A stretch of DNA of 64,000 nt from Candidatus Woesearchaeota archaeon (GTDB lineage: Archaea > Nanobdellota > Nanobdellia > Woesearchaeales > UBA10216): positions 19,951 to 83,950 of the forward strand of contig JACPBY010000004.1 of the NCBI GenBank assembly GCA_016180065.1. Direction: 5' to 3'. Below are positions 1 through 64,000 of this stretch, in pieces. The notes beneath the pieces were generated by a model, which was not told where the DNA came from, made no database searches, and saw nothing but the letters and a program-made list of their open reading frames with translations. Numbering within the stretch: the stretch's first letter is position 1; the number at the start of each line of letters is the position of its first letter. The translations under genes were made by a program, and so were the position numbers.

Positions 1-13
1 GGATGCAGAGACT

Positions 14-1360
14 TTGAAGAAGATTATTGCAGAAGGCGAGAATGTTGAGGTGGAATTGAAGCAGTCATTTCACAGCGTTCAGGATATCGCCAAAGATATC
101 TGTGCGTTTGCTAACACACAGGGAGGGCTTCTCATTCTTGGAGTTAAGGATAATGGAACCATTGAAGGTTTGAAGGGTGAACTTGATAAGGTTCAGCAGC
201 AGATATCAAATGCAAATTCGATGATTCACTCTGCTCCGCTGATCAGTGTGGAGATTTTAAGCTTGGATAACAAGAAGGTAGTTGTGGCAGCAGTACATAA
301 GGCTGATTCTTCTATTTTCCACAGTGTTGAAGGCGTTATTTATGTGAGAATTGGCAGTACAATCCAGCGGCTTGAGGGCCAGAGCATTGTTGAATTCCTC
401 AGGAACCGGCAGATTTTGTTGTTTGACGAGGCTATCGAGCCTTCTGCCAGATTGGAAGATATAGATCTCCGGAAGGTTAGAGCGTACATGGAGAAACGGG
501 GGCAGCCGGCGCTTCTTGATAGCCATTCACTGAAGGATTTCTTGATTAGCAAGAAGCTTGTTTCGCTGCAGCCAGATATGAAGCTTAAAAGCGCTGCCTT
601 GCTATTCTTTGCAAAGGATGTGCAGCAGTTTTATCCGTACACGCAGATAAAACTTGTCAGGTTTGATGGCTCTGAGCCGATAAAAGTGCTGGCATATGAG
701 GATGCGAAAGGCAGTTTGCCTCAGCTTATTGACCATTCTGTGAATTTTGTCATGAGGTTTGTTCCCAAGGAATTTGTTATAAAGGACACCCAAAGGGAAG
801 AGATACCCGCGCTGCCAGAGGAAGCTGTGAGAGAGGCCGTGATTAACGCTGTAGCCCACAGGGATTACTTTAACAAAAACGAGGTTCAGATAAGCGTGTT
901 TGATGACAGGGTTGAGATAACAAATCCTGGCGGCCTTCCTGAAGGCATGTCAAAGGAGCTTCTGGGAGCATTGTCCATTCAGCGCAACCCAAAAATCTAC
1001 CAGTTTCTGAAGGATTATGGCTACATGGAAGGAATTGGCTCTGGAATTTCCAAGATGTATAGCCTGATGCGGGAGAGCAGGCTTAACAATCCTGAATTTA
1101 TTACTACAAAAGAATTCTTCAGGGCAATATTAAGGACAAAAAAACTTGAAAAAACTGTAAAAAACGTTGCGGATTTGAGCGACAGGCAGCTTAAAGGCCT
1201 TGAATACCTTAAGCAGAAAGGCAAGGTTAAATCTCAGGATTACGCTTCAATCAATAAGATTTCAACACCAACCGCAATTAAAGACTTATTAGAACTTGAA
1301 AAGAAGAAGCTGATTAAGAAAATTGGCAAATACAAAGGAGCTCATTACGTCCTGACGTAA
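14..1360 (+). CDS. AlbA_2/Schlafen-like putative DNA-binding protein with GHKL-like ATPase C-terminal region (RecG-like transcriptional regulator family)
   Basis: N-term 'E..VELKQSF...KDICAFANTQGGLLILGVKDNG'; C-term 'EEAVREAVINAVAHRDY...ITNPGGLPEG'. Confidence 0.8.
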   Translation: MKKIIAEGENVEVELKQSFHSVQDIAKDICAFANTQGGLLILGVKDNGTIEGLKGELDKVQQQISNANSMIHSAPLISVEILSLDNKKVVVAAVHKADSSIFHSVEGVIYVRIGSTIQRLEGQSIVEFLRNRQILLFDEAIEPSARLEDIDLRKVRAYMEKRGQPALLDSHSLKDFLISKKLVSLQPDMKLKSAALLFFAKDVQQFYPYTQIKLVRFDGSEPIKVLAYEDAKGSLPQLIDHSVNFVMRFVPKEFVIKDTQREEIPALPEEAVREAVINAVAHRDYFNKNEVQISVFDDRVEITNPGGLPEGMSKELLGALSIQRNPKIYQFLKDYGYMEGIGSGISKMYSLMRESRLNNPEFITTKEFFRAILRTKKLEKTVKNVADLSDRQLKGLEYLKQKGKVKSQDYASINKISTPTAIKDLLELEKKKLIKKIGKYKGAHYVLT

Positions 1361-1405
1361 AAACAAAGATAGTTCGACAAAGCTTGTATATTCGGCGGTG
1401 ATAAG

Positions 1406-2632
1406 ATGGGAAAAAGAGGCCAGGCTGCGAACGAGGCAGCCATGATAACGCTCATGGTGCTTTTTGTGCTGTCAATCTTCATGGCTGTGCTTTCAGACGA
1501 GCTTGCAGATGTTGTTGAAAAAAACTATAAGGACTCGCTTGAGGCCGTTGCAGACGTTGTGGAAGCTGAGGCGAACATAGCTCTCGGAGCTGAAGAGGGG
1601 TATTATCATTCTTTTGTCCTGCCGCCCAGGCTTGCAGGAAGCCGCTATACTTTTGAGTTCATAAACTCAACATTGCTCAGCACTTCTACAGTGAAAATAA
1701 ACGCAAGCATAATCAGGATTCATGCGCTTCAGGGCGACAGGACATACCACACTGACAGGATGCTCCAGCCAAATGTGCTTGGGAACCTTGTCAGGGCAGC
1801 CGGCTCGCTCAACTCAGTAAGAAAGGAAAAAGGAGAAATCATATTCAAGCCTGCAAGAGGGGCAAACCCGCCAGCCATCCTGACAGTCAGCCCAAAAGAA
1901 GGGCCAGGCGCTGGCGGAACAACTGTCGTGATTACCGGCACAGACTTTGTCAATCCTGTAACCGTCTCGTTTGGCGGCGCTTCAGCAGCGGTTACCTTCG
2001 ATAGCATAACACAGCTTACTGCTGTAACTCCTGCGCATGCTGCCGGCCAGGCTGATGTGGTGGTTACCAATCCTGACCTTCAACCAGACACGCTGAACGG
2101 AGGGTTCACTTACGTGGGAAGCGGAGGCGGATTGCCAAACTGGAGGCCATGTAATAACGGTGCTGAGTGCGCATCGGGCTGGTGCGGCGATGACGACGAC
2201 AACGATGGCTTCAGTGATGCAGGAAGCGGCATATGCAGGCCAGACCCCGGCCCTGGCAACTACGACTGCGATGACTCTGTATGGGCTGTTAAGCCCCGGC
2301 AGGCAAGCCATTTTACCTATCCTCGCTCTGACGGAACCTTTGACTACGACTGTGACGGCTTGGAAACTCCGAACCCCGGCTTTAACTGTCTTGCAACAGT
2401 AGCCAATAACCCTGGCTGCTCAGGCTCAAGCTTGCCGGGTAAAGGAGGCTATACCAGCTCAATTCCTGCCTGCGGCAGCAGCGGAACATTCAGGATGTGC
2501 AGACAATATTCCGGCTCAGGCTGCAGCACATGGGTAGGTGACTACCCTTGCAGCGACCCCTGCAACGTAAACCCCCCGACAATCACCAGAGTGAAAACTT
2601 ATGATTATACCGCCACAATGGGCTGCAAATAA
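1406..2632 (+). CDS. Pilin-like secreted protein with IPT/TIG domain and Cys-rich C-terminus
   Basis: N-term KRGQAANEAAMITLMVLFVLSIFMAVL (type III signal/pilin-like); 'ILTVSPKEGPGAGGTTVVITGTDF' TIG motif; D-rich DDDDNDGFSD. Confidence 0.6.
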   Translation: MGKRGQAANEAAMITLMVLFVLSIFMAVLSDELADVVEKNYKDSLEAVADVVEAEANIALGAEEGYYHSFVLPPRLAGSRYTFEFINSTLLSTSTVKINASIIRIHALQGDRTYHTDRMLQPNVLGNLVRAAGSLNSVRKEKGEIIFKPARGANPPAILTVSPKEGPGAGGTTVVITGTDFVNPVTVSFGGASAAVTFDSITQLTAVTPAHAAGQADVVVTNPDLQPDTLNGGFTYVGSGGGLPNWRPCNNGAECASGWCGDDDDNDGFSDAGSGICRPDPGPGNYDCDDSVWAVKPRQASHFTYPRSDGTFDYDCDGLETPNPGFNCLATVANNPGCSGSSLPGKGGYTSSIPACGSSGTFRMCRQYSGSGCSTWVGDYPCSDPCNVNPPTITRVKTYDYTATMGCK

Positions 2633-2691
2633 TTCCAGGAAGATTAACAAATGTTTTAAAGCAAATTGTCCGTGCTGATGGAAAAAGAGGC

Positions 2692-3117
2692 ATGAGAATG
2701 AGAATAGCGAAAAGCGCGAGAAAAGCCCAGACAATATCCTTTGATGCCCTCATAGGAGTGGGGCTTTTCATTGTTGCAGTGATACTGCTGTTTTACATTA
2801 CGGGGCGGGAGTCCAAGGGCAAGGAGTCTGTGCAGGTTGAGGATGATTCTGAGAAGCTTACAGGCCTGCTCAGTTCCCCACAGAACACCAGCATTTCTAT
2901 TGTGTCAGGGTCAAAGGTTGACTCTGGCAGGCTTGAAGAGCTTTCCATGCTCCAGTATGAGCTGATAAAGGCGCAGGCAGGCACGTCAGCAGACTTCTGC
3001 ATATTCTTTGAGGATGAAAAAGGAAATGTCATACCCCTCCCTGATGGCAGGATTGGCATAGGCAATGCGTTTGTGAACATAAGCGGAAAGGCGTGCAACG
3101 GGACAATGCCGCCATAA
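2692..3117 (+). CDS. Pilin-like membrane-anchored protein
   Basis: Short basic N-term then single hydrophobic helix; operon with neighbours. Confidence 0.45.
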   Translation: MRMRIAKSARKAQTISFDALIGVGLFIVAVILLFYITGRESKGKESVQVEDDSEKLTGLLSSPQNTSISIVSGSKVDSGRLEELSMLQYELIKAQAGTSADFCIFFEDEKGNVIPLPDGRIGIGNAFVNISGKACNGTMPP

Positions 3118-3131
3118 AAACGGGAAAAAAG

Positions 3132-3638
3132 ATGCGTAAAAAGGGCCAATACATCATCCTTGATGCTTTTATTGCAGCAATGATGCTTGCTGTAGGAATA
3201 ATGCTCATACTGGCAACGAGGCACAGCTCCAGCTACCTGAAGCAGCCAGTTATTGCCTCACAGGACCTGGCATCTTCTCTGGGCTCCACAAAGCTGAGCG
3301 ACCTTAACGACCCGCTGGTCCTTAACATGACGTCTGAGGGGATAATAACCGCGCTTGATAACACTGTCCTGCAGCAGGCAGCAGAGTTTTACAAGCGCAA
3401 CATGGCAGCCAGCGCTGCCGAGCTGATACGGAATGTGAGCGCAAGGCTGATAGCCCCGCAGTACAGCTTTGAGGTCAGGGTAAACAACGAACTAATTTAT
3501 TCAAGAGCTTCAGGAGAAGGGTCAAGGCGAAACCAAAGCAGGCTTGTGATAGCCTCAAGAAAGGTGCTGTTTGGGGTGTTAAACGACACCGTGGAGTTGT
3601 GGGGCCCGTGGATAGGCGAAGTGACCGTGTGGGAGTAA
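3132..3638 (+). CDS. Pilin-like membrane-anchored protein
   Basis: MRKKGQYIILDAFIAAMMLAVGIMLIL N-term resembles archaeal pilin signal; internal ATG of ORF 3093..3638. Confidence 0.45.
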   Translation: MRKKGQYIILDAFIAAMMLAVGIMLILATRHSSSYLKQPVIASQDLASSLGSTKLSDLNDPLVLNMTSEGIITALDNTVLQQAAEFYKRNMAASAAELIRNVSARLIAPQYSFEVRVNNELIYSRASGEGSRRNQSRLVIASRKVLFGVLNDTVELWGPWIGEVTVWE

Positions 3639-3642
3639 GAAG

Positions 3643-4887
3643 ATGGGCAGCATAGGCAGTAAAATGAGGCGCAAGCAGGGATTGTTTTTTACATCAGTTG
3701 CGTTCATAATAGTCATAATACTTGTCTTGACTTTCTCTCCCCCCAGGCCAATAACCCTTGCTTATGAAACCCAGGCCATGGAGGCAAGGGCAAGGATGGT
3801 GAATGAGCACACCAAAGCTGTTGTTAACAGCTACCTGCCCCTTGCCATCCGGATTTCAGCGTACAACACGTTTGCTGCCCTCGCGGAATTCCTGCAGGAA
3901 AAAAGCAGGCAGGGAAAAGGAAAATATTTTGCAACAACCGAGCTTTTCAACCTGACATTCAGCGAAGTAATGGTTAACGGCACAATCTGCTGTGACATAC
4001 AAGGCCCTCCGGACTGGCCAAGCTGCGACAGTGACGTCAAGGCTGATGTTCTTGACCGGAGCAAGCACCTAAGCATAGATGACTGCCTGGAAAAGCCGGT
4101 GATGAGAGATAAAAACCTCTCCATACTTTTGAAGCGGATTGAAAATGCCTCGTTCGTTGCGCTCAGGGTGAATACGAGCATAGGAGGGTATGACCTGAAA
4201 GATGCAAGGATAATAGAGCTTTTCCAGGACAACCGCACAGGCCCGTGGAAGGTTGGCATTAATGTCTCAGTAAACTACTCCATAACTGTCGGGGATATTT
4301 CAGTCAACAATTCAAAAAACATCTCTGTCCTTTTCAGCATAGAAGGCATACCTGACCCGCTTTATCCTGTAGAAAGCTGGTTTGTTGACGAAGATGGGGA
4401 TACTGTCACGGGCGCAGCCGGCGACCCTGACGAGCGCATTTACACCAACTACTTCAATGCCACAAACATCACAAAGTGGAACTTATCGAACCTTTACAGG
4501 CAGGCAGACTGGAGGCTTTACAAGCATGATGAGAACGCTTCCAGCTTCCTCATGAGATTTTACGGCATGGATGAGCGCTCGCCCTGCTGCGGAGTTGAAA
4601 GCCTGATAAACCCGTTCACAATGGAAACTGTCAATGGCAGGGTGGAAAAGCCATACGTGGACTGGTGCTACTATGGCGGCAACAACCGCTGCACTTCATC
4701 ACAGGCAGGCAGCATGTGGAATGTTACCTGCATGACAAACCCTGTTGACCAGGACACCGAGAAGTTCTACAGGTTCGCAATCAGCAGCTACCACGCCTCC
4801 CAATACAACGCAACAAACCACCTCTACGGATTAGACCCTGATGGTGCAGGCCCGCTTCCTGCCTGCGCAGAAACGCCATTTCCATAG
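3643..4887 (+). CDS. Membrane-anchored extracellular protein, pilus-cluster associated
   Basis: MRRKQGLFFTSVAFIIVIILVLTF N-term TM, many N-glycosylation-like NxS/T sites. Confidence 0.4.
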   Translation: MGSIGSKMRRKQGLFFTSVAFIIVIILVLTFSPPRPITLAYETQAMEARARMVNEHTKAVVNSYLPLAIRISAYNTFAALAEFLQEKSRQGKGKYFATTELFNLTFSEVMVNGTICCDIQGPPDWPSCDSDVKADVLDRSKHLSIDDCLEKPVMRDKNLSILLKRIENASFVALRVNTSIGGYDLKDARIIELFQDNRTGPWKVGINVSVNYSITVGDISVNNSKNISVLFSIEGIPDPLYPVESWFVDEDGDTVTGAAGDPDERIYTNYFNATNITKWNLSNLYRQADWRLYKHDENASSFLMRFYGMDERSPCCGVESLINPFTMETVNGRVEKPYVDWCYYGGNNRCTSSQAGSMWNVTCMTNPVDQDTEKFYRFAISSYHASQYNATNHLYGLDPDGAGPLPACAETPFP

Positions 4888-4897
4888 CTAAACAGCA

Positions 4898-5695
4898 ATG
4901 ATAAAGAAAACGCTCGTAACGGCAAAGAACACGGCAGGATTTTTCCTTGCAGTTGCCAACGCATTTAACCCGCTCTATTATCGCGCTATAACACAGAAGC
5001 CACTTGGCACCATAATTGGCCATGTCCTCTATCTGCTGCTCATTATTGTGCTGCTGACAGCAGCAACTGTCCTGCCATCTCTGCAGCTGAAGGAGCTTCT
5101 TGAAATCAGGGTAAAAGCCGCTCTGGAAACCAAAGAGCCAATACAGGCAAAAATCAGCTGGCTGGGAAACACCCAGATTTTCGTGAACACCACAGTGAAT
5201 GAGAAGGAAGCGGAGAAATATGACCTTGCCCTCTCGTCATCAGAGCTTCGCTCAAAACCAGCCCTGTGCTTTTTCAGAAATGAGGTGTGCCAGCTGTTCG
5301 GTGTTAAGCAGGGCTCAATCCCCATTTCCGAGCTTAATATAGGCAAAGCAGGCAAGGCATCAAGTGCAACCTTAACACTCCTTGCCATAATGCTGCCGGG
5401 GCTGCTTATCCTGCTATACCTTTCACTGGCTGTGAAATACCTGGCGCTTGCCATTGCTGCAGCAGCAATCGGGTACATTGCCATCAAAGTTACAAAGAGG
5501 GACACGGGCATGCTTGACACAATAAAGATAGCCGCATATTCAATGACTGCCCTCGCAGTGCTTGACTTTGCAGCATACCTGCTTCAGAACAGCCCTGTCA
5601 AAATACCAGCCTTTGCCCCGCTGCTTGCTTATCTGGCGATACTGGCCGTTGCATTATTCCTCCATGGCGTGGCAAGGGTGGATGACAGAATTTAA
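4898..5695 (+). CDS. Multi-TM membrane protein (DUF1189-like)
   Basis: Several hydrophobic helices; short gap to upstream gene. Confidence 0.4.
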   Translation: MIKKTLVTAKNTAGFFLAVANAFNPLYYRAITQKPLGTIIGHVLYLLLIIVLLTAATVLPSLQLKELLEIRVKAALETKEPIQAKISWLGNTQIFVNTTVNEKEAEKYDLALSSSELRSKPALCFFRNEVCQLFGVKQGSIPISELNIGKAGKASSATLTLLAIMLPGLLILLYLSLAVKYLALAIAAAAIGYIAIKVTKRDTGMLDTIKIAAYSMTALAVLDFAAYLLQNSPVKIPAFAPLLAYLAILAVALFLHGVARVDDRI

Positions 5696-5730
5696 AAAGC
5701 CGCCCTCTTCTTTAGCTATTGCGGTACAAG

Positions 5731-6732
5731 ATGAAAACAAGTGAAATTGTCTGCCTAGGCATTGAAAGCACAGCACATACTTTTAGTGTAGGAATAGCAA
5801 CTGCAACTGTGGCTGAAAAAACAAGAGGCAAGGTGCTTGCAAATGTTATAAAACAATTCACAACAAAAACCGGAGGCATAATACCAGCAGAGGCTGCAGA
5901 GCACCACGTTGAGGTTTGTGATGTTGCAATAAAGGAGGCGTTAGCTGCAGCAGCAATCAAGATCAGGGATGTTGACATAATTTCTTTTTCACAGGGCCCA
6001 GGAATAGGGCACTGCCTCAGGATAGGGGCGGCAGCCGCAAGGACCCTGGCAGTTGTGCACAAAAAGCCGCTCGTTGGGGTGAACCACTGCATTTCGCACC
6101 TTGAAATAGGCAAGCTTCTCACAGCAGCGAAAGACCCGGTTCTCCTGTACGCTTCAGGAGCAAACACTCAGGTCATTGCGTTTGAGGCAGGAAAATACAG
6201 AATCTTCGGGGAAACGCTGGACCAAGGAGTGGGCAACATGCTGGACGCATTCGCCAGGCATATCGGCCTTGGCTTTCCAGGAGGGCCACAGGTAATGAAG
6301 ATGGCAAAGGGTGGGAAAAATTACATTGAGCTGCCTTACGTTGTAAAGGGGATGGACGTAAGCTTTGGCGGAATACTTACAAACATCACGCGCAAATACG
6401 ACAACGGCAGCTACAGCAAGGAGGACCTGTGCTACTCGCTGCAGGAAACTACCTTTGCCATGCTTGTGGAAGTGGCGGAGAGGGCGCTTGCACACACAGG
6501 CAAGACTGAGTTGCTGCTTGGAGGCGGGGTTGCCTGCAACGCAAGGCTCCAGGAGATGTGCAGAATAATGTGCGAGGAGAGAGGAGCAAAGCTGTTTGTG
6601 CCCGAAAGGCAGTTCCTCGTGGACAACGGAGCTATGATAGCCTGGCTTGGCATCCTTGAATACCTGAAAGGCACAAGGACGCCTGTGGAACGTTCAGCGA
6701 TAAAGCCATACTGGAGGACGGATGAGGCTTAA
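5731..6732 (+). CDS. kae1: tRNA threonylcarbamoyladenosine synthase Kae1/TsaD
   Basis: 'LGIESTAHTFSVGI', 'GGIIPAEAAEHH', 'GVNHCISHLE', 'LLGGGVACNARLQEM'; ATG at 5731 inside ORF 5719..6732. Confidence 0.95.
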   Translation: MKTSEIVCLGIESTAHTFSVGIATATVAEKTRGKVLANVIKQFTTKTGGIIPAEAAEHHVEVCDVAIKEALAAAAIKIRDVDIISFSQGPGIGHCLRIGAAAARTLAVVHKKPLVGVNHCISHLEIGKLLTAAKDPVLLYASGANTQVIAFEAGKYRIFGETLDQGVGNMLDAFARHIGLGFPGGPQVMKMAKGGKNYIELPYVVKGMDVSFGGILTNITRKYDNGSYSKEDLCYSLQETTFAMLVEVAERALAHTGKTELLLGGGVACNARLQEMCRIMCEERGAKLFVPERQFLVDNGAMIAWLGILEYLKGTRTPVERSAIKPYWRTDEA

Positions 6733-6800
6733 GTCACAGAATCAGCCGCAGCCTCAATCACCCGCTTAATGTCACCGGTGAAAGCTTTACTTGCATTTAT

Positions 6801-6890
6801 AGAGAACTTTGAATAACCACATATTTATGATTCTTGTTCAAAGTTCTCTTAGACAACTTTGCTATATAACTGGGATAATTAAAGTTGTCT
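6801..6890. repeat. Two tandem perfect inverted repeats (hairpins)
   Basis: AGAGAACTTTGAA(6801-6813)/TTCAAAGTTCTCT(6837-6849); AGACAACTTT(6851-6860)/AAAGTTGTCT(6881-6890). Confidence 0.75.
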
Positions 6891-7104
6891 GTAATTTCAA
6901 TAGCGACTGTTTCGCCATCTCTGCTATGTCAACAATCACGCCATTGTGTTTTTTCCGAAAATTCCGCAAGCCTTCCGCAGAAATGCGTTTTTGGCGTTGT
7001 TTATGCGCCGCTTCCGGAATATTTCCTGGCGTTGCCGAAAATCTTGCGGCTTTTATTGGCTAAGGTTCATTAATTCCAGCTTCTATTCTCAGCTGCGGTG
7101 AGGC

Positions 7105-7518
7105 ATGACGAAGTTAGTGTTGTCTGAGAAAAAGCTTACGGCTGCCTGTGCAGCAACAGCCCTAATAGGCATAGCAAGCATTTTTATTATTTCCTTACTG
7201 GCAGAGCCATTGCGGCTATCGCCGGGTGAAGCTGCAAGAGGAAGCACAGGCAGCAGCGCAAGCCAGAAAGCAAAAATCTCAGGATTTGTTGATTCTGTAG
7301 ACATTAAGGAAAGCCATGCTGTTATTGGAATAGCGGCTTTAGAGGCTGTTGAAGCGATAAGCTTTGACACCAGCTATGTAAAGCGCCTTGGCCTTGAAAG
7401 GTTCCAGGAAGTTGAAGCGCTTGGCGAGCTCAGGCGTTACAAGGGCAGGGAGTCTTTTGTAATTGCAAAAATAAAGCTGCTTAACAGGAATACGAGCTTC
7501 TGCCAATCAGGTGATTAA
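7105..7518 (+). CDS. Single-TM protein, possible OB-fold
   Basis: N-term TM; 'GFVDSVDIKESHAVIGI...FVIAKIKLL'. Confidence 0.35.
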   Translation: MTKLVLSEKKLTAACAATALIGIASIFIISLLAEPLRLSPGEAARGSTGSSASQKAKISGFVDSVDIKESHAVIGIAALEAVEAISFDTSYVKRLGLERFQEVEALGELRRYKGRESFVIAKIKLLNRNTSFCQSGD

Positions 7519-8734
7519 CTTGCCGGCTGAATTTTTCATCCTTCTCTTTGCTGCGGCAGCAGGTGTTGCAGCCGGAATAATAACAGGCATACTCCCTGGC
7601 TTGCACATAAACCTTGTTGCAGTAGCTGTTTCATCTATGGTAATCGCCAAAGAGCTTGACCCGGTTGCTGTTGCGGTTTTCATCATTTCAATGTCAATCA
7701 GCCACGTATTCCACGAGTTTGTGCCCTCTGTTTTTCTTGGCTTTTCAGAATCAGAATCAGCGCTTTCAGTCCTTCCGGGGCACAGGATGCTCATGAAAGG
7801 GCAGGGCAGGAAGGCAGTCATGTTAGCATCTTTCGGGGCACTTTCCGGAACTCTTGCTTTAATCATGATTTCGCCATTGCTGCTGATAGCAATAAAGCCT
7901 GTTTTTTCTGCAACAAAAAGCCACATCGCCCTAATCCTGATTGGAGTGATTGCCGTCCACTTTATCAAATGCGGCAAAAAGCCAAAAGCGCTCGCAATAA
8001 ACGCAACTGTCCTTTTCCTCTCAGGAGCCTTTGGGCTGGCTGTCTTCAGCCTGCCAAACCTAAAAGAGCCGCTGTTGCCGATGTTTTCAGGGCTTTTCGG
8101 GCTCAGCTCCATCATCGGAGGGCTCCTGAGCGGGTCATCCTTTCCAGTGCAGCAAAAGGCAGCAGCCATAAAAGCCGGGAGCGCGCTCAAAGTTGCAAAA
8201 CTGGCATCTGTCGGGCTTTTTTCCAGCTCGCTTATGGGCATGTTCCCGGCTCTTGGGCCTGCCCAGGCAGCTATGCTTGGCACTGCCTCATTAAGAAAAT
8301 TGAAAGCCCCGGCTTACATGTTTCTTCTTGGGACAATAGCGTCAGCCTCAATGCTCTTCGCGCTACTGACGCTTTACTCTTTCGGAAAAGCAAGGAACGG
8401 CTCAATAGCCGTGATGGGCGAGTTGCTGGAAATCAATTTAGCTTCTGCAAGCCTGCTGCTCGCAGTTGCAGCTGTTGCAGCTTCTGCAGCATGCATAACT
8501 GTTGCCATGGTTTCCAAGCTGTTTGTTATGGCTGCTGGAAAAATGAACTACTGCCTTATAAGCTGGCTGACGATTGCTTTTATCATTGCTTTCGTTGCAC
8601 TAATCTCAGGCATTATCGGGCTGCTTGTGCTGGCTACAGCAACCGCAATCGGCATGGTGCCTGTCCTCACCAGGTCAAGCAGGCAGCTCCTCATGGGCTG
8701 CCTGATGGTGCCGGTGATTGGGCACTACCTCTGA
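7511..8734 (+). CDS. TctA-like/DUF112 membrane permease
   Basis: 'GIITGILPGLHINLVAV', repeated 'MFPALGPAQAAML'. Confidence 0.65.
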   Translation: MINLPAEFFILLFAAAAGVAAGIITGILPGLHINLVAVAVSSMVIAKELDPVAVAVFIISMSISHVFHEFVPSVFLGFSESESALSVLPGHRMLMKGQGRKAVMLASFGALSGTLALIMISPLLLIAIKPVFSATKSHIALILIGVIAVHFIKCGKKPKALAINATVLFLSGAFGLAVFSLPNLKEPLLPMFSGLFGLSSIIGGLLSGSSFPVQQKAAAIKAGSALKVAKLASVGLFSSSLMGMFPALGPAQAAMLGTASLRKLKAPAYMFLLGTIASASMLFALLTLYSFGKARNGSIAVMGELLEINLASASLLLAVAAVAASAACITVAMVSKLFVMAAGKMNYCLISWLTIAFIIAFVALISGIIGLLVLATATAIGMVPVLTRSSRQLLMGCLMVPVIGHYL

Positions 8735-8769
8735 AAAAAACGTCATTGAATATGAGGAGAAGTTTGCCG

Positions 8770-9006
8770 CTAGTTTAGCTTCAGCGCCTTCTTCATAGCG
8801 TTCTTGTCAAAGCCCACGATGAACTGGCCGTCAATCTCTATTACAGGAACGCCCATCTGGCCTGACTTGTCAACCATGTGCTGCAAAGCCTTTTGGTCTG
8901 CCGCAACATTTACCTCACTATACTGAATGTTGTTCTCCTTCAAAAAGGCCTTCGCCCTCTCGCACCAAGGGCATGTAGGAGTGCTGTAGACTGTCACGTC
9001 AGGCAT
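8770..9006 (-). CDS. Glutaredoxin-like protein
   Basis: 'VYSTPTCPWCERAKAFLKE...MGVPVIEIDGQFIVGFD'. Confidence 0.85.
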   Translation of the reverse strand: MPDVTVYSTPTCPWCERAKAFLKENNIQYSEVNVAADQKALQHMVDKSGQMGVPVIEIDGQFIVGFDKNAMKKALKLN

Positions 9007-9185
9007 TTTTTACTTCCTCCCTGCTAGCTTAACTTCAAAATAATAAAAAGTGCAGCTACCACTGCTATAATTACAACTATCACGTCGTGCATGCAAGGCC
9101 CGCCAAACCGCCTGCACTTGCTCATCCTGCAAAGCCAAGCCATGTTTTTTGACCAACCCTGAACTTGGCCAGCCAGTTTATAAAT

Positions 9186-10334
9186 TTAACTGAACTCAAG
9201 CAAAAACTGAATGTTTGAATCGCCTGTTGGGGATTCTATGATTACGCCACTTCCCCTGCCTGCATTGAATCTTTCATTGATAAAGACAGTGCCCTCAAAC
9301 CTTGACAGGTAGCCTGATGGCTCATTTCGGGAGTTCTCAACAAAATCCTTATACGCGCTGTAGTCCTGCACGACGTAAACATTGACCGGGCTTGTTGATG
9401 ACAGCTCAAAGTCTACGGTTATGGCATCCTGCGCAAAATTATAAGCAGGGTTGTGAAGATACTGGAAAGTCACCCACCCCTTATTCAGGCTAAGCTTCTG
9501 CTCCTGCCTTGTGGCTGCAAAATTCATCACAACATAGCACTCTTTTCTCTCGCAATGCATTCCCACTCCGGCATCGCTGTAAAGGCCATCCCTGTCCAGA
9601 AGCGTTGCCCTGTGGCCAGGACTGCCAAGCCAGCCATCCACAGCGGCCCTTGAGAGGTCTGTTTCTTCCGTTATTGAGCTGGAGAAGAACAGGTTCTCGT
9701 TTGCAACCACAAAGATTACGCCCCTGCTGGAAAGGCGTTTCTTCACGTCGTTCCCTGCCGAGTCCGTGTGGTGGAAGCCCTCAATAGGCAAAGCCTCTGC
9801 GTAAGACCTTGCCACTTCAGCTATTCTCTCGTTCCACCTCAAAGCCTTTATGCCTGCTTTTTTCCTTTCCTCATTAGCAAGGCCGAATATTTTCTGCTCA
9901 ATCTTTTCAGCATCAAGGCTGGATGCGTCAAAAACAGCAGTTTTGTATTCCTTCAGCGGAATCTCAAGGTTTATCATGTCAAAGCCCACGTCATAGCTTA
10001 GAAACTCAAAGCGAAATTCAAAGCTGCTTCCTGAAGTTTTGTCATTGCCAAGAAAGATGAGAGTTCCGGGCACCAACGCTTTTTTGGCAATTGTTACCGT
10101 GCCGTTGCTTGTATTGCCAAGCGCCTGGCCGTTAAGGAAAACCTTGCCATCAACAACTTCTCCTGTCTCATTGATTGAGAATGCCAGCGTTACATGGCTT
10201 TCGCCAAGCACCCTGCCAAGGCCAATGCTTTCACTATCCAGCTTCCCAATGTCGCAGCCAGAAACAATAACTGCCATAGCGGCTATTGCCGCGAAAAGCA
10301 AGCCTTGAATCCTTACAGCAGCCATGAGCAGCAA
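9186..10334 (-). CDS. Secreted lipoprotein-like CAP/SCP-domain protein
   Basis: Signal with 'VSGCD'; 'LANEERKKAGIKALRWNERIAEVARSYAE...GFHHTDSAG...ENLFFS...GWLGSPGHRATLLD'. Confidence 0.8.
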   Translation of the reverse strand: MLLMAAVRIQGLLFAAIAAMAVIVSGCDIGKLDSESIGLGRVLGESHVTLAFSINETGEVVDGKVFLNGQALGNTSNGTVTIAKKALVPGTLIFLGNDKTSGSSFEFRFEFLSYDVGFDMINLEIPLKEYKTAVFDASSLDAEKIEQKIFGLANEERKKAGIKALRWNERIAEVARSYAEALPIEGFHHTDSAGNDVKKRLSSRGVIFVVANENLFFSSSITEETDLSRAAVDGWLGSPGHRATLLDRDGLYSDAGVGMHCERKECYVVMNFAATRQEQKLSLNKGWVTFQYLHNPAYNFAQDAITVDFELSSTSPVNVYVVQDYSAYKDFVENSRNEPSGYLSRFEGTVFINERFNAGRGSGVIIESPTGDSNIQFLLEFS

Positions 10335-10385
10335 TCCGGAAACGCTGCTTAAATAGGTTTGGCTTTTTAGCCCAATAAGAATAAG

Positions 10386-10460
10386 CGCCCCCTCCGGGAT
10401 TTGAACCCGGATTAAAAGCTCCGGAAGCTCTTGTCATAGTCCGGATTAGACCAAGGGGGC
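10386..10460 (-). tRNA. tRNA-Arg(CCG), intronless
   Basis: Acceptor GCCCCCT/AGGGGGC, anticodon stem-loop AGAGC-TTCCGGA-GCTTT, T-arm CCGGG-TTCAAAT-CCCGG. Confidence 0.8.
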
Positions 10461-10477
10461 ATGAATCGGATGGTAAG

Positions 10478-10605
10478 CGCCCCCACTGGGAATTGAACCC
10501 AGATCTCAGCCTTGCCGTGTCGTTTTTTGGTTGAGCTTTTTGCCCACCACAGTGGGGAAAAAGGTCATTCGCGGGGCCGCATCTTGTCCGTTGGACCATA
10601 GGGGC
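10478..10605 (-). tRNA. Intron-containing tRNA, isotype uncertain (possible Arg-GCG)
   Basis: Acceptor GCCCCTA/TGGGGGC, anticodon stem CGGCC/GGCTG, T-arm CTGGG-TTCAATT-CCCAG; about 55 nt insertion in the anticodon loop. Confidence 0.7.
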
Positions 10606-10620
10606 AACAAGGGCAGTGCA

Positions 10621-10661
10621 AGTCGGCAGTTGCCGACTGCACAGTCGGGCGCATCCCGACT
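10621..10661. repeat. Two tandem hairpins sharing AGTCGG stems
   Basis: AGTCGGCA-GT-TGCCGACT (10621-10638) and AGTCGGG-CGCAT-CCCGACT (10643-10661). Confidence 0.7.
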
Positions 10662-10741
10662 TGTGCCTGCCTTTATCAACCCTCGCCGAAATGACTGGGC
10701 GAAAGGGTCAATCAAGAAAACGAGGAATGGGGCGTTTAAAT

Positions 10742-11128
10742 ATGTTGCTGTGGCAGCGGCTGTTTTTCGCAACGTTTTTAAGCTGTTTCAGATGGAAAAC
10801 TGCCCTGTTCAGAGTTTTCCGTTCGCAGTGGTATGAAGAAAAACTGTCAAAGTTGGATGGTTCTGAAAGGACAAGAGTGGAAAAGTTTGAGCAGGCGCTG
10901 AAAGAGCAGCCTTTTAGCGGAAAGCCTTTGGGATATGAATTCTTTCGTGAGAAGAAATTTGACGGCAAGAGATTGATTTTCTTAGTTTATTCAGAGCATC
11001 AAGTTGTGTTTTTGGTAACAATTGTTGAGAAAAAAGTCCAACAGCAAGCTATTGACATGATAAAATTGAGCTTGGATGCTTACAAAGAGCTGATTGAGAG
11101 AATCATCAAAGATTCTAAATCTCTCTGA
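10742..11128 (+). CDS. RelE/ParE-like toxin (start uncertain)
   Basis: 'SQWYEEKLSKLDGSERTRVEKFEQALKEQPFSGKPLG...REKKFDGKRLIFLVYSEHQVVFLV'. Confidence 0.5.
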   Translation: MLLWQRLFFATFLSCFRWKTALFRVFRSQWYEEKLSKLDGSERTRVEKFEQALKEQPFSGKPLGYEFFREKKFDGKRLIFLVYSEHQVVFLVTIVEKKVQQQAIDMIKLSLDAYKELIERIIKDSKSL

Positions 11129-11246
11129 TTTTGCCGGCAAGTATGTCCCTTATCCCTTTGGCAATATCGTCTACCAGCTCGGCATCTACCTTTTCCTTCT
11201 GCTTCAGGCGCTTGTATTCTTCTTCAGATATCATAACCGTCTTCAT
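11115..11246 (-). CDS. Small antitoxin-like protein (43 aa), convergent with the RelE-like ORF
   Basis: Manual translation MKTVMISEEEYKRLKQKEKVDAELVDDIAKGIRDILAGKIREI. Confidence 0.5.
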   Translation of the reverse strand: MKTVMISEEEYKRLKQKEKVDAELVDDIAKGIRDILAGKIREI

Positions 11247-11343
11247 ACCGCTTTAATCAACCCTCCCACTATTTAAGCTTTTTCCTGTGGCAAGGGCAAA
11301 ACTGCCAAAAGCTTATTAAGCCCCTGCTGCCCCCGCACCCTTT

Positions 11344-11922
11344 ATGCTTTCAAGGATAAAAGAGCTTGTTTCGGGGAATGAGTTGAAAGAGGGGGTTAAG
11401 GCTATGTCTGAAAGCCTGAAGCAGACCACTGCTGCGGTCAGGGAGCAGGTTGAGGCCATGGCTGCGCTAAGGAAGGAAAGCGAGGCAGCAAAGGCATCTG
11501 CTGCGGAGATGGCTGATGAGATAAAAAAATCAGCAAGCTATGCAAGGCAGATGCAGGATGAGCTAAAGACAGCTGTTGCTGAAATCAAGGCTCTGTCTTC
11601 GCACATACAGGGCAGCGTGAAGCAGAAAATCGGCGAAGACCTGATGAGGCTGACTGAAGAGGTAAAAGCGAAGCTTGAAGGCGCTGACCGGCTCAAGGCT
11701 GAGATAGCCTCTGTGGCAGCTTCTGTGGGCAATGAGCTGAACAAGATCAGGGCTGACGCTACAAAACTTTCTGCGGTGACTGCAACGATAAAGGTTGAAG
11801 ACTTTCAACTTACAAAGTTCTCGCAGCAGCTTGCAGCAGCCGATAGCGAGAAGCTGCGCCTGCTAAAGCGGATAGATGAGCTTGAGAGCATCATTGCGAA
11901 GATGCGAAGACAGCCCAGATGA
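11344..11922 (+). CDS. Coiled-coil protein
   Basis: Long heptad-rich A/E/K/L sequence. Confidence 0.4.
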   Translation: MLSRIKELVSGNELKEGVKAMSESLKQTTAAVREQVEAMAALRKESEAAKASAAEMADEIKKSASYARQMQDELKTAVAEIKALSSHIQGSVKQKIGEDLMRLTEEVKAKLEGADRLKAEIASVAASVGNELNKIRADATKLSAVTATIKVEDFQLTKFSQQLAAADSEKLRLLKRIDELESIIAKMRRQPR

Positions 11923-12629
11923 GCGTGAGTGAGGCAAAGATGTTGCAGCGAATCCAGAAAATCATTTCAGCAGCCGGCATAGCTTCACGGAGAAAGGCTG
12001 AAGACCTTATACTGCAGCGAAGGGTAAAGGTCAATGGCAAAACAGCAGTCATAGGCCAGAAGGCTGATGCGGAAAGGGACGAAATAACTGTAGATGACAG
12101 CAGCATAAGGATTCCAAGGAAGAGGTATATTCTCCTTTACAAGCCCTCAGGCTGTGTTACCACGACTGCTGACAGGTTTGCGAAAATGAAGGTAACCGAC
12201 CTGGTGAGCCTGCCTGAAAAGGTTTACCCTGTCGGAAGGCTGGATGCGGATGCAGAAGGCCTGCTTATCATGACAAACGACGGCGAGTTTGCAAACAGGA
12301 TAGCGCATCCAAGATATGAGACTGAAAAGGCCTATGTTGTCAAGCTGCGGCAAAATCTTGGCAGCGAGGATGTTGAAAGGATACGGCGCGGGATTTTCAT
12401 TGATGGCAAAAGGGTTGCTGCAAGGATAAGGCTGCTGCACAAGGACGTTGCAGAGGTTGTTGTGCATGAGGGAATGCACAAGGTTGTGAAAAGGCTGTTC
12501 AAGGCAGTTGGCAATTATGTTCTTAGGATAACAAGGACAAGGATAGGCAGCATCGGGATTGGCAGCCTGAAGCCGGGAAAGTGGAGAGAGCTGGGCAGGG
12601 AAGAGATTGAGGCGCTAGTAAGACGTTAA
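11919..12629 (+). CDS. RsuA/RluB-family pseudouridine synthase with S4 domain
   Basis: 'RIQKIISAAGIASRRKAEDLILQRRVKVNG' S4; 'VGRLDADAEGLLIMTNDGEFANRIAHPRYETEKAY'. Confidence 0.9.
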   Translation: MSVSEAKMLQRIQKIISAAGIASRRKAEDLILQRRVKVNGKTAVIGQKADAERDEITVDDSSIRIPRKRYILLYKPSGCVTTTADRFAKMKVTDLVSLPEKVYPVGRLDADAEGLLIMTNDGEFANRIAHPRYETEKAYVVKLRQNLGSEDVERIRRGIFIDGKRVAARIRLLHKDVAEVVVHEGMHKVVKRLFKAVGNYVLRITRTRIGSIGIGSLKPGKWRELGREEIEALVRR

Positions 12630-13672
12630 CCAAACCCTGTAAGGCCTGCGAATATGCTTGTGCCTACGCTCATGCCAATCGCATAGACTATCTGAGAGCC
12701 CAGGAAAAGGAAAGGTATGAACCTTATCCCGCCCTTGATGCTTCCCTTGGTTATGATGGAGATAATCATGCCGGCAAAAAGGGCTATGACCATTATGGCG
12801 TATTTTGAGAAGTCCTTGAACTTTTGCGGGTCTATCGCGACATTGCCAAAGCTTATCGGCATGGCAGAAGCCGCCCCACCTCCGCCTGACTCGCCAAGCT
12901 TGGAGCCGATGTTCTGGAGTATGGTGAGGAACTGGAACGAGAGCGTGAAAAGGCCAGGAGCAACTATGATGACTATCACAACAACGAAAATGACGTAAGA
13001 CAGGTTTGTGGCAGCCATGTCAGCCTTCAGCTCCTTCGTCTGCTCTATGGTGTCAATAACCCGGTCAATGACATCGGCAACCCTGCCTCCTCCCTTCATG
13101 CCTTCAACGATAAGGTCAAAGGACCTTTTCAGCATCGGCGAGTCATATTTCTTTGTGAAGCTGGTGATTGCCTCGTCAACATCTGTTCCGGTCATCACTC
13201 TCTTGGCAGCCAGCCTTACTTCCTGGCTCAGCACGCCAAACTCCGGCTTGATTGCACTCCACAATGACTTTTCAAATGGCATTCCTCCCTTGAGGTTCTC
13301 TGAAACAAGGCGCAGGAAATCAGGAAGCACAGCCTCCATTTTCTTGGTCCGGTTGAATATCCTGAGGTCAATGAATGAGTACAGCAGCACAACAGCTGCT
13401 GCTATGACCGCTCCATGAATGATTGCCCATGCAAGCAGTGCCATCAAAAACTGCACAGGCAGGCTTTGGCTCTTCTCAATAATTATTCCCCAGACCTTGA
13501 AGATGAAAATGTAAGCAACGGGCAGTATGCTAAGCCAGAAAAGGATGCCAATTGAGGAGTAAGGCACAGCGTCTATCCCTGCCTTGGCAAAATAAGCCTT
13601 GAGCTTTGGCCTCATGCGGTCAAAAACGAACGCCTTTCCAATCCCTTCAAACAACTGGCTGCTGAATCCCAT
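12626..13672 (-). CDS. Type II secretion/Tad system membrane protein TadC/GspF-like (archaeal pilus)
   Basis: 'VLPDFLRLVSENLKGGMPFEKSLWSA', 'VIDTIEQTKELKADM'. Confidence 0.8.
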   Translation of the reverse strand: MGFSSQLFEGIGKAFVFDRMRPKLKAYFAKAGIDAVPYSSIGILFWLSILPVAYIFIFKVWGIIIEKSQSLPVQFLMALLAWAIIHGAVIAAAVVLLYSFIDLRIFNRTKKMEAVLPDFLRLVSENLKGGMPFEKSLWSAIKPEFGVLSQEVRLAAKRVMTGTDVDEAITSFTKKYDSPMLKRSFDLIVEGMKGGGRVADVIDRVIDTIEQTKELKADMAATNLSYVIFVVVIVIIVAPGLFTLSFQFLTILQNIGSKLGESGGGGAASAMPISFGNVAIDPQKFKDFSKYAIMVIALFAGMIISIITKGSIKGGIRFIPFLFLGSQIVYAIGMSVGTSIFAGLTGFG

Positions 13673-13688
13673 TTTTGCATCTCAACCC

Positions 13689-14510
13689 TTACATCTCAAC
13701 CGAAGGCCTTGCAGCCTTAATCATCACAAGGAAGAATCCCTGTATGATTGCGAGCAAAAAAAGCACAGATATCAAGAGGGCGTTGCTTATTGAGATGTTG
13801 AGGAAGCTTGCTATTATCAGGAACATGGTAAGGCCAAGCGAAGGGGCAACGCAAGCCGCAACCATGTATAGGAGCATGAGTGAATTCAGCTTTTTGCCGT
13901 ATTCCTTTATCTCAATAATCTGCTCGCCAGCAATGGAAGCAAGTGTTGCCTTGAGGGGCCCTGTCACGTCTGTCCCGGTCTTCAGCGTCACAAGAAGCTG
14001 CCAAAGTATCCTCCTGAACTTTTCCGAAGAGGTGTAGTTCCTTGCCTGCTCAAGCGCATCCTCAACAGGCGTTCCGGTGTTTATCTCATCAACAATCTCC
14101 CTGAAGTATTTTGATGCAACCCCATAGCCCCTTGAAGCGTCAACAAGCGTGCCGATAATCGGGCTGCCGGACTCTATTTTCATCAGGATGTAGCGCCCTG
14201 CAAAAAGGACATCCTTGTCCATTTCCCGCTGCCTCTTCCTAATCATGCCCTTCGGGACGTTAATGAAGAAAAAAAACATCAGAACGGCTGAGCCAAAGGA
14301 AGCCAGCAGCACAAGCGCGAAAACCTTTTGGGGAGGGAGTGCCTTGGCTGTGGCGAAAAAGGCAAAGGCTGCGAAAGCCAAAGCGCCGTACTGGGAGAGG
14401 CGCAGAGCCCTTTTGAGGTACTGCTCAGGCGTCTGCTTGATGTGCGCCATCCTGAGGTCTTTTTTCAGGCCCGGGAACCGCCTTACCAAGATCTTCTCTA
14501 TCGCTGCCAT
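13689..14510 (-). CDS. TadC/GspF-like pilus assembly membrane protein
   Basis: 'VDEINTGTPVEDALEQARNYTSSEKFRRILWQLLVTLKTGTDVTGPL'; adjacent to GspE ATPase. Confidence 0.75.
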   Translation of the reverse strand: MAAIEKILVRRFPGLKKDLRMAHIKQTPEQYLKRALRLSQYGALAFAAFAFFATAKALPPQKVFALVLLASFGSAVLMFFFFINVPKGMIRKRQREMDKDVLFAGRYILMKIESGSPIIGTLVDASRGYGVASKYFREIVDEINTGTPVEDALEQARNYTSSEKFRRILWQLLVTLKTGTDVTGPLKATLASIAGEQIIEIKEYGKKLNSLMLLYMVAACVAPSLGLTMFLIIASFLNISISNALLISVLFLLAIIQGFFLVMIKAARPSVEM

Positions 14511-14512
14511 GG

Positions 14513-15994
14513 CTAAACCTTGAGCTTGTTAGAATAGTATTTTGCCATTATTACGCCTATCTGGTGCACGTCGCTTATCTTGTTTGCAACAAGCCAATTA
14601 AGCACCTTCACTTTTTCTTGTATTTCCCTGGCTATCTCATCAGGGCCGAGCCCTGTGTAAAGCTCAAGCGTTTCAAGCAGCCGTTTAGGGGCTCCTGTCT
14701 GCATAATCCGGTCATTGGCGACGTCAAGCTGCATTATCACCTGTGAATCCCCGTTGGTTTCTATCTCGGCAAACTGCAAAGTCCTTCTCTTTCCAGTGCG
14801 CCTGTTCCTGTTCTGGACAAGTATGGCCGAAAGCGCCGAAAGCACTGCCTTGGGAACGTCAATTGGCGGGTTTGTGAACCTCATTATTGTTTCCTCAGCA
14901 TTATTGGCGTGAAAAGTGCCATAAACAGAATGCCCGGTATGCATAGCCTCAAAAAGAACTTCTGATTCAGCTTTTCTTCTTATCTCACCCATTATGATTC
15001 GGTCAGGCCTCATCCTCAGGGAGTTCACAACCAGGTCAAGCATTGTCACTTCTCCCTTGCCTTCGGGATTGGGAAGCCTTGTCTCAAGAGGCACCCAGTG
15101 CAGCGTGTTTGGCAAGGTCAGCTCGCGAGTGTCTTCTATGGAAATTATCCTCTGGTTTGGAGGGAAAAAGTTGGCTATGGCGTTCAGGGCTGAAGTCTTG
15201 CCAGAGCCTGTGCCTCCTGCAATAATCATGGAAAGTTCGTGCTGTATGCACAGCCACACCCATGCTGCTGTTTCAGGGTTCATGGTCCCGGAGTTTATCA
15301 AGTCTGTTATGGACCAGGGCTTTTCGGAAAACTTCCTGATTGTTATCGTGTTGCCCCTGCTTGAAATAGGGTTTAAAGTGGCGTTTACCCTGTCTCCTGT
15401 TTTCAGGTGGGCATCCATTAATGGCTTAAGAAGCGTTATCTCCTTGCCAACCTCCCTGCCGATTGTGGTGGCGTAGTGCCTTACCCTGGCTTCTGTCGGG
15501 ATTACAACGTTTGTCCTCAGCCAGCCGTGCTTCCTGTGATAAACCCAGACCGGCTCATTTGCATTGTTGATGACAATCTCCTCAAGGTTGGCATCTTTCA
15601 GAAGGATTTCTATATTTCCCAGCCCGATGTTCTGCTGCATGACATGGCTTACCAGCACGTTTGTTGTCTCATTGTTTATCCCTGGAAAATATTTTTTTAT
15701 AAGCAGCCTTATTTCTTCCTCAAACCTCTTGCCAATGTCCTCCCCCCCTTCCGCCTCAGGCAGGTTTATGGTGCCAACCATGACCTTGGACAGAAACTCC
15801 TCCTTCAGCTTGTTAAGAATCCTGAGCGTTGTGTCGCTTATGTTCAGGAAAGAAATCGCATATATGGGTACAGTCTCCCCTTCTGCTGAGTAAATCTTAA
15901 CGTCAACAACCACTCCGCTTATCTGGAGCTTGTAAGCGTCAATAAGCTGCTTCACGCTTTCTGAACCCGGAGGCGGCATCAGGCACCTCTCCAT
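14513..15994 (-). CDS. Type II/IV secretion system ATPase GspE/VirB11-like (archaeal pilus)
   Basis: Walker A 'IIAGGTGSGKTSALNAI', 'ISIEDTRELTLP', 'IIMGEIRRKAESEVLFEAMHTGHSVYGTFHA'. Confidence 0.92.
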   Translation of the reverse strand: MERCLMPPPGSESVKQLIDAYKLQISGVVVDVKIYSAEGETVPIYAISFLNISDTTLRILNKLKEEFLSKVMVGTINLPEAEGGEDIGKRFEEEIRLLIKKYFPGINNETTNVLVSHVMQQNIGLGNIEILLKDANLEEIVINNANEPVWVYHRKHGWLRTNVVIPTEARVRHYATTIGREVGKEITLLKPLMDAHLKTGDRVNATLNPISSRGNTITIRKFSEKPWSITDLINSGTMNPETAAWVWLCIQHELSMIIAGGTGSGKTSALNAIANFFPPNQRIISIEDTRELTLPNTLHWVPLETRLPNPEGKGEVTMLDLVVNSLRMRPDRIIMGEIRRKAESEVLFEAMHTGHSVYGTFHANNAEETIMRFTNPPIDVPKAVLSALSAILVQNRNRRTGKRRTLQFAEIETNGDSQVIMQLDVANDRIMQTGAPKRLLETLELYTGLGPDEIAREIQEKVKVLNWLVANKISDVHQIGVIMAKYYSNKLKV

Positions 15995-18432
15995 GTTGGC
16001 GGCAGCAATAATGGGCGCTTCACAGTTGCCCTGCTGAGGCTTTTAAGCTCCTCAATTTTCTTTTCAATATCACTTGTTCCAGCTTTGCCTTGTGATGCTG
16101 CCTGTACCGTTTGCTGCAGAACCTGCGGCGCAGCCTCAATGGATGTGGCGGCGGAAATGCCTGCGGGTTTTGCAGGCTGAGATAGCGCAACTGGCGCAGA
16201 AGGCTGGCTCGCATTACCTGCTTCAGCAGCCATGAGCTTCTGGAGGTAAGCGTCATGCTGGCTTGAAACATAATCAAATAAGGCTTTGTCTTCAGGGTAG
16301 CGATGCTTTAACAGGACATTGCGCATCCTGACATGGCCCAGCGCTGCCTTTAGCTGCTGAATCTGGCCGGTTTCGTAAAGCCTCCGGAGCGAGGCGGCCT
16401 TTCCGTAAAGCTCTGCTTCTTCGGTTATGCCTGCAGCCTTTGCAGAAATGGTTGGATTTGTCTTCGCAAGGCCAGGCAAGCCTTTTTGCAAAGCCGCCAG
16501 TTCTGAAGCTGCCTGCGGGATAAACGCAAGGTTTCCCCGCAATACTGCTGAGTGCGCATTAGCTATGAGCGTGATAATCTGCCCCGATGTTTCTTTTTGC
16601 CGGATTTGGCTGGCGTGCTGCTTTATGGCACTGCCAGCAGCGGCTGCCTGTGCCTCTATACCCTCAAGCGAGGCTGGCGCGGAAAGCAGCGACCTGTAAA
16701 GATGAAGCACCCTTTCCCTTGTTTCTGTTTTCCTGGCTGCAAATCCTTTCGGCAATGAGCTGTAAAGCCCGATGATTTTGAAGTAGGTGTCGTTGGCATG
16801 GTCATAGTTGCTTTTCTGCAGCTGCCTCTCCGCAACCTCCAGAAGCCTGGTTATGGCTGAAAGTGTCAGGGAAAAGCTGCCTGTTTTCAGCTGCTCTGCT
16901 TTCCTAAGATAAGCCTCGTAGGCCTGCACTATAAGATTTTGAAGCGTTGTTTCCTCATGCAGGAAGCCTTTGGGCATTTCATTGTATAACCGCTCTACTT
17001 TCTGATAGGCTTCCTCTGCTTCCATAAGCTCGCCTCTTTCAGTGTATGTCTTCATTGTGGAAAGCAGGGCTATTATTTCAGCTGACTTTGCCTTAAGCCG
17101 GTCAAGGTTCTTTTGCGTGTAAATCGCTGTTATAATGTTGTAAAGGCCAAGCAGCTTTTCCTGCAGTATGGCCTTCTCTTTCAGGAAGCCTACAGGCAGT
17201 TTTATGTAAAGCTTTTTTATCTGCCTGTAATGCTGAATGGCATTTTCTATCCTGTCCTCATTTACAAGCTCCTGGGTTTCTTTCACAAGCCTCTCTATCT
17301 GCCTGACTGAGCCTTCAAACTTTGCCCTTACAGACTTCTCCCTCTGGTTTGACAGGGCGCTGTAGAAGTCAAGTATCTTCTCCTGCAGCCCATTTTTTTC
17401 CTCTGCAAAGCCTGGAGGCAGGTCGCCGTACTCGCGCTTTATCGCAAGGTAATACGACTCTGCAGTGCCAAACTCGCCTTTTTTCAGGAACTGCCTGCCT
17501 GCAGTCACCAGTGCGGTTACCTGGCTGCTTATTCTTTTAAGCTTTTCAAGGTTTAGCTGGTCTACTTTTTTTGACAAGTCCTTGTTGAACTTGGCAATGT
17601 CCTCCTCCATCTGCACTTTTTTCTCAACAAACTCCTTCGCAAGGTTTTCATGCGCAAAATTCAGCTTTTCATAAATCTGCTTGGCTTCCTCAACCTTGCC
17701 TTCAGTCATAAGCTGGTAAGCCTGTCCAAGCATATCCTTGTACTCCTTTGTTTCCTGAATGCTCTGGAGCGTGACTATTTGGTCATGAAGCCGGTTTAAG
17801 TCATCCAGCAGCTTCTTCGCGGTTGCGTGAAGCCTTGAATAAGCCAGGTTTGCCTGGTCGAATTTGCCTTTAGCAACGTAGCTTTCAGCACCCCGCAAAG
17901 TTTCCTCAACTTCCCTCAGCGCATCATTAAGCACAACCTTTCTCTGCGGAGCTATCCCTGCCTGGACAACAAGCTTTTCATGCAGGAGCCTCAGCTTGCC
18001 AAGCATTTCAGAGGAGGTCTGCTTCAAAAGCCCGAATTCCCCTGCAAGCTTTTCCTCAGCTGCCTTCGTAAGAAGGTCTTTTGTTTCGTCAAAATCCACT
18101 TTCAGCCCTGAGATGTCCGCCCCCTCAGCCTTTTCTGCAGAGCTTTCAGCTGCTTTTTTGGCAAATGCCCCAAAATGAGCCTTCGCCTTTCCAGCAGGGC
18201 TTTCAGGAACGGTTATGTAAGGCGTTGTGAACTTGTACCTTATGGCTACAAAGCCATCCTCCTCAAGAAAGTTTGCCCACGCCTCAATAGTCTGCACTGG
18301 AACTCCAAGCAGCTTCGCTGCCTCAGTTATTGCTACTTCTTTTGAGCTCCTTACAAGGCTAAGAAGCCTGTCAGCGCCTGTCTTTACCTCTTCCGGCTTT
18401 TTCTCCTCAACTCCTGCTTCGGCATCAGACAT
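15979..18432 (-). CDS. Large repeat-containing helical protein with N-terminal winged-helix-like domain
   Basis: Overlaps the ATPase start; four about 85-aa repeats with 'YxxIKxxYxxLPxGFxxEKxxLQEKxLxLY'. Confidence 0.5.
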   Translation of the reverse strand: MSDAEAGVEEKKPEEVKTGADRLLSLVRSSKEVAITEAAKLLGVPVQTIEAWANFLEEDGFVAIRYKFTTPYITVPESPAGKAKAHFGAFAKKAAESSAEKAEGADISGLKVDFDETKDLLTKAAEEKLAGEFGLLKQTSSEMLGKLRLLHEKLVVQAGIAPQRKVVLNDALREVEETLRGAESYVAKGKFDQANLAYSRLHATAKKLLDDLNRLHDQIVTLQSIQETKEYKDMLGQAYQLMTEGKVEEAKQIYEKLNFAHENLAKEFVEKKVQMEEDIAKFNKDLSKKVDQLNLEKLKRISSQVTALVTAGRQFLKKGEFGTAESYYLAIKREYGDLPPGFAEEKNGLQEKILDFYSALSNQREKSVRAKFEGSVRQIERLVKETQELVNEDRIENAIQHYRQIKKLYIKLPVGFLKEKAILQEKLLGLYNIITAIYTQKNLDRLKAKSAEIIALLSTMKTYTERGELMEAEEAYQKVERLYNEMPKGFLHEETTLQNLIVQAYEAYLRKAEQLKTGSFSLTLSAITRLLEVAERQLQKSNYDHANDTYFKIIGLYSSLPKGFAARKTETRERVLHLYRSLLSAPASLEGIEAQAAAAGSAIKQHASQIRQKETSGQIITLIANAHSAVLRGNLAFIPQAASELAALQKGLPGLAKTNPTISAKAAGITEEAELYGKAASLRRLYETGQIQQLKAALGHVRMRNVLLKHRYPEDKALFDYVSSQHDAYLQKLMAAEAGNASQPSAPVALSQPAKPAGISAATSIEAAPQVLQQTVQAASQGKAGTSDIEKKIEELKSLSRATVKRPLLLPPTWRGA

Positions 18433-18551
18433 TCATAAACCTCTTTTAAAGTCCTCTTTTTAATAGACTGCTAACTACTATGCAACGCCAGTCTTTGCAG
18501 CAGCGTTTAAGAAGATTTTTAACCACTGTTTAATAGAAAGAAGCAAACTGC

Positions 18552-19262
18552 CTATGCCTGAGGAGCCAACTCTGGACCCTGTAAGGCATCAGCACTGGCC
18601 TGTTCTTCTTCAGCCGTCTCTTGTGGTGCTGGCAGGCTGTCTTCTTTGCCTGCTGCTTCACCTTTTATCTCATTTTCCTTGCCTTCGCCGCGAATGAGGT
18701 TAAGCATCCTTACTTCCACTGCCTTGAGCGGGTAGGTCTTTTTAAGCTCAGCCTTCAGCGTTGTCTGGAGCTTTGCAGTTATTATTTCATTTATCAGTGA
18801 CTCAAAGGAATGCTTTTTGACATACTTGGCAACACCGCTGATGAGAGCCTTCCTCAGCGAGCCGTGAACAGCGCTCTTGGTTGCTGTTTTTGTTATGAGC
18901 ATAGGCTTTATAATGACCTTCTGGCCTGTCGAGGTTTCGCACACAAACGACTCGTCAATCCTGTCAGAACCTCTCCTTACAATGCGCCTTATGGCAGAAG
19001 GCGCCATCTCGCATCCTACGACGTCTGCAATCCCTGTGTCATTCTCAACAGACATTACAACAAACCTGAGCGTTACCGACTGCTGCCTTATGTCACCTGT
19101 AAGGTTCGCAAGGTTCGCAGCTACAGTCCTGCCAATGAGCAGTTCAGGAGCAGGTGCATAGCACTCACCAAGAAAAGCGTTGTCAAAGAACTTGCTAGCC
19201 TGTATTGGAAGCCACTTCTTCTTCACAACCTTTGCCTTCAATGCCTGCTTTGCATCTGCCAT
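18552..19262 (-). CDS. rps3ae: 30S ribosomal protein S3Ae (eS1)
   Basis: 'KKKWLPIQASKFFDNAFLGE...LTGDIRQQSVTLRFVV...YPLKAVEVRMLNLI'. Confidence 0.88.
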   Translation of the reverse strand: MADAKQALKAKVVKKKWLPIQASKFFDNAFLGECYAPAPELLIGRTVAANLANLTGDIRQQSVTLRFVVMSVENDTGIADVVGCEMAPSAIRRIVRRGSDRIDESFVCETSTGQKVIIKPMLITKTATKSAVHGSLRKALISGVAKYVKKHSFESLINEIITAKLQTTLKAELKKTYPLKAVEVRMLNLIRGEGKENEIKGEAAGKEDSLPAPQETAEEEQASADALQGPELAPQA

Positions 19263-19319
19263 CAGGCTTTTGAGGATTGGCAGGTGGTTTAAAAAGGTTA
19301 CGATGCCTGCACACGATGC

Positions 19320-21260
19320 CTACACGTCAAGGTTCTTTACCTCAAGCGCGTGCTGCTCTATGAACTCCCTTCTCGGCTCCACTTCCTCGCCCATGAGGAG
19401 CGTGAATATCTTATCTGCTTCAACAGCATCATCAACATTCACCTTCACAAGGGCCCTGGTGCCGGGGTTCATGGTTGTCGACCAGAGCTGCTCAGGATTC
19501 ATCTCGCCAAGCCCCTTGTAGCGCTGAAGCGCAGCCCCGTCTTCACCGACCTGCTGCAGCAATTCAGCCAGTTTAGCGTCGTTGTACACGTAGTAGTCCT
19601 TCCTGCCTTTGGTTACCTTGTATAGCGGAGGCTGGGCTATGCAGATGTAGCCTGCCTCAATAAGCGGTTTCATGTACCTGAAAAAAAACGTCAACAGCAA
19701 CGTCCGGATGTGAGAGCCGTCAACATCAGCGTCACACATCAGGATTGTCCTCCTGTACCTTGCTTTCTTGATGTCAAAATCATCGCCGACGCCTGTGCCT
19801 ATCGCAGAAGCCAGGGCAACTATTTCCTTGCTTGAGAACACCTTGTGCAGCCTGGCCTTCTCCACGTTCAGGATTTTGCCTTTCAGGGGCAGGACAGCCT
19901 GGTACTCCCTGTTTCTCGCCTGTTTGCAGCTCCCGCCTGCGCTGTCCCCCTCAACAATGAACAGCTCGCACTCATCAGGGTTGGTGCTGGAGCAGTCAGC
20001 AAGCTTTCCCGGCAAAGAGCTGCCTTCAAACAAGGTCTTTCTCCTGACAAGGTCCTTTGCCTTCCTTGCAGCCTCCCTTGCAGTTGCAGCGTTGGCGCAC
20101 TTTTCAACAATGGCCCTTGCAACCTTAGGGTTCTCTTCAAAAAAAGCTGAAAGCGAAGGCCCAACTATTGAGTCAACAACACCCTTGACTTCAGAGTTGC
20201 CAAGCTTCCTCTTGGTCTGGCCCTCAAACTGCGGCTCAGGGACCTTAACCGCAATGACAGCGGAAAGCCCTTCCAGAGTGTCCTCGCTGGAAATCTTGGC
20301 GTCCTTGTCAAGAAGGTTATGCTTCTCTGCATAGCTGTTTATCGTCCTTGTGAGGGCAGTCCTGAAGCCTGACAGGTGAGTGCCCCCTTCTGTGGTGTTG
20401 ATTGTGTTGACAAAGCTGAAGATGTTCGGCAGGTAGCTCTCATTGTACTGCATGGCTGCTTCAACACTGGTGCCGTTCTTCTGGCCTGACAGGTAAATTG
20501 CATCATGAAGCGCTTTCTTATTCTGGTTGATGAAGCCAACAAAAGACTTTATGCCGCCGTCATACCTAAAAGAGTGCTCCTTGCCAGAGCGCTCATCCCG
20601 GATAGAAATCTCCAGCCCGGTGTTGAGGAAAGCAAGCTCTCTCAGCCTGCTGGACAGGATGTCAAAATTAAAATCAACCGTCTCAAATATCGTAGCATCA
20701 GGCGCAAATGTCACAGTAGTGCCGCTTTCACCAGCTGTGGCTGTGCCCACAAATTCAACTGGCGTTACAGGAACACCCTTCTCATACCTCTGCCTGCACA
20801 CCTTCCCATCACGCCTGACCTCAACAGCCATTGTGGCTGAAAGGCCGTTGACCACAGAAACGCCCACCCCGTGCAGCCCGCCAGAGACCTTGTAGCTCTT
20901 CTTGTCAAACTTGCCGCCAGCGTGGAGCTTTGTCATCACCACTTCCAGGGCGGTCTTGTTGAACTGCGGCATCATGTCAAAAGGAATCCCCCTGCCGTTG
21001 TCTGACACGGTTGCCGAGCCGTCAGAATTAACCACAATAGAAATCCTTGTGCAGTAGCCGGCAAGAGCCTCATCAACAGAATTGTCCACAGCCTCATAAA
21101 CAAGATGATGCAGGCCGTTAATGTCAGTGCTGCCAATGTACATGCCAGGCCTTTTCCTAACCGATTCAAGCCCTTCCAGAACCTGGATGCTTGAGGCGTC
21201 GTAAGCGCCCTTTACCTTCTCATTCGCCTTATCTGCCGCTGAATCTGCCATTTTTGCCAC
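19320..21260 (-). CDS. gyrB: DNA gyrase subunit B
   Basis: 'VRKRPGMYIGSTDINGLHHLVYEAVDNSVDEALAG', 'ELFIVEGDSAGGSCKQARNREYQAVLPLKGKILNVEKA'. Confidence 0.97.
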   Translation of the reverse strand: MAKMADSAADKANEKVKGAYDASSIQVLEGLESVRKRPGMYIGSTDINGLHHLVYEAVDNSVDEALAGYCTRISIVVNSDGSATVSDNGRGIPFDMMPQFNKTALEVVMTKLHAGGKFDKKSYKVSGGLHGVGVSVVNGLSATMAVEVRRDGKVCRQRYEKGVPVTPVEFVGTATAGESGTTVTFAPDATIFETVDFNFDILSSRLRELAFLNTGLEISIRDERSGKEHSFRYDGGIKSFVGFINQNKKALHDAIYLSGQKNGTSVEAAMQYNESYLPNIFSFVNTINTTEGGTHLSGFRTALTRTINSYAEKHNLLDKDAKISSEDTLEGLSAVIAVKVPEPQFEGQTKRKLGNSEVKGVVDSIVGPSLSAFFEENPKVARAIVEKCANAATAREAARKAKDLVRRKTLFEGSSLPGKLADCSSTNPDECELFIVEGDSAGGSCKQARNREYQAVLPLKGKILNVEKARLHKVFSSKEIVALASAIGTGVGDDFDIKKARYRRTILMCDADVDGSHIRTLLLTFFFRYMKPLIEAGYICIAQPPLYKVTKGRKDYYVYNDAKLAELLQQVGEDGAALQRYKGLGEMNPEQLWSTTMNPGTRALVKVNVDDAVEADKIFTLLMGEEVEPRREFIEQHALEVKNLDV

Positions 21261-21491
21261 TATCTTTCAATGCTGCAACGATGCAGAATATGCCTAAAAA
21301 TGCTATTTTTAACTGTTTTTCCAACCCTGTTTTGTCGTCGGAAAATTACAAGAAAAACTATGCCCCGCTGCTTTAAATATGTTTCGGTCAGAAACAGCGA
21401 AAATTGAGCGGGTTTTGTGATGTGCTGGGTTGAAAAGTTGCATGGAAAATGTTATAAACGGCAGTCAAATCCATCTCAGAAGGCTCACATA

Positions 21492-22967
21492 ATGGCTAAC
21501 AGAAATATTGAAGACATCCTTAAAAGCGGTCCAGTTGTAGCTACAATAGCGCGCACTTCGAAGCGCTTGAATCCTGGAGGAGAAACGGCTGAAGCAGAAG
21601 CACAGGCTGTTGCTGCAGAAACAAAAACTGCCCGACAGCTCCTTCTTGGCATGCGGACGCGCATAAACCCAATAATAGCCAGGTTGATGCTGGACGGCGT
21701 TGCGCACGGCGCAGTTTTGCTCTCTTTCCCAAAATTCAAGCACAGCTCTATCGAAGGGCTGGAAGAAGCTGTAAAAGCCATGAGCAAAGGGAAAGCATTT
21801 GTAGTTTCAACTCACGCCTCTTATCTTGATATCGCAGGCCTGCCATATCTGCTTAGGAAAGCTGGCGTGCGAGGCGTTTACTATTTAGGCGGCGAAAACC
21901 TTGCAGAAGTCAAGCCTGATGAAGTTAACCTTGAAAGCAGTGCCAAGTCCAAATCCCGACTGATGCGCGGGCTGTTCGCTCGCATGGTAAAACCCTCTTT
22001 TAAGGCATTAACAGGCTATCTGCTGAGAAACACCGGCATGATTTACCTAAAAAGAGGAGATGCTCTTTTCAAAAACGGACAGGAACACAGGAGAGAAAAC
22101 GCTGTTCTTTTTGCGAATGTGTTGAATGCATACCTTAATCGCCTGTTTGAAGAAGGTCATGTAGTGGTGAACTTTGCAGGCAGGGGAAGATACAAAACTG
22201 GTGAAATTGAGCCTTTTGATTCTGTTTATTCAAGCACAGCAGCGCTCAGGTCTGCAGAGTGCGCAATTCCTGTGAGCGTAACTTATGAAACAATTCCCGA
22301 AGACACAAAATTTGCCGCTGCAATGTGCGGCGAAAAGAAAAGCGGAGCATCATGGCTGCTGGCGTTCAAGCTCATAAACTGGCGAAAAATCACGCAATGG
22401 GCGGATGAAGGCTACGGGACATTTTACGCCACGTTTGGAAAACCTATGCAGATGAGTGATTATGTTGCTGCCCCTTCGAGAGCCAGCCTTACAGAAAGGG
22501 AACTTAAAAAGAATGTTGGACGCTTCCAAAGAGATATTTCCGATACGCTGGTGAGAAATATGGTGTTGACGCCAAAAAGCGCGCTTTCGGTTGCATTGCT
22601 CAGCCAGGCTGCACCACCAGAAAACACAACTAACCCGTATAGCATAATTCAAGCCGATATTTGTGGCTTGATAAGCTCTGCTACCGCAATAGTTGAAGAT
22701 GCAAAACGCAAAGGCTTAAAAATTGCTCCTGCCCTGAGAGGAGACAGCTGCCGCTTAGAGCTGCTCAGAGCATTTGCGTATATGGCAAAAAAAGGGGCTT
22801 TGCAGCAGTCTTCAGAAGGCACATTCAGCATAACTGACGTAAGATTGCCTGTCCTTTATGCCAACAGCATTCTGCAAACACTCAACCGCGCTTCAGAGCA
22901 GCAATATTCTCCATCTGTGTCCTTGCTCATTGAAACTGTAACTGGCAGAAAACAAAAAGCAGAATAG
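21492..22967 (+). CDS. PlsB/PlsC-like glycerolipid acyltransferase
   Basis: 'VVSTHASYLDIAGLPYLLR' (HX4D), 'VVVNFAGRGRYKTGE' (FPEGTRS-like). Confidence 0.65.
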   Translation: MANRNIEDILKSGPVVATIARTSKRLNPGGETAEAEAQAVAAETKTARQLLLGMRTRINPIIARLMLDGVAHGAVLLSFPKFKHSSIEGLEEAVKAMSKGKAFVVSTHASYLDIAGLPYLLRKAGVRGVYYLGGENLAEVKPDEVNLESSAKSKSRLMRGLFARMVKPSFKALTGYLLRNTGMIYLKRGDALFKNGQEHRRENAVLFANVLNAYLNRLFEEGHVVVNFAGRGRYKTGEIEPFDSVYSSTAALRSAECAIPVSVTYETIPEDTKFAAAMCGEKKSGASWLLAFKLINWRKITQWADEGYGTFYATFGKPMQMSDYVAAPSRASLTERELKKNVGRFQRDISDTLVRNMVLTPKSALSVALLSQAAPPENTTNPYSIIQADICGLISSATAIVEDAKRKGLKIAPALRGDSCRLELLRAFAYMAKKGALQQSSEGTFSITDVRLPVLYANSILQTLNRASEQQYSPSVSLLIETVTGRKQKAE

Positions 22968-23084
22968 AAACGCAGTCTGAGATAGTGTGATAACTCTACA
23001 TTACTTAAACAACCCAAATCCGCCGCTATCCAAGAGCTTCTACATTGCAAAGGCGCTTTAATAAGCTTTGCGCTTTAGCATACG

Positions 23085-23771
23085 CTATTTTTCAACCAGC
23101 CTGAGCTTCCTTATCCTGAGAAAGCCTGAATTCCTGCTTTCCATGACTTTTTCAGCTTCAACAATCTCAATCCTTTTCCTGAATATTGGGCCGTCCAGCA
23201 CCATTGTTTCTGCTTCCCCGCCTTCAAAGCCCAGGTGGAACATGGTTCTGCTGCTAATCGCCTTCAAGCGCTCAACCATTTCGAGGTCAAGCTCCCTGCC
23301 AAGCAGCTCCACGCCAAGCCCTTCCGCAGAAACTGACGTGATGACTGCCTTGAAACCTGCGGCGATAATTTCCTTCAGATACTTTTCAACGTCATAATGC
23401 CAGTAAGGCGCAAAGCATTCCAAACAGAGATTCCTGCAAATTTTTTCAACCCTGCTTTTCTGGTATTCTGAAGCAAGCGCACCGGCAACGACGCCGTCAA
23501 TCCCGTATTTTTCCTTCGCTGCAGAAATTACTTTTTTCAAGTCCTCAAGCTCTTTTTCCTTCACGCCGGAAGTTTTTGCCTGCAGCAGCGGAATGCCAAG
23601 AGCCTCAGAATGGTATGTTGTAAGCTCCACATTGGGAACCTGGAACATGTAGCTATCATTCCGTTCAGGAATAAGCGTAATAAGGCACTTGGCATCATGC
23701 CCTGCCCTGAGAGCCCAATACAATGCAAAGGTGCTGTCCTTCCCTCCCGAATACAGCGCTGCAACTTTCAT
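23085..23771 (-). CDS. dph6: Diphthine-ammonia ligase (Dph6-like ATP pyrophosphatase)
   Basis: 'MKVAALYSGGKDSTFALYWAL', 'GVVAGALASEYQKSRVEKIC'. Confidence 0.85.
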   Translation of the reverse strand: MKVAALYSGGKDSTFALYWALRAGHDAKCLITLIPERNDSYMFQVPNVELTTYHSEALGIPLLQAKTSGVKEKELEDLKKVISAAKEKYGIDGVVAGALASEYQKSRVEKICRNLCLECFAPYWHYDVEKYLKEIIAAGFKAVITSVSAEGLGVELLGRELDLEMVERLKAISSRTMFHLGFEGGEAETMVLDGPIFRKRIEIVEAEKVMESRNSGFLRIRKLRLVEK

Positions 23772-23778
23772 TGTTTTC

Positions 23779-24327
23779 TTATGCATCTTTCCACTTAATC
23801 GAGCAGCCAATGACAGGGGCTGTCTGTCTTGTTACTCTTCTTCTGGCAAGCAGCTCAACGATGGCATCCCTGAGGTACTGCTTTGCCACCGCTTTCGGGT
23901 CCTGCCAGTTGTCGTCAATCCCGCCCTGGTAGGCGAGCTTGTTGGACTGGTCAAAGACAAACGCATGAGGCGTTACGAGGGCACCGAAAGCCCTTGCGAC
24001 ATCCTGGCGTTCATCATGCAGGTAAGGGAAAGGATAGTTCTTGTCCCTTGCCCTTATCCTCATGTTCTCCAGGCTGTCCTGGGGGTATTTTGAAGCGTCA
24101 TTTGAGTTAATTGCAAAGAAAGCCACATTCCTTGAGAACTCCCTTGCAATAGCAAGAATCCTGTCTTCATACGCCTGGGCATAAGGGCAGTGGTTGCAGG
24201 TAAAAACAACAACAAGGAGATCCCTATTCATGTAATACTTTGGCATGTAATTCCTGCCGTCAGTGCCCTTGAGGTCAAAGTTAATGGCAGGCGAGCCAAT
24301 CGCCATCTTAAAATTATCCGATTCCAT
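23779..24327 (-). CDS. Thioredoxin-fold/AhpC-TSA family protein
   Basis: 'FTCNHCPYAQAYEDRI', 'VTPHAFVFDQSNKLAYQGGIDDN'. Confidence 0.85.
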   Translation of the reverse strand: MESDNFKMAIGSPAINFDLKGTDGRNYMPKYYMNRDLLVVVFTCNHCPYAQAYEDRILAIAREFSRNVAFFAINSNDASKYPQDSLENMRIRARDKNYPFPYLHDERQDVARAFGALVTPHAFVFDQSNKLAYQGGIDDNWQDPKAVAKQYLRDAIVELLARRRVTRQTAPVIGCSIKWKDA

Positions 24328-24447
24328 TCAAAACACCTCACGCAATCATGCATCAGTTCGCAACCTTCCTTTTGGGCTGCTGCAGTCATATTAATATTTA
24401 ACTGCGGCAAAAAGTATATAAACCGCCTGCCAGAGCCGTTTTCTTAT

Positions 24448-24602
24448 GCCCCGGTAGCTTAGACGCTGCCAACAGCGGAGCAACAGGTGGAGCGAGTGAC
24501 TGTTAACCTCGTTGCCTATACAACTTGGTGAGAAATCACTAGGTCGCCAGTTCGAGACGCTTTTAAGCGAACGCTTGAGGCGGGAATCTCTGGCCCGGGG
24601 CG
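24448..24602 (+). tRNA. tRNA-Asn(GTT) with three apparent introns (D-loop ~24463-24485, anticodon loop 24506-24534, T-loop ~24557-24588)
   Basis: Acceptor GCCCCGG/CCGGGGC, anticodon stem AGTGA/TCACT, loop CTGTTA|A, T-stem GCCAG/CTGGC; arms close only if three inserts are removed. Confidence 0.8.
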
Positions 24603-24621
24603 CTTATCTTTTTCCATATGC

Positions 24622-25014
24622 TTGCCCAAAATGGACGTCGAGCAAATAATAAACGAATCCACAGTCCATGTTAAAGTGGATATTGTAGCCAAGCTCGGCC
24701 AGCTTCCTGTTGACGACAGGCAAGATGCAATAAGCATGATTGGAAGGCTGGTGAAAGCAATCTTCTACGAAGAGAAAGTGGCAGGCGTTTGGCTGACCAC
24801 CGCAGTGGCAGGCTATTGCGGAAAGGATGAGTATTTAGACAAGCTAAGGGAGATTTGGGTACGGCGTTTTCCTGAGCCCTTGCCGCCGTGCCACAGCCTA
24901 AGGCTGCGCGACTATGGTGAACTATTTACATTTTCCCTGGGAAGGAAACAATACGTGCTAAGCAAGCTTGACGGCAGATACCTTGAACATACTACAACAG
25001 CCAGCACATCATAA
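24622..25014 (+). CDS. Hypothetical protein
   Basis: ORF 130 aa between tRNA genes. Confidence 0.35.
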   Translation: MPKMDVEQIINESTVHVKVDIVAKLGQLPVDDRQDAISMIGRLVKAIFYEEKVAGVWLTTAVAGYCGKDEYLDKLREIWVRRFPEPLPPCHSLRLRDYGELFTFSLGRKQYVLSKLDGRYLEHTTTASTS

Positions 25015-25048
25015 TCTTTATAAAACTCCTTCTTGTTCTGAAACCCAA

Positions 25049-25171
25049 GGGCCCGTAGTTCAGCTTGGCTAGAACGCCGCATGGCACTTGCTCAAGTAAA
25101 TGCCAGGCGAGTCTGATAATTAGGCAAAATCAGTCAGGCGGAGGTCACGTGTTCAAGTCACGTCGGGCCCA
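25049..25171 (+). tRNA. tRNA-Ile(GAT) with two apparent introns (30/31: 25081-25111; 37/38: 25119-25135)
   Basis: Acceptor GGGCCCG/CGGGCCC, D-stem GTTC/GAAC, anticodon stem CCGC|T / GGCGG, loop CTGATA|A, T-arm ACGTG-TTCAAGT-CACGT. Confidence 0.75.
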
Positions 25172-25173
25172 CC

Positions 25174-26157
25174 TTATTTTATTGCTTTCTCAAAGCGCTT
25201 CATCTCTTCAACGAGCTTTGCAGTCAGAGGTGGGTCGCCGCTGCTGTGGCCGGAAATTGCAAAGATGAGCCTTGACCCTGGCAACGCCTTGTGAAGCAGC
25301 CATGCCTGTGCAGGAGGGCATAACGCATCGTAACGGCCCTGCGCGATTGATACATGAATTTTTGCGGCTGCTATCCTGTGGCAGTTGTCAAGGATGTAGT
25401 TCTTTGGCATAAAACATCCGTTTTCCATGTAATATGACTCAATTATGGCCATTGACTTGTGCCCGGGATGGGAGCTTGCCTTTCCCATGATTTTCATCAC
25501 GTCCCTGTGTGTCGTGTTAAGTTTCAGCAGCGAAAGCTCGTAATATGCAAACTCAAAAGCAAACTTGTTGCTTATCCTCCTGTTCCTTGATTTCATCTGC
25601 TTTACATAGTAGCCAATAGCGTCATCCCTCTGCGCAGGAGGGACATGGCTCACGAACCTTTCCCATGCGTCGGGAAAATACTCCTCTGCACCGCCGCCAT
25701 AGGTATACCTGATGTCTTTCTTCCTGCCAAGGAAAACGCCGCGAAGCAGCATGCCCGTTACTGTTTCAGGGTGCTTTATCGCGTACACGAGAGAAAGCGT
25801 TGAGCCCCAGCTGCCGCCAAACAAAAAGACCTTTTTCAGGTTCAGGAATTCCAGCAGCTTCCTCATATCAGAGACAAGCTTCCATGTTGTGTTGGCATTA
25901 AGAGAACCAAATGGCTTGCTCCTGTTAGCCCCGCGCTGGTCAAAAAGTATGATGTTCCACTTCTTCGGGTTGAAGAATCTCCTGCTGTTCCCGTCGCAGC
26001 CAGCCCCGGGCCCGCCGTGAACGTAAAGCACAGGTTTGCCTTTGGGATTGCCGCACAGCTCGTAATATAACTGGTGGCCGTCTCCCACAGAAAGGTAGCC
26101 GTGGCGGTAAGGCCTGATTTTCGGGAACAGCTTTGCCTGCTTCATTAGCTGATTCAT
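25174..26157 (-). CDS. Proline iminopeptidase-like alpha/beta hydrolase
   Basis: 'YVHGGPGAGCDGNSRRFFNPKKWNIILFDQRGANRSKP', 'LFGGSWGSTLSLVYA'. Confidence 0.9.
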   Translation of the reverse strand: MNQLMKQAKLFPKIRPYRHGYLSVGDGHQLYYELCGNPKGKPVLYVHGGPGAGCDGNSRRFFNPKKWNIILFDQRGANRSKPFGSLNANTTWKLVSDMRKLLEFLNLKKVFLFGGSWGSTLSLVYAIKHPETVTGMLLRGVFLGRKKDIRYTYGGGAEEYFPDAWERFVSHVPPAQRDDAIGYYVKQMKSRNRRISNKFAFEFAYYELSLLKLNTTHRDVMKIMGKASSHPGHKSMAIIESYYMENGCFMPKNYILDNCHRIAAAKIHVSIAQGRYDALCPPAQAWLLHKALPGSRLIFAISGHSSGDPPLTAKLVEEMKRFEKAIK

Positions 26158-26232
26158 CGCAGCCGCGGCTTAAATATCTTTTTATCTGTTCAGCAGCAAA
26201 GATTAAAAGCAGAAGCAACTGGCTGCTGCCTT

Positions 26233-28398
26233 ATGGCTGAGGCTGTCAAAAACCATGTTGAGATTGAGGGAAAAACCTCGAATCTTGTGGTCAATGTTGC
26301 ATTGGATACTGTAAAAATCGGCAAGCAGGCTCTCGTCTTTGTTGGAACTAGGCAGTCGGCAGAGAAATCAGCTGAAGAAATAGCCAACCACCTGAAGCTG
26401 GCTAATGCCAATCTTCTTGCTGTTGCAGAAGAAGCGCTTCATGCACTCTCCAGGCCGACAAAGCAGTGCGAAAGGCTTGCCAGGTGCATAAAAGGAGGGG
26501 CTGCGTTCCACCACAGCGGCCTTACCGGAAAACAGAGGCAGCTGGTTGAAGACAATTTTCGCAGCGGCATAATCAAGATAATCTGTTGCACGCCGACACT
26601 TGCGGCGGGCGTAGACCTTCCAGCATTCAGGGCAGTCATTCGCGACCTTAAGAGGTTTTCAGGGAGGGCCGGCTACGGCTACGGAGGCTCTGACTGGATA
26701 CCTGTGCTTGAGTATTTGCAAATGACAGGGAGGGCAGGGAGGCCAAGGTTTGACACTGAAGGCCAGGCGATAATCCTGGCTGACTCTGAATCCGAAGAGG
26801 ATGAGATAACCAAGCGCTATGTCCTGGGGGAGCCGGAGCCGATTTTGTCAAAGCTGGCTGTCGAGCCGGTGCTCAGGACATACCTGCTTTCACTGATTGC
26901 GACAAGATTTGTCGGGAACAGGAAAGAGGTCATGCAGTTCTTTTCAAAAACATTCTGGGCGCACCAGTTCGAGGACTTCGGGCAGCTTGAGAAAACCATT
27001 GACAAGATGCTCCTGCTGCTTGAGGATTGGGAATTCATAAAAAACAGCAATGGCAGCCCGGAGTTTGTTTCAGCTTCTGAGCTGAAAGATAAAGCCATCA
27101 TGCCAACGCCTGTTGGCGAGAGGGTAGCTGAGCTTTACATAGACCCCCTTACAGCGCACGAGATAATGTGTGGATTGAGAAAGGCAGCTGCAAAAAAAAT
27201 TTCCGAGCCGGAACCGTTCCAGCTCCTGCAGCTTATCTCCTCAACACTTGAAATGAGGCCGCTTCTAAGGGTGAAGGTGAGGGAGCTTGAGGATTTCCAG
27301 GCAATTCTTGCCGAACAGGGAGGCATGCAGCTTGTGGAAGAACCGTCAATGTTCGAGGAAGAATATGAGGACTTCCTTGCGTCTGTGAAGACAGCAAGGT
27401 TCTTTTGGGAGTGGATTGATGAAAAGGACGAGGAATACCTGCTCGAAAAGTATGGAATCAGGCCGGGAGAGGTGCACGCCAAGCTTGAAAACGCTGACTG
27501 GCTGCTTTACTCGGTTGCCGAGCTTGCAAAACTGATGCAGCTGCAGCCGCTGCTGCGACACATTACAAAATTAAGGTTCCGGGTGCAATCCGGCGTAAAG
27601 GAGGAATTGCTGCCCCTGCTGCAGCTTAAGGGCGTAGGGAGGGTGAGGGCAAGAAAACTGTTCAGCAACAGGATAAGAAGCCTCGGTGACGTGAAAACAG
27701 CGGATGTGAGCACACTTACGCAAATCCTTGGCAGCGGCAAAATTGCTGCAGACATAAAGCAGCAGCTTGGGGAGAAAGTTGAAGCAGTCAAGGAAGGCAG
27801 GAGGAAAGGGCAGATAAACCTCACAAAATACGGTTATAAGAGGAGCAATAGCATGGCTTTTGGGTTTTTGAAGTTCTGGAAACGAAGAGCAGCACCTTTG
27901 CAGCCAAATGAATTTTCCAAAGTGCTGATGGCAACTGCGCATGTGCAGAATGAGCTTGGAGAAGCCTCAAAGTCCTTGAACGAAAAAAAGAAGCCTGACA
28001 AAGAGCGGCTGGAGGGAGCTTTGAATCATCTCATTAGTGCGCAAAGTTATGATGAATCGGCTGTGGTTTCAAGCCATAATATCTGGAACTGGCTTTCAAA
28101 TGCACCTCCAGAGGCACTCAACCCAACTGACCACTACATGCTTCTTCTTTTTGGAAAAGAGCCGCCTGTACAAATAAAGAGGTATATGGGAACAGTGCGT
28201 TTAGCCCTTCAAAACTGTGACAGCACAGGTTACCTCCGAGGAGAAGCCTGGAAAGTGATAATACTCAATCTCCACAGAAGGTTGATACACGACGTCGGTT
28301 TCCTGTATCGCCACTTACTCACAGAACAGCATTATCTCCAACAGACAGGCGAGTTGAGGATTTCTTCTGCTTATAGAACGCCTTTGTTCACGCACTGA
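26233..28398 (+). CDS. Hel308/Ski2-like helicase C-terminal part (no N-terminal RecA/DEAD domain) with extra C-terminal domain
   Basis: Begins just before 'KQALVFVGTRQSAEKSAEEIA'; 'FHHSGLTGKQRQLVEDNFRSGIIKIICCTPTLAAGVDLPA', 'LQMTGRAGRPRFDTEG'; HhH 'LLQLKGVGRVRARKLF'. Confidence 0.85.
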   Translation: MAEAVKNHVEIEGKTSNLVVNVALDTVKIGKQALVFVGTRQSAEKSAEEIANHLKLANANLLAVAEEALHALSRPTKQCERLARCIKGGAAFHHSGLTGKQRQLVEDNFRSGIIKIICCTPTLAAGVDLPAFRAVIRDLKRFSGRAGYGYGGSDWIPVLEYLQMTGRAGRPRFDTEGQAIILADSESEEDEITKRYVLGEPEPILSKLAVEPVLRTYLLSLIATRFVGNRKEVMQFFSKTFWAHQFEDFGQLEKTIDKMLLLLEDWEFIKNSNGSPEFVSASELKDKAIMPTPVGERVAELYIDPLTAHEIMCGLRKAAAKKISEPEPFQLLQLISSTLEMRPLLRVKVRELEDFQAILAEQGGMQLVEEPSMFEEEYEDFLASVKTARFFWEWIDEKDEEYLLEKYGIRPGEVHAKLENADWLLYSVAELAKLMQLQPLLRHITKLRFRVQSGVKEELLPLLQLKGVGRVRARKLFSNRIRSLGDVKTADVSTLTQILGSGKIAADIKQQLGEKVEAVKEGRRKGQINLTKYGYKRSNSMAFGFLKFWKRRAAPLQPNEFSKVLMATAHVQNELGEASKSLNEKKKPDKERLEGALNHLISAQSYDESAVVSSHNIWNWLSNAPPEALNPTDHYMLLLFGKEPPVQIKRYMGTVRLALQNCDSTGYLRGEAWKVIILNLHRRLIHDVGFLYRHLLTEQHYLQQTGELRISSAYRTPLFTH

Positions 28399-28527
28399 AA
28401 CAGCAAAGTATTTAAACGCGGCAAGCTGCCCAGCCTTATCTTGTTTTGATTTGTTTCAGTTTCGGCTTTATTCTGCTGTTCTAACAGCTGTTAGGATGAC
28501 CACAGAAGAAGCACGAAAGCAGGCGGA

Positions 28528-28800
28528 GTGAGTGTTAAAATGCAAATGCAAGAAGTGCAGTCTTTAACAGGCATGGAAGAGCGGCTTTCAGACCTCAGGA
28601 GGAAGCTGATGACCCTTGAGTGGGACAAGAGCCACAACGAGTTCAAGTACTCCCAGATTAAGACAGAATGCGAAAGCCTTCAGAAAAAGGTTGAAGGCAT
28701 AAAAGCGGAAATCAGGGAACAGGAAACAGTCAAAGAGGCAAAAGAAACAGCAACCGCTGCAGAAGCGAAAGAGCAGCCACAGGCAGCTACAGAATCTTGA
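28528..28800 (+). CDS. Small coiled-coil protein
   Basis: 90 aa ORF rich in E/K/Q heptads. Confidence 0.4.
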   Translation: MSVKMQMQEVQSLTGMEERLSDLRRKLMTLEWDKSHNEFKYSQIKTECESLQKKVEGIKAEIREQETVKEAKETATAAEAKEQPQAATES

Positions 28801-29131
28801 GGCTTCCTGTCACTTTATCTATCTTCTCTTCATTGTCAGGGCCGATTCCCAGGCAGGTTACTGTTCCCGGAGCCACAGTTGTGTGGCCGGCATCAGTGAT
28901 TAGTGATGTAACGAGCTTTTCCTTTCTTGCCAGAGCTTCATACTTCCTCAGCTCATCCAAGCCGGCAGCCTTCAGCACGACCTTCTTGCCTCCCCCTGAG
29001 CGCCACTCATCAATAACGCCCTTTGAAGATTTCAGCGCTGCCTCAAGGGAAGCGTGGGCGACCTGAACGCAGGCTTTGCCCTTCGGAAGCTTCAAATCTG
29101 TCCGGACAAGAATGACCTGCTTGTAACCCAT
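28787..29131 (-). CDS. pth2: Peptidyl-tRNA hydrolase Pth2
   Basis: 'VILVRTDLKLPKGKACVQVAHASLEAAL', 'LITDAGHTTVAPGTVTCLGIGPDNEEKIDKVTG'. Confidence 0.95.
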   Translation of the reverse strand: MGYKQVILVRTDLKLPKGKACVQVAHASLEAALKSSKGVIDEWRSGGGKKVVLKAAGLDELRKYEALARKEKLVTSLITDAGHTTVAPGTVTCLGIGPDNEEKIDKVTGSLKIL

Positions 29132-29275
29132 GGCAACTGCTTCTCTTTTGCAGCGGTTAAAAACTTTTCCCTTGAGATGGCGCATGCACAATTCACAAAA
29201 ATTTTAAAGACAAACCCAGTTAAGCGCAGCATCAGGCTACAGCAACTTCAACAATTACACCGGTGGGCGCAGACA

Positions 29276-29596
29276 ATGAGTGATAACTTTATCTTTATCG
29301 GCACAAAGCCGCTGATGAGTTACGTGACCGCTGTCGTAATGCAGTTCACAGCCAGGAATGCAGAAACAGTGGTTGTGAAAGCAAGGGGCAAATTCATCAG
29401 CAGGGCGGTTGACGTTGCCGAGGTAGCAACGAAGCGCTTTCTTGAAGGGCAGGCAGAGATAAGGCACATCTCCACAAGCTCTGAAGGGTTCACAACAAAT
29501 GAAGGCAGGCAGGTAAGGGTTTCTTCAATAGAGATAACGCTTGGAAAGAAGAACATGGACGCCTTAGCTCCTCAGAGCAGCTGTACAATGCCATAA
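29276..29596 (+). CDS. albA: DNA/RNA-binding protein Alba
   Basis: 'FIGTKPLMSYVTAVVMQFTARNAETVVVKARGKFISRAVDVAEVATKRFL'; ATG 29276 inside ORF 29054..29596. Confidence 0.92.
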   Translation: MSDNFIFIGTKPLMSYVTAVVMQFTARNAETVVVKARGKFISRAVDVAEVATKRFLEGQAEIRHISTSSEGFTTNEGRQVRVSSIEITLGKKNMDALAPQSSCTMP

Positions 29597-30201
29597 ACAG
29601 CCGGGGCTATAAACGAGAACGCCCATATGTTGAAGATAATGTGCGTAACAATAAAAAGCGCGGTCCTGCCGGCATTGCTGCCAAGAAGGATATAGCCCGG
29701 GGCTATGATTGCATCGTAAATTATCGTCATTATTATGCCTGTCGAGGTTATGCTATCTGCCTGGTGAAAAATGTTCGGGGCGGCCAGCCCGACTACCGCT
29801 ATTCCTATGAAAGAGACGAACGTGGAGTAAGTAAACCTTTCAGAGAGAACCTCTGCGAGGAAAAGCCCCACAAGCCCAACCACCAGCCCAGGCAGCCTGC
29901 CAAAAGAAACTGATGTTACCACAAGGCCAACCATTATGAGCTCAACACCAAGTGATACTTTAATCCACCTGTTGTAAAGCATTGAAACTGTCCCAATTGC
30001 AATGAAAAATACCATGACAATAATAACTTTGATGTAGTTCCAAAAAAAGAAGAGCAGCACAAGAGCAGCAAGCATAAACAGGGCAATAAGCCTTCTTTCA
30101 ATCAGAAACCTGATGAACGATGCCAGGTTCTCCAGCCCGGGAACTTTCGAGTGAGCCCACGCTACCAAGTCATTTTTCTTCTTCGGGTTTCCCGGCTCCA
30201 T
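29572..30201 (-). CDS. Multi-TM membrane protein, paralog family member
   Basis: Shared 'YxRxxxxxxxxELxxxxxxxxxxxFGxxxGxxxGLxxxxxAE' pattern with neighbours. Confidence 0.5.
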   Translation of the reverse strand: MEPGNPKKKNDLVAWAHSKVPGLENLASFIRFLIERRLIALFMLAALVLLFFFWNYIKVIIVMVFFIAIGTVSMLYNRWIKVSLGVELIMVGLVVTSVSFGRLPGLVVGLVGLFLAEVLSERFTYSTFVSFIGIAVVGLAAPNIFHQADSITSTGIIMTIIYDAIIAPGYILLGSNAGRTALFIVTHIIFNIWAFSFIAPAVYGIVQLL

Positions 30202-30275
30202 TTTTCACACCATGAGCGCAACGTGAGGTGCGCAGCAATAAGGGGGCGAGCAGCAGCGAGCTTGTTTCTCTTGTT

Positions 30276-30313
30276 GGGTTGATAAGGGGGCGAGCAGCAG
30301 CGAGCTCCCTTAT
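30276..30313. repeat. GGGTTGATAAGGG hairpin element, with a partial direct repeat of AAGGGGGCGAGCAGCAGCGAGCT at 30240-30262
   Basis: GGGTTGATAAGGGGGCGAGCAGCAGCGAGCTCCCTTAT. Confidence 0.6.
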
Positions 30314-30315
30314 AA

Positions 30316-30443
30316 TGAGCCCGCCGGGATTTGAACCCGGATCAATCGGTTTCCACTGACTTCGTTCGTAGTTTTTTGATTGACCTTTTTCGCAAAAAGG
30401 CCACCCGAAGCCGATCGCACTGTCCGGATTGTGCTACAGGCCC
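30316..30443 (-). tRNA. tRNA-Arg(TCG) with about 54-nt intron (30351-30404)
   Basis: Acceptor GGGCCTG/CGGGCTC, D-stem GCAC/GTGC, anticodon stem ATCGG/CCGAT, loop CTTCGG|A, T-arm CCGGG-TTCAAAT-CCCGG. Confidence 0.85.
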
Positions 30444-30506
30444 AAAAGTTAACACCTGTAAAATGCCGAATAGTATTTAAAGCTATTTCATCTATGGCTA
30501 AATGCA

Positions 30507-31100
30507 ATGAAGGCTGTTGTTTTGGAAAAAATGCGCAAAGCTTCAGAGGCTTTTGCCACGAAGCTGGCGAAAAGGCATGTTGTGGCCACAGCTATCATGG
30601 CTCTTGCGGCAGTGGTTCTGCTCTTCAGCGTTCTCAAGGCGCTTTTGGGCATTGCGCTGCTCTTTGTTCTGGGAGCTTTCTCTACTTACTACAAGCGGAA
30701 GCTTGAGGCGTTCGGTGCAGTGGGCTTTGAGCTTGTTACATTCACGGCAGTAATGGCTGGAATTGCATTTGGGCCGCTAATCGGCGCCCTGTTCGGGCTT
30801 GCGGTCTCGGCAGTGTCAGTGGCCATATCAAGGGACATTGGGCCAACTACGCTGTTCTTTATTCTTGCCACTGCCGCGATAGGGGCAATTGCCAAAGGCT
30901 TGAGCTCAGCAGTTCCAACCGTTGCGCTGGGAATGGCTTCCCTCGCTTTTTCAACATTTGCCACGCACGCTTTCACATTCCTTGTTCAGAGGGATACAGA
31001 AATAAAAATCGTAGCCGCAACAGGGATTGTGGTGAACTTTTTTGTCAACTACATATTGTTCGCTTTCGCTGCCGAACCCATTCTTAGGCTGTTCACGTGA
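30507..31100 (+). CDS. Multi-TM membrane protein, paralog family member
   Basis: 'YKRKLEAFGAVGFELVTFTAVMAGIAFGPLIGALFGLAV'. Confidence 0.5.
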   Translation: MKAVVLEKMRKASEAFATKLAKRHVVATAIMALAAVVLLFSVLKALLGIALLFVLGAFSTYYKRKLEAFGAVGFELVTFTAVMAGIAFGPLIGALFGLAVSAVSVAISRDIGPTTLFFILATAAIGAIAKGLSSAVPTVALGMASLAFSTFATHAFTFLVQRDTEIKIVAATGIVVNFFVNYILFAFAAEPILRLFT

Positions 31101-31716
31101 TGATTCCCTTTGCAAATTCCCCTGCTATTGAGAAAACAACGAAGTTGAACGGCACGTTAATGAGGACAAATGCAAAGAGCTTGAACCTTAGCTCAGCATC
31201 ACTCTGAAAGGCGTAGAGCGGCTGCGCAACCGCGTTGTAAAGCAGGCTCATGAGCAGCCCGAGTGTTACTATGTTCACTCCTGGGAAAAATGCTGCGGTG
31301 AAGCCGACAACCGCCCTCGCCGGGATGTAGCCTATTATGAATGCGTCAATGCCCGAATTAAGCACTTCCGCAGCAACTGTCACGACTGCTCCGAAAAGGG
31401 CGCCAACCAGCGGGCCGTAAGCTACCCCCGCCAGGACAGTTGAGAAAGTCACAAGCTCAACAGCCGGAGGAACTCTCATATACCTTTTGTATATTGTTGA
31501 CAATACTGCAATAAGGGCGAGAAGCAGGAGGACGACAGCATTCTTTATGTAATTGCCAAAAAGAAACAGCACTGCCATTCCTCCTATGGTGGCGAAAAGC
31601 AGGGCTTTGTGGCGCAGCAGCAAAGCAAGGTAACGGGCAGTCGCGCCCGGGCCAAAAAGGCTCTTCAAACTCTGAAACTGCCCAGCATTCACTTTTCCTC
31701 CCTTATCCCCACTCAT
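31093..31716 (-). CDS. Multi-TM membrane protein, paralog family member
   Basis: 'YKRYMRVPPAVELVTFSTVLAGVAYGPLVGALFGAVV'. Confidence 0.5.
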   Translation of the reverse strand: MSGDKGGKVNAGQFQSLKSLFGPGATARYLALLLRHKALLFATIGGMAVLFLFGNYIKNAVVLLLLALIAVLSTIYKRYMRVPPAVELVTFSTVLAGVAYGPLVGALFGAVVTVAAEVLNSGIDAFIIGYIPARAVVGFTAAFFPGVNIVTLGLLMSLLYNAVAQPLYAFQSDAELRFKLFAFVLINVPFNFVVFSIAGEFAKGIIT

Positions 31717-31772
31717 TGCTCCCAGAAATTGAAAAACAGATATAAACCTATCTTATCAAAATTATAAAGAAT

Positions 31773-32360
31773 TTAAGCGACTGCCTTGAGGATTGCAAAC
31801 AACGGCTCGCCAATGAACTTGAAGATAAGAAAATTAAGCGGTATGTTAAGCGAGCCAAAGTAAATTGACTTGATGCGCTTTTCAGGGTCGGTAAGGAGCC
31901 AGTAAACAGGCTGCTGCAGCGCGTTGTAAAGAAGGCTCATGAGGAAGCCAAGCATAGGCAGGCTCATGCCGTTACTGTAAAGCCACGGCGCAACAAAGGC
32001 AATCACTGCCCTGGGGAACGTATATGTTATGCTGAACGGGTCAAGAGCCTGCGAGGCTATTTCAGAAGTGATGCTGACCACCACCGCAAATAGTGCCCCA
32101 ATCACAGGGCCGTAGAATACGCTGACAGCTACTGTTGCCAGTATGACCAGCTCAAAGGCAGGAGGAGCCTGAAAAACCCTTTTGTAAAACTGGGAAAATG
32201 TGCCGGCCAGCCCGAGTATGGTTATGATGATAAAAGCCTTCACCTGCTCAGTGAACAGCACAAACAGAAGGATGAAGACAAAAAAGGATGTCACGTACTG
32301 CCTGTGCTCCCGGCCATATCCATATAGCGAGACAAGCCACGCCCTTACCATAAAAAGCAT
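31773..32360 (-). CDS. Multi-TM membrane protein, paralog family member
   Basis: 'YKRVFQAPPAFELVILATVAVSVFYGPVIGALFAVVV'. Confidence 0.5.
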   Translation of the reverse strand: MLFMVRAWLVSLYGYGREHRQYVTSFFVFILLFVLFTEQVKAFIIITILGLAGTFSQFYKRVFQAPPAFELVILATVAVSVFYGPVIGALFAVVVSITSEIASQALDPFSITYTFPRAVIAFVAPWLYSNGMSLPMLGFLMSLLYNALQQPVYWLLTDPEKRIKSIYFGSLNIPLNFLIFKFIGEPLFAILKAVA

Positions 32361-32395
32361 AGAGGTGAAGGCTGAATATAAAACATTATCGAAAG

Positions 32396-32950
32396 TCAGC
32401 CCGGCAGCCTTCCCTCGATGCCATGAAGGACGCTGCTGGGGCTTAAGTAGCTGAAGGGCAGGTTTCTTTTAAGATGGATTCCCAGGTTTGTCACGACAAT
32501 TTTCTTGTAGGCTTGCAACGCGGCTGGCAAAGCATCATCAAAGCTCTTCCCAGGCCTCCTGTGCAAGCTGCTGCTGGGCGCAATACTTTGCTTCTTTTCA
32601 TACCTCGCCCTCATGTTTTTTACATGAGCACCTTTGCTTCCTTCATAGGCAGTTGCCGGCAAGAGCTCTGCAACAAGAGTCTCAAGAAAGCTTAGCTTGC
32701 TGTGGTGATTGCCAATGGTATCCTGCCTTACAACGCTTCTTAACGGCAGGTAGAAATCGTTTACTGCCTGCTTAAACCATTGTTGCATAGGAGGAGGAAC
32801 AGACTCAAGAACAGCCTTCTCAGCAGTTGTCAGCTCTGTGCTGTACTTGCCATTGATTACTTCTTCAAGGAGATGGCGGGGCACCTCGCTAACCAGCTCA
32901 TATGGCGGCATGTGGCAAGTTAATAGCAATTTCATGAAATATTTTTCCAT
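32396..32950 (-). CDS. Hypothetical protein
   Basis: ORF; start chosen to avoid overlap with proS. Confidence 0.35.
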   Translation of the reverse strand: MEKYFMKLLLTCHMPPYELVSEVPRHLLEEVINGKYSTELTTAEKAVLESVPPPMQQWFKQAVNDFYLPLRSVVRQDTIGNHHSKLSFLETLVAELLPATAYEGSKGAHVKNMRARYEKKQSIAPSSSLHRRPGKSFDDALPAALQAYKKIVVTNLGIHLKRNLPFSYLSPSSVLHGIEGRLPG

Positions 32951-33016
32951 TTCCAGCCCTGCATAAGCCACAAAAACATTTAAATACGCTTCAGGGCTGA
33001 CGCAGCTGTGGTAGCT

Positions 33017-34525
33017 ATGGCTGATGGAAAAAACGACAAGGGCAAAAGCCAAAGAGATGGCGATAAGAAAACAACAGGCGTTACTGTAAAAAAATCAGAA
33101 GATTTCTCAGAGTGGTACACCCAGGTTGTCCAGAAGGCAGACCTCGCAGACTATACTTCTGTTTCAGGCTGCATGGTGTTCAAGCCATACAGCTACGCAA
33201 TCTGGGAAAAAGTACGGCAGCTCCTTGACGCAAGGCTTAAGCAGCTTGGAGTCAAAAACGCATACTTCCCGCTTTTCATACCTGAAAGCCTGTTCAAGAA
33301 GGAGGCAGAGCACGTTGAAGGGTTCACGCCTGAGGTCGCCTGGGTGACGCAGGCAGGGGATACAAAGCTGGATGAAAGACTGGCTGTAAGGCCGACATCA
33401 GAGACAATAATATACGAGTCTTACTCAAAATGGATAAGGAGCTGGCGCGACCTGCCTCTCCTGATAAACCAGTGGTGCAATGTCGTAAGGTGGGAATTCA
33501 AGTACCCAAAGCCGTTCATAAGGACAAGGGAATTCCTTTGGCAGGAAGGCCATACAGTTCATGAAACAGAGAAGCAGGCTGGCGACATGGTCCTGGCGAT
33601 CCTTGGCATATACCGCGAAATTGTAGAACAAGCCTTGGCAATCCATGTAATACCCGGAAGGAAAAGCGAGCAGGAAAAGTTCGCCGGAGCGGTTTACACA
33701 ACAACAATAGAGGCACTGATGCCTGACGGAAAGGCCCTGCAGATGGGCACGAGCCACAACCTCGGACAAAACTTCGGCAAGGCATTCGGGATAAGCTTCC
33801 TGGGAAAAGGCGGCAAGCGCGAGACGCCCTGGCAGACAAGCTGGGGAATGAGCACAAGAGTCATAGGAGCGCTGATAATGGCGCACGGCGATGACCACGG
33901 CCTTGTCCTGCCACCAAACATCGCGCCCATACAAGCTGTGATTGTGCCAATACTTTTTGAGGATTCAAAAAAAGAGGTCCTGGCAGCAGCTGCAAAGCTG
34001 AAAAAAGAGCTGGAGAAGGAAAATATCATTGTTGAACTTGATGACCGCGAAACTTACACCGCAGGCTGGAAGTTCAACGTGTGGGAGCTCAAAGGCGTCC
34101 CGCTCAGGATAGAGCTCGGCCCAAGGGACTTGCAGCAGAAGCAGGCAGTCCTGTTCAGAAGGGACACAGCAGCCAAGGAAACCGTAAAGCTGGAGTCGGT
34201 TGCAGCAGCAGCCGGGAAAACCCTTGCCGAAATCCAGCAGTCACTCTACCAGAAGTCAAAGCAGCAGCTTGAAATAAACATTGTGACTGTGAAAAGCGTT
34301 GCCGACATCACCGCTGCGGTGAAAGGCAAAAAGCTTGCAAGAGGATTTTTCTGCGGCTCTGCAAAGTGCGAGGAAGAAATTAAAGCCAAGGCAGACGGAG
34401 CAGCCTCAAGGTGCATGAGCATGGCCCCTTTAGAAAAAGGGCCAATCCAAAAACGCGATGAGCAGGGAAAGTGCGCTGCCTGCGGGAAAGAAGGCATAAC
34501 AACATGGTTCGGGAAGGCTTACTAA
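33017..34525 (+). CDS. proS: Prolyl-tRNA synthetase
   Basis: 'DFSEWYTQVVQKADLADYTSVSGCMVFKPY', 'LAVRPTSETIIYESYSKWIRSWRDLPLLINQWCNVVRWE', 'LWQEGHTVH'. Confidence 0.97.
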   Translation: MADGKNDKGKSQRDGDKKTTGVTVKKSEDFSEWYTQVVQKADLADYTSVSGCMVFKPYSYAIWEKVRQLLDARLKQLGVKNAYFPLFIPESLFKKEAEHVEGFTPEVAWVTQAGDTKLDERLAVRPTSETIIYESYSKWIRSWRDLPLLINQWCNVVRWEFKYPKPFIRTREFLWQEGHTVHETEKQAGDMVLAILGIYREIVEQALAIHVIPGRKSEQEKFAGAVYTTTIEALMPDGKALQMGTSHNLGQNFGKAFGISFLGKGGKRETPWQTSWGMSTRVIGALIMAHGDDHGLVLPPNIAPIQAVIVPILFEDSKKEVLAAAAKLKKELEKENIIVELDDRETYTAGWKFNVWELKGVPLRIELGPRDLQQKQAVLFRRDTAAKETVKLESVAAAAGKTLAEIQQSLYQKSKQQLEINIVTVKSVADITAAVKGKKLARGFFCGSAKCEEEIKAKADGAASRCMSMAPLEKGPIQKRDEQGKCAACGKEGITTWFGKAY

Positions 34526-34655
34526 TCCCGCCAGCCAACAGAATTAAACTACTCTCTAGTGGTTATAACCGAAAGATTTAAATATGGGAGTTTCTTTCCT
34601 GCCCCTTCGTAGTATTTATTACGCAGTGATAAAATCACTGTTTTGAATCAAACTA

Positions 34656-35402
34656 GTGGAGGGTGAAAAGAAAATGGTACAGATTGGTCCTTGGAATTTG
34701 AATTTAACGCGACGCCAACAGACAGGTCCTACTGTCCAAGAGGGCATACAGGCAATGGTGGAAGGAATTCTCATGGCTGTTGATAACATTGCAGCTAACG
34801 GCCAGAACGTGCAACACGTGATGCAGGCGCCTTATGGCGGCGTTGCTGCTGATCCTGCAACAAACTATAGGCCAACAGTTGCAGTAGTCAGGCAGGACAA
34901 CACAGAGGTTTACCATCCTCAAGGGGATGTGACAGTGCCTGAGGCAAGAAGCGGCCTTAGCAGGGCTGCATGGGACACTTCAGCGCAAACTGCTGAAACC
35001 ACTGCAAGGTTGAGCCTTGACGCTATTCTTCAGCATAGAATCAACATCGGCAATGCTTTGACCCAGATAGCTGATGAGGCAGGCTTGAGAGCCATGGGCC
35101 CGCAGCAGGCAATGCAGGCTGTTCTCGGCCTTGTCGGGACACTTAACACAACCGGCAACATGGCAACAACGATAAAGCCCAGCGACTTATATGACACTGT
35201 GAGAAGGCTTGCGATGGTTGTTGAGCTTATGCAGCCTCAGCCACCTGCCGGCGCTCAAGCACAGCCAAACCCTGTGCTTGAAGGGCTGAACCAGTGCCTG
35301 GCCGCAAACAGGTTCATGGCACAGCGAAGGCAGGATGTGCAGTACCAGCTGCCTACACAGACAGCAGCTACAGTCATGCTTGCCCAGTATGCAATACGCT
35401 GA
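34656..35402 (+). CDS. Hypothetical helical protein
   Basis: ORF preceded by AT-rich promoter-like 'GATTTAAATAT' and GGAGGGTG RBS-like. Confidence 0.45.
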   Translation: MEGEKKMVQIGPWNLNLTRRQQTGPTVQEGIQAMVEGILMAVDNIAANGQNVQHVMQAPYGGVAADPATNYRPTVAVVRQDNTEVYHPQGDVTVPEARSGLSRAAWDTSAQTAETTARLSLDAILQHRINIGNALTQIADEAGLRAMGPQQAMQAVLGLVGTLNTTGNMATTIKPSDLYDTVRRLAMVVELMQPQPPAGAQAQPNPVLEGLNQCLAANRFMAQRRQDVQYQLPTQTAATVMLAQYAIR

Positions 35403-35407
35403 GGGCT

Positions 35408-35431
35408 TTTTTTTTATTTTTTTAATTTAAA
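35408..35431 (+). terminator. Poly-T tract, archaeal-type terminator
   Basis: tttttttttatttttttaattt immediately 3' of ORF 34656..35402. Confidence 0.55.
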
Positions 35432-35447
35432 CAAGGAGCTGCTTTCA

Positions 35448-36707
35448 ATGAGTCAGATACGCTTTAATGAAATTGCAAGTCCTGGCGAAAGGATGGTTAG
35501 AGGAAACCTTATTGCTGCCAGGGCCCTGCACGTTCTTGACGGCCAAGACCACTACGGAAACGTGGTCCAAGCTGAAGTTGTTGACTCCGGATTGGAAATT
35601 CACATTGCAGAAGCCAGAGGGCCTTTCTCACCAGCAACAGCTGCAGTGATGGCGCAGGCAAACCAGGCAGCACAGGCAGCTTACGATACTGCGATGCAGC
35701 CGGTAAGGCAGAGAAGGGCGCAGATAGGAGCGCTCCTGCAAACCATTGAAACGGTCATGGCAGGCCCGAGGGACCAGCAAACCGTAACAGGCATTCAGCA
35801 AAACCTTAGGCTGCTCAGGAGCCTCGCCATTGTTGATGTTTCAATAAACTACGCCGATGTGAGGGCTGACAACACAAGGCTCAGGCACGAGGCGCAGCAG
35901 CTTGTTTCTCAGGGTGAGCTTGCAGCCATGCCCGTTACTGAGTTTCTTGATGACATTCTGCAGGCACAAGGACCCCGCGGGCAAATCCCATTAGGCGTTG
36001 AGCACGGTGTAAGGGACTACTTTTTTGTCAACAACTTGCTCAGAGGCGAGGCGTGGGGCTACCTGTTCTCAGAGACAGGGTTGCTTCTGCTTGAAGGCGG
36101 AAAGCATAACGAGGCGTTGGGTGAGCTGGCTATGGCAGTTCAGCTTGGCTATGACGACCCTTCTGTCAAGCTTGGCATCGGAGAGGCTTACCAAGGCCTT
36201 GGTGATACAGGCCAGGCAATAGGCGCATACACCGCGGCATTAGCAGACTCCCCGATGAATCCTGAAGCGCTTGAGGCTTTGACAGGGCTGCACAGGCAAA
36301 AGGCAGCACAAACGCGCAGGAGAGTTGAGCCTCAGGTTGTGCCTTACGCTGCAATGGTTGATGCAAGGGACAACCTTGGCCCTGAAGAGATACAGGCATC
36401 AAGCGCAACACAGCAGCAAAAGGCATCACAGCTTTACACTCTTGGCGCAGCCTACCTGTCAATCAAGCCAGTGCACCCTTCACTTGGGCTTGAGCTTCTT
36501 CAAAAATCGTTAGCCCTTGACCCTAACCGGAAGGAAACCCATCTCTGGATTGCTGATGCTTGCAGCACGCTTAGGTATGCTGCCGGAACCCAGCCTTCTT
36601 TATCCCAGCAAGATTATAGCCCGCTTGGGGCGCTGCTGGCATCAGTGCCAGGCCCATCACAAATAATGCGAAGGGGCTTAAGCGCTGTTCGCAGGGCAAT
36701 GACTTAA
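35448..36707 (+). CDS. TPR-like hypothetical protein
   Basis: 'LLLLEGGKHNEALGELAMAVQLGYDDPSVKLGIGEAYQGLGDTGQAIGAYTAALADSPMNPEALEAL'. Confidence 0.6.
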   Translation: MSQIRFNEIASPGERMVRGNLIAARALHVLDGQDHYGNVVQAEVVDSGLEIHIAEARGPFSPATAAVMAQANQAAQAAYDTAMQPVRQRRAQIGALLQTIETVMAGPRDQQTVTGIQQNLRLLRSLAIVDVSINYADVRADNTRLRHEAQQLVSQGELAAMPVTEFLDDILQAQGPRGQIPLGVEHGVRDYFFVNNLLRGEAWGYLFSETGLLLLEGGKHNEALGELAMAVQLGYDDPSVKLGIGEAYQGLGDTGQAIGAYTAALADSPMNPEALEALTGLHRQKAAQTRRRVEPQVVPYAAMVDARDNLGPEEIQASSATQQQKASQLYTLGAAYLSIKPVHPSLGLELLQKSLALDPNRKETHLWIADACSTLRYAAGTQPSLSQQDYSPLGALLASVPGPSQIMRRGLSAVRRAMT

Positions 36708-38299
36708 ATCCTGAAGCCAGCCAGATTTTTAAGCGCCTGATTAGACCTGCCTTTCACGCCTCCTCCCAGCGCCTGGAACTCGTTCCGCAGCAGCTTGTCA
36801 AAAACCTGCAGCACACTTCTAAGCTTTTGGTCAAGGCTGTTTACTCTTTTAAGGATGTCCTGGGATTGCTGTATGCCCGGCTGCTGCACCTGGGCCATTT
36901 TCAGCAAAGAGTTAAGGTGCGTGACAACATCGTTAAGCTGGGGTCTCCAAAGCTGGCCGCGCTTTGCAAGCGCCTTCATGTTAATAAGCAGGTTGTCAAG
37001 GCTTGTAATCTCCTGCTTCGTTTGGTCAGCGATTGCCTCTAGCTGCCTTACTGCAGGCAGCAATATGTTTCTCTTATCCTGCTCCAGCCTCTCGAAATCT
37101 TTTATTTCCTTGTCTATCATCTCAACGTCTTTCTTAACCTGGCCTGTAAGACTGTGAGTTGCGATGAACCTGTTCCTGTCACTGCCAATCACCAGCGACA
37201 CTTGCCCTACAATCTTTAGAATACGGGCATCTTCCTGCGAGTTCTTAATGAGGTCATTAACCTCTTGTATTAATGCCTGGCGTTCCATCTTTGCAAAAGT
37301 GTCAGCAGCCTGGACGCGGCTGAACAGCTTCCCTACATATTGCTGGTACTTCTCCCTAAGCTCCTTTACCTTGCTTTCTGTTGCAGGGTTAAGCTGTCCC
37401 CCCTTGACCTGCGCCATGACCTTCTCCAGCTCAATTTCAACCCTTTCAAGCTCTTCAGCGAGCCCTATGGCGTTCTGGATGCTCTCCTTAAACTGCTGCA
37501 CGTCCTTTATCTCAGCCCTGCCAAGCCTTTTTGCAAAGTCATCAAGCTTTGTTTCATACTGCTCCACATTGCCAATCTGCCTTACGTCTTCCTCAGTCTT
37601 CTTGAAATGGTCCTTTACAGCTGCTGCCGTATCTTTGCCTTTTTCTGCAAGCCCTTTTTCAAAATCCTGTTTTCCAAAGAACCCGCCGCTAAAAAGATGC
37701 CCAACACCCTTGATGATGCTGTAAAGAAGGCCGATGGTTGCAATAATAAAGCCGATGTTTAAGCCCAAAACAAGGAACCCTGCAGCGGGGTTTTCAGAGG
37801 TCTCAGCCAGACTCTTAAGCGTGTTAATGAGGTCATTGGCGAGGAAATTAAGCAATGCATAAGTGCCCAGATAGGCGAAGGAGAATGCAGGCACTTTGTG
37901 AGCCCCCATGCCGCTGGCAAACTTGAAAATCAAAGCGCCAAAGATAAATGCCACGAAAAGCCCTGCGAAAGGCCCGAGAGAACCAAGGTTCCAGCCTGCC
38001 CTTGACTCGTAAACAGCCAATGCAACAGCAAGTATGGCCCCAACTACAATGCCCAGCTTTGACCCCTGGCCCTCGAACTGTTTCTGAAGCGCCATCCTGC
38101 TTATGATTATGAATAAGAACAGGTAAGCGGTCATGTCAAGCCAGAACCAGTGCTTGTTGTAGAAACCCTCGCCATCAAAACCCTCAAGCATCTTGAAGGA
38201 GGTGTCAAACACATTGGCAGCTGCAACAGCCTGAACAGTAATTATCGAGAAGAGCAGCAGCAGGAGCAACTGCTTCTTATTAAGCCTGCCAAAGTTCAT
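36704..38299 (-). CDS. Multi-TM protein with long cytoplasmic coiled coil
   Basis: N-term TM helices, C-terminal heptad-rich region. Confidence 0.5.
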   Translation of the reverse strand: MNFGRLNKKQLLLLLLFSIITVQAVAAANVFDTSFKMLEGFDGEGFYNKHWFWLDMTAYLFLFIIISRMALQKQFEGQGSKLGIVVGAILAVALAVYESRAGWNLGSLGPFAGLFVAFIFGALIFKFASGMGAHKVPAFSFAYLGTYALLNFLANDLINTLKSLAETSENPAAGFLVLGLNIGFIIATIGLLYSIIKGVGHLFSGGFFGKQDFEKGLAEKGKDTAAAVKDHFKKTEEDVRQIGNVEQYETKLDDFAKRLGRAEIKDVQQFKESIQNAIGLAEELERVEIELEKVMAQVKGGQLNPATESKVKELREKYQQYVGKLFSRVQAADTFAKMERQALIQEVNDLIKNSQEDARILKIVGQVSLVIGSDRNRFIATHSLTGQVKKDVEMIDKEIKDFERLEQDKRNILLPAVRQLEAIADQTKQEITSLDNLLINMKALAKRGQLWRPQLNDVVTHLNSLLKMAQVQQPGIQQSQDILKRVNSLDQKLRSVLQVFDKLLRNEFQALGGGVKGRSNQALKNLAGFRI

Positions 38300-38342
38300 A
38301 TTCAGTATGCACCGGTTTTTTTGTCTTAAATCCTAGTTTGGC

Positions 38343-38810
38343 CTACATCCCCTGAGTGCCGCCGTAAAGCAGCAGCCCTCCTGTTGCAACATAGAGGACA
38401 TTCATTATGATTTGCGCAAGCTGCGGGATGTTAAAGCCGATAACGCCCAAGCTGTTAAGCAGCGGGATAAGGCCAATAGCAAGGAGAGCCAGCGCCATGA
38501 TGAACGTTGCAGGGGTAAGCATAGCGCCTATGCCCATAGCCATGCCCATGCTGCCCTCGCTGATAGCATCCCACAGCAGGATTACTGCCCCGATTATGCT
38601 GATGACATGCAGCACAATATTCGGCAAAGCAGGTATTGAGAAGCCAATAACCTTGAACTGGTTAAGGAGCGGAATGATGCCAAAAGCCAGGAACACAAGC
38701 CCAAGGATAAGGCTTACTGGCTTCCTCGGGCCCATCATGCCCATTCCCATTCCAAACTGGGCTTTTCTGCCAGCTAAACAGCCAAGTAGCGAAAATGCTA
38801 TTTTACACAC
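38343..38810 (-). CDS. Small membrane protein with internal duplication
   Basis: 'LAFGIIPLLNQFKVIGFSIPALPNIVLHV' vs 'LAIGLIPLLNSLGVIGFNIPQLAQIIMNV'. Confidence 0.5.
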   Translation of the reverse strand: MCKIAFSLLGCLAGRKAQFGMGMGMMGPRKPVSLILGLVFLAFGIIPLLNQFKVIGFSIPALPNIVLHVISIIGAVILLWDAISEGSMGMAMGIGAMLTPATFIMALALLAIGLIPLLNSLGVIGFNIPQLAQIIMNVLYVATGGLLLYGGTQGM

Positions 38811-38881
38811 CTCTTAAAACCGCTTTTACATTTTACTGCTGCCCATGTTTTTAAATGTTTCGCAACACCGCAGCAGCTGCT

Positions 38882-39280
38882 TTACCATGAGTTAACAGCC
38901 AGGTCAGGGATATTCTTGAAGTCTTTTATGTTTCTGGTTATAAGTATGCTGTTGTTTGCCTTGCAGATACTTGCTATCATCAAAGCCATTTCTTGCGTCA
39001 TGAGCCCTTTTGTTTTTAGCAGCGCAAAGTCCTTTCCGAACAAAATGCAGCTCAATCGGCTTTGGCTTAGGAGCGTTACAGTGTTCAGGAAGCCGTTAAG
39101 CACAGCTAGGTTAGCTTCCTTCTGCTCGGACAGGTAGAAGCCTTTGCAGAGTTCACAGAGCGTTATTGTAGTTATGGCTATTTCAAAACCCTCATTTTTC
39201 AGCTGTTGGATCTTACCTGTAATGCTTTCAGAACCTCTAAAGTGGTCAATAACAATGTTAGTGTCTAAGCAGTGCATCAA
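38882..39280 (-). CDS. vapC: PIN-domain toxin (VapC-like)
   Basis: 'CLDTNIVIDHFRGSE', 'ICKANNSILITRNIKDFKNIPDL'. Confidence 0.85.
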   Translation of the reverse strand: MMHCLDTNIVIDHFRGSESITGKIQQLKNEGFEIAITTITLCELCKGFYLSEQKEANLAVLNGFLNTVTLLSQSRLSCILFGKDFALLKTKGLMTQEMALMIASICKANNSILITRNIKDFKNIPDLAVNSW

Positions 39281-39516
39281 AACTTGACCGTCCGAAGTTT
39301 AAACTTTTTCCTGTCTTCATAAATCATTTTTTCAATCTTGTCAAGCTCTTCCTTGCTGCCGACCCACTTGCCGGCAAAGTCCATTATGGAGCCTTTTTTC
39401 TTATCAGCGGCTATCTTGTTAACTACTTCTGAAAAAGATTCTCCTTCCTCCTTCAGCGATTTCAGCCTCTCGTACGCCTCATCTGAAAGCGAAATAACCC
39501 TTGTCACAACATGCAT
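39277..39516 (-). CDS. vapB: VapB-like antitoxin
   Basis: 'VISLSDEAYERLKSLKEEGESFSEVVNKI'; ATGA overlap with PIN gene. Confidence 0.75.
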   Translation of the reverse strand: MHVVTRVISLSDEAYERLKSLKEEGESFSEVVNKIAADKKKGSIMDFAGKWVGSKEELDKIEKMIYEDRKKFKLRTVKF

Positions 39517-39634
39517 GTATGCATGCATGTATATAAATCTTTGGATTTGCTTTGCAGTCTGTCTTGTAACCAAAAGCTTTATATTCTTACTTTTCTTACA
39601 AATAACGAAGTATGGTGCACGGAGGCTGTTGAAA

Positions 39635-39883
39635 ATGGAGCTGCTGGAGATGAGAAGTGCAAAGATAACAAAAAAGGGCCAGATTGCAATTCCGAAAAGC
39701 GTGAGAAAAATTGAAGGGTTTAGCGAAGGCTCAAAGGTGGCAATACTCGCGTTTTGCGATAGGGTTGAGTTAAAGCCTATGAACCAAATCACCAAGGCTG
39801 CACTCACGGCATTGGCAAGCGAAAAAGTGCTTGCAAAGGATTGGGACACCAAAGAGGAAGACGATGCATGGAAAAGCCTGTGA
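39635..39883 (+). CDS. AbrB/MazE-like antitoxin
   Basis: 'SAKITKKGQIAIPKSVRKIEGFSEGSKVAIL'. Confidence 0.8.
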   Translation: MELLEMRSAKITKKGQIAIPKSVRKIEGFSEGSKVAILAFCDRVELKPMNQITKAALTALASEKVLAKDWDTKEEDDAWKSL

Positions 39884-40200
39884 AAGGGGATGTAGTTATC
39901 GTACCGTTTCCGTTTTCCGACCTGAGCGCCTCAAAGAAAAGACCCGCACTTGTGATTGCATCTTTAACCGGAAACGACATCATTCTTTGCCAGATAACAA
40001 GCAAAAAGAAATTTGATGGCTATTCAATAAGCCTTAGTGATGCTGATTTTGAAAAAGGAAAGCTGAACGTGCCAAGCAGGATAAGGCCAAACAGGATGTT
40101 TACTGCAGAAGAGTCCATAGTTCTATACAAAGCAGGCTCGCTTCGGCAGGGGAAAATTAATGAGGTTGAAGAAGCACTGGTCAGGATAATAAGGAGTTAA
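39868..40200 (+). CDS. MazF/PemK-like toxin
   Basis: 'PVKGDVVIVPFPFSDLSASKKRPALVIA...ILCQITS'. Confidence 0.85.
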   Translation: MEKPVKGDVVIVPFPFSDLSASKKRPALVIASLTGNDIILCQITSKKKFDGYSISLSDADFEKGKLNVPSRIRPNRMFTAEESIVLYKAGSLRQGKINEVEEALVRIIRS

Positions 40201-41027
40201 TGAGGTTCTGCATGCGCTTCATCACAGCAGCAAGCGTAAAGCTTAAACCGAGAAATCCGGACAGCCACAAGGGCGAAAACGGCAGGGTTCTGGTCATAGC
40301 CGGCTCAATTGACTATGTTGGTGCAGCTTACCTTGCAGGCATGGCCGCTTTTCGTTCTGGAGCTGATGCTGTCGTTGTTGCTGCCCCGGAAAAGGCTGCG
40401 TGGGCAATCAACTGCCTTTCTCCAGACTTCATTACCAAGAAGTTTAAGGGCGACTTTTTCACAGAATCAGCAGCAAAAGAAATTATTGAGCTGGGCAAAA
40501 AGTTTGACGTTACTTTGATTGGCAACGGCATCGGCAGGAATGTTGCGACGCTGAAATTTGCTGCAGCAGCCTGCAAAAAGATTAGCGGCTGCAAGGTCAT
40601 TGATGCTGACGCAATAGCAGCAGTAAGGCTTCAGGACGTGCAGAACGCGATATTCACGCCGCACTATGCAGAGTACGATTTGCTGCTGCGAAATACCGGA
40701 GTTGCCGGGAAACAGCTGCAAAATGCTGTTGGCAGCAACGTCGTGCTTCTGAAAGGCAGGATTGACAGGATTGTTTCCAAAGACAAATCAGCCTACAACA
40801 AAACAGGCAACGCAGGAATGACTGTTGGCGGAACAGGAGATGTCCTCGCAGGGCTCTGTGCGGGATTGCTGGCCCAGGAGAAAGACCTGTTCAAATCAGC
40901 CTGCGCAGCTGCCTATGCTAATGGAAAAGCCGGCGACCTGCTGCTGAAGAAATACGGCTACGGCTTCACGGCAAGCGACCTGCTTAACGAGCTGCCGGCT
41001 GTGCTGAAGGGGCTGTGGGGCGTTTAG
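40200..41027 (+). CDS. nnrD: ADP-dependent NAD(P)H-hydrate dehydratase
   Basis: 'SHKGENGRVLVIAGSIDYVGAAYLAGMAAFRSGADAV', 'NAGMTVGGTGDVLAGLCAGLLAQ'. Confidence 0.9.
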   Translation: MRFCMRFITAASVKLKPRNPDSHKGENGRVLVIAGSIDYVGAAYLAGMAAFRSGADAVVVAAPEKAAWAINCLSPDFITKKFKGDFFTESAAKEIIELGKKFDVTLIGNGIGRNVATLKFAAAACKKISGCKVIDADAIAAVRLQDVQNAIFTPHYAEYDLLLRNTGVAGKQLQNAVGSNVVLLKGRIDRIVSKDKSAYNKTGNAGMTVGGTGDVLAGLCAGLLAQEKDLFKSACAAAYANGKAGDLLLKKYGYGFTASDLLNELPAVLKGLWGV

Positions 41028-41187
41028 TTTTACCAAACTGAAACGCCTCGTTGGTATTGTGCCAAATCAGTTCCAATCTGGGCATCCTTACATATTTTTC
41101 TCATGTGCGATAGCATCCCAGCAAGCCCTTTGACTTGTTTAGCGCAGCGATCCCAAAACGGGTCGTAAAGATTAAGCATGATGTTTT

Positions 41188-41787
41188 CTATTTTTGGACC
41201 CTGAACGCATAGTTAACCTGGTAATTCACGGGCGTATCCTTATTCACAAAAAAAGCCTGAAGATAAAAAACCTCATTGCCCGAGAGTCCGATAACATCGT
41301 TCTGCCCATAGTTCTTACCAGTCTGGAAAACTGCCGACATTGAAGAAGTCGATGACTTGCACCCGTCTGCCCAGATATCATCGGCGAGATACCCTGAACC
41401 TGCAAAGGGTTTAACAGTTCTAAAAGAAGGGTCAAATATGACAGCATTTCCTTTTAGTAATGCATCTTTGGCTGCTTTGCCAGACAAGGATTCGCCTCTA
41501 TCAACAACCCTTTTATCCGTAATTGCCAAAAAATAATGCGTTCCATTTCTGACTGTTTTTTTTAAACCATGAACACTTGGAGCCAGCCTTCGTTTGCCGA
41601 AAAAAACAAGGTCTGCGCCACATACCCGATAAATCCTCCCTTCGCCATAAAGGTTTCCAAAGCCTTTGTCACTGATAATGTCCAGAAAAGCCTGATTGTT
41701 AAGTTCTGTGCAAACCCCTTCGTGAGCATAGCCTTCAGGAGAGTAAAACCTGTCAAAAACAATCGCGTCCTGCGAAGGAAAAAGCAT
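41188..41787 (-). CDS. Hypothetical protein
   Basis: ORF only. Confidence 0.35.
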   Translation of the reverse strand: MLFPSQDAIVFDRFYSPEGYAHEGVCTELNNQAFLDIISDKGFGNLYGEGRIYRVCGADLVFFGKRRLAPSVHGLKKTVRNGTHYFLAITDKRVVDRGESLSGKAAKDALLKGNAVIFDPSFRTVKPFAGSGYLADDIWADGCKSSTSSMSAVFQTGKNYGQNDVIGLSGNEVFYLQAFFVNKDTPVNYQVNYAFRVQK

Positions 41788-42062
41788 CGGAGGTGGCAGC
41801 CTTACTACCCACTCAAGACCGCGATAAGTGTAATTCAGTGTAATCTATTTCAGTTTATCCGTTAAGCATTGCCGATTTCCCATTTTTTGTCGCTGCCGGG
41901 ATAATCAACACCACTATTTAAATGTTTCTATTTTTAACTACTTAATAGTGATAACATAATGAGGCACATTTGGCGCTGGTTATTGCCAAAAGTAAAGAGT
42001 ATAGCGCAAAATACTTAGAAATTTAGTAAACTTTATAAATACTAACATTCTTAGTAAATTCC

Positions 42063-42359
42063 ATGAGTGAGATGACGACAGTAACAAGAGGAAGCCAGAT
42101 AACCCTTACAAAAGAGGTAAGGGAGAAAGTAGGCATTGCTGAAGGAGACAAGGTAATGCTGAACGTGATTGGCAACACCATTGTCGTGGCAAAAAGGGAC
42201 CCTTCTGTGTTTGGCAACATCGAACCTTTCCTGCCAGCTAATTTTGAGAATGTTCTGAAAATGTTCAGAACTGATTCACGAAAGCGGCTTGAGCGTCTTG
42301 GAATAATTCCACCAGGCACAGGAAAGGAGAAGAGTGTGCCGAAAGAGGGGGAAAGTTGA
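42063..42359 (+). CDS. AbrB-like antitoxin
   Basis: 'TTVTRGSQITLTKEVREKVGIAEGDKVMLNVIGNTIVV'. Confidence 0.8.
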   Translation: MSEMTTVTRGSQITLTKEVREKVGIAEGDKVMLNVIGNTIVVAKRDPSVFGNIEPFLPANFENVLKMFRTDSRKRLERLGIIPPGTGKEKSVPKEGES

Positions 42360-42784
42360 GGATTCTGCTGGATACGAACGTGCTGATTGAGCTTGAGCGG
42401 CGTAACAAAGAAGCCGCTGAACTGCTTGCAGAACTTTCTGCTAGCGGCGAGGAGCTCTTGGTGAGCGTGGTAGTTGTGTCTGAGCTGCTGACAGGTCCCT
42501 ATTTGACTGGACAGGAAAGGGCTTTGGCATCTGCAAAAAGGCTGCTGAGCCAGTTTAATGTTGTAGAATTGAATCAGCCAATAACTGAGACAATTGCACA
42601 GTACATGGCCTATCTGGCGTCCAAAGGCACGCCTCTTGAGTATCAGGACGTCGCCATAGCAGCCACCTTCGCAGTCACCAAATCCGACTTTTTGATAACG
42701 CAGAACAAAAAGCATTTTGAAGCTATCCCTGAAGTTGGCAATAAGGCACGGACAGTTTCAGAGTTCAGAAAAATCTACAAATGA
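42356..42784 (+). CDS. vapC: PIN-domain toxin (VapC-like)
   Basis: 'ILLDTNVLIELERRN', 'DVAIAATFAVTKSDFLITQNKKHFEAI'; ATG overlap with antitoxin. Confidence 0.85.
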   Translation: MRILLDTNVLIELERRNKEAAELLAELSASGEELLVSVVVVSELLTGPYLTGQERALASAKRLLSQFNVVELNQPITETIAQYMAYLASKGTPLEYQDVAIAATFAVTKSDFLITQNKKHFEAIPEVGNKARTVSEFRKIYK

Positions 42785-42875
42785 AAATTTCAATATCCGA
42801 AAGTAAAACATTTATATATCAGTTTATTAATTAGTATACTGGCGATAGTTGGATTGCTGCGGAAAAGAGGAGAAG

Positions 42876-44381
42876 ATGGCAGAAAAGGCATTGCTGGAGA
42901 AATACCATTTTGAAGAAGAAACTGCAGAACTTGTCAGCGGCATACCGAATGAAAAAACAGGCTATCCCGCGCCGGAATTCAGGCACAGGGTTGTTGTTGA
43001 GGCAATAAACGCCTACATCGAAGAGGCATACTTCTGGACCATTGACGAGATAAGGCTCGGCAGGAACTTCAACAAGTTTGTCAAGATAACCGATGTCCAT
43101 GCCGCTTCTGCGCAGTCAGCGTTCTTCGGGGTTTCAGAGCAGAGGCTTAGCCTCCAGCAGGAAAAAGCCGCAGGCTATCTCAGGGGGATAAGCGAGATGC
43201 TCAAGGCGCTGTTCCAGATAGTCAGGGAGCTGAGGATAATTGACGAGCGCATGGGTTATTACAAGCACACTTTTGAAAGGAAAAGCGAAGAAGACGCTGT
43301 CGGCTCCGAGATAACGCTGAAAGGGGTTTGGATTGACCAGGTGGAAGGCGGGGTAAAGAATCCCGCATCGGTTTTCGGGCTCTCACAGACCGTTGGCTTC
43401 TCTGTCCTGCCTGACCTGTTCTTCAGGGCGAGGTCAGACGACACTGGCGCTGACAAGGTAAAGCCGGAAGGGTATGATGCCTTTGTCAAAAAGGTCATTG
43501 ACGAATCAGACAAGGCAGTGGCAAAGATGGAAGGCTTCAACGAGAAGGTAAAGGAAGTCCTGAAGAGGAAGCTGACGCAGTATTACATGTGGAAGCTAAG
43601 GACATTCAGGGAACTTGACGCAAGAAGGAAGTTCACGATAAGGTACCTCAGGCAGCATTACGACACTATAAAGCTCTACATGGGCTGGATAAAGCCTTAC
43701 CTGAGAAATATTGCAAAGCTCCAGATGGCTGAGAAGCTGATTGAAGGAGATAAGGCTTACGAGCTGATAACAGCTTTTGAAGGAGCCCTGATGGAGGTTG
43801 AGGTGCTGACGTACAAGCACAATCCCGGCAGGAAATTCCACCCCTGCATCCTGCTTAACATATTCTACAGGACAACACCCTCCCTTACCTATGTGCAGGA
43901 AGGCTACCAGCGAGGCCCGGCCCACACAGGAAAATTTGACATGACGTTCAGGGGATATGCGTGGAGCGATGAGCAGATAAAGAACTACATCAGGATGAAG
44001 GAAGAAGAAGACCTCAAAATGCTTGGCATGATAAACGAAGACATAAAAGCATCAATGGACGCTTTGGGAGATGAGCTGAAGCAATACCTTAAAGAGGCAG
44101 GGGAAACATTTCCCGAAGATGAGGCTAAAGAGCCTGAAAAAAAGCCGTCCAACAGCCCCCTTGAGCCGTTCATAGGCGTTTTTGGAGGAGTTAAGGATAT
44201 CTTCAGTGCATTTGGAGGCATAAGGCCTGCCGGAAAGCAAAGCGTGAAAAAGCAGATTACAGGCGGAAAAAGCGATGTCCAGCTTGCAGGAGAGCTGGAG
44301 GATGTAAAAGTAGAGGTAAAGTCAGCAATTTACGGAATATACCACAACTACAAGAAGCTTCACGGCATGCTGACCTGGTAA
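42876..44381 (+). CDS. Hypothetical protein
   Basis: ORF with RBS-like GGAGAAG, internal ATG of ORF 42849. Confidence 0.45.
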   Translation: MAEKALLEKYHFEEETAELVSGIPNEKTGYPAPEFRHRVVVEAINAYIEEAYFWTIDEIRLGRNFNKFVKITDVHAASAQSAFFGVSEQRLSLQQEKAAGYLRGISEMLKALFQIVRELRIIDERMGYYKHTFERKSEEDAVGSEITLKGVWIDQVEGGVKNPASVFGLSQTVGFSVLPDLFFRARSDDTGADKVKPEGYDAFVKKVIDESDKAVAKMEGFNEKVKEVLKRKLTQYYMWKLRTFRELDARRKFTIRYLRQHYDTIKLYMGWIKPYLRNIAKLQMAEKLIEGDKAYELITAFEGALMEVEVLTYKHNPGRKFHPCILLNIFYRTTPSLTYVQEGYQRGPAHTGKFDMTFRGYAWSDEQIKNYIRMKEEEDLKMLGMINEDIKASMDALGDELKQYLKEAGETFPEDEAKEPEKKPSNSPLEPFIGVFGGVKDIFSAFGGIRPAGKQSVKKQITGGKSDVQLAGELEDVKVEVKSAIYGIYHNYKKLHGMLTW

Positions 44382-44423
44382 TCATAAGAAGGTTTTTATT
44401 AGTTGCAGGATTAAACAGCAGCC

Positions 44424-45113
44424 ATGGCGACTATTGAGGAGCTGAAGAAGCTAAGCCCGCAGGAAAGGATAAGGTGCCTCAGGGAGCTTGAGGAAGAGCG
44501 CAGGAAAGAGATAGAGCAGGCTGAAGAGCTCATAAAGGAAACAAGCCGCGAGATTGCCGAGGCAGAAGAAAAGAGGAAAATACCAATACCCCAGGCAAGG
44601 GCGACAGACCTGTCATCAGCGCTCACAACAGCAGAAGAGAAGCAGCTTGTTGCGACCCACCACCTGATGGCTGAGGGAACACCAGCAGCACCCGCAGCTC
44701 CTGAGCAGCAGCCAAAAAGCCTGGAGGAAGTTGCGGCTGAAGAAGCATTACCCGCTCAAGCTCAACAGCCCCAGCAAAACCTTTTTGGCGAAAAAGGTTT
44801 ATCAAAAACACAGCAATTTGAAAGGCCGGCTTACGCCATAAGCGGCGAACAGCGGAAATCAGCATTTACAGAATATGCCCGGGCATCAGAGCAGAGCGTT
44901 ACAGGCGGCGGAGGCGTCAGCGGCCCTGCCAGCCAGATAGAGGATAAGGTAACGGAGTTTTACAGGCAAAGGGCGATTGCAGATACAGAGCCAACAGATA
45001 CAATGAGACAGTCTTACAAGTCAGAAACAGTGAGCGGAGGATACGAAGCAAGAAATGCAGAAGGGCAGCAAAGAAAACAAGCTCAGGAATTTTACAGCAA
45101 AGGAGCGCCATAA
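44424..45113 (+). CDS. Hypothetical coiled-coil protein
   Basis: ORF, E/K-rich N-term. Confidence 0.45.
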   Translation: MATIEELKKLSPQERIRCLRELEEERRKEIEQAEELIKETSREIAEAEEKRKIPIPQARATDLSSALTTAEEKQLVATHHLMAEGTPAAPAAPEQQPKSLEEVAAEEALPAQAQQPQQNLFGEKGLSKTQQFERPAYAISGEQRKSAFTEYARASEQSVTGGGGVSGPASQIEDKVTEFYRQRAIADTEPTDTMRQSYKSETVSGGYEARNAEGQQRKQAQEFYSKGAP

Positions 45114-45114
45114 A

Positions 45115-47148
45115 ATGATTTTCAACCAGTCATACTTCACTGCAATGGACCGAGGCTATTACATGCCACTCCAGCCTGGCCAGGGGATGCCAGGAGAGAG
45201 GGTGGAGGATGTTCCTGAAATCGGGATCAGCCCGAAAGACATAGGCGTCTCAGCACACCCTGCGCAGGACCAGCTCCAGCAGGTGAAAGCCAGAATATTC
45301 CAGGGAGCCAGCAAGGTTGAGCTTGGCTTCTTTGGAAGGGGCAAAGGCTCGTTCCAGGGCGGGAATACCACTCCGGAAATGTACGGCAAGGAAGAGCGCA
45401 TTGACATGCGTGAGCTTGCGAAGATAAACAAGATTCAGCTCACAACACACGCAACCACAGCAGCGGGCAGCCTTGCAGGGTTCGGCCAGCAGGGCTTTGA
45501 CGAGCATGTCCGCGAACAATCGCTTCACGAGATTGAAAGGGCTGTTGACTTTGCAGCAGACGTCTCGAGAGGCGGGGCAATAGTCGTGCACGCAAATGAA
45601 TACCCGAGAGCCATAAAGGAATACTTTGAGAAGGAAAGGTTTGAGGCATACCCTGAAGAGGAGGAAAGGGCAGTGCTCTACCTTGTTGACGAAAGGACAG
45701 GACAGCTTGTCCCGGTCAGGAAAAATATGCCTGTGCATGAGCCTCTGTACAAAGAAACCGAAGACAAGACAGCATGGCTTGACATTGACGGAAAGCCCAT
45801 CCCGAAGGACCTGCTTTACCACCAGGTAAATGAGAAAGGCGAATGGGTCAAGGATGGGAAAGTAATAAAGCCGGAAGAGCTATACCGCAAATTGTTCCAG
45901 CGCGTTCCGGAATTTAATGAGGAGGGAACAGACTTTAAAACAGAACGGCGGGACTGGGATTATTTTGCCCAAAGGGCAGGTGAGTGGAACAAGCTTCACC
46001 CTGATGACAAAAAAACCGCTGAAGAGATGTGGTTCAGGATACAGACAGAAAACGCCATACTCAGGGCAAAGGGCTCATCATTGTTCTATGCAAGGGACTA
46101 CGAGCGCTCAAGGAAGGACAGGGACAAAGTGGTCAGAGCCTTAAAGTTTTACGAGCAACTGGAAAAGACAGTTCCCCCCGAGGAGGCGTGGAAAATGGCG
46201 TTTCAGGAGCCTCAATTCGCCCATTTTGCCGGCCTCGTGCCGCCTGAAACACGGCACCCTGTTGAATACCTGAAAGAGCTTTTGAAGAGGGAAGATGACA
46301 ACCTCAGGTTCATGCACGAGGCATCTGCTGCGGCTGATGCAGAGGCAGCAACACAGGCAGAGAACATTACAAAAATAAAGCCCATCGAGCAGTATGCCCT
46401 GGGCAAGACAGCAGACACTGTCGCGAGGGCAGCCATGTATGCATGGGACAAGGGAAAGCACCTTCGCGAGGACGTTACCAAAGGCGAGAAGCTTGAGAAG
46501 CCCCTGTTCATTTCGGTTGAAAACTTCTTTCCCGAGCAGTACGGCGGCCACCCTGACGAGATTAAAAGAATAGTTGAAGAGTCAAGGAAAAAGATGGTTG
46601 CAGAGCTTACAGACCCAAGGAACAGCGAGAAATACGGCGAAATCGGCGTAGGGGAAGCTGAGAAAATGGCAAAAGAGCACATCAAGGCAACCTGGGACAC
46701 AGGGCATGCGTTCATATGGAAAAAATACTTCAAGGGCTCTGATGAGGAGTTCAAGAAGTGGTACCTTGACAAGGCAAAAGAGTGGAAGGACCAGGGCGTG
46801 ATGGGGCACGTGCACGTTTCAGACAACTTCGGCTGGGAGGACGAGCATGTCATACCCGGGCAGGGCATCGCTCCCATAAAGGAATTTATCCAACTCATCA
46901 GGGATAAGGTTGACAAGGGAGAAATAGATGTCATTGTTGAGCCTGCGCACCAGGACTACCGCGCGCTTCTTGGAGGCTGGAGGGTGTTTGGCTCGTCCAT
47001 CTACGGCACATCAATGGGACAGAAGGAAAGCTGGGCAGGCCTTGAAAGAAGCTACTTCGGCCGCACTGCACCCCCATCATTCCTCTACGGAGAATCAGCC
47101 CCGGACCCGGAAGCATGGACGATGTGGACAGGAGTGAGGCTGGAGTAA
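45115..47148 (+). CDS. Xylose isomerase-like/AP-endonuclease-2-like TIM-barrel protein with large insertions
   Basis: 'ISPKDIGVSAHPAQDQLQQVKARIFQGASKVELGFFG', 'ENFFPEQYGGHPDEIKRIVE', 'WDTGHAFI', 'GHVHVSDNFGWEDEHVIPGQGIAPIKEF'. Confidence 0.65.
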   Translation: MIFNQSYFTAMDRGYYMPLQPGQGMPGERVEDVPEIGISPKDIGVSAHPAQDQLQQVKARIFQGASKVELGFFGRGKGSFQGGNTTPEMYGKEERIDMRELAKINKIQLTTHATTAAGSLAGFGQQGFDEHVREQSLHEIERAVDFAADVSRGGAIVVHANEYPRAIKEYFEKERFEAYPEEEERAVLYLVDERTGQLVPVRKNMPVHEPLYKETEDKTAWLDIDGKPIPKDLLYHQVNEKGEWVKDGKVIKPEELYRKLFQRVPEFNEEGTDFKTERRDWDYFAQRAGEWNKLHPDDKKTAEEMWFRIQTENAILRAKGSSLFYARDYERSRKDRDKVVRALKFYEQLEKTVPPEEAWKMAFQEPQFAHFAGLVPPETRHPVEYLKELLKREDDNLRFMHEASAAADAEAATQAENITKIKPIEQYALGKTADTVARAAMYAWDKGKHLREDVTKGEKLEKPLFISVENFFPEQYGGHPDEIKRIVEESRKKMVAELTDPRNSEKYGEIGVGEAEKMAKEHIKATWDTGHAFIWKKYFKGSDEEFKKWYLDKAKEWKDQGVMGHVHVSDNFGWEDEHVIPGQGIAPIKEFIQLIRDKVDKGEIDVIVEPAHQDYRALLGGWRVFGSSIYGTSMGQKESWAGLERSYFGRTAPPSFLYGESAPDPEAWTMWTGVRLE

Positions 47149-47154
47149 AGGCTA

Positions 47155-47532
47155 TTACTTCACAAACTCCACATTGTCAAGCCCTTCAAACTCACTGTCG
47201 CCTGTCAGGAACTTCACTTTCAGCTTCCTTGCCACGACATAGCCGATGCAGTCAACGTAGGAAACATTGCTTTTTTTCAAAATTTTTCTTAGCCTTACCT
47301 TCTCCCACATCGCCTCTTTTAGAGTGTCATCACCAATTTTTACACAGAATTGACTGAACTTTTCAAACAGCTTCTCAGCGGTTTCAGGCTCGCCCTTGCT
47401 CACATAACCATAATACAGCTCCATCAGGTTAAGCTTTGTCGTAACTACGCCTGTATTCGTGGCATAAGGCAAATAGCTGCCGCTTGCCTGCGCTATCTCC
47501 TGAAGTGCGTAAGTGTCAAAGAAGTAATTCAT
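47155..47532 (-). CDS. vapC: PIN-domain toxin (VapC-like)
   Basis: 'YFFDTYALQEIAQASG', 'YVDCIGYVVARKLKVKFLTGDSEFEGL'. Confidence 0.8.
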   Translation of the reverse strand: MNYFFDTYALQEIAQASGSYLPYATNTGVVTTKLNLMELYYGYVSKGEPETAEKLFEKFSQFCVKIGDDTLKEAMWEKVRLRKILKKSNVSYVDCIGYVVARKLKVKFLTGDSEFEGLDNVEFVK

Positions 47533-47747
47533 ACGCTTTCCCAGCCTTTCCTAACCCTGTCTTTGAACTTCTGGCCGCTCTCCTTCGTCTTTGCAATGCC
47601 AAACACATCGCTAAGGTCTGCCTTTTTTATAACGATGGGCAGTGATAATACATCGCCTTCCTTGATGTTCTGCTGTTCAACAAGCTCTTTTGGCAGAACT
47701 ACGCCCAGGGAATTTCCCCACTTCCTTGCCACCGTTATTGTTGCCAT
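47529..47747 (-). CDS. AbrB-like antitoxin
   Basis: 'ITVARKWGNSLGVVLPKELVEQQNIKEGDVLSLPIV'. Confidence 0.8.
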   Translation of the reverse strand: MATITVARKWGNSLGVVLPKELVEQQNIKEGDVLSLPIVIKKADLSDVFGIAKTKESGQKFKDRVRKGWESV

Positions 47748-47797
47748 AAAAACGCTTTAGCAACACCCATTTATATAATTTTTGGTTATACTGAAAA

Positions 47798-49483
47798 TTA
47801 TATTTTTTCCAGCACCCTGACAGCCTTCTCTCCAAGTGCCAGCAAAAATGGCGCCAGCTTAGGCCCTCTTTCCCTGTTCAGCAAAACACTGTAAGCTGCC
47901 CTGAAGAATTCCGGCGGCTGCAGGCCAGCTTCTTTTGCAATGGAGTAGCACTCGTTGTAAAGTTCCTTTTCCTCCCACTTCTTTGATTTTAATTTTGCAG
48001 CCAAAGCTTTCAATGCGTTTTGCTGCTGCTGAGACAATTTTGGCCTCGTTTCTTCAGAAATGTCCTGTTGCAGCACATACCTGGCATCATCAGGGGCATA
48101 CATTCTTATCCAAGCCTTTGCAAGGCTGATGCGGCTCATAATCTGCTTATGCTGCTCTTTTTGATAATGCCCTGTCTTTTCAAGGCTGCCGGCAATGTCC
48201 TTTTCGTCCTCAAACACCTGCGCAACCATTGCAGCGTGGCTGAATGGCAGGCTGATTGGAGGCTCAATCTTCGCCTTATCAGGGCTGTTGGAGATTTCGT
48301 AAAGCCTCTTAAGGTGGGCTTTTTCCTTCTCATTCTCAACCACGGTTTTGCCGGAATAAACTGCCGCTGCTTTGTCATACTCGTCATACAGCAATGGCAA
48401 ATCCTTCCACGAAAAGCTCCTTTCAGTCATCAGCCGCTTGTTGTAGAAAAAGCGCAGCAGCTGTGGAGATGCAACCTCCAGCCACTGCCTGGGATAAACA
48501 ACATTGCCCAGAGAGGCGGACATCTTAACACCGTCAATTGTGAGGTGCTCATAAAAGAACGGCTCAGGGCTTGGAAAGTCAAGCACTTTTTCGCAAATCT
48601 CAGCATTAATCCAAAACGCGGAATTAGGAACCTGGTATTCCTTGCCAGCGCCTTCGCAACTCACTTGCCAGCGCGCCCACTGCGCAGCCCACTCGCTCTT
48701 GTAAGCAAGCTTCCCCGCGTCTTTTTGAGGGTCATTCTCTCCCTTGTGGCCGCAGCCCTTTGCAATGGCCGTTTCAAAAAGGTAGTCTTTGCAGGCATAC
48801 GAAACAACACCTGTCGTTTCATCCACGGAAGTTACCCTTGTGGTGATTATCTTGTCGCAGTTGCTGCACAATGGGTTCCAGGGCATCCACTCCCTCTTCA
48901 GCGGATTGGTGCGGTGCTTGTTCTGGATTTCCCTTATTGCCTCTGCATGCGCAATCAGCTTCCTGATGAAAGGAACAAAATTCCCTTTTGCATACTCATC
49001 CTTCATTGAGTAAATTTCGGTGTCTTCAAACACAAATTTACCGATAACAGAAAGATATTCCTCAACATGATGCTTTGCATACGACTCATGGCATCCTTCG
49101 GGGTCTGGTATCCTGCTGACAGGGCTGCCAAGGTATTTCTCAAACTCAGCAGGAACGCCTTTTGGAATCTTTCTCAGAGGGTCAGTGTCGTCAGCTACCC
49201 AGATGAGCCTTGATTTCTCTCCGGCATCAAGCAGCGCCCTGTGGACAGAAGCTGCCCTTGTCGTGTCGCTGAGCCTTCCGATGTGCAGGACTCCGGACAG
49301 GGAGGCTGCGGTTTTAACAACAAACTCGGCGGGTTTCCCGGCTTTCCTGTCGGAATAGCGGAACCTGTCACGCTTTATAATCTTCCCAGCAAGCTGGTCT
49401 GCCCAGAAGAGGTCAAAGTCCTCCTTTTCTTTTCCGCCTATTTTTTTATTTCCTTCGCTGCGGTTATTATCCTGCGGTTTCAT
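47798..49483 (-). CDS. lysS: Class I lysyl-tRNA synthetase
   Basis: 'KTAASLSGVLHIGRLSDTTRAASVHRAL' (HIGH-like), 'TIDGVKMSASLGNVV' (KMSKS-like). Confidence 0.93.
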   Translation of the reverse strand: MKPQDNNRSEGNKKIGGKEKEDFDLFWADQLAGKIIKRDRFRYSDRKAGKPAEFVVKTAASLSGVLHIGRLSDTTRAASVHRALLDAGEKSRLIWVADDTDPLRKIPKGVPAEFEKYLGSPVSRIPDPEGCHESYAKHHVEEYLSVIGKFVFEDTEIYSMKDEYAKGNFVPFIRKLIAHAEAIREIQNKHRTNPLKREWMPWNPLCSNCDKIITTRVTSVDETTGVVSYACKDYLFETAIAKGCGHKGENDPQKDAGKLAYKSEWAAQWARWQVSCEGAGKEYQVPNSAFWINAEICEKVLDFPSPEPFFYEHLTIDGVKMSASLGNVVYPRQWLEVASPQLLRFFYNKRLMTERSFSWKDLPLLYDEYDKAAAVYSGKTVVENEKEKAHLKRLYEISNSPDKAKIEPPISLPFSHAAMVAQVFEDEKDIAGSLEKTGHYQKEQHKQIMSRISLAKAWIRMYAPDDARYVLQQDISEETRPKLSQQQQNALKALAAKLKSKKWEEKELYNECYSIAKEAGLQPPEFFRAAYSVLLNRERGPKLAPFLLALGEKAVRVLEKI

Positions 49484-49535
49484 ATCTTGCTGCTGCTGCT
49501 GCCTGTTTTATAAAGATTTTGCAAAGAAAAATAAG

Positions 49536-49674
49536 CGGGCCCACAGGGACTTTCGGCTTGGCGCCTCTGTCCTTGTTGACATAGTCACCAAGTATTTGAA
49601 CCCTGGACCTAGTGATTAAGAGTTTCGAGCGTTGAATACCAGCCACTCGCTCTACCAGGCTAAGCTATGGGCCC
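49536..49674 (-). tRNA. tRNA-Lys(CTT) with two apparent introns (30/31: 49624-49643; T-loop 59/60: 49550-49594)
   Basis: Acceptor GGGCCCA/TGGGCCC, anticodon stem AGTG|A/TCACT, loop CTCTTAA, T-arm CAGGG-TTCAAA|T-CCCTG. Confidence 0.8.
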
Positions 49675-49728
49675 ACTAACAGGCAGCAACCAAGAATTTG
49701 TTTAAAAAGATTGCTGTTATAGGGCTAT

Positions 49729-50846
49729 ATAGAAACCCTTTTCGTCGCTAATGCGGTTTTACTTCAGGAAATATAAAAAGGGTGAGAAACAAGTGCTCTG
49801 AACAGTAAAATCAAGGTGGCAAAAATTTTTGCTTTAACTTTAACGAACCGGTAAGCAGCGTACATGATAAGCCTGAACATCAACTCTTTGTTTTGCATTC
49901 TCCAATCTAAGGCGTTAACGTGGTCTCCCATCAAAGCATCAAGAACACCATTAACAGTCTCATTCTTACTACGCTGATGATAATCTTTCTTACTATAGCC
50001 TCGTTTCATCTTCTTCCGATACCTGCCTTGAGTTCTCCACACAGGCACGTCTTCATTCCTTGCAGGAATGATGCTTAAAGCATTCATCACTTCCCTGATG
50101 AACTCGTGCACGTACTCGGCATCATAGCCCATGTCTAAACTAATCTTGCTGAAAGGTTTTCCGCAACGCATAGCCTTTTTCCCAACAGGAATGAAGTAAG
50201 GGCTTTCGCTGCCTGACCTTCTGCTGAAGCCTGCAGCTATTGGAAGCTGCAGCCTGAGGTCTATGAAAGGGAAAACTTTAATGTAGCGTCGGACTTTACG
50301 CTTCTTAGCAGGCCTTCCCCGCTTCTTTTTCTTGTTCTTTCTTGAGAAGCTTTCAAGCCTGTTAACATAGTAAGCACTAACACGTCTAGGCTTATTACCA
50401 GTACCATCCAAGCCTCCGAAGACTTTCTTAATGCCTGTTCTTGCTAAAGCCATAGCAAGAACCAAGTCAAGGATGGTTTGCTTTATTCGCTTGGCGAACT
50501 TTTGCAGTGCTGTGAAGTGTTGTAGCGTTTCAAGCTTTAGGAACTGTATTAGCGGAGCCTTGTCAGGCAGGTCCTGCATGAATCTTTCGTACCCTTTTCG
50601 CTCGTACTGTCTGAAGCAAAGCAGGGCTATGTGTTGGTAGGTGGTGTATACGTGGTTGCTGAACTTGCTCGTGTATTTTGGCAGTCCGCTTCTTTTGCAC
50701 ATTTCTATTATTCTTTTCGCATGTTTTATATACTGGGTGTCCTCTTTTTCCTCTTGCATTTTGGGGTTCTCCTCTCTCCCCTTCGTTTTCCCGAAAGGGT
50801 CTGAGGAGACCCTTATCTTAAAAGTTTATCGAGAAAGGGTTTCTAT
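49729..50846 (-). mobile_element. Insertion sequence with near-matching terminal inverted repeats
   Basis: Left ATAGAAACCCTTTTCG (49729-49744); right CGAGAAAGGGTTTCTAT (50830-50846, RC ATAGAAACCCTTTCTCG); encloses the transposase ORF. Confidence 0.7.
49764..50759 (-). CDS. DDE (IS5/IS4-like) transposase
   Basis: 'FGGLDGTGNKPRRVSAYYVNR', 'ISLDMGYDAEYVHEFIREV...IIPARNEDVP', 'RSKNETVNGVLDALMGDHVNALDWRMQNKELMFRLIMYA'. Confidence 0.75.
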   Translation of the reverse strand: MQEEKEDTQYIKHAKRIIEMCKRSGLPKYTSKFSNHVYTTYQHIALLCFRQYERKGYERFMQDLPDKAPLIQFLKLETLQHFTALQKFAKRIKQTILDLVLAMALARTGIKKVFGGLDGTGNKPRRVSAYYVNRLESFSRKNKKKKRGRPAKKRKVRRYIKVFPFIDLRLQLPIAAGFSRRSGSESPYFIPVGKKAMRCGKPFSKISLDMGYDAEYVHEFIREVMNALSIIPARNEDVPVWRTQGRYRKKMKRGYSKKDYHQRSKNETVNGVLDALMGDHVNALDWRMQNKELMFRLIMYAAYRFVKVKAKIFATLILLFRALVSHPFYIS

Positions 50847-50856
50847 GCGGCTTGTT

Positions 50857-50947
50857 ATAGACAATTTCGTGGCTTATGACTCACTTTTTACGAAATTGTC
50901 TATCGGTGAATTTCGCCTATTTTAGGCTATAAGCTGCGAAATTCACC
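50857..50947. repeat. Two tandem perfect inverted repeats (hairpins)
   Basis: ATAGACAATTTCGT/ACGAAATTGTCTAT (50857-50870/50890-50903); GGTGAATTTCGC/GCGAAATTCACC (50905-50916/50936-50947). Confidence 0.8.
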
Positions 50948-50958
50948 ATATCAGAATT

Positions 50959-52311
50959 TTATGCGGCAGCTATGGCAGCATCAACAAGCTTCCTGTACTC
51001 AGCGTGCAGCTGCTTCAGCCTTGCGTCATCCCTTGCCTCAATCACGATGCACACCTCAGGCAGGTTGTTGCTCTTCCTCAGCATCACCCACTCAAGCCCG
51101 TTGAGGAAGAACTTGATGCCGTCCCTTGTCAGGGTAGCACCGGGATGCTGCTCCTTCATCGCGGCAACGAGCTTTGCGATGACTTTTTCCTTCTTCTCAT
51201 GAGTGCCGCAGGCAACGTATTCCTTGAACATGGGCGCGAACTTCACTTCATCAGCAAGCTCGGAAAGCTTCCCGCTGCCGTTGCTGATTATCTCAGCCAT
51301 CTTCAGGCCGGAGAGGAAGCCGTCGCTGAAAGGGTGGTGCTCAAACCACATGTGGCTGCTCATCTCGCCGCCATAAACCGCCTTGCTGTCATAAACCGCT
51401 TTCCCGATGAAACTGTGCCCAACATCGCTCCACACCAGTTTCCCTCCCATGCTTTCGGCAAGCGGCTTTAACTCGCTGTTGCAGTCAACTGTGATAACAG
51501 CGTTCCTCCTGTCCTGCGGATGCTGAGGAAGGATTTTTTTAATAAAAATGGCGGAGCTTATGCTGCCATTCAATTCCCTGCCATTATCGTCAATAAACAC
51601 AGACCTGTCACAGTCGCCATCCAGCGCAACTCCGAACTCAGCCTTCTTCTCAACAACCAGCCTGCCCAGCTCCTTCAGGTTTTCGCCCTTTGGCTCAGGC
51701 CTTTCTTTGTTGAAGTCAGGCTTTGCAATGCAGTGCGAGGGCACAACCTCTATTCCAAACTCCTCATACAGCCTTGGGATTATGAGCGCTCCTGAGGCAT
51801 AAAGGCACTCGACTGCAACCCTCATTTTTTTCTTTGGATTGAGCCGGATTATGCCTTTCAGAAAGTCTCGGTAGGGAGCATAGCCATCTGCCTGCATGAT
51901 ACTGCCTTTACCACTGGAAAATGCCTGGCTTTCATAAATCCTTTTCATCTCTTCATACTGGTGCAGGAAAGAGAGGCCGTTTGGCTCAACAAACTTGAAG
52001 CCGGTGTATTCTGCAGGGTTGTGGCTCGCCGTAATTATTGCGCCGAACTGTTTCCTGCTGAAGGCATTGAAGAAAAGCACAGGGCTGGGGCACTCGCCAA
52101 TGTCCGTAACAGCACAGCCAGTCGACATGAGCCCCTTAATGAATGCGGGCTGAATCTTCTTTGAGGAATAGCGGATGTCCCTTCCGACAACAACCGGCTT
52201 GCCCCTGATAAGCGTGCCAAGTGCCCTGCCAATCCTCTCAGCAGTTTCGTCATTAAGCTCGCTGTCAATCAGGCCCCGAATGTCGTATGCGTGGAAAAAG
52301 CTGGTGCCCAT
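50959..52311 (-). CDS. Phosphomannomutase/phosphoglucomutase
   Basis: 'HAYDIRGLIDSELNDETAERIGRALG', 'GAIITASHNPAEYTGFKF', 'GVALDGDCDRSVFID'. Confidence 0.93.
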   Translation of the reverse strand: MGTSFFHAYDIRGLIDSELNDETAERIGRALGTLIRGKPVVVGRDIRYSSKKIQPAFIKGLMSTGCAVTDIGECPSPVLFFNAFSRKQFGAIITASHNPAEYTGFKFVEPNGLSFLHQYEEMKRIYESQAFSSGKGSIMQADGYAPYRDFLKGIIRLNPKKKMRVAVECLYASGALIIPRLYEEFGIEVVPSHCIAKPDFNKERPEPKGENLKELGRLVVEKKAEFGVALDGDCDRSVFIDDNGRELNGSISSAIFIKKILPQHPQDRRNAVITVDCNSELKPLAESMGGKLVWSDVGHSFIGKAVYDSKAVYGGEMSSHMWFEHHPFSDGFLSGLKMAEIISNGSGKLSELADEVKFAPMFKEYVACGTHEKKEKVIAKLVAAMKEQHPGATLTRDGIKFFLNGLEWVMLRKSNNLPEVCIVIEARDDARLKQLHAEYRKLVDAAIAAA

Positions 52312-53150
52312 CAGATGATGTCCTTCCATTCCTTTATCGCTTTCTCGTAAAGCTCCAGAGTGCCTGTGTTGTACCACTGCCCCGAGAATGGGTAGCCAAA
52401 GAGCCTGCCATCCTTCGCCAGTTTCGGGAACACGTCCTTTTCAAGCATGCAGTAGCCCTCCCCAATGTAGTCAATAACCTCGGCTTCCATCATGTACAGC
52501 CCGGAATTGATAAGGTTGGAAGGCGCCTCGTCCTTTTTCGGCTTCTCCACAAATTCAAGTATCCTTGGCCCCTGCATCCTTGCAACGCCATACATGCTGG
52601 GATTATCAACTGTTGTGAGGGCAATGGTGACCAAGGCATGGTTTTCCTTGTGGAAGAGGTACATGTCATGCAGGTCAAGCTCCTTGAGCTCATCGGAATT
52701 GGTTGCTATGAATGTCCCGGTCAGGAAGGGCTTTGCAAGCTTCAGCGGGCCGGCAGTCCCGAGAGGCTTTGTTTCCTCAACGTATGCCACATTCACGCCG
52801 AACCTCTTGCCGTCGCCAATGGCATGCTTTATCTTGTCGCCCTTGTAGCCGATGGAAAGCACTATGTTCCTTATTCCGAACTTCTTAAAAAGGTCAAACT
52901 GGTGCTCCAAAAGAGTGCGGTCATGGACAAGCACAAGCGGCTTTGGAATCTCAAATGTTATGGGCTGAAGCCTTGTGCCAACCCCCCCTGCCAGTATGAC
53001 TGTGGTCTTTGGCATATCGGCGTTGCCAAGCGCCTGCATCAAAAGAAGCTCCATGGCATGGCTTCTGTTCTTTATCTTGTAGCCATCAACCTTGCGGTCA
53101 ACCTGGCCAAGCAGGTTGTTATCAAGCGTAAGAGTTACCCTTTCCTTCAT
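52311..53150 (-). CDS. Sugar nucleotidyltransferase with N-terminal ribbon-helix-helix domain
   Basis: RHH-like 'RVTLTLDNNLLGQVDRKVDGYKIKNRSHAMELLLMQAL' then 'VILAGGVGTRLQPITFEIPKPLVLVHDRTLLEHQFD'. Confidence 0.88.
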   Translation of the reverse strand: MKERVTLTLDNNLLGQVDRKVDGYKIKNRSHAMELLLMQALGNADMPKTTVILAGGVGTRLQPITFEIPKPLVLVHDRTLLEHQFDLFKKFGIRNIVLSIGYKGDKIKHAIGDGKRFGVNVAYVEETKPLGTAGPLKLAKPFLTGTFIATNSDELKELDLHDMYLFHKENHALVTIALTTVDNPSMYGVARMQGPRILEFVEKPKKDEAPSNLINSGLYMMEAEVIDYIGEGYCMLEKDVFPKLAKDGRLFGYPFSGQWYNTGTLELYEKAIKEWKDII

Positions 53151-53348
53151 CCTGAAATCCCCACCTCAGTTTTATGCGTTTCACACCAAACAGGGCAGTT
53201 CTGTATTTAAACATTTCGCTTTGTGTGAAAAGGTAATATATACGAAAGGTTTATATATCAGCGTCATATGTTATCATACGTTGTCATACTTTGTGAAGGG
53301 GCGCTCATAAAAGCAAAGACGCAACCAAAAGAGCAGGAGGTGATTGGT

Positions 53349-53480
53349 ATGGAAGAAGGCTTGGATGACTTTTATGAAACATTTGAGAGCGAGCTTGAAG
53401 ATGACGAGATAAGCGCATGGGAAGAAGGCTTCATGATGGGTTTCACCGGAGAGCTGTCAGCAGAAGAGCAGCCGGAATAA
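53349..53480 (+). CDS. Small acidic protein
   Basis: MEEGLDDFYETFESELEDDEISAWEEGFMMGFTGELSAEEQPE with upstream GGAGGTGAT RBS-like. Confidence 0.5.
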   Translation: MEEGLDDFYETFESELEDDEISAWEEGFMMGFTGELSAEEQPE

Positions 53481-53495
53481 ACCGCCTTGGCAAGC

Positions 53496-54767
53496 TCACA
53501 CTAGCCTGGCCTTCAGCCATGTCGCGGTTGCGCCTGTGATTTCAGCTTCAGTTGTTCTTCCAAGCAAATTCCTGCCGGTGCTGATTACTGCCTGCTTATA
53601 AGCAAAATTCCTCCCCACAAATGTGCCGGGAACTTTTCCGTTCTCATCAACAACAATCCTGCCCTTCCAGCCGAGCCACTTCCTGTTGTTGCCAAGCGAT
53701 ATTTTTTTGCACAGGCTGGCAAGCCTTTTGCTTCTTCCTTTCACAACACTGTCCGGCAGCCTTTTCATCCCTGCAGCCGCAGTTCCGGGCCTTGGCCAAA
53801 ACCTTGAGATATTAATCGTATCAGGCCTTGTTTCTTCAACAACTGCCAGCGTTTCCTTGAAGTCATCTTCTGTCTCTGCAGGGAAGCCGCAGATTATGTC
53901 AGTGCTTATTGTTATCTGAGGCAGCTGCCTTCTGAACTCAGCAACGATCTTTTTGAAGGTTTCAGCCCTGTAACCCCGTTTCATTGCTGCCAGGACTTTG
54001 TTGCTCCCTGATTGCAGCGGGATGTGCAGAAACTTGAACATCTTCCCATTCTTATAGGCGCCGATGAGGGGCTGTAGCAGATGGTTTGCAAGCGTCGGGT
54101 TCATCATCCCAACCCTGACAAAGAAATCCCCTTCAACCTTGCACACTTCCTGCAGCAGCAAAGGAAGGCTTGAACGCCTGTCCATGCCGTATGTTCCCGT
54201 GTCCTGGCTGGTGAGCCAAATCTCCCTGCAGCCATTTTTAACAGCATCCTCTACGCTGTTGCAGATTGTGCCAACAGGATAAGAGAACGTGCTGCCCCTG
54301 GCTAGTTTTGTAATGCAGAACGTGCAGCTTCCAAGGCAGCCTTCGTTAATCTGCACTATGCTGATGGCCCTGTTAAGGCTTGCTTTCGGCAGCCCGGCCT
54401 TGTTAAGCCTGCCCTCGCCAACAGCAAGATGGGCATTGCCTTCAACAACATCAACAATCCTGTCGATTTTGTGCGTTCCGATTATTGCGGCAGCCGGGGC
54501 AAGCTTTTGCACTGTCCCAGTCTGCGCCTCGGCCATGCAGCCCGAAACGACCAGCCTTTTCCCACGGCCGGACAGTTCCCTTATCCTGCTTCGGATTTTC
54601 TCCTCTGTCGGACCCTTTACCGTGCAGGTATTAACAACAATCACGTCAGAATCCTCAGCAGCAGCAACCACATGGTGCCCGCCTTTGCCGAGCAGCCCCG
54701 CCATAATCTCGGAATCGCTTGAGTTTGCCGAGCAGCCATAGGTTTCGATAAAGACTTTCAGTGCCAT
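53496..54767 (-). CDS. MiaB/MtaB-like tRNA t6A methylthiotransferase (radical SAM)
   Basis: 'FIETYGCSANSSDSEIMAGLL', 'EGCLGSCTFCITKLARG', 'PLQSGSNKVLAAMKRGY'. Confidence 0.94.
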   Translation of the reverse strand: MALKVFIETYGCSANSSDSEIMAGLLGKGGHHVVAAAEDSDVIVVNTCTVKGPTEEKIRSRIRELSGRGKRLVVSGCMAEAQTGTVQKLAPAAAIIGTHKIDRIVDVVEGNAHLAVGEGRLNKAGLPKASLNRAISIVQINEGCLGSCTFCITKLARGSTFSYPVGTICNSVEDAVKNGCREIWLTSQDTGTYGMDRRSSLPLLLQEVCKVEGDFFVRVGMMNPTLANHLLQPLIGAYKNGKMFKFLHIPLQSGSNKVLAAMKRGYRAETFKKIVAEFRRQLPQITISTDIICGFPAETEDDFKETLAVVEETRPDTINISRFWPRPGTAAAGMKRLPDSVVKGRSKRLASLCKKISLGNNRKWLGWKGRIVVDENGKVPGTFVGRNFAYKQAVISTGRNLLGRTTEAEITGATATWLKARLV

Positions 54768-54849
54768 GCGCTGCCTGAGCAATTGCCATTATAAAAAGCT
54801 GCCGCCGCAAATTTTTTATACCTGCTTCCCGCAATACTGGCTTGCGAAA

Positions 54850-55191
54850 ATGGCAGACAATACGCCTGGTAGTGCAGCAGATGGAATGGCCGCATCGGGA
54901 GGCAGCATAGAGCTTTCCGGCTTTAAGGGGATTGATGAGCCTGCGCTCATTGTCCTCAAAAAGCTGGTTGGCGGCTATGCAAAGCGATTCTCGCGTAACC
55001 GCCAAGGGTTTGAAAAGCTCTCTCTGCACCTGAAAAAAGTGCATGCGCAGGAACATTCTGAAAAATACGAAATATGCGCATCACTGGCAGCCAAAAGCCG
55101 GCTTTACACGTCAACAACCACAGACCTTAGCCTGTTCTTTGCCGTTGAAGCTGCACTGAAGAAAATCGAGCGCGAGCTTGGCGGGAAATAA
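54850..55191 (+). CDS. Hypothetical small protein
   Basis: ORF 113 aa. Confidence 0.4.
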   Translation: MADNTPGSAADGMAASGGSIELSGFKGIDEPALIVLKKLVGGYAKRFSRNRQGFEKLSLHLKKVHAQEHSEKYEICASLAAKSRLYTSTTTDLSLFFAVEAALKKIERELGGK

Positions 55192-55197
55192 AACGCA

Positions 55198-55857
55198 TTA
55201 AAACCTGCCTTGTTCCCTCAGAGCCTGCTCCATGGGAACCTTGTCAAACGATAACGTGACCTGTGGCAGAATGCCGTGTGGCACTATCATGGCAGGTGCT
55301 GCGCCGCCAAGAGAATAGTACGGAGCTGCATAATCCGCCATGCGCCATCCGCCGTTGTAAATGATTCCTGAGATTTTTCCTGTACTCCTGTGCACAGAAA
55401 CTCTGCCTGGGCTATAAAATCGCCCGAAAGGAGATTCCATGGCCAAGAACAAGGGCACAGCAGGCTTGTCCTGCCCCGCTACCAACCCGCGCCCCTCAAA
55501 ACTGCCTTCTTCGTTGAGTATGGCTGCTGTGATGTCAAAGCAGCGCAGCAGGTTATCAGGGAACGCACCTTCATGAACCAACGCGGCAATATCCTCTTCA
55601 AGCTGGGGAGGGATGTACAAAATACCGCAGGGAGTGCCGTCCCTTTGGAATTCAAGCACCTTAAACCCGGGCGTGCTTTCAACTTCATAATGTGCATTAG
55701 CTAAGCCTTGAAGCTTGCCGGTATCCATAATGCTCGAAAGCTCTACTACTGCCTGAAGCCCCCCTTCCATGCTTACAGAGCGGGAATTCCCGATGTTATG
55801 GTCGCGTGGAGGCTGCCATAACAGGAATTTCTCTCCAAACTTAACCTCTTTTCCCAT
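55198..55857 (-). CDS. Hypothetical protein
   Basis: ORF. Confidence 0.35.
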   Translation of the reverse strand: MGKEVKFGEKFLLWQPPRDHNIGNSRSVSMEGGLQAVVELSSIMDTGKLQGLANAHYEVESTPGFKVLEFQRDGTPCGILYIPPQLEEDIAALVHEGAFPDNLLRCFDITAAILNEEGSFEGRGLVAGQDKPAVPLFLAMESPFGRFYSPGRVSVHRSTGKISGIIYNGGWRMADYAAPYYSLGGAAPAMIVPHGILPQVTLSFDKVPMEQALREQGRF

Positions 55858-55944
55858 TACACCTGATTTTAGGACCTGCCGGATTTAAACATTTTGTTTT
55901 TCCCAGAAGATTTTTAAAAGAGCAGGATTAGCCTGCTTGGCACG

Positions 55945-57297
55945 ATGGTCTTGGACAGGCTTGGCGAATCGCTCAGGAATGCGTTGCAGAAAGTCGCAAG
56001 GAGCATATTTGTAGATGATGCAGCAGTCAACGAGCTGGTCAAGGAGCTGCAACGCGCTCTCCTGCAGTCAGACGTAAACGTAAAGCTTGTTTTTGACCTC
56101 AGCCAGCGCATCAGGGACAGGGTTCTGAAAGAGGAGATTCCGGCAGGGCTTACAAAAAAAGAGTACCTGGTGAATGTCGTTTATGAAGAGCTTGTAAAAT
56201 TCCTCGGAAAGGAGGAAAGCCAGATAGACGTGTCTGCAAGGCCGTCTGTGCTGATGCTTTCAGGGCTTTTTGGCTCAGGAAAGACAACAACTTCTGCCAA
56301 GCTTGCAAAGCACTTCGCAAAGCGCGGCCTCAAGGTTGCGCTTGTGCAGCTTGACGTTTACAGGCCTGCGGCATTTGACCAGCTGCAGCAGCTTGGAAGG
56401 CAGATTAACGTGCCTGTTTTTGGCAATAAAGGCGAAAAAGACCCGCTAAGGATTTACCGCAGCTTCGAGAATGACCTGAAAAGGTTTGATGTTGTGATTG
56501 TTGACACAGCAGGAAGGGATGCGCTTTCCGCAGACCTGCTTGAGGAGCTAAAGTCTGTTGCAGAGGCAATAAAGCCAAAGGAAAACCTCCTTATAATAAG
56601 CGCAGACATCGGGCAGGCAGCAGAGAAGCAAGCAACAGCCTTCCATGAGGCCTGCAGGATAACAGGCGTAATCATCACCAAGCTTGAAGGCACAGCAAAA
56701 GGCGGGGGAGCGCTGAGCGCCTGCGCACTTTCAGGAGCGCCTGTGAAGTTTGTAGGGGTTGGAGAGAAGATTGACGACCTTGAGCGCTTCAACCCGAAAG
56801 GGTTTGTCGGCAGGCTGCTGGGCATGGGAGACATAGAAGCCCTGCTGGAAAAAGCGCAGGAAGCGGTGACAGAGGAAGAGGCAAAGGACATAAGCGAAAA
56901 ATTCCTCAAAGGCGAGTTCACACTGCTGGACCTTTACGAGCAGATGCAGGCGATGAGGAAGATGGGGCCCATTGCCAAGGTGGTTGAAATGATTCCCGGA
57001 TTCGGCCAGCTGAAGCTGCCCAAGGAAATGCTTGACGTGCAGGAAGGGAAGCTGAAAAAATGGAAATTCGCCATGGACAGCATGACAAAAGAAGAGCTTG
57101 AAGACCCTGAGCTGATCAGCAGCGACAGGGCAGAGCGCATAGCCAAAGGCTCAGGCATAAGCACAGGCGAGATAAAAGAGCTGCTCAAGCAGTACAGGCA
57201 AAGCAAGAAGGTTGTAAAGATGTTCAAGGGAGCAACCCCAAAGAAGATGCAGCAGATGATGAGGAAAATGGGCGGGATGAAAGGGCTTGGGGGCTAA
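55945..57297 (+). CDS. srp54: Signal recognition particle protein SRP54
   Basis: 'LMLSGLFGSGKTTTSAKLAKHF', 'VQLDVYRPAAFDQL', 'IVDTAGRDALSADLLEEL', M-domain 'MRKMGGMKGLGG'. Confidence 0.97.
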   Translation: MVLDRLGESLRNALQKVARSIFVDDAAVNELVKELQRALLQSDVNVKLVFDLSQRIRDRVLKEEIPAGLTKKEYLVNVVYEELVKFLGKEESQIDVSARPSVLMLSGLFGSGKTTTSAKLAKHFAKRGLKVALVQLDVYRPAAFDQLQQLGRQINVPVFGNKGEKDPLRIYRSFENDLKRFDVVIVDTAGRDALSADLLEELKSVAEAIKPKENLLIISADIGQAAEKQATAFHEACRITGVIITKLEGTAKGGGALSACALSGAPVKFVGVGEKIDDLERFNPKGFVGRLLGMGDIEALLEKAQEAVTEEEAKDISEKFLKGEFTLLDLYEQMQAMRKMGPIAKVVEMIPGFGQLKLPKEMLDVQEGKLKKWKFAMDSMTKEELEDPELISSDRAERIAKGSGISTGEIKELLKQYRQSKKVVKMFKGATPKKMQQMMRKMGGMKGLGG

Positions 57298-57343
57298 GGC
57301 GCAACTTTCCGCAACAGATTTATAAACCGCCCTAAAACCCGTA

Positions 57344-57416
57344 GGGTTGATAAGGGCAGGGCTTGCCTTGTCAAACTGTAATAAGGGTTGATAAGGGAGC
57401 GTAGAGCTCCCTTATT
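57344..57416. repeat. Two tandem GGGTTGATAAGGG hairpin units upstream of tRNA-Ser
   Basis: GGGTTGATAAGGGCAGGGCTTGCCTT and GGGTTGATAAGGGAGCGTAGAGCTCCCTTATT. Confidence 0.65.
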
Positions 57417-57515
57417 GCCGCGGTCGCATAACCTGGTAGTGCGTCAGTCTTGAACTAGAGAAAAAAGCAAACTGATGCCCGCAAGGGCTTCGGGGTTCAA
57501 ATCCCTGCCGCGGCG
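57417..57515 (+). tRNA. tRNA-Ser(TGA) with about 15-nt intron (57455-57469)
   Basis: Acceptor GCCGCGG/CCGCGGC, anticodon stem TCAGT/ACTGA, loop CTTGAA|A, long variable arm GCCCGCAAGGGC. Confidence 0.85.
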
Positions 57516-57627
57516 CTTTCTTCTTTTTTTCCATTCGTTGGAGTAAACAGTCTTGTGTCTTCACTTCTTAAGGAGTAAATTTATAAATAAACCCGCGTTA
57601 GCAGATTGAAACTTTGGGGGTGTAACT

Positions 57628-58431
57628 ATGCCGGCAGAAAGCCAGTCATCAGGAAGCCAGTATGAAGGGAAGCGGTATGTTATTCAGGGGTTTGGAGTAA
57701 GGGGCGATGCGAGGATCCGAAATCCTGACGGAAAAACTGTTTTTGTCTCTGAGGTTCCAAAAGGGCTCCATGTTGGGGATTTTGTCTCAATTGTTGGCTA
57801 CCAAGTAGTGCCTGGACCTGCCGATTTTGCAAGGTATGCTCCACTACCTGGCCAGCAAGCCAGAACCGCAGCTGCACCACCAGTTCAGAGGCCTGTGGCT
57901 GCTCAGAATCCAATGGCTACACCAGCAGGGCGCCCAGTTACCGCTGCTGCGCAGATGGTTTACATCCTGCACATTGGGCCGACAAGCAAGGGCGATGACT
58001 CTGCCATTGCCATTGTCAGGGAGGATGTGCTTGGCATGACAGCATACGATGCTGTGATGCACTTAATCGCACATCACGATGACAAGTCTGTTTTTGCTGA
58101 CTCAACAGACAGGAGGATAGCAGGCAGGCTGAATGATGTTGTGGCAAGGGCACAAAGGGAAAGGGCATTGGAAGAGCTTGTCTTCACAATAGGAAACGAG
58201 CCGGTTACCAAAGCTACGCAGAAAAAGCTTAAGGATTATTTCACAACCCCTGCCCAGAGTGGCAAGTACAGTGTGCAGGCAGTGGTTAAACAGGAAGGGC
58301 AGGCTGGAGCAGCAGTCCCTCCTGCTGCAGCAGGCGCACCTGCCCAGCCCCAAAAGCCGCAGGTGGCAAGGGCAGTGTCAACTGTTGCAAGGAAGGGCAG
58401 CCCTGGCAGCAGACTGGAGCTTTTAGTGTGA
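57628..58431 (+). CDS. First gene of ubiquitin-like conjugation operon; candidate modifier/substrate
   Basis: ORF following GGGGGTG RBS-like; P/A/Q-rich linkers separate a short N-term domain from 'MVYILHIGPTSKGDDSAIAIV...'. Confidence 0.5.
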   Translation: MPAESQSSGSQYEGKRYVIQGFGVRGDARIRNPDGKTVFVSEVPKGLHVGDFVSIVGYQVVPGPADFARYAPLPGQQARTAAAPPVQRPVAAQNPMATPAGRPVTAAAQMVYILHIGPTSKGDDSAIAIVREDVLGMTAYDAVMHLIAHHDDKSVFADSTDRRIAGRLNDVVARAQRERALEELVFTIGNEPVTKATQKKLKDYFTTPAQSGKYSVQAVVKQEGQAGAAVPPAAAGAPAQPQKPQVARAVSTVARKGSPGSRLELLV

Positions 58432-58478
58432 TGCTGTGAGGTCTGAACTACAGGAAGCTATGAAACCCACCTGGCAAA

Positions 58479-59900
58479 ATGCTCACTACAACAATAGAGC
58501 AGGCAATCTCACAGTTTGGCTCTTTTCTCCTTTTTGGAGACAGGATTTATTGGCTGGGAAATCCCAGCCCAAGCCCTGTGAATGGGAACCATATTGTCCA
58601 GAAGGCTGGCAGCAGGCGTGCTTATTTTCCACTGGGCCATGGAACTCCTCTTTCTGATTTAGAGGAGCTGGATTTCTTTCGAAACCGGGAAGAGGTCAGG
58701 GAAATAAAGCAAAGCTGGGTGATGGATAACCTTGACAGGGACTCTGTTTCAATTATGGATTATGTGAGCAGGTACAAGCTTCTGAGGTTTATTGTTGATG
58801 AGCTCTTTCCGAGAATGGTCGCAGCGCCTGTAGAAGAGCGGCTGGAAGCCATTCTCTCAGGAGGGAAGGAAACGATAACCGGCAAGGAGATTGTGCAGCA
58901 GGAACTTGGCTCACAGATTAAAGGTTCGGTCATCAACATTGACATAACCCGGCATAGCGTGGATAGGCTGGAACATCAGTTGGCTAATTCAGAGCTGCAA
59001 GGACAGGAATACTTTGCCACCTACCTTTTGAGCAGCGAGTTCAGGGCATCAGATGTTGATAAGCCTTCAATATTCTCGCGGCTAAGCGGCAACACACCTG
59101 TTCTCGTGATTGGAGGAAAGCCATATATTTGCGACAGGCCGCCTGAGGAATCAAGCCTTGAGATTAACGTGATGGGCAGGGTTTTGGGCTACATTCCGGT
59201 GCCCAGATACCCGCAGGGCATAATCAAAGCTTACAGTGAAGCTGTTTCCAGGGCAATAAGGCTTGAAGCCTTTTCAGACCTGAAAGCTGCCTTGGATACC
59301 ATGGAAACTGCTGTTCTGAAGGATGTTGAATATATGCCGCTTATGGATGTGGACGAGTTCAGGTTCAGGGACATTGGCTTTTTCCGCAACGGCACTGTTT
59401 ACTACGTTTTCAGGAGAATCCCTCGATTTGCCAGGCAAACGACGTATGACGAAGGCCTTTTCATTGCAAAGGAATCTGATAAGGACGGGTATGCAGGCGA
59501 GTTCGGCATAGGGCTGCATTATAAGGGAGGAGAAATGAGGTATTTGGGCTATCATGAGCAGGAAGGGGGGGTTGTTTACAGAGGGCCGATAAAAGAAGAT
59601 GCGCCATTCCACAGCAGGGTTGACATAATAGACCCTGTAATGCGTGCCAGATACGGCCAGCTGCGGACAATCTGCCATGTTGGAGGGTATCCGCATTTTC
59701 CGCTGACTCCCGATGGCTTTTTGGAGTTTATGACTTATGCCCTTTCCAACTTCCTGGATAGCTTCAGGACAAAGTTTGTTGAGCAGCACTATGATGCTGC
59801 AGAGCAAGCCAGATTGCTTAACGCTGGTGTTTTGATGGCAAAAAGCGCGGCATTGGAGCAGGGCTTCATGCTGACAAACATACACCACATCGAAAGATGA
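58479..59900 (+). CDS. Operon protein with tentative E2/UBC-like C-terminal region
   Basis: 'APFHSRVDIIDPVMRARYGQLRTICHVGGYPHFPLTPDGFLEFMTYALSNFL' resembles the E2 'YP..PP.v.../G.iC.../W.p..' layout; ATGA junction with next gene. Confidence 0.4.
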   Translation: MLTTTIEQAISQFGSFLLFGDRIYWLGNPSPSPVNGNHIVQKAGSRRAYFPLGHGTPLSDLEELDFFRNREEVREIKQSWVMDNLDRDSVSIMDYVSRYKLLRFIVDELFPRMVAAPVEERLEAILSGGKETITGKEIVQQELGSQIKGSVINIDITRHSVDRLEHQLANSELQGQEYFATYLLSSEFRASDVDKPSIFSRLSGNTPVLVIGGKPYICDRPPEESSLEINVMGRVLGYIPVPRYPQGIIKAYSEAVSRAIRLEAFSDLKAALDTMETAVLKDVEYMPLMDVDEFRFRDIGFFRNGTVYYVFRRIPRFARQTTYDEGLFIAKESDKDGYAGEFGIGLHYKGGEMRYLGYHEQEGGVVYRGPIKEDAPFHSRVDIIDPVMRARYGQLRTICHVGGYPHFPLTPDGFLEFMTYALSNFLDSFRTKFVEQHYDAAEQARLLNAGVLMAKSAALEQGFMLTNIHHIER

Positions 59901-61372
59901 TAAAGATTAAGAGCTTTGAGGAAAGGGAAACGGCAGCGGTTGAGGCTGCGGCAAGCGAATCGCCTTCGCTTCTCAGCCTTTTGCCATTTTCAGCAATAAG
60001 CATTACAGAGGAAGCCCACCAGAAGAATGCTGAGGTTGGCAGAATTCTCGATGGCATGAGCGGCAAGCATTTTGAGTGGTATGGCTACAGCCTGGCAGAA
60101 AAGAGAAGCCTGGCAGTCATTGTTGACACGCTGATACAGCCAAACCAGACAGTTTCAGGGGTTGATGTGGACTTTGCCCCCATAGAAGCCAAGAAGGCTT
60201 TTGACGAGTTGCAGGTAAGAAACGCTGCCGAAGGCAGGCTTGGCAGCGGCAGCGAGCTTGTGCCTGTCGGGATTGTCCACAGGCACGGCTTTTCAGCCCG
60301 GAAGCCGTTCAGGTCGCAGTCTGACGTGAGGAACTTATCCTACTATGTCCAATTGCAGGCGGCCCAGACTGAGTTTCTCAGCACGCAAACAGACCGGTTT
60401 GAGCAGGTTGGGCAGTTTGCAGTGCAAGTGAGTGGCTCCACCCTGAGGCTTGTCCCAAAGTCAGGAGACAACCTGATTTTAAGCTACGATTTTGCAGGGG
60501 CTGGTGACTTGCTTCTTTACAAGCTTGGGCTTGATGCTGAGCGTGTCCGCGCTAATGGGGGGTTGGCCAGGCTTGTCGGTGATATTCTTGGCAGCGGAGC
60601 AAAAATAAGCGCTGAGCAAAACCGGTTTGTGAGCTATGCCACCAGCTTAATTTACAACCGCGATGGAAACAGCCCATTCGGGGAAATCATTGTACTTGCG
60701 ACTGGCTCAGTGGAAGGAAAATATGAGAAAGCCTTCGAAGTGCCAGTCAGCGTCCTGCCAGGAACTGGCGGCTGTGAATGGTCATTGTCTGGCCTTGAAA
60801 GAGAGGTTGATGCCAAAATAAGCTGGGCAAGGAAAAAGGTACAGATACGCTTACCTGGAAAGGCGCGGGAGATTATAGCCTCGCGGAGAGAAGCATCTGA
60901 ATTGATTGGAAGCGCAGGGATTGACTTATGGGAGCGGTTCTGGCCCGTTGAATCAGCCATAGAACTTGTAAGAAGAGGCGATGCTCCGGGCATGAAAGAA
61001 ACGGCAGTCAGCTTTTTCCTGGCAGCTGCAGGCTATGTTAACAATTGCAAAGCTCCAAAAGTGGACTATGCGTGTTACCTGTTTTCGGTCATGGCAGCAA
61101 TGCAGCAAGGCCAAGTGCCACTTACCCAGGCGGTGAAAAATGTTGGTAGGCTGTTCAAAGACCCGGTATATCAGGGAGGCAGGTTCCAGAGGCCGCCGGT
61201 TGAGAGCCTGAAAGCAGGCAGCATAGTTGCAAACATATGCTCTCCTAGGCGGGAAACACAGGGCTTGGAGTATTCGTTTATGAGGGAGCTTACAAGCGCA
61301 GGCACAGATGGCGTAAGCAGGGTTTTGGAAAAATATGTCCCAATGCTCTTGGCGGCAGGCAAAGCAAAATGA
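59897..61372 (+). CDS. JAMM/MPN+ metalloprotease (JAB domain) with large C-terminal region
   Basis: Upstream Glu 'HFEWYGYSL' then 'VPVGIVHRHGFSARKPFRSQSDVRNL' = HxH...SxxD JAMM signature; ATGA overlaps on both sides. Confidence 0.75.
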   Translation: MIKIKSFEERETAAVEAAASESPSLLSLLPFSAISITEEAHQKNAEVGRILDGMSGKHFEWYGYSLAEKRSLAVIVDTLIQPNQTVSGVDVDFAPIEAKKAFDELQVRNAAEGRLGSGSELVPVGIVHRHGFSARKPFRSQSDVRNLSYYVQLQAAQTEFLSTQTDRFEQVGQFAVQVSGSTLRLVPKSGDNLILSYDFAGAGDLLLYKLGLDAERVRANGGLARLVGDILGSGAKISAEQNRFVSYATSLIYNRDGNSPFGEIIVLATGSVEGKYEKAFEVPVSVLPGTGGCEWSLSGLEREVDAKISWARKKVQIRLPGKAREIIASRREASELIGSAGIDLWERFWPVESAIELVRRGDAPGMKETAVSFFLAAAGYVNNCKAPKVDYACYLFSVMAAMQQGQVPLTQAVKNVGRLFKDPVYQGGRFQRPPVESLKAGSIVANICSPRRETQGLEYSFMRELTSAGTDGVSRVLEKYVPMLLAAGKAK

Positions 61373-62844
61373 CAACGGCAGCAGAGATTGACACCGCAAG
61401 GCTGCACAGGCTTATGCTTGGAATAGGAGCAGACGGTTATGAGAAGCTTAAAAAATCCCAGGTTTCAGTGGTTTTTGACAGTGAGGTTGGAAAGTATGTG
61501 GCGCTGCCGCTTGCTGCTTCAGGCATTCCACTCGTGCTTGTCAGCGCTTCACAAAAACATGTTTGGGAGCAGCTTATCGACATCCCTTTGCAGCAGGCAG
61601 AAATGGCACACAGCTATGCTGGAGCGCTAAGGCAATTCAATGGCAACCCCAGCCTTGAAACCATTATTGGCGTGGAAGCGGCAATGGGCTTCCACGGCTC
61701 AACAGCGCTTCTTGGCGGCTCTTCAGTTGTCATAGACTGCACCAACAGCCAGCTTTCCAAGGAAGCGTGCCTGAGCTTTGCAAGAAAAGCCAAAGCCAGC
61801 TTCATAAGCATATCAGTTGTGCCCGGCTATGCAAGGCTTGAGCTTGCTGCCCCTGACAACCGGAAGGTTGGTACATCAGTGCTTATGCCTGGCATGGCAG
61901 AAATGGAAGCAGGCCTTGCGGCAACAATCCGCGGAAACCCATTGCATGAGGCAGGAGCAAGCATCACAAAAGAAATGATGGGAATGTTCATGGGAGGCAT
62001 GGCTGCTGACGAAACAGTCAGGCTGATTCTTGGCAAAGGCCAGCCATTAAACAGGCCGCTTTACCTGAAATTTGGCTATGGCTCTGATGTTTTTTCACCA
62101 AAACAAGAGCACGACGAGCTGCGGTATGTTGTGCCGGGCATGTTTGGCAGCAAATCAGCGCTGCTCTTCGGCCTTGGCGCAGTTGGGGCGAATGTTGCAT
62201 TCTGGCTGTCAAAAATCGGCATGGGAAGGGTTGATACATTGGACTATGACGTGGTTGAAATCACAAACGTCATGAGGACATTATTCTACCACCAGCACGT
62301 TGGCGAACTGAAGGCTGAGGTTGCGTCACAAAAAATAAAGGCGCTATCCTGCGGCAGCACAGAATCCAAGTCATTTAACGTGAAGCTTGCGCCCGGATGG
62401 GAGCCTGGGCAGGATTACAGCATTTATGTTGACGGCTTTGACAATTTTCTTGCGAGAAGCCTGGTTCACAGGCTCGGCATTCAGAATAAAACACCGGTCC
62501 TGAGCGCTTCCGGCAGGTTTGACGGGTTTGACATGGAAACCTATGTTCCAGGCCAGACGCTGTGCTTTGACTGCAACTTCGGGCTGGGCAGGCTGGCCGA
62601 GAAGGAGGAGGCTGACAGGAGGAACAGCTGTGTTGTGGAGTTCACGCCACAAAACACATGGGTAAACCAGAGCGTTGGCGCACTGGCAGCAATGCTTATC
62701 GTTAATGTATTTAATCCAGACAGGTATGGCAGTGTCCCGAACGGAATGGTCATGTATGACCCAAGCCAGGAGTCAAGGCTGTTTGTGAACAGCAAAGCAG
62801 GCAGCTGCGCATTTAGCGGGGGAGAAATGCAGCATGGCATCTGA
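61369..62844 (+). CDS. E1-like protein with tandem ThiF domains (degenerate N-terminal plus active-looking C-terminal)
   Basis: C-half 'ALLFGLGAVGANVAFWLSKIGMGRVDTLDYDVVEITNVMRTLFYHQHVGELKAEVASQKI', 'CFDCNF', 'NSCVVEFTPQNTWVNQSVGALAA'; N-half 'QVSVVFDSEVGKYVALPLAASGIPLVLVSAS'. Confidence 0.85.
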   Translation: MTTAAEIDTARLHRLMLGIGADGYEKLKKSQVSVVFDSEVGKYVALPLAASGIPLVLVSASQKHVWEQLIDIPLQQAEMAHSYAGALRQFNGNPSLETIIGVEAAMGFHGSTALLGGSSVVIDCTNSQLSKEACLSFARKAKASFISISVVPGYARLELAAPDNRKVGTSVLMPGMAEMEAGLAATIRGNPLHEAGASITKEMMGMFMGGMAADETVRLILGKGQPLNRPLYLKFGYGSDVFSPKQEHDELRYVVPGMFGSKSALLFGLGAVGANVAFWLSKIGMGRVDTLDYDVVEITNVMRTLFYHQHVGELKAEVASQKIKALSCGSTESKSFNVKLAPGWEPGQDYSIYVDGFDNFLARSLVHRLGIQNKTPVLSASGRFDGFDMETYVPGQTLCFDCNFGLGRLAEKEEADRRNSCVVEFTPQNTWVNQSVGALAAMLIVNVFNPDRYGSVPNGMVMYDPSQESRLFVNSKAGSCAFSGGEMQHGI

Positions 62845-63862
62845 GGACATTGCAGAGCTTGTGGCAAAGGAACTTAGGCGGCAGATTGAGCTTGGCAGGC
62901 AGCAGGAGGCCCTGCCTGCCGTGGAAGCAGCACAGTTTGACCCTGTCATGAAAATTGCGTCAATCCTGTCAAGGACCAAGATATCCTCGCTGCTGCGGTA
63001 TTTCCACGACGCGGTTTACGCCAGCGTAATTTCGGGAAATGAGAGGACGAGCAGATATTCCTGGGAATGGAGAGAGCCCACCATTGCAGACCTGAGAAGG
63101 CCTTTCTACGAGGCCGCTGATTTTTTGCTGTTTGAATATTTAGGCTCAGGCCTGCGAAGGCCCAACCGGAACGGCCGGATTCTGATGGACATCATTGCCA
63201 AGGCAGGCAGCTCCAGAGAGGCGTTGTACAAGATAGCCCTTATGAGGGTAAGGCAGAGCTACCTTTTTTCAAAAGACGAAGCTTTCAGGCCGGAGCAGGA
63301 TTCGGACAGCTTGTTGGGAATGCGGCGCCGCCGCACAAGGCAGCGCAGCCGCATAACAGAAGGCGATGATGCACAACATAGGAAACTGCAGCCGAGCAAG
63401 GAATGGCTTGCCGCTGAAGTGGCTGAGGCGCAAAAGCCCCTGGAGAAGCTTGCAGACGATGTTGCATGGGCGCTTTATGAAAAGTTTGCCATAGAGTTCT
63501 ACCACAGGAATTTCGGCCTGCCCACTACACAGGTATTGAAGGCAAGGTCATTTCACGTTAAGGAAAAACCTGAAGCCTACCAGGACACACTTCAAGGGCT
63601 GCTCCCATTGGACCCGAAGGCTGTAATGGCTGCAAACGCATACTGCACCAACTTCCCGGGATTTGAAGAAAGGCTGAAGAGGTCAAGCACGGCATTTCAC
63701 CTGGTCCTTCTGGCCGCAATAGACTTCTACCAAAGCAGGATTGCAGAGCCGGAACTGAAGCATGCCATCAGCAGCGCAGTAAACGGGACAAGAGACCTCC
63801 AGTCTGTTTTTTACCTCACAATCTTTGCAAGCCATTTGTCATGGGCAGGGAAGATAAAATGA
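62834..63862 (+). CDS. Hypothetical helical protein of the E1/JAMM operon
   Basis: ORF overlapping upstream E1 gene by 11 bp. Confidence 0.5.
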   Translation: MASEDIAELVAKELRRQIELGRQQEALPAVEAAQFDPVMKIASILSRTKISSLLRYFHDAVYASVISGNERTSRYSWEWREPTIADLRRPFYEAADFLLFEYLGSGLRRPNRNGRILMDIIAKAGSSREALYKIALMRVRQSYLFSKDEAFRPEQDSDSLLGMRRRRTRQRSRITEGDDAQHRKLQPSKEWLAAEVAEAQKPLEKLADDVAWALYEKFAIEFYHRNFGLPTTQVLKARSFHVKEKPEAYQDTLQGLLPLDPKAVMAANAYCTNFPGFEERLKRSSTAFHLVLLAAIDFYQSRIAEPELKHAISSAVNGTRDLQSVFYLTIFASHLSWAGKIK

Positions 63863-64000
63863 CAACGCTAAGGGAATTCATTGACAGGACTGCGCAATAC
63901 AGCTCAAAGCTTGAGTGCCTTATACTTGAGGGGGAGGATTTTGCAGACCCGTTCGCAAGCCACTTTTCAGCTTCTCCTACTGACTTATGGCTTAAGCTGG
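63859..64000 (+). CDS. Partial ORF, next operon gene, truncated by window end
   Basis: ATGA overlap with previous gene; MTTLREFIDRTAQYSSKLECLILEGEDFADPFASHFSASPTDLWLKL... Confidence 0.45.
   Translation, partial: MTTLREFIDRTAQYSSKLECLILEGEDFADPFASHFSASPTDLWLKL

Follow-up and report, generated by a model that had tools for sequence, protein, structure and literature searches.

A probable ubiquitin-like protein conjugation and deconjugation operon in DPANN archaea

Does a compact row of genes at one end of a 64,000-nucleotide stretch of Candidatus Woesearchaeota DNA (the window) encode a ubiquitin-like conjugation pathway of its own? ORF calling in the window places five complete co-directional genes there and a sixth, P6, that is cut by the contig end. 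All are on the forward strand and comprise P1 (57628-58431, 267 aa, lacking cysteine), a candidate ubiquitin-like modifier precursor; P2 (58479-59900, 473 aa), an E2-like protein; P3 (59897-61372, 491 aa), a JAMM metalloprotease; P4 (61369-62844, 491 aa), a tandem-ThiF E1; P5 (62834-63862, 342 aa), from a family with a DPxxKIASIL motif; and P6, which starts at 63841 or 63859 and runs to 64000. A 47 bp gap separates P1 from P2 and the following genes overlap by 4 bp (P2/P3), 4 bp (P3/P4), 11 bp (P4/P5) and, if P6 starts at 63859, 4 bp (P5/P6), in agreement with a sequence-only reading of the window that had described six co-directional ORFs with four overlapping junctions of 4-11 bp. Because the window end coincides with the contig end (83950 bases), the operon breaks off there, with no further sequence to follow. 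A TATA-like box, tttataaataaa (57579-57590, forward strand), is located ~40 bp upstream of the P1 start and may serve as the promoter, and a G-rich ribosome-binding-like stretch is read immediately 5′ of the P1 ATG. The named relatives are Woesearchaeota, Nanoarchaeota and Pacearchaeota MAGs and archaeon GW2011_AR15, which supports the archaeal assignment, and the gene set is not a chance arrangement since it recurs across the class.

P3 harbors the complete JAMM catalytic set (E60, H128, H130, S140 and D143), conserved across 23 members, with the catalytic Glu60 encoded at 60074-60076 and the H128-R-H130...S140-x-x-D143 motif at 60278-60325 (both forward strand). P3 alone is below detection in Pfam and NCBIfam; the P3-family profile matches archaeal Rpn11 (6fjv) at 5e-7 and 3.9e-7, and for some JAMM members there is a match to the desampylase model, at 1.4e-6. 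P4 is a ThiF family protein (Pfam PF00899, 4.6e-30) composed of an inactive-type N half and an active C half, ~residues 259-455, and carries, besides its ATP-binding motif, a CxxC motif (C399, C402) and a candidate thioester cysteine, C421. The best PDB match of the E1-family profile is UBA1 (6.7e-33, over two stretches), and UBA6, UBA7 and MccB are also matched. The JAMM metalloprotease and the E1 of fused tandem ThiF domains that had been proposed from the sequence are thus confirmed, and both families, the absence of either of which had been named as grounds for rejection, are present.

In the AF2 model of P1 (overall pLDDT 76), residues 11-72 (57658-57843, forward strand; pLDDT ~94) form a TRAM/OB-like β barrel, which Foldseek matches to MiaB and the MMP0076 TRAM (E 8e-3 to 1e-2, prob 1.00) and which is restricted to P1 and its relatives L096 and L098. 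Residues 111-255 (57958-58392, forward strand) are assigned by DSSP the order strand-strand-helix-(helix)-strand-strand-short helix-strand. An insert rich in Pro and Ala, disordered in the model, precedes the last strand (246-255), which runs into KGSPG. This order is Ubl-like and would fit a Ubl fold. Foldseek matched no β-grasp structure to this half, the top matches being to the OB half, the Ubl family profile matched no Pfam or PDB family by sequence, and an hhalign comparison of this profile with ubiquitin was insignificant. The C terminus, KGSPG|SRLELLV (58393-58428, forward strand), aligns with those of L096 (RRGSPGHETLDDLI) and L098 (GRKGRPG, the end of L098), and from this alignment G260 is the putative conjugation residue, followed by a seven-residue propeptide. 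GG, PG, SG or EG is found within the last 22 residues in 43 of the 55 Ubl family members, and GG itself in 29/55 compared to 34/432 other ORFs used as controls. Judged by sequence, these Gly-plus-tail ends appear similar to JAMM-processed pro-ubiquitin, and the earlier statement that the operon has no recognisable diGly Ubl does not hold once the relatives are aligned. The window P1 itself ends in SPG plus a tail and not in GG, which counts against conjugation.

The candidate catalytic residue of P2 is Cys399 (59673-59675, forward strand), the sole family-conserved cysteine. Its equivalent is found in 66/68 P2-family members and is preceded by an HP motif in 53/66, compared to 23/220 other cysteines; in the window clade DP stands in place of this HP, which we count against the assignment. 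The E2-like family profile matched nothing by sequence in Pfam, PDB or PADLOC, and Foldseek searches with the P2 model gave nothing significant (UBE2L3 ranked fifth, E 0.62) and nothing in the viral library BFVD. In an hhalign comparison with yeast Ubc4 the HP...IC stretch was aligned, at an insignificant P of 0.023 that we did not count as evidence. For the proposed Cys-containing E2-like candidate, the family shows the conserved cysteine, mostly with an upstream HP, and no significant UBC-fold match. P2 would have its E2 activity on Cys399.

The association of these genes extends well beyond the window. Among 64 tandem-E1 loci of the class, an E2-like gene is present at 59, a JAMM gene at 56 and a Ubl gene at 43; the exact order Ubl>E2>JAMM>E1 is found at 26/64 and most other loci are variants of it. 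The neighbourhood conservation of the E1-JAMM pair, which had been suggested as a check, is seen at those 56 loci, where a JAMM gene flanks the E1. When the E2-like and Ubl profiles, which were seeded from E1 neighbours, were searched alone genome-wide, a tandem E1 was also present in 45/48 and 35/37 positive genomes, respectively (Fisher 3e-48 and 2e-34, uncorrected for phylogeny or shared ancestry), and 56/74 E2-like and 39/48 Ubl matches fell within 8 kb of a tandem E1. The P5 family occurs near the E1 in ~19 loci. A related-locus search with the single window E1 as query found none, and tblastn against plasmids and phages returned MoeB-like half matches only. The hosts of the cassette are tiny, mostly uncultured DPANN archaea, in which the four genes were previously unannotated.

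From the gene set, its order and co-occurrence, the identity of the E1 and JAMM with their catalytic residues, and the Gly-plus-tail ends, we consider it probable (roughly 0.82) that the P1-P4 cluster encodes a reversible system, complete in itself, for ubiquitin-like protein conjugation, which supports the sequence-only proposal of a conjugation/deconjugation operon in DPANN archaea. In the proposed cycle, P3 would clip the short P1 tail to expose the C-terminal glycine. There is precedent for such processing in the Caldiarchaeum pro-ubiquitin, whose nine-residue propeptide is cut by Rpn11 (PMC5654768), and in BilA, where cleavage by BilC exposes a C-terminal Gly (PMC11354881). P4 would then adenylate P1 and hold it as a thioester, and P2 would take P1 onto Cys399 and transfer it to the target, perhaps with the assistance of P5; P3 would also deconjugate P1 from targets. 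In the window lineage the TRAM/OB-like, possibly nucleic-acid-binding domain would be part of the modifier. No E3 candidate was found, which counts against the cycle, and no RING-like pattern is present near any of the 64 loci, the window operon itself being cut.

The same conjugation chemistry may act against viruses or other mobile elements, as in Bil or CBASS Cap2/Cap3, a refinement of the conjugation reading to which we assign somewhat less than even odds. Gene content and order equal those of BilABCD, which acts in defence against phages (Hor 2024, cited in PMC12660748). None of the 7 congeners and 11 other family members that were searched has the tandem E1. After SRP54 and ahead of the operon lies a tRNA gene (57417-57515, forward strand; Rfam RF00005, 43.6 bits), missed by ARAGORN in bacterial mode; a tRNA is also found directly 3′ of SRP54 in congeners L222 and L221, the region after SRP54 is variable among congeners, and the SRP54-tRNA site is probably an insertion hot spot. 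Families are interleaved in the E1 tree and several genomes contain 2-5 divergent tandem-E1 copies. The module is patchy, multi-copy and apparently horizontally moved, a distribution that speaks for an accessory role, for instance in defence. Patchiness is, however, compatible with any accessory function, no further recognised defence gene was found next to the operon, and the PADLOC matches are to generic E1/JAB only.

A second refinement, which we hold tentatively and as less probable than defence, is targeted proteolysis, in which modified proteins would reach the 20S proteasome by way of an AAA+ unfoldase, as a DPANN counterpart of the ubiquitin-proteasome pathway. PAN-like AAA+ genes are present at L025, L064, L071 and L207, the L025 copy with proteasomal-ATPase OB matches, and ClpX-like AAA+ genes at L032, L094, L065 and L198. 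As these are co-encoded in other lineages, some copies there may route tagged proteins through an unfoldase into the 20S proteasome. Consistent with this, the window genome encodes two 20S proteasome subunits and the JAMM profile is closest to Rpn11, but AAA+ genes are found at only ~8/64 loci and none is seen in the window, where the operon breaks off. Equally doubtful at present is the broader view of a DPANN-wide system whose Ubl and E2 families are peculiar to it, coupled in part of its versions to PAN- or ClpX-like unfoldases, and with a TRAM/OB RNA-binding-like domain on the window modifier. If true, it would be a third archaeal ubiquitin-proteasome-like route beside SAMP and the Caldiarchaeum/Asgard type, and the tag itself would confer RNA or ribosome binding on targets.

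It is improbable that P4 instead makes a P1 thiocarboxylate in a MoeB/ThiF/UbaA-like manner for tRNA thiolation or a cofactor, with the TRAM-like domain binding tRNA and P2 acting as a sulfurtransferase or scaffold. P4 does share the CxxC and ThiF core, and the TRAM-like domain on P1 recalls the ThiS-TRAM gene association known in Pyrococcus (PMC2948915). P4 nevertheless scores only 68-77 bits against the MoeB/ThiF equivalogs (cut-offs 266-275) and 57.6 bits against UbaA (cut-off 450), so assignment to a MoeB/ThiS sulfur-transfer pathway, the other ground named for rejection, fails. Moreover, among the cluster genes neither a rhodanese nor a member of the ThiS/MoaD pathway was recognised, a JAMM and a conserved-Cys partner stand beside the E1 at most loci, the TRAM part is missing in most Ubls and the E1 is a fused tandem closest to UBA1. 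ThiF enzymes also produce peptide-nucleotide antibiotics and MccB is among the PDB matches of the E1 profile, but MccB-like modification of a small molecule or peptide, with P1 unconjugated to proteins, is very improbable given three features unexpected in such a pathway, namely the JAMM, the Gly-plus-tail ends and a partner with a conserved Cys.

Contrary to the sequence-only reading, the gene order and tandem-ThiF E1 do have a counterpart among known systems. BilABCD has the same set of Ubl, E2, JAMM DUB and E1 genes, by its letters in the order Ubl-E2-DUB-E1. BilD is likewise an IAD+AAD pseudodimer of inactive and active adenylation domains, and the Bil DUB exposes the Ubl C-terminal Gly as proposed for P3 and P1 (PMC11354881). 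Bil is bacterial, whereas the hosts here are archaeal; P1 has one Ubl-like domain plus the TRAM/OB-like domain in contrast to the two consecutive Ubl domains of BilA; the E2-like family lacks the BilB CEHH motif (E at +6 in 4/66, H at +8 in 0 and H at +13 in 2; spacing from PMC11354881); and the archaeal cassette has the extra P5 family and AAA+ genes.

The Caldiarchaeum/Asgard operon, consisting of Ub, E1, E2, small RING and Rpn11, is also archaeal, with a pro-Ub whose short propeptide is JAMM-cut (PMC5654768), and its Rpn11 is the best match of our JAMM profile. For its small RING no similar pattern is seen near the 64 loci, of which the window operon is cut. It differs in Ubl and E2 families to which ours show no detectable sequence homology, and in that the JAMM here lies within the gene row, usually third. 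The haloarchaeal SAMP-UbaA-HvJAMM system shares a Ubl, a ThiF E1 and a JAMM, which some of our members resemble through the desampylase model, but UbaA, whose cut-off P4 does not approach, is single-domain and acts without an E2. CBASS Cap2/Cap3 and 6A-MBL share the E1, E2 and JAB chemistry and a weak E1 match; E1 and E2 are separate genes here and not the E1-E2 fusion (Cap2) of CBASS type II, and no MBL gene and, among window proteins, no CD-NTase was found. PRTRC shares ThiF, JAB and E2-like genes, but P4 reaches 29 bits of the 145-bit PRTRC_ThiF cut-off and no PRTRC partner was recognised. The description of the operon as undescribed agrees with the literature searched, which held no such DPANN operon, although the archaeal 'Cluster III' of PMC5654768 may include some loci.

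If the conjugation reading is true, full Ubl-E1-E2-DUB gene sets also occur in Woesearchaeota and related archaea, whose genomes are very reduced, a Bil-like layout exists outside bacteria, two protein families unrecognised by Pfam acquire a function, and ~60 divergent operons become available for studying the origin of ubiquitin cascades and their unfoldase links. The Ubl-E2-JAMM-E1 layout with a tandem E1 is already known from BilABCD; what is new lies in the Ubl and E2-like sequence families, in the archaeal hosts, in the additional P5 and AAA+ genes and in the TRAM/OB-like domain that P1 carries.

The cluster at window positions 57628-64000 is, with a probability of roughly four in five as to the kind of system, a real, conserved ubiquitin-like conjugation and deconjugation module whose Ubl and E2-like proteins form new families; our confidence in its biological role is much lower. 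As the sequence-only reading had described, the genes all run in the same direction, five complete (P1-P5) and a truncated sixth (P6), and overlap at four junctions by 4, 4, 11 and 4 bp; the 3' part of the operon is cut, the window end being the contig end (83950 bases). Upstream lie the SRP54 gene (55945-57297) and a tRNA gene (57417-57515) that matches Rfam and is missed by ARAGORN in bacterial mode, as are the Rfam-detected tRNAs after SRP54 in the congener loci L221 and L222. A TATA-like box, tttataaataaa, is located about 40 bp ahead of the P1 start, suggesting that P1 is probably the first gene of the operon. Also in this region, amid conserved neighbours, is a 219-aa ORF (55198-55857, minus strand) without a counterpart in the congeners compared.

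The E1 is P4, which matches the ThiF family at 4.6e-30 and whose N terminus forms a second, degenerate adenylation half. The best PDB match of a 21-member E1 profile was eukaryotic UBA1 (6.7e-33, in two stretches), followed by UBA6, UBA7, ThiF and MoeB, and the P4 family has conserved cysteines in a CxxC (C399, C402) and downstream (C421). P4 thus joins an inactive and an active adenylation half in a single E1 chain and lacks the additional large domains that UBA1 has, in line with the tandem ThiF domains proposed earlier. P4 falls far below the MoeB, ThiF and UbaA equivalog cut-offs, which speaks against assignment to a MoeB/ThiF sulfur-transfer pathway.

As a single sequence, the JAMM protein P3 matched no Pfam or NCBIfam family. 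Across its family, however, H128, H130, S140 and D143 are invariant and E60 nearly so, and the family profile found Caldiarchaeum Rpn11 (6fjv) first (5e-7 and 3.9e-7), then BRCC36, Rpn11, AMSH and JAMM1, bearing out the metalloprotease called in the sequence-only reading; a subset of the family hits the model for haloarchaeal desampylase (1.4e-6). In locus L067 (583-7920) two JAMM genes stand side by side, encoding proteins of 1403 and 1026 aa, which greatly exceed the usual 300-650 and would include extra domains.

For P2, one Cys (C399 in the window) is aligned in 66 of 68 E2-like members, and HP occurs within 29 residues upstream of it in 53 of these 66, versus 23 of 220 for other Cys residues of the same proteins. 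The stretch is similar to the HPN...C of E2s; the window clade has DP instead. The predicted C-terminal domain of P2 (helix 246-281, strands, the Cys, helices) would suit a UBC fold. Foldseek with the P2 model gave no significant match (UBE2L3 ranked fifth, E 0.62), nor did a viral structure library, and the family had none against Pfam, PADLOC, PDB or by hhalign. We therefore infer that P2 is an E2 from where its gene lies, its conserved Cys and the motif upstream of that Cys.

The Ubl family matched no Pfam or PDB family by sequence. A recognisable diGly Ubl had been thought absent, yet GG lies in the last 22 residues of 29/55 Ubl members compared to 34/432 controls (other ORFs of 90-300 aa from the same loci), the window copy itself having SPG. 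Ends with GG, PG, SG or EG occur in 43/55 versus 98/432, and L(E/D)xx(hydrophobic) type tails in 23/55 versus 16/432. Examples, with a slash after the Gly, are QEGG/LQ (L032), AGG/SR (L030) and IGG/NVD (L029), while the Ubls of L088 and L098 terminate at the Gly itself, without a tail. P1 ends RKGSPG/SRLELLV and its L096 relative RRGSPG/HETLDDLI. The AlphaFold model of P1 (pLDDT 76) consists of a confident N-terminal barrel, similar to TRAM/OB domains (MiaB, MMP0076; Foldseek E about 1e-2, prob 1.00), and a second domain whose elements follow a ubiquitin-like order. Foldseek returned no match for this second domain, and its last strand (246-255) runs directly into KGSPG. Apart from the window protein, L096 and L098 alone show the two-domain form. 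Window P1 is under the threshold of the genome-wide Ubl profile search and joins the family via an iterated profile (6e-22) and 40% identity to L096 and L098. Locus L087 (G298:C14) contains three to five Ubl-family genes, one encoding a protein that ends CPGG, plus E2-like genes, two JAMMs and one E1, which suggests several modifiers served by a single E1.

In the fetched loci one gene row recurs, Ubl, E2-like, JAMM, E1, and a P5 relative frequently comes next. Among 64 tandem-E1 loci, 59 have an E2-like gene, 56 a JAMM and 43 a Ubl; all three are present in 40, and the exact order in 26. Because the Ubl and E2-like profiles had been seeded from E1 neighbours, each was run alone on 350 genomes of the order. 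Tandem E1s were present in 45 of 48 genomes with an E2-like gene and 35 of 37 with a Ubl (Fisher 3e-48 and 2e-34, phylogeny ignored), and 56 of 74 E2-like and 39 of 48 Ubl matches lay within 8 kb of one. Of the three exceptions, G110 and G260 have their matches where a contig begins, so their E1 may be missing because of the assembly. P5 relatives, which share the motif DPxxKIASIL and have no known domain, are near the E1 in about 19 loci. AAA+ proteins are encoded at about eight. PAN-like genes lie directly upstream of the Ubl gene in L025 (10156-11649), L064 (11606-13090) and L071 (13292-14770), with another in L207; ClpX-like genes, a type unusual for archaea, lie within the row directly ahead of the JAMM gene in L032 (5720-6835) and L094 (10150-11250), with others in L065 and L198. 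The window genome has two 20S proteasome subunits. A small gene for a regulator that by eye is Lrp/AsnC-like adjoins seven loci (L033, L086, L089, L100, L204, L205, L209).

Full-length P4 relatives were found in further families of the order and in the class beyond it, and in none of 7 other genomes of the genus or 11 further genomes of the family searched; those with names come from Woesearchaeota, Nanoarchaeota and Pacearchaeota MAGs and from archaeon GW2011_AR15. In a 61-row E1 tree, families interleave with strong support (L064 of family f38 with L025 of f41, for example), class-level outsiders nest within the order, and the window E1 clusters with L098 (f79) and L096 (f80) at 100/100. Several genomes have 2-5 divergent copies, and the genes 3' of SRP54 differ in seven congeners, two of which also have a tRNA there. 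Such a distribution is typical of an accessory module that spreads by horizontal transfer, in the window at a probable SRP54-tRNA hot spot. Between the window (57298-64000) and the congener loci L218-L224, the region after SRP54 varies up to a dinB-like gene, and it likely holds other accessory systems.

The literature searched (main texts outside subscription) does not describe ubiquitin-like conjugation for Woesearchaeota. SAMP-UbaA, MoeB/ThiF, CBASS Cap2 and PRTRC identities were rejected, as defining features of each are missing. In Caldiarchaeum, Rpn11 is established to trim pro-ubiquitin (PMC5654768), and that operon includes a RING E3, whereas no RING-like pattern was present near any of the 64 archaeal E1s. 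The module matches the bacterial BilABCD operon (Ubl, E2, DUB, E1) in the genes it contains, in how they are ordered, in its type of E1 and in having a DUB that presumably exposes the Gly (PMC11354881); the gene order and fused E1 are thus less singular than the sequence-only reading held. Two features of Bil, the paired Ubl domains of BilA and the CEHH motif of BilB (PMC11354881), were not found in the archaeal module. By this comparison, the archaeal module appears to work like Bil but does not qualify as one.
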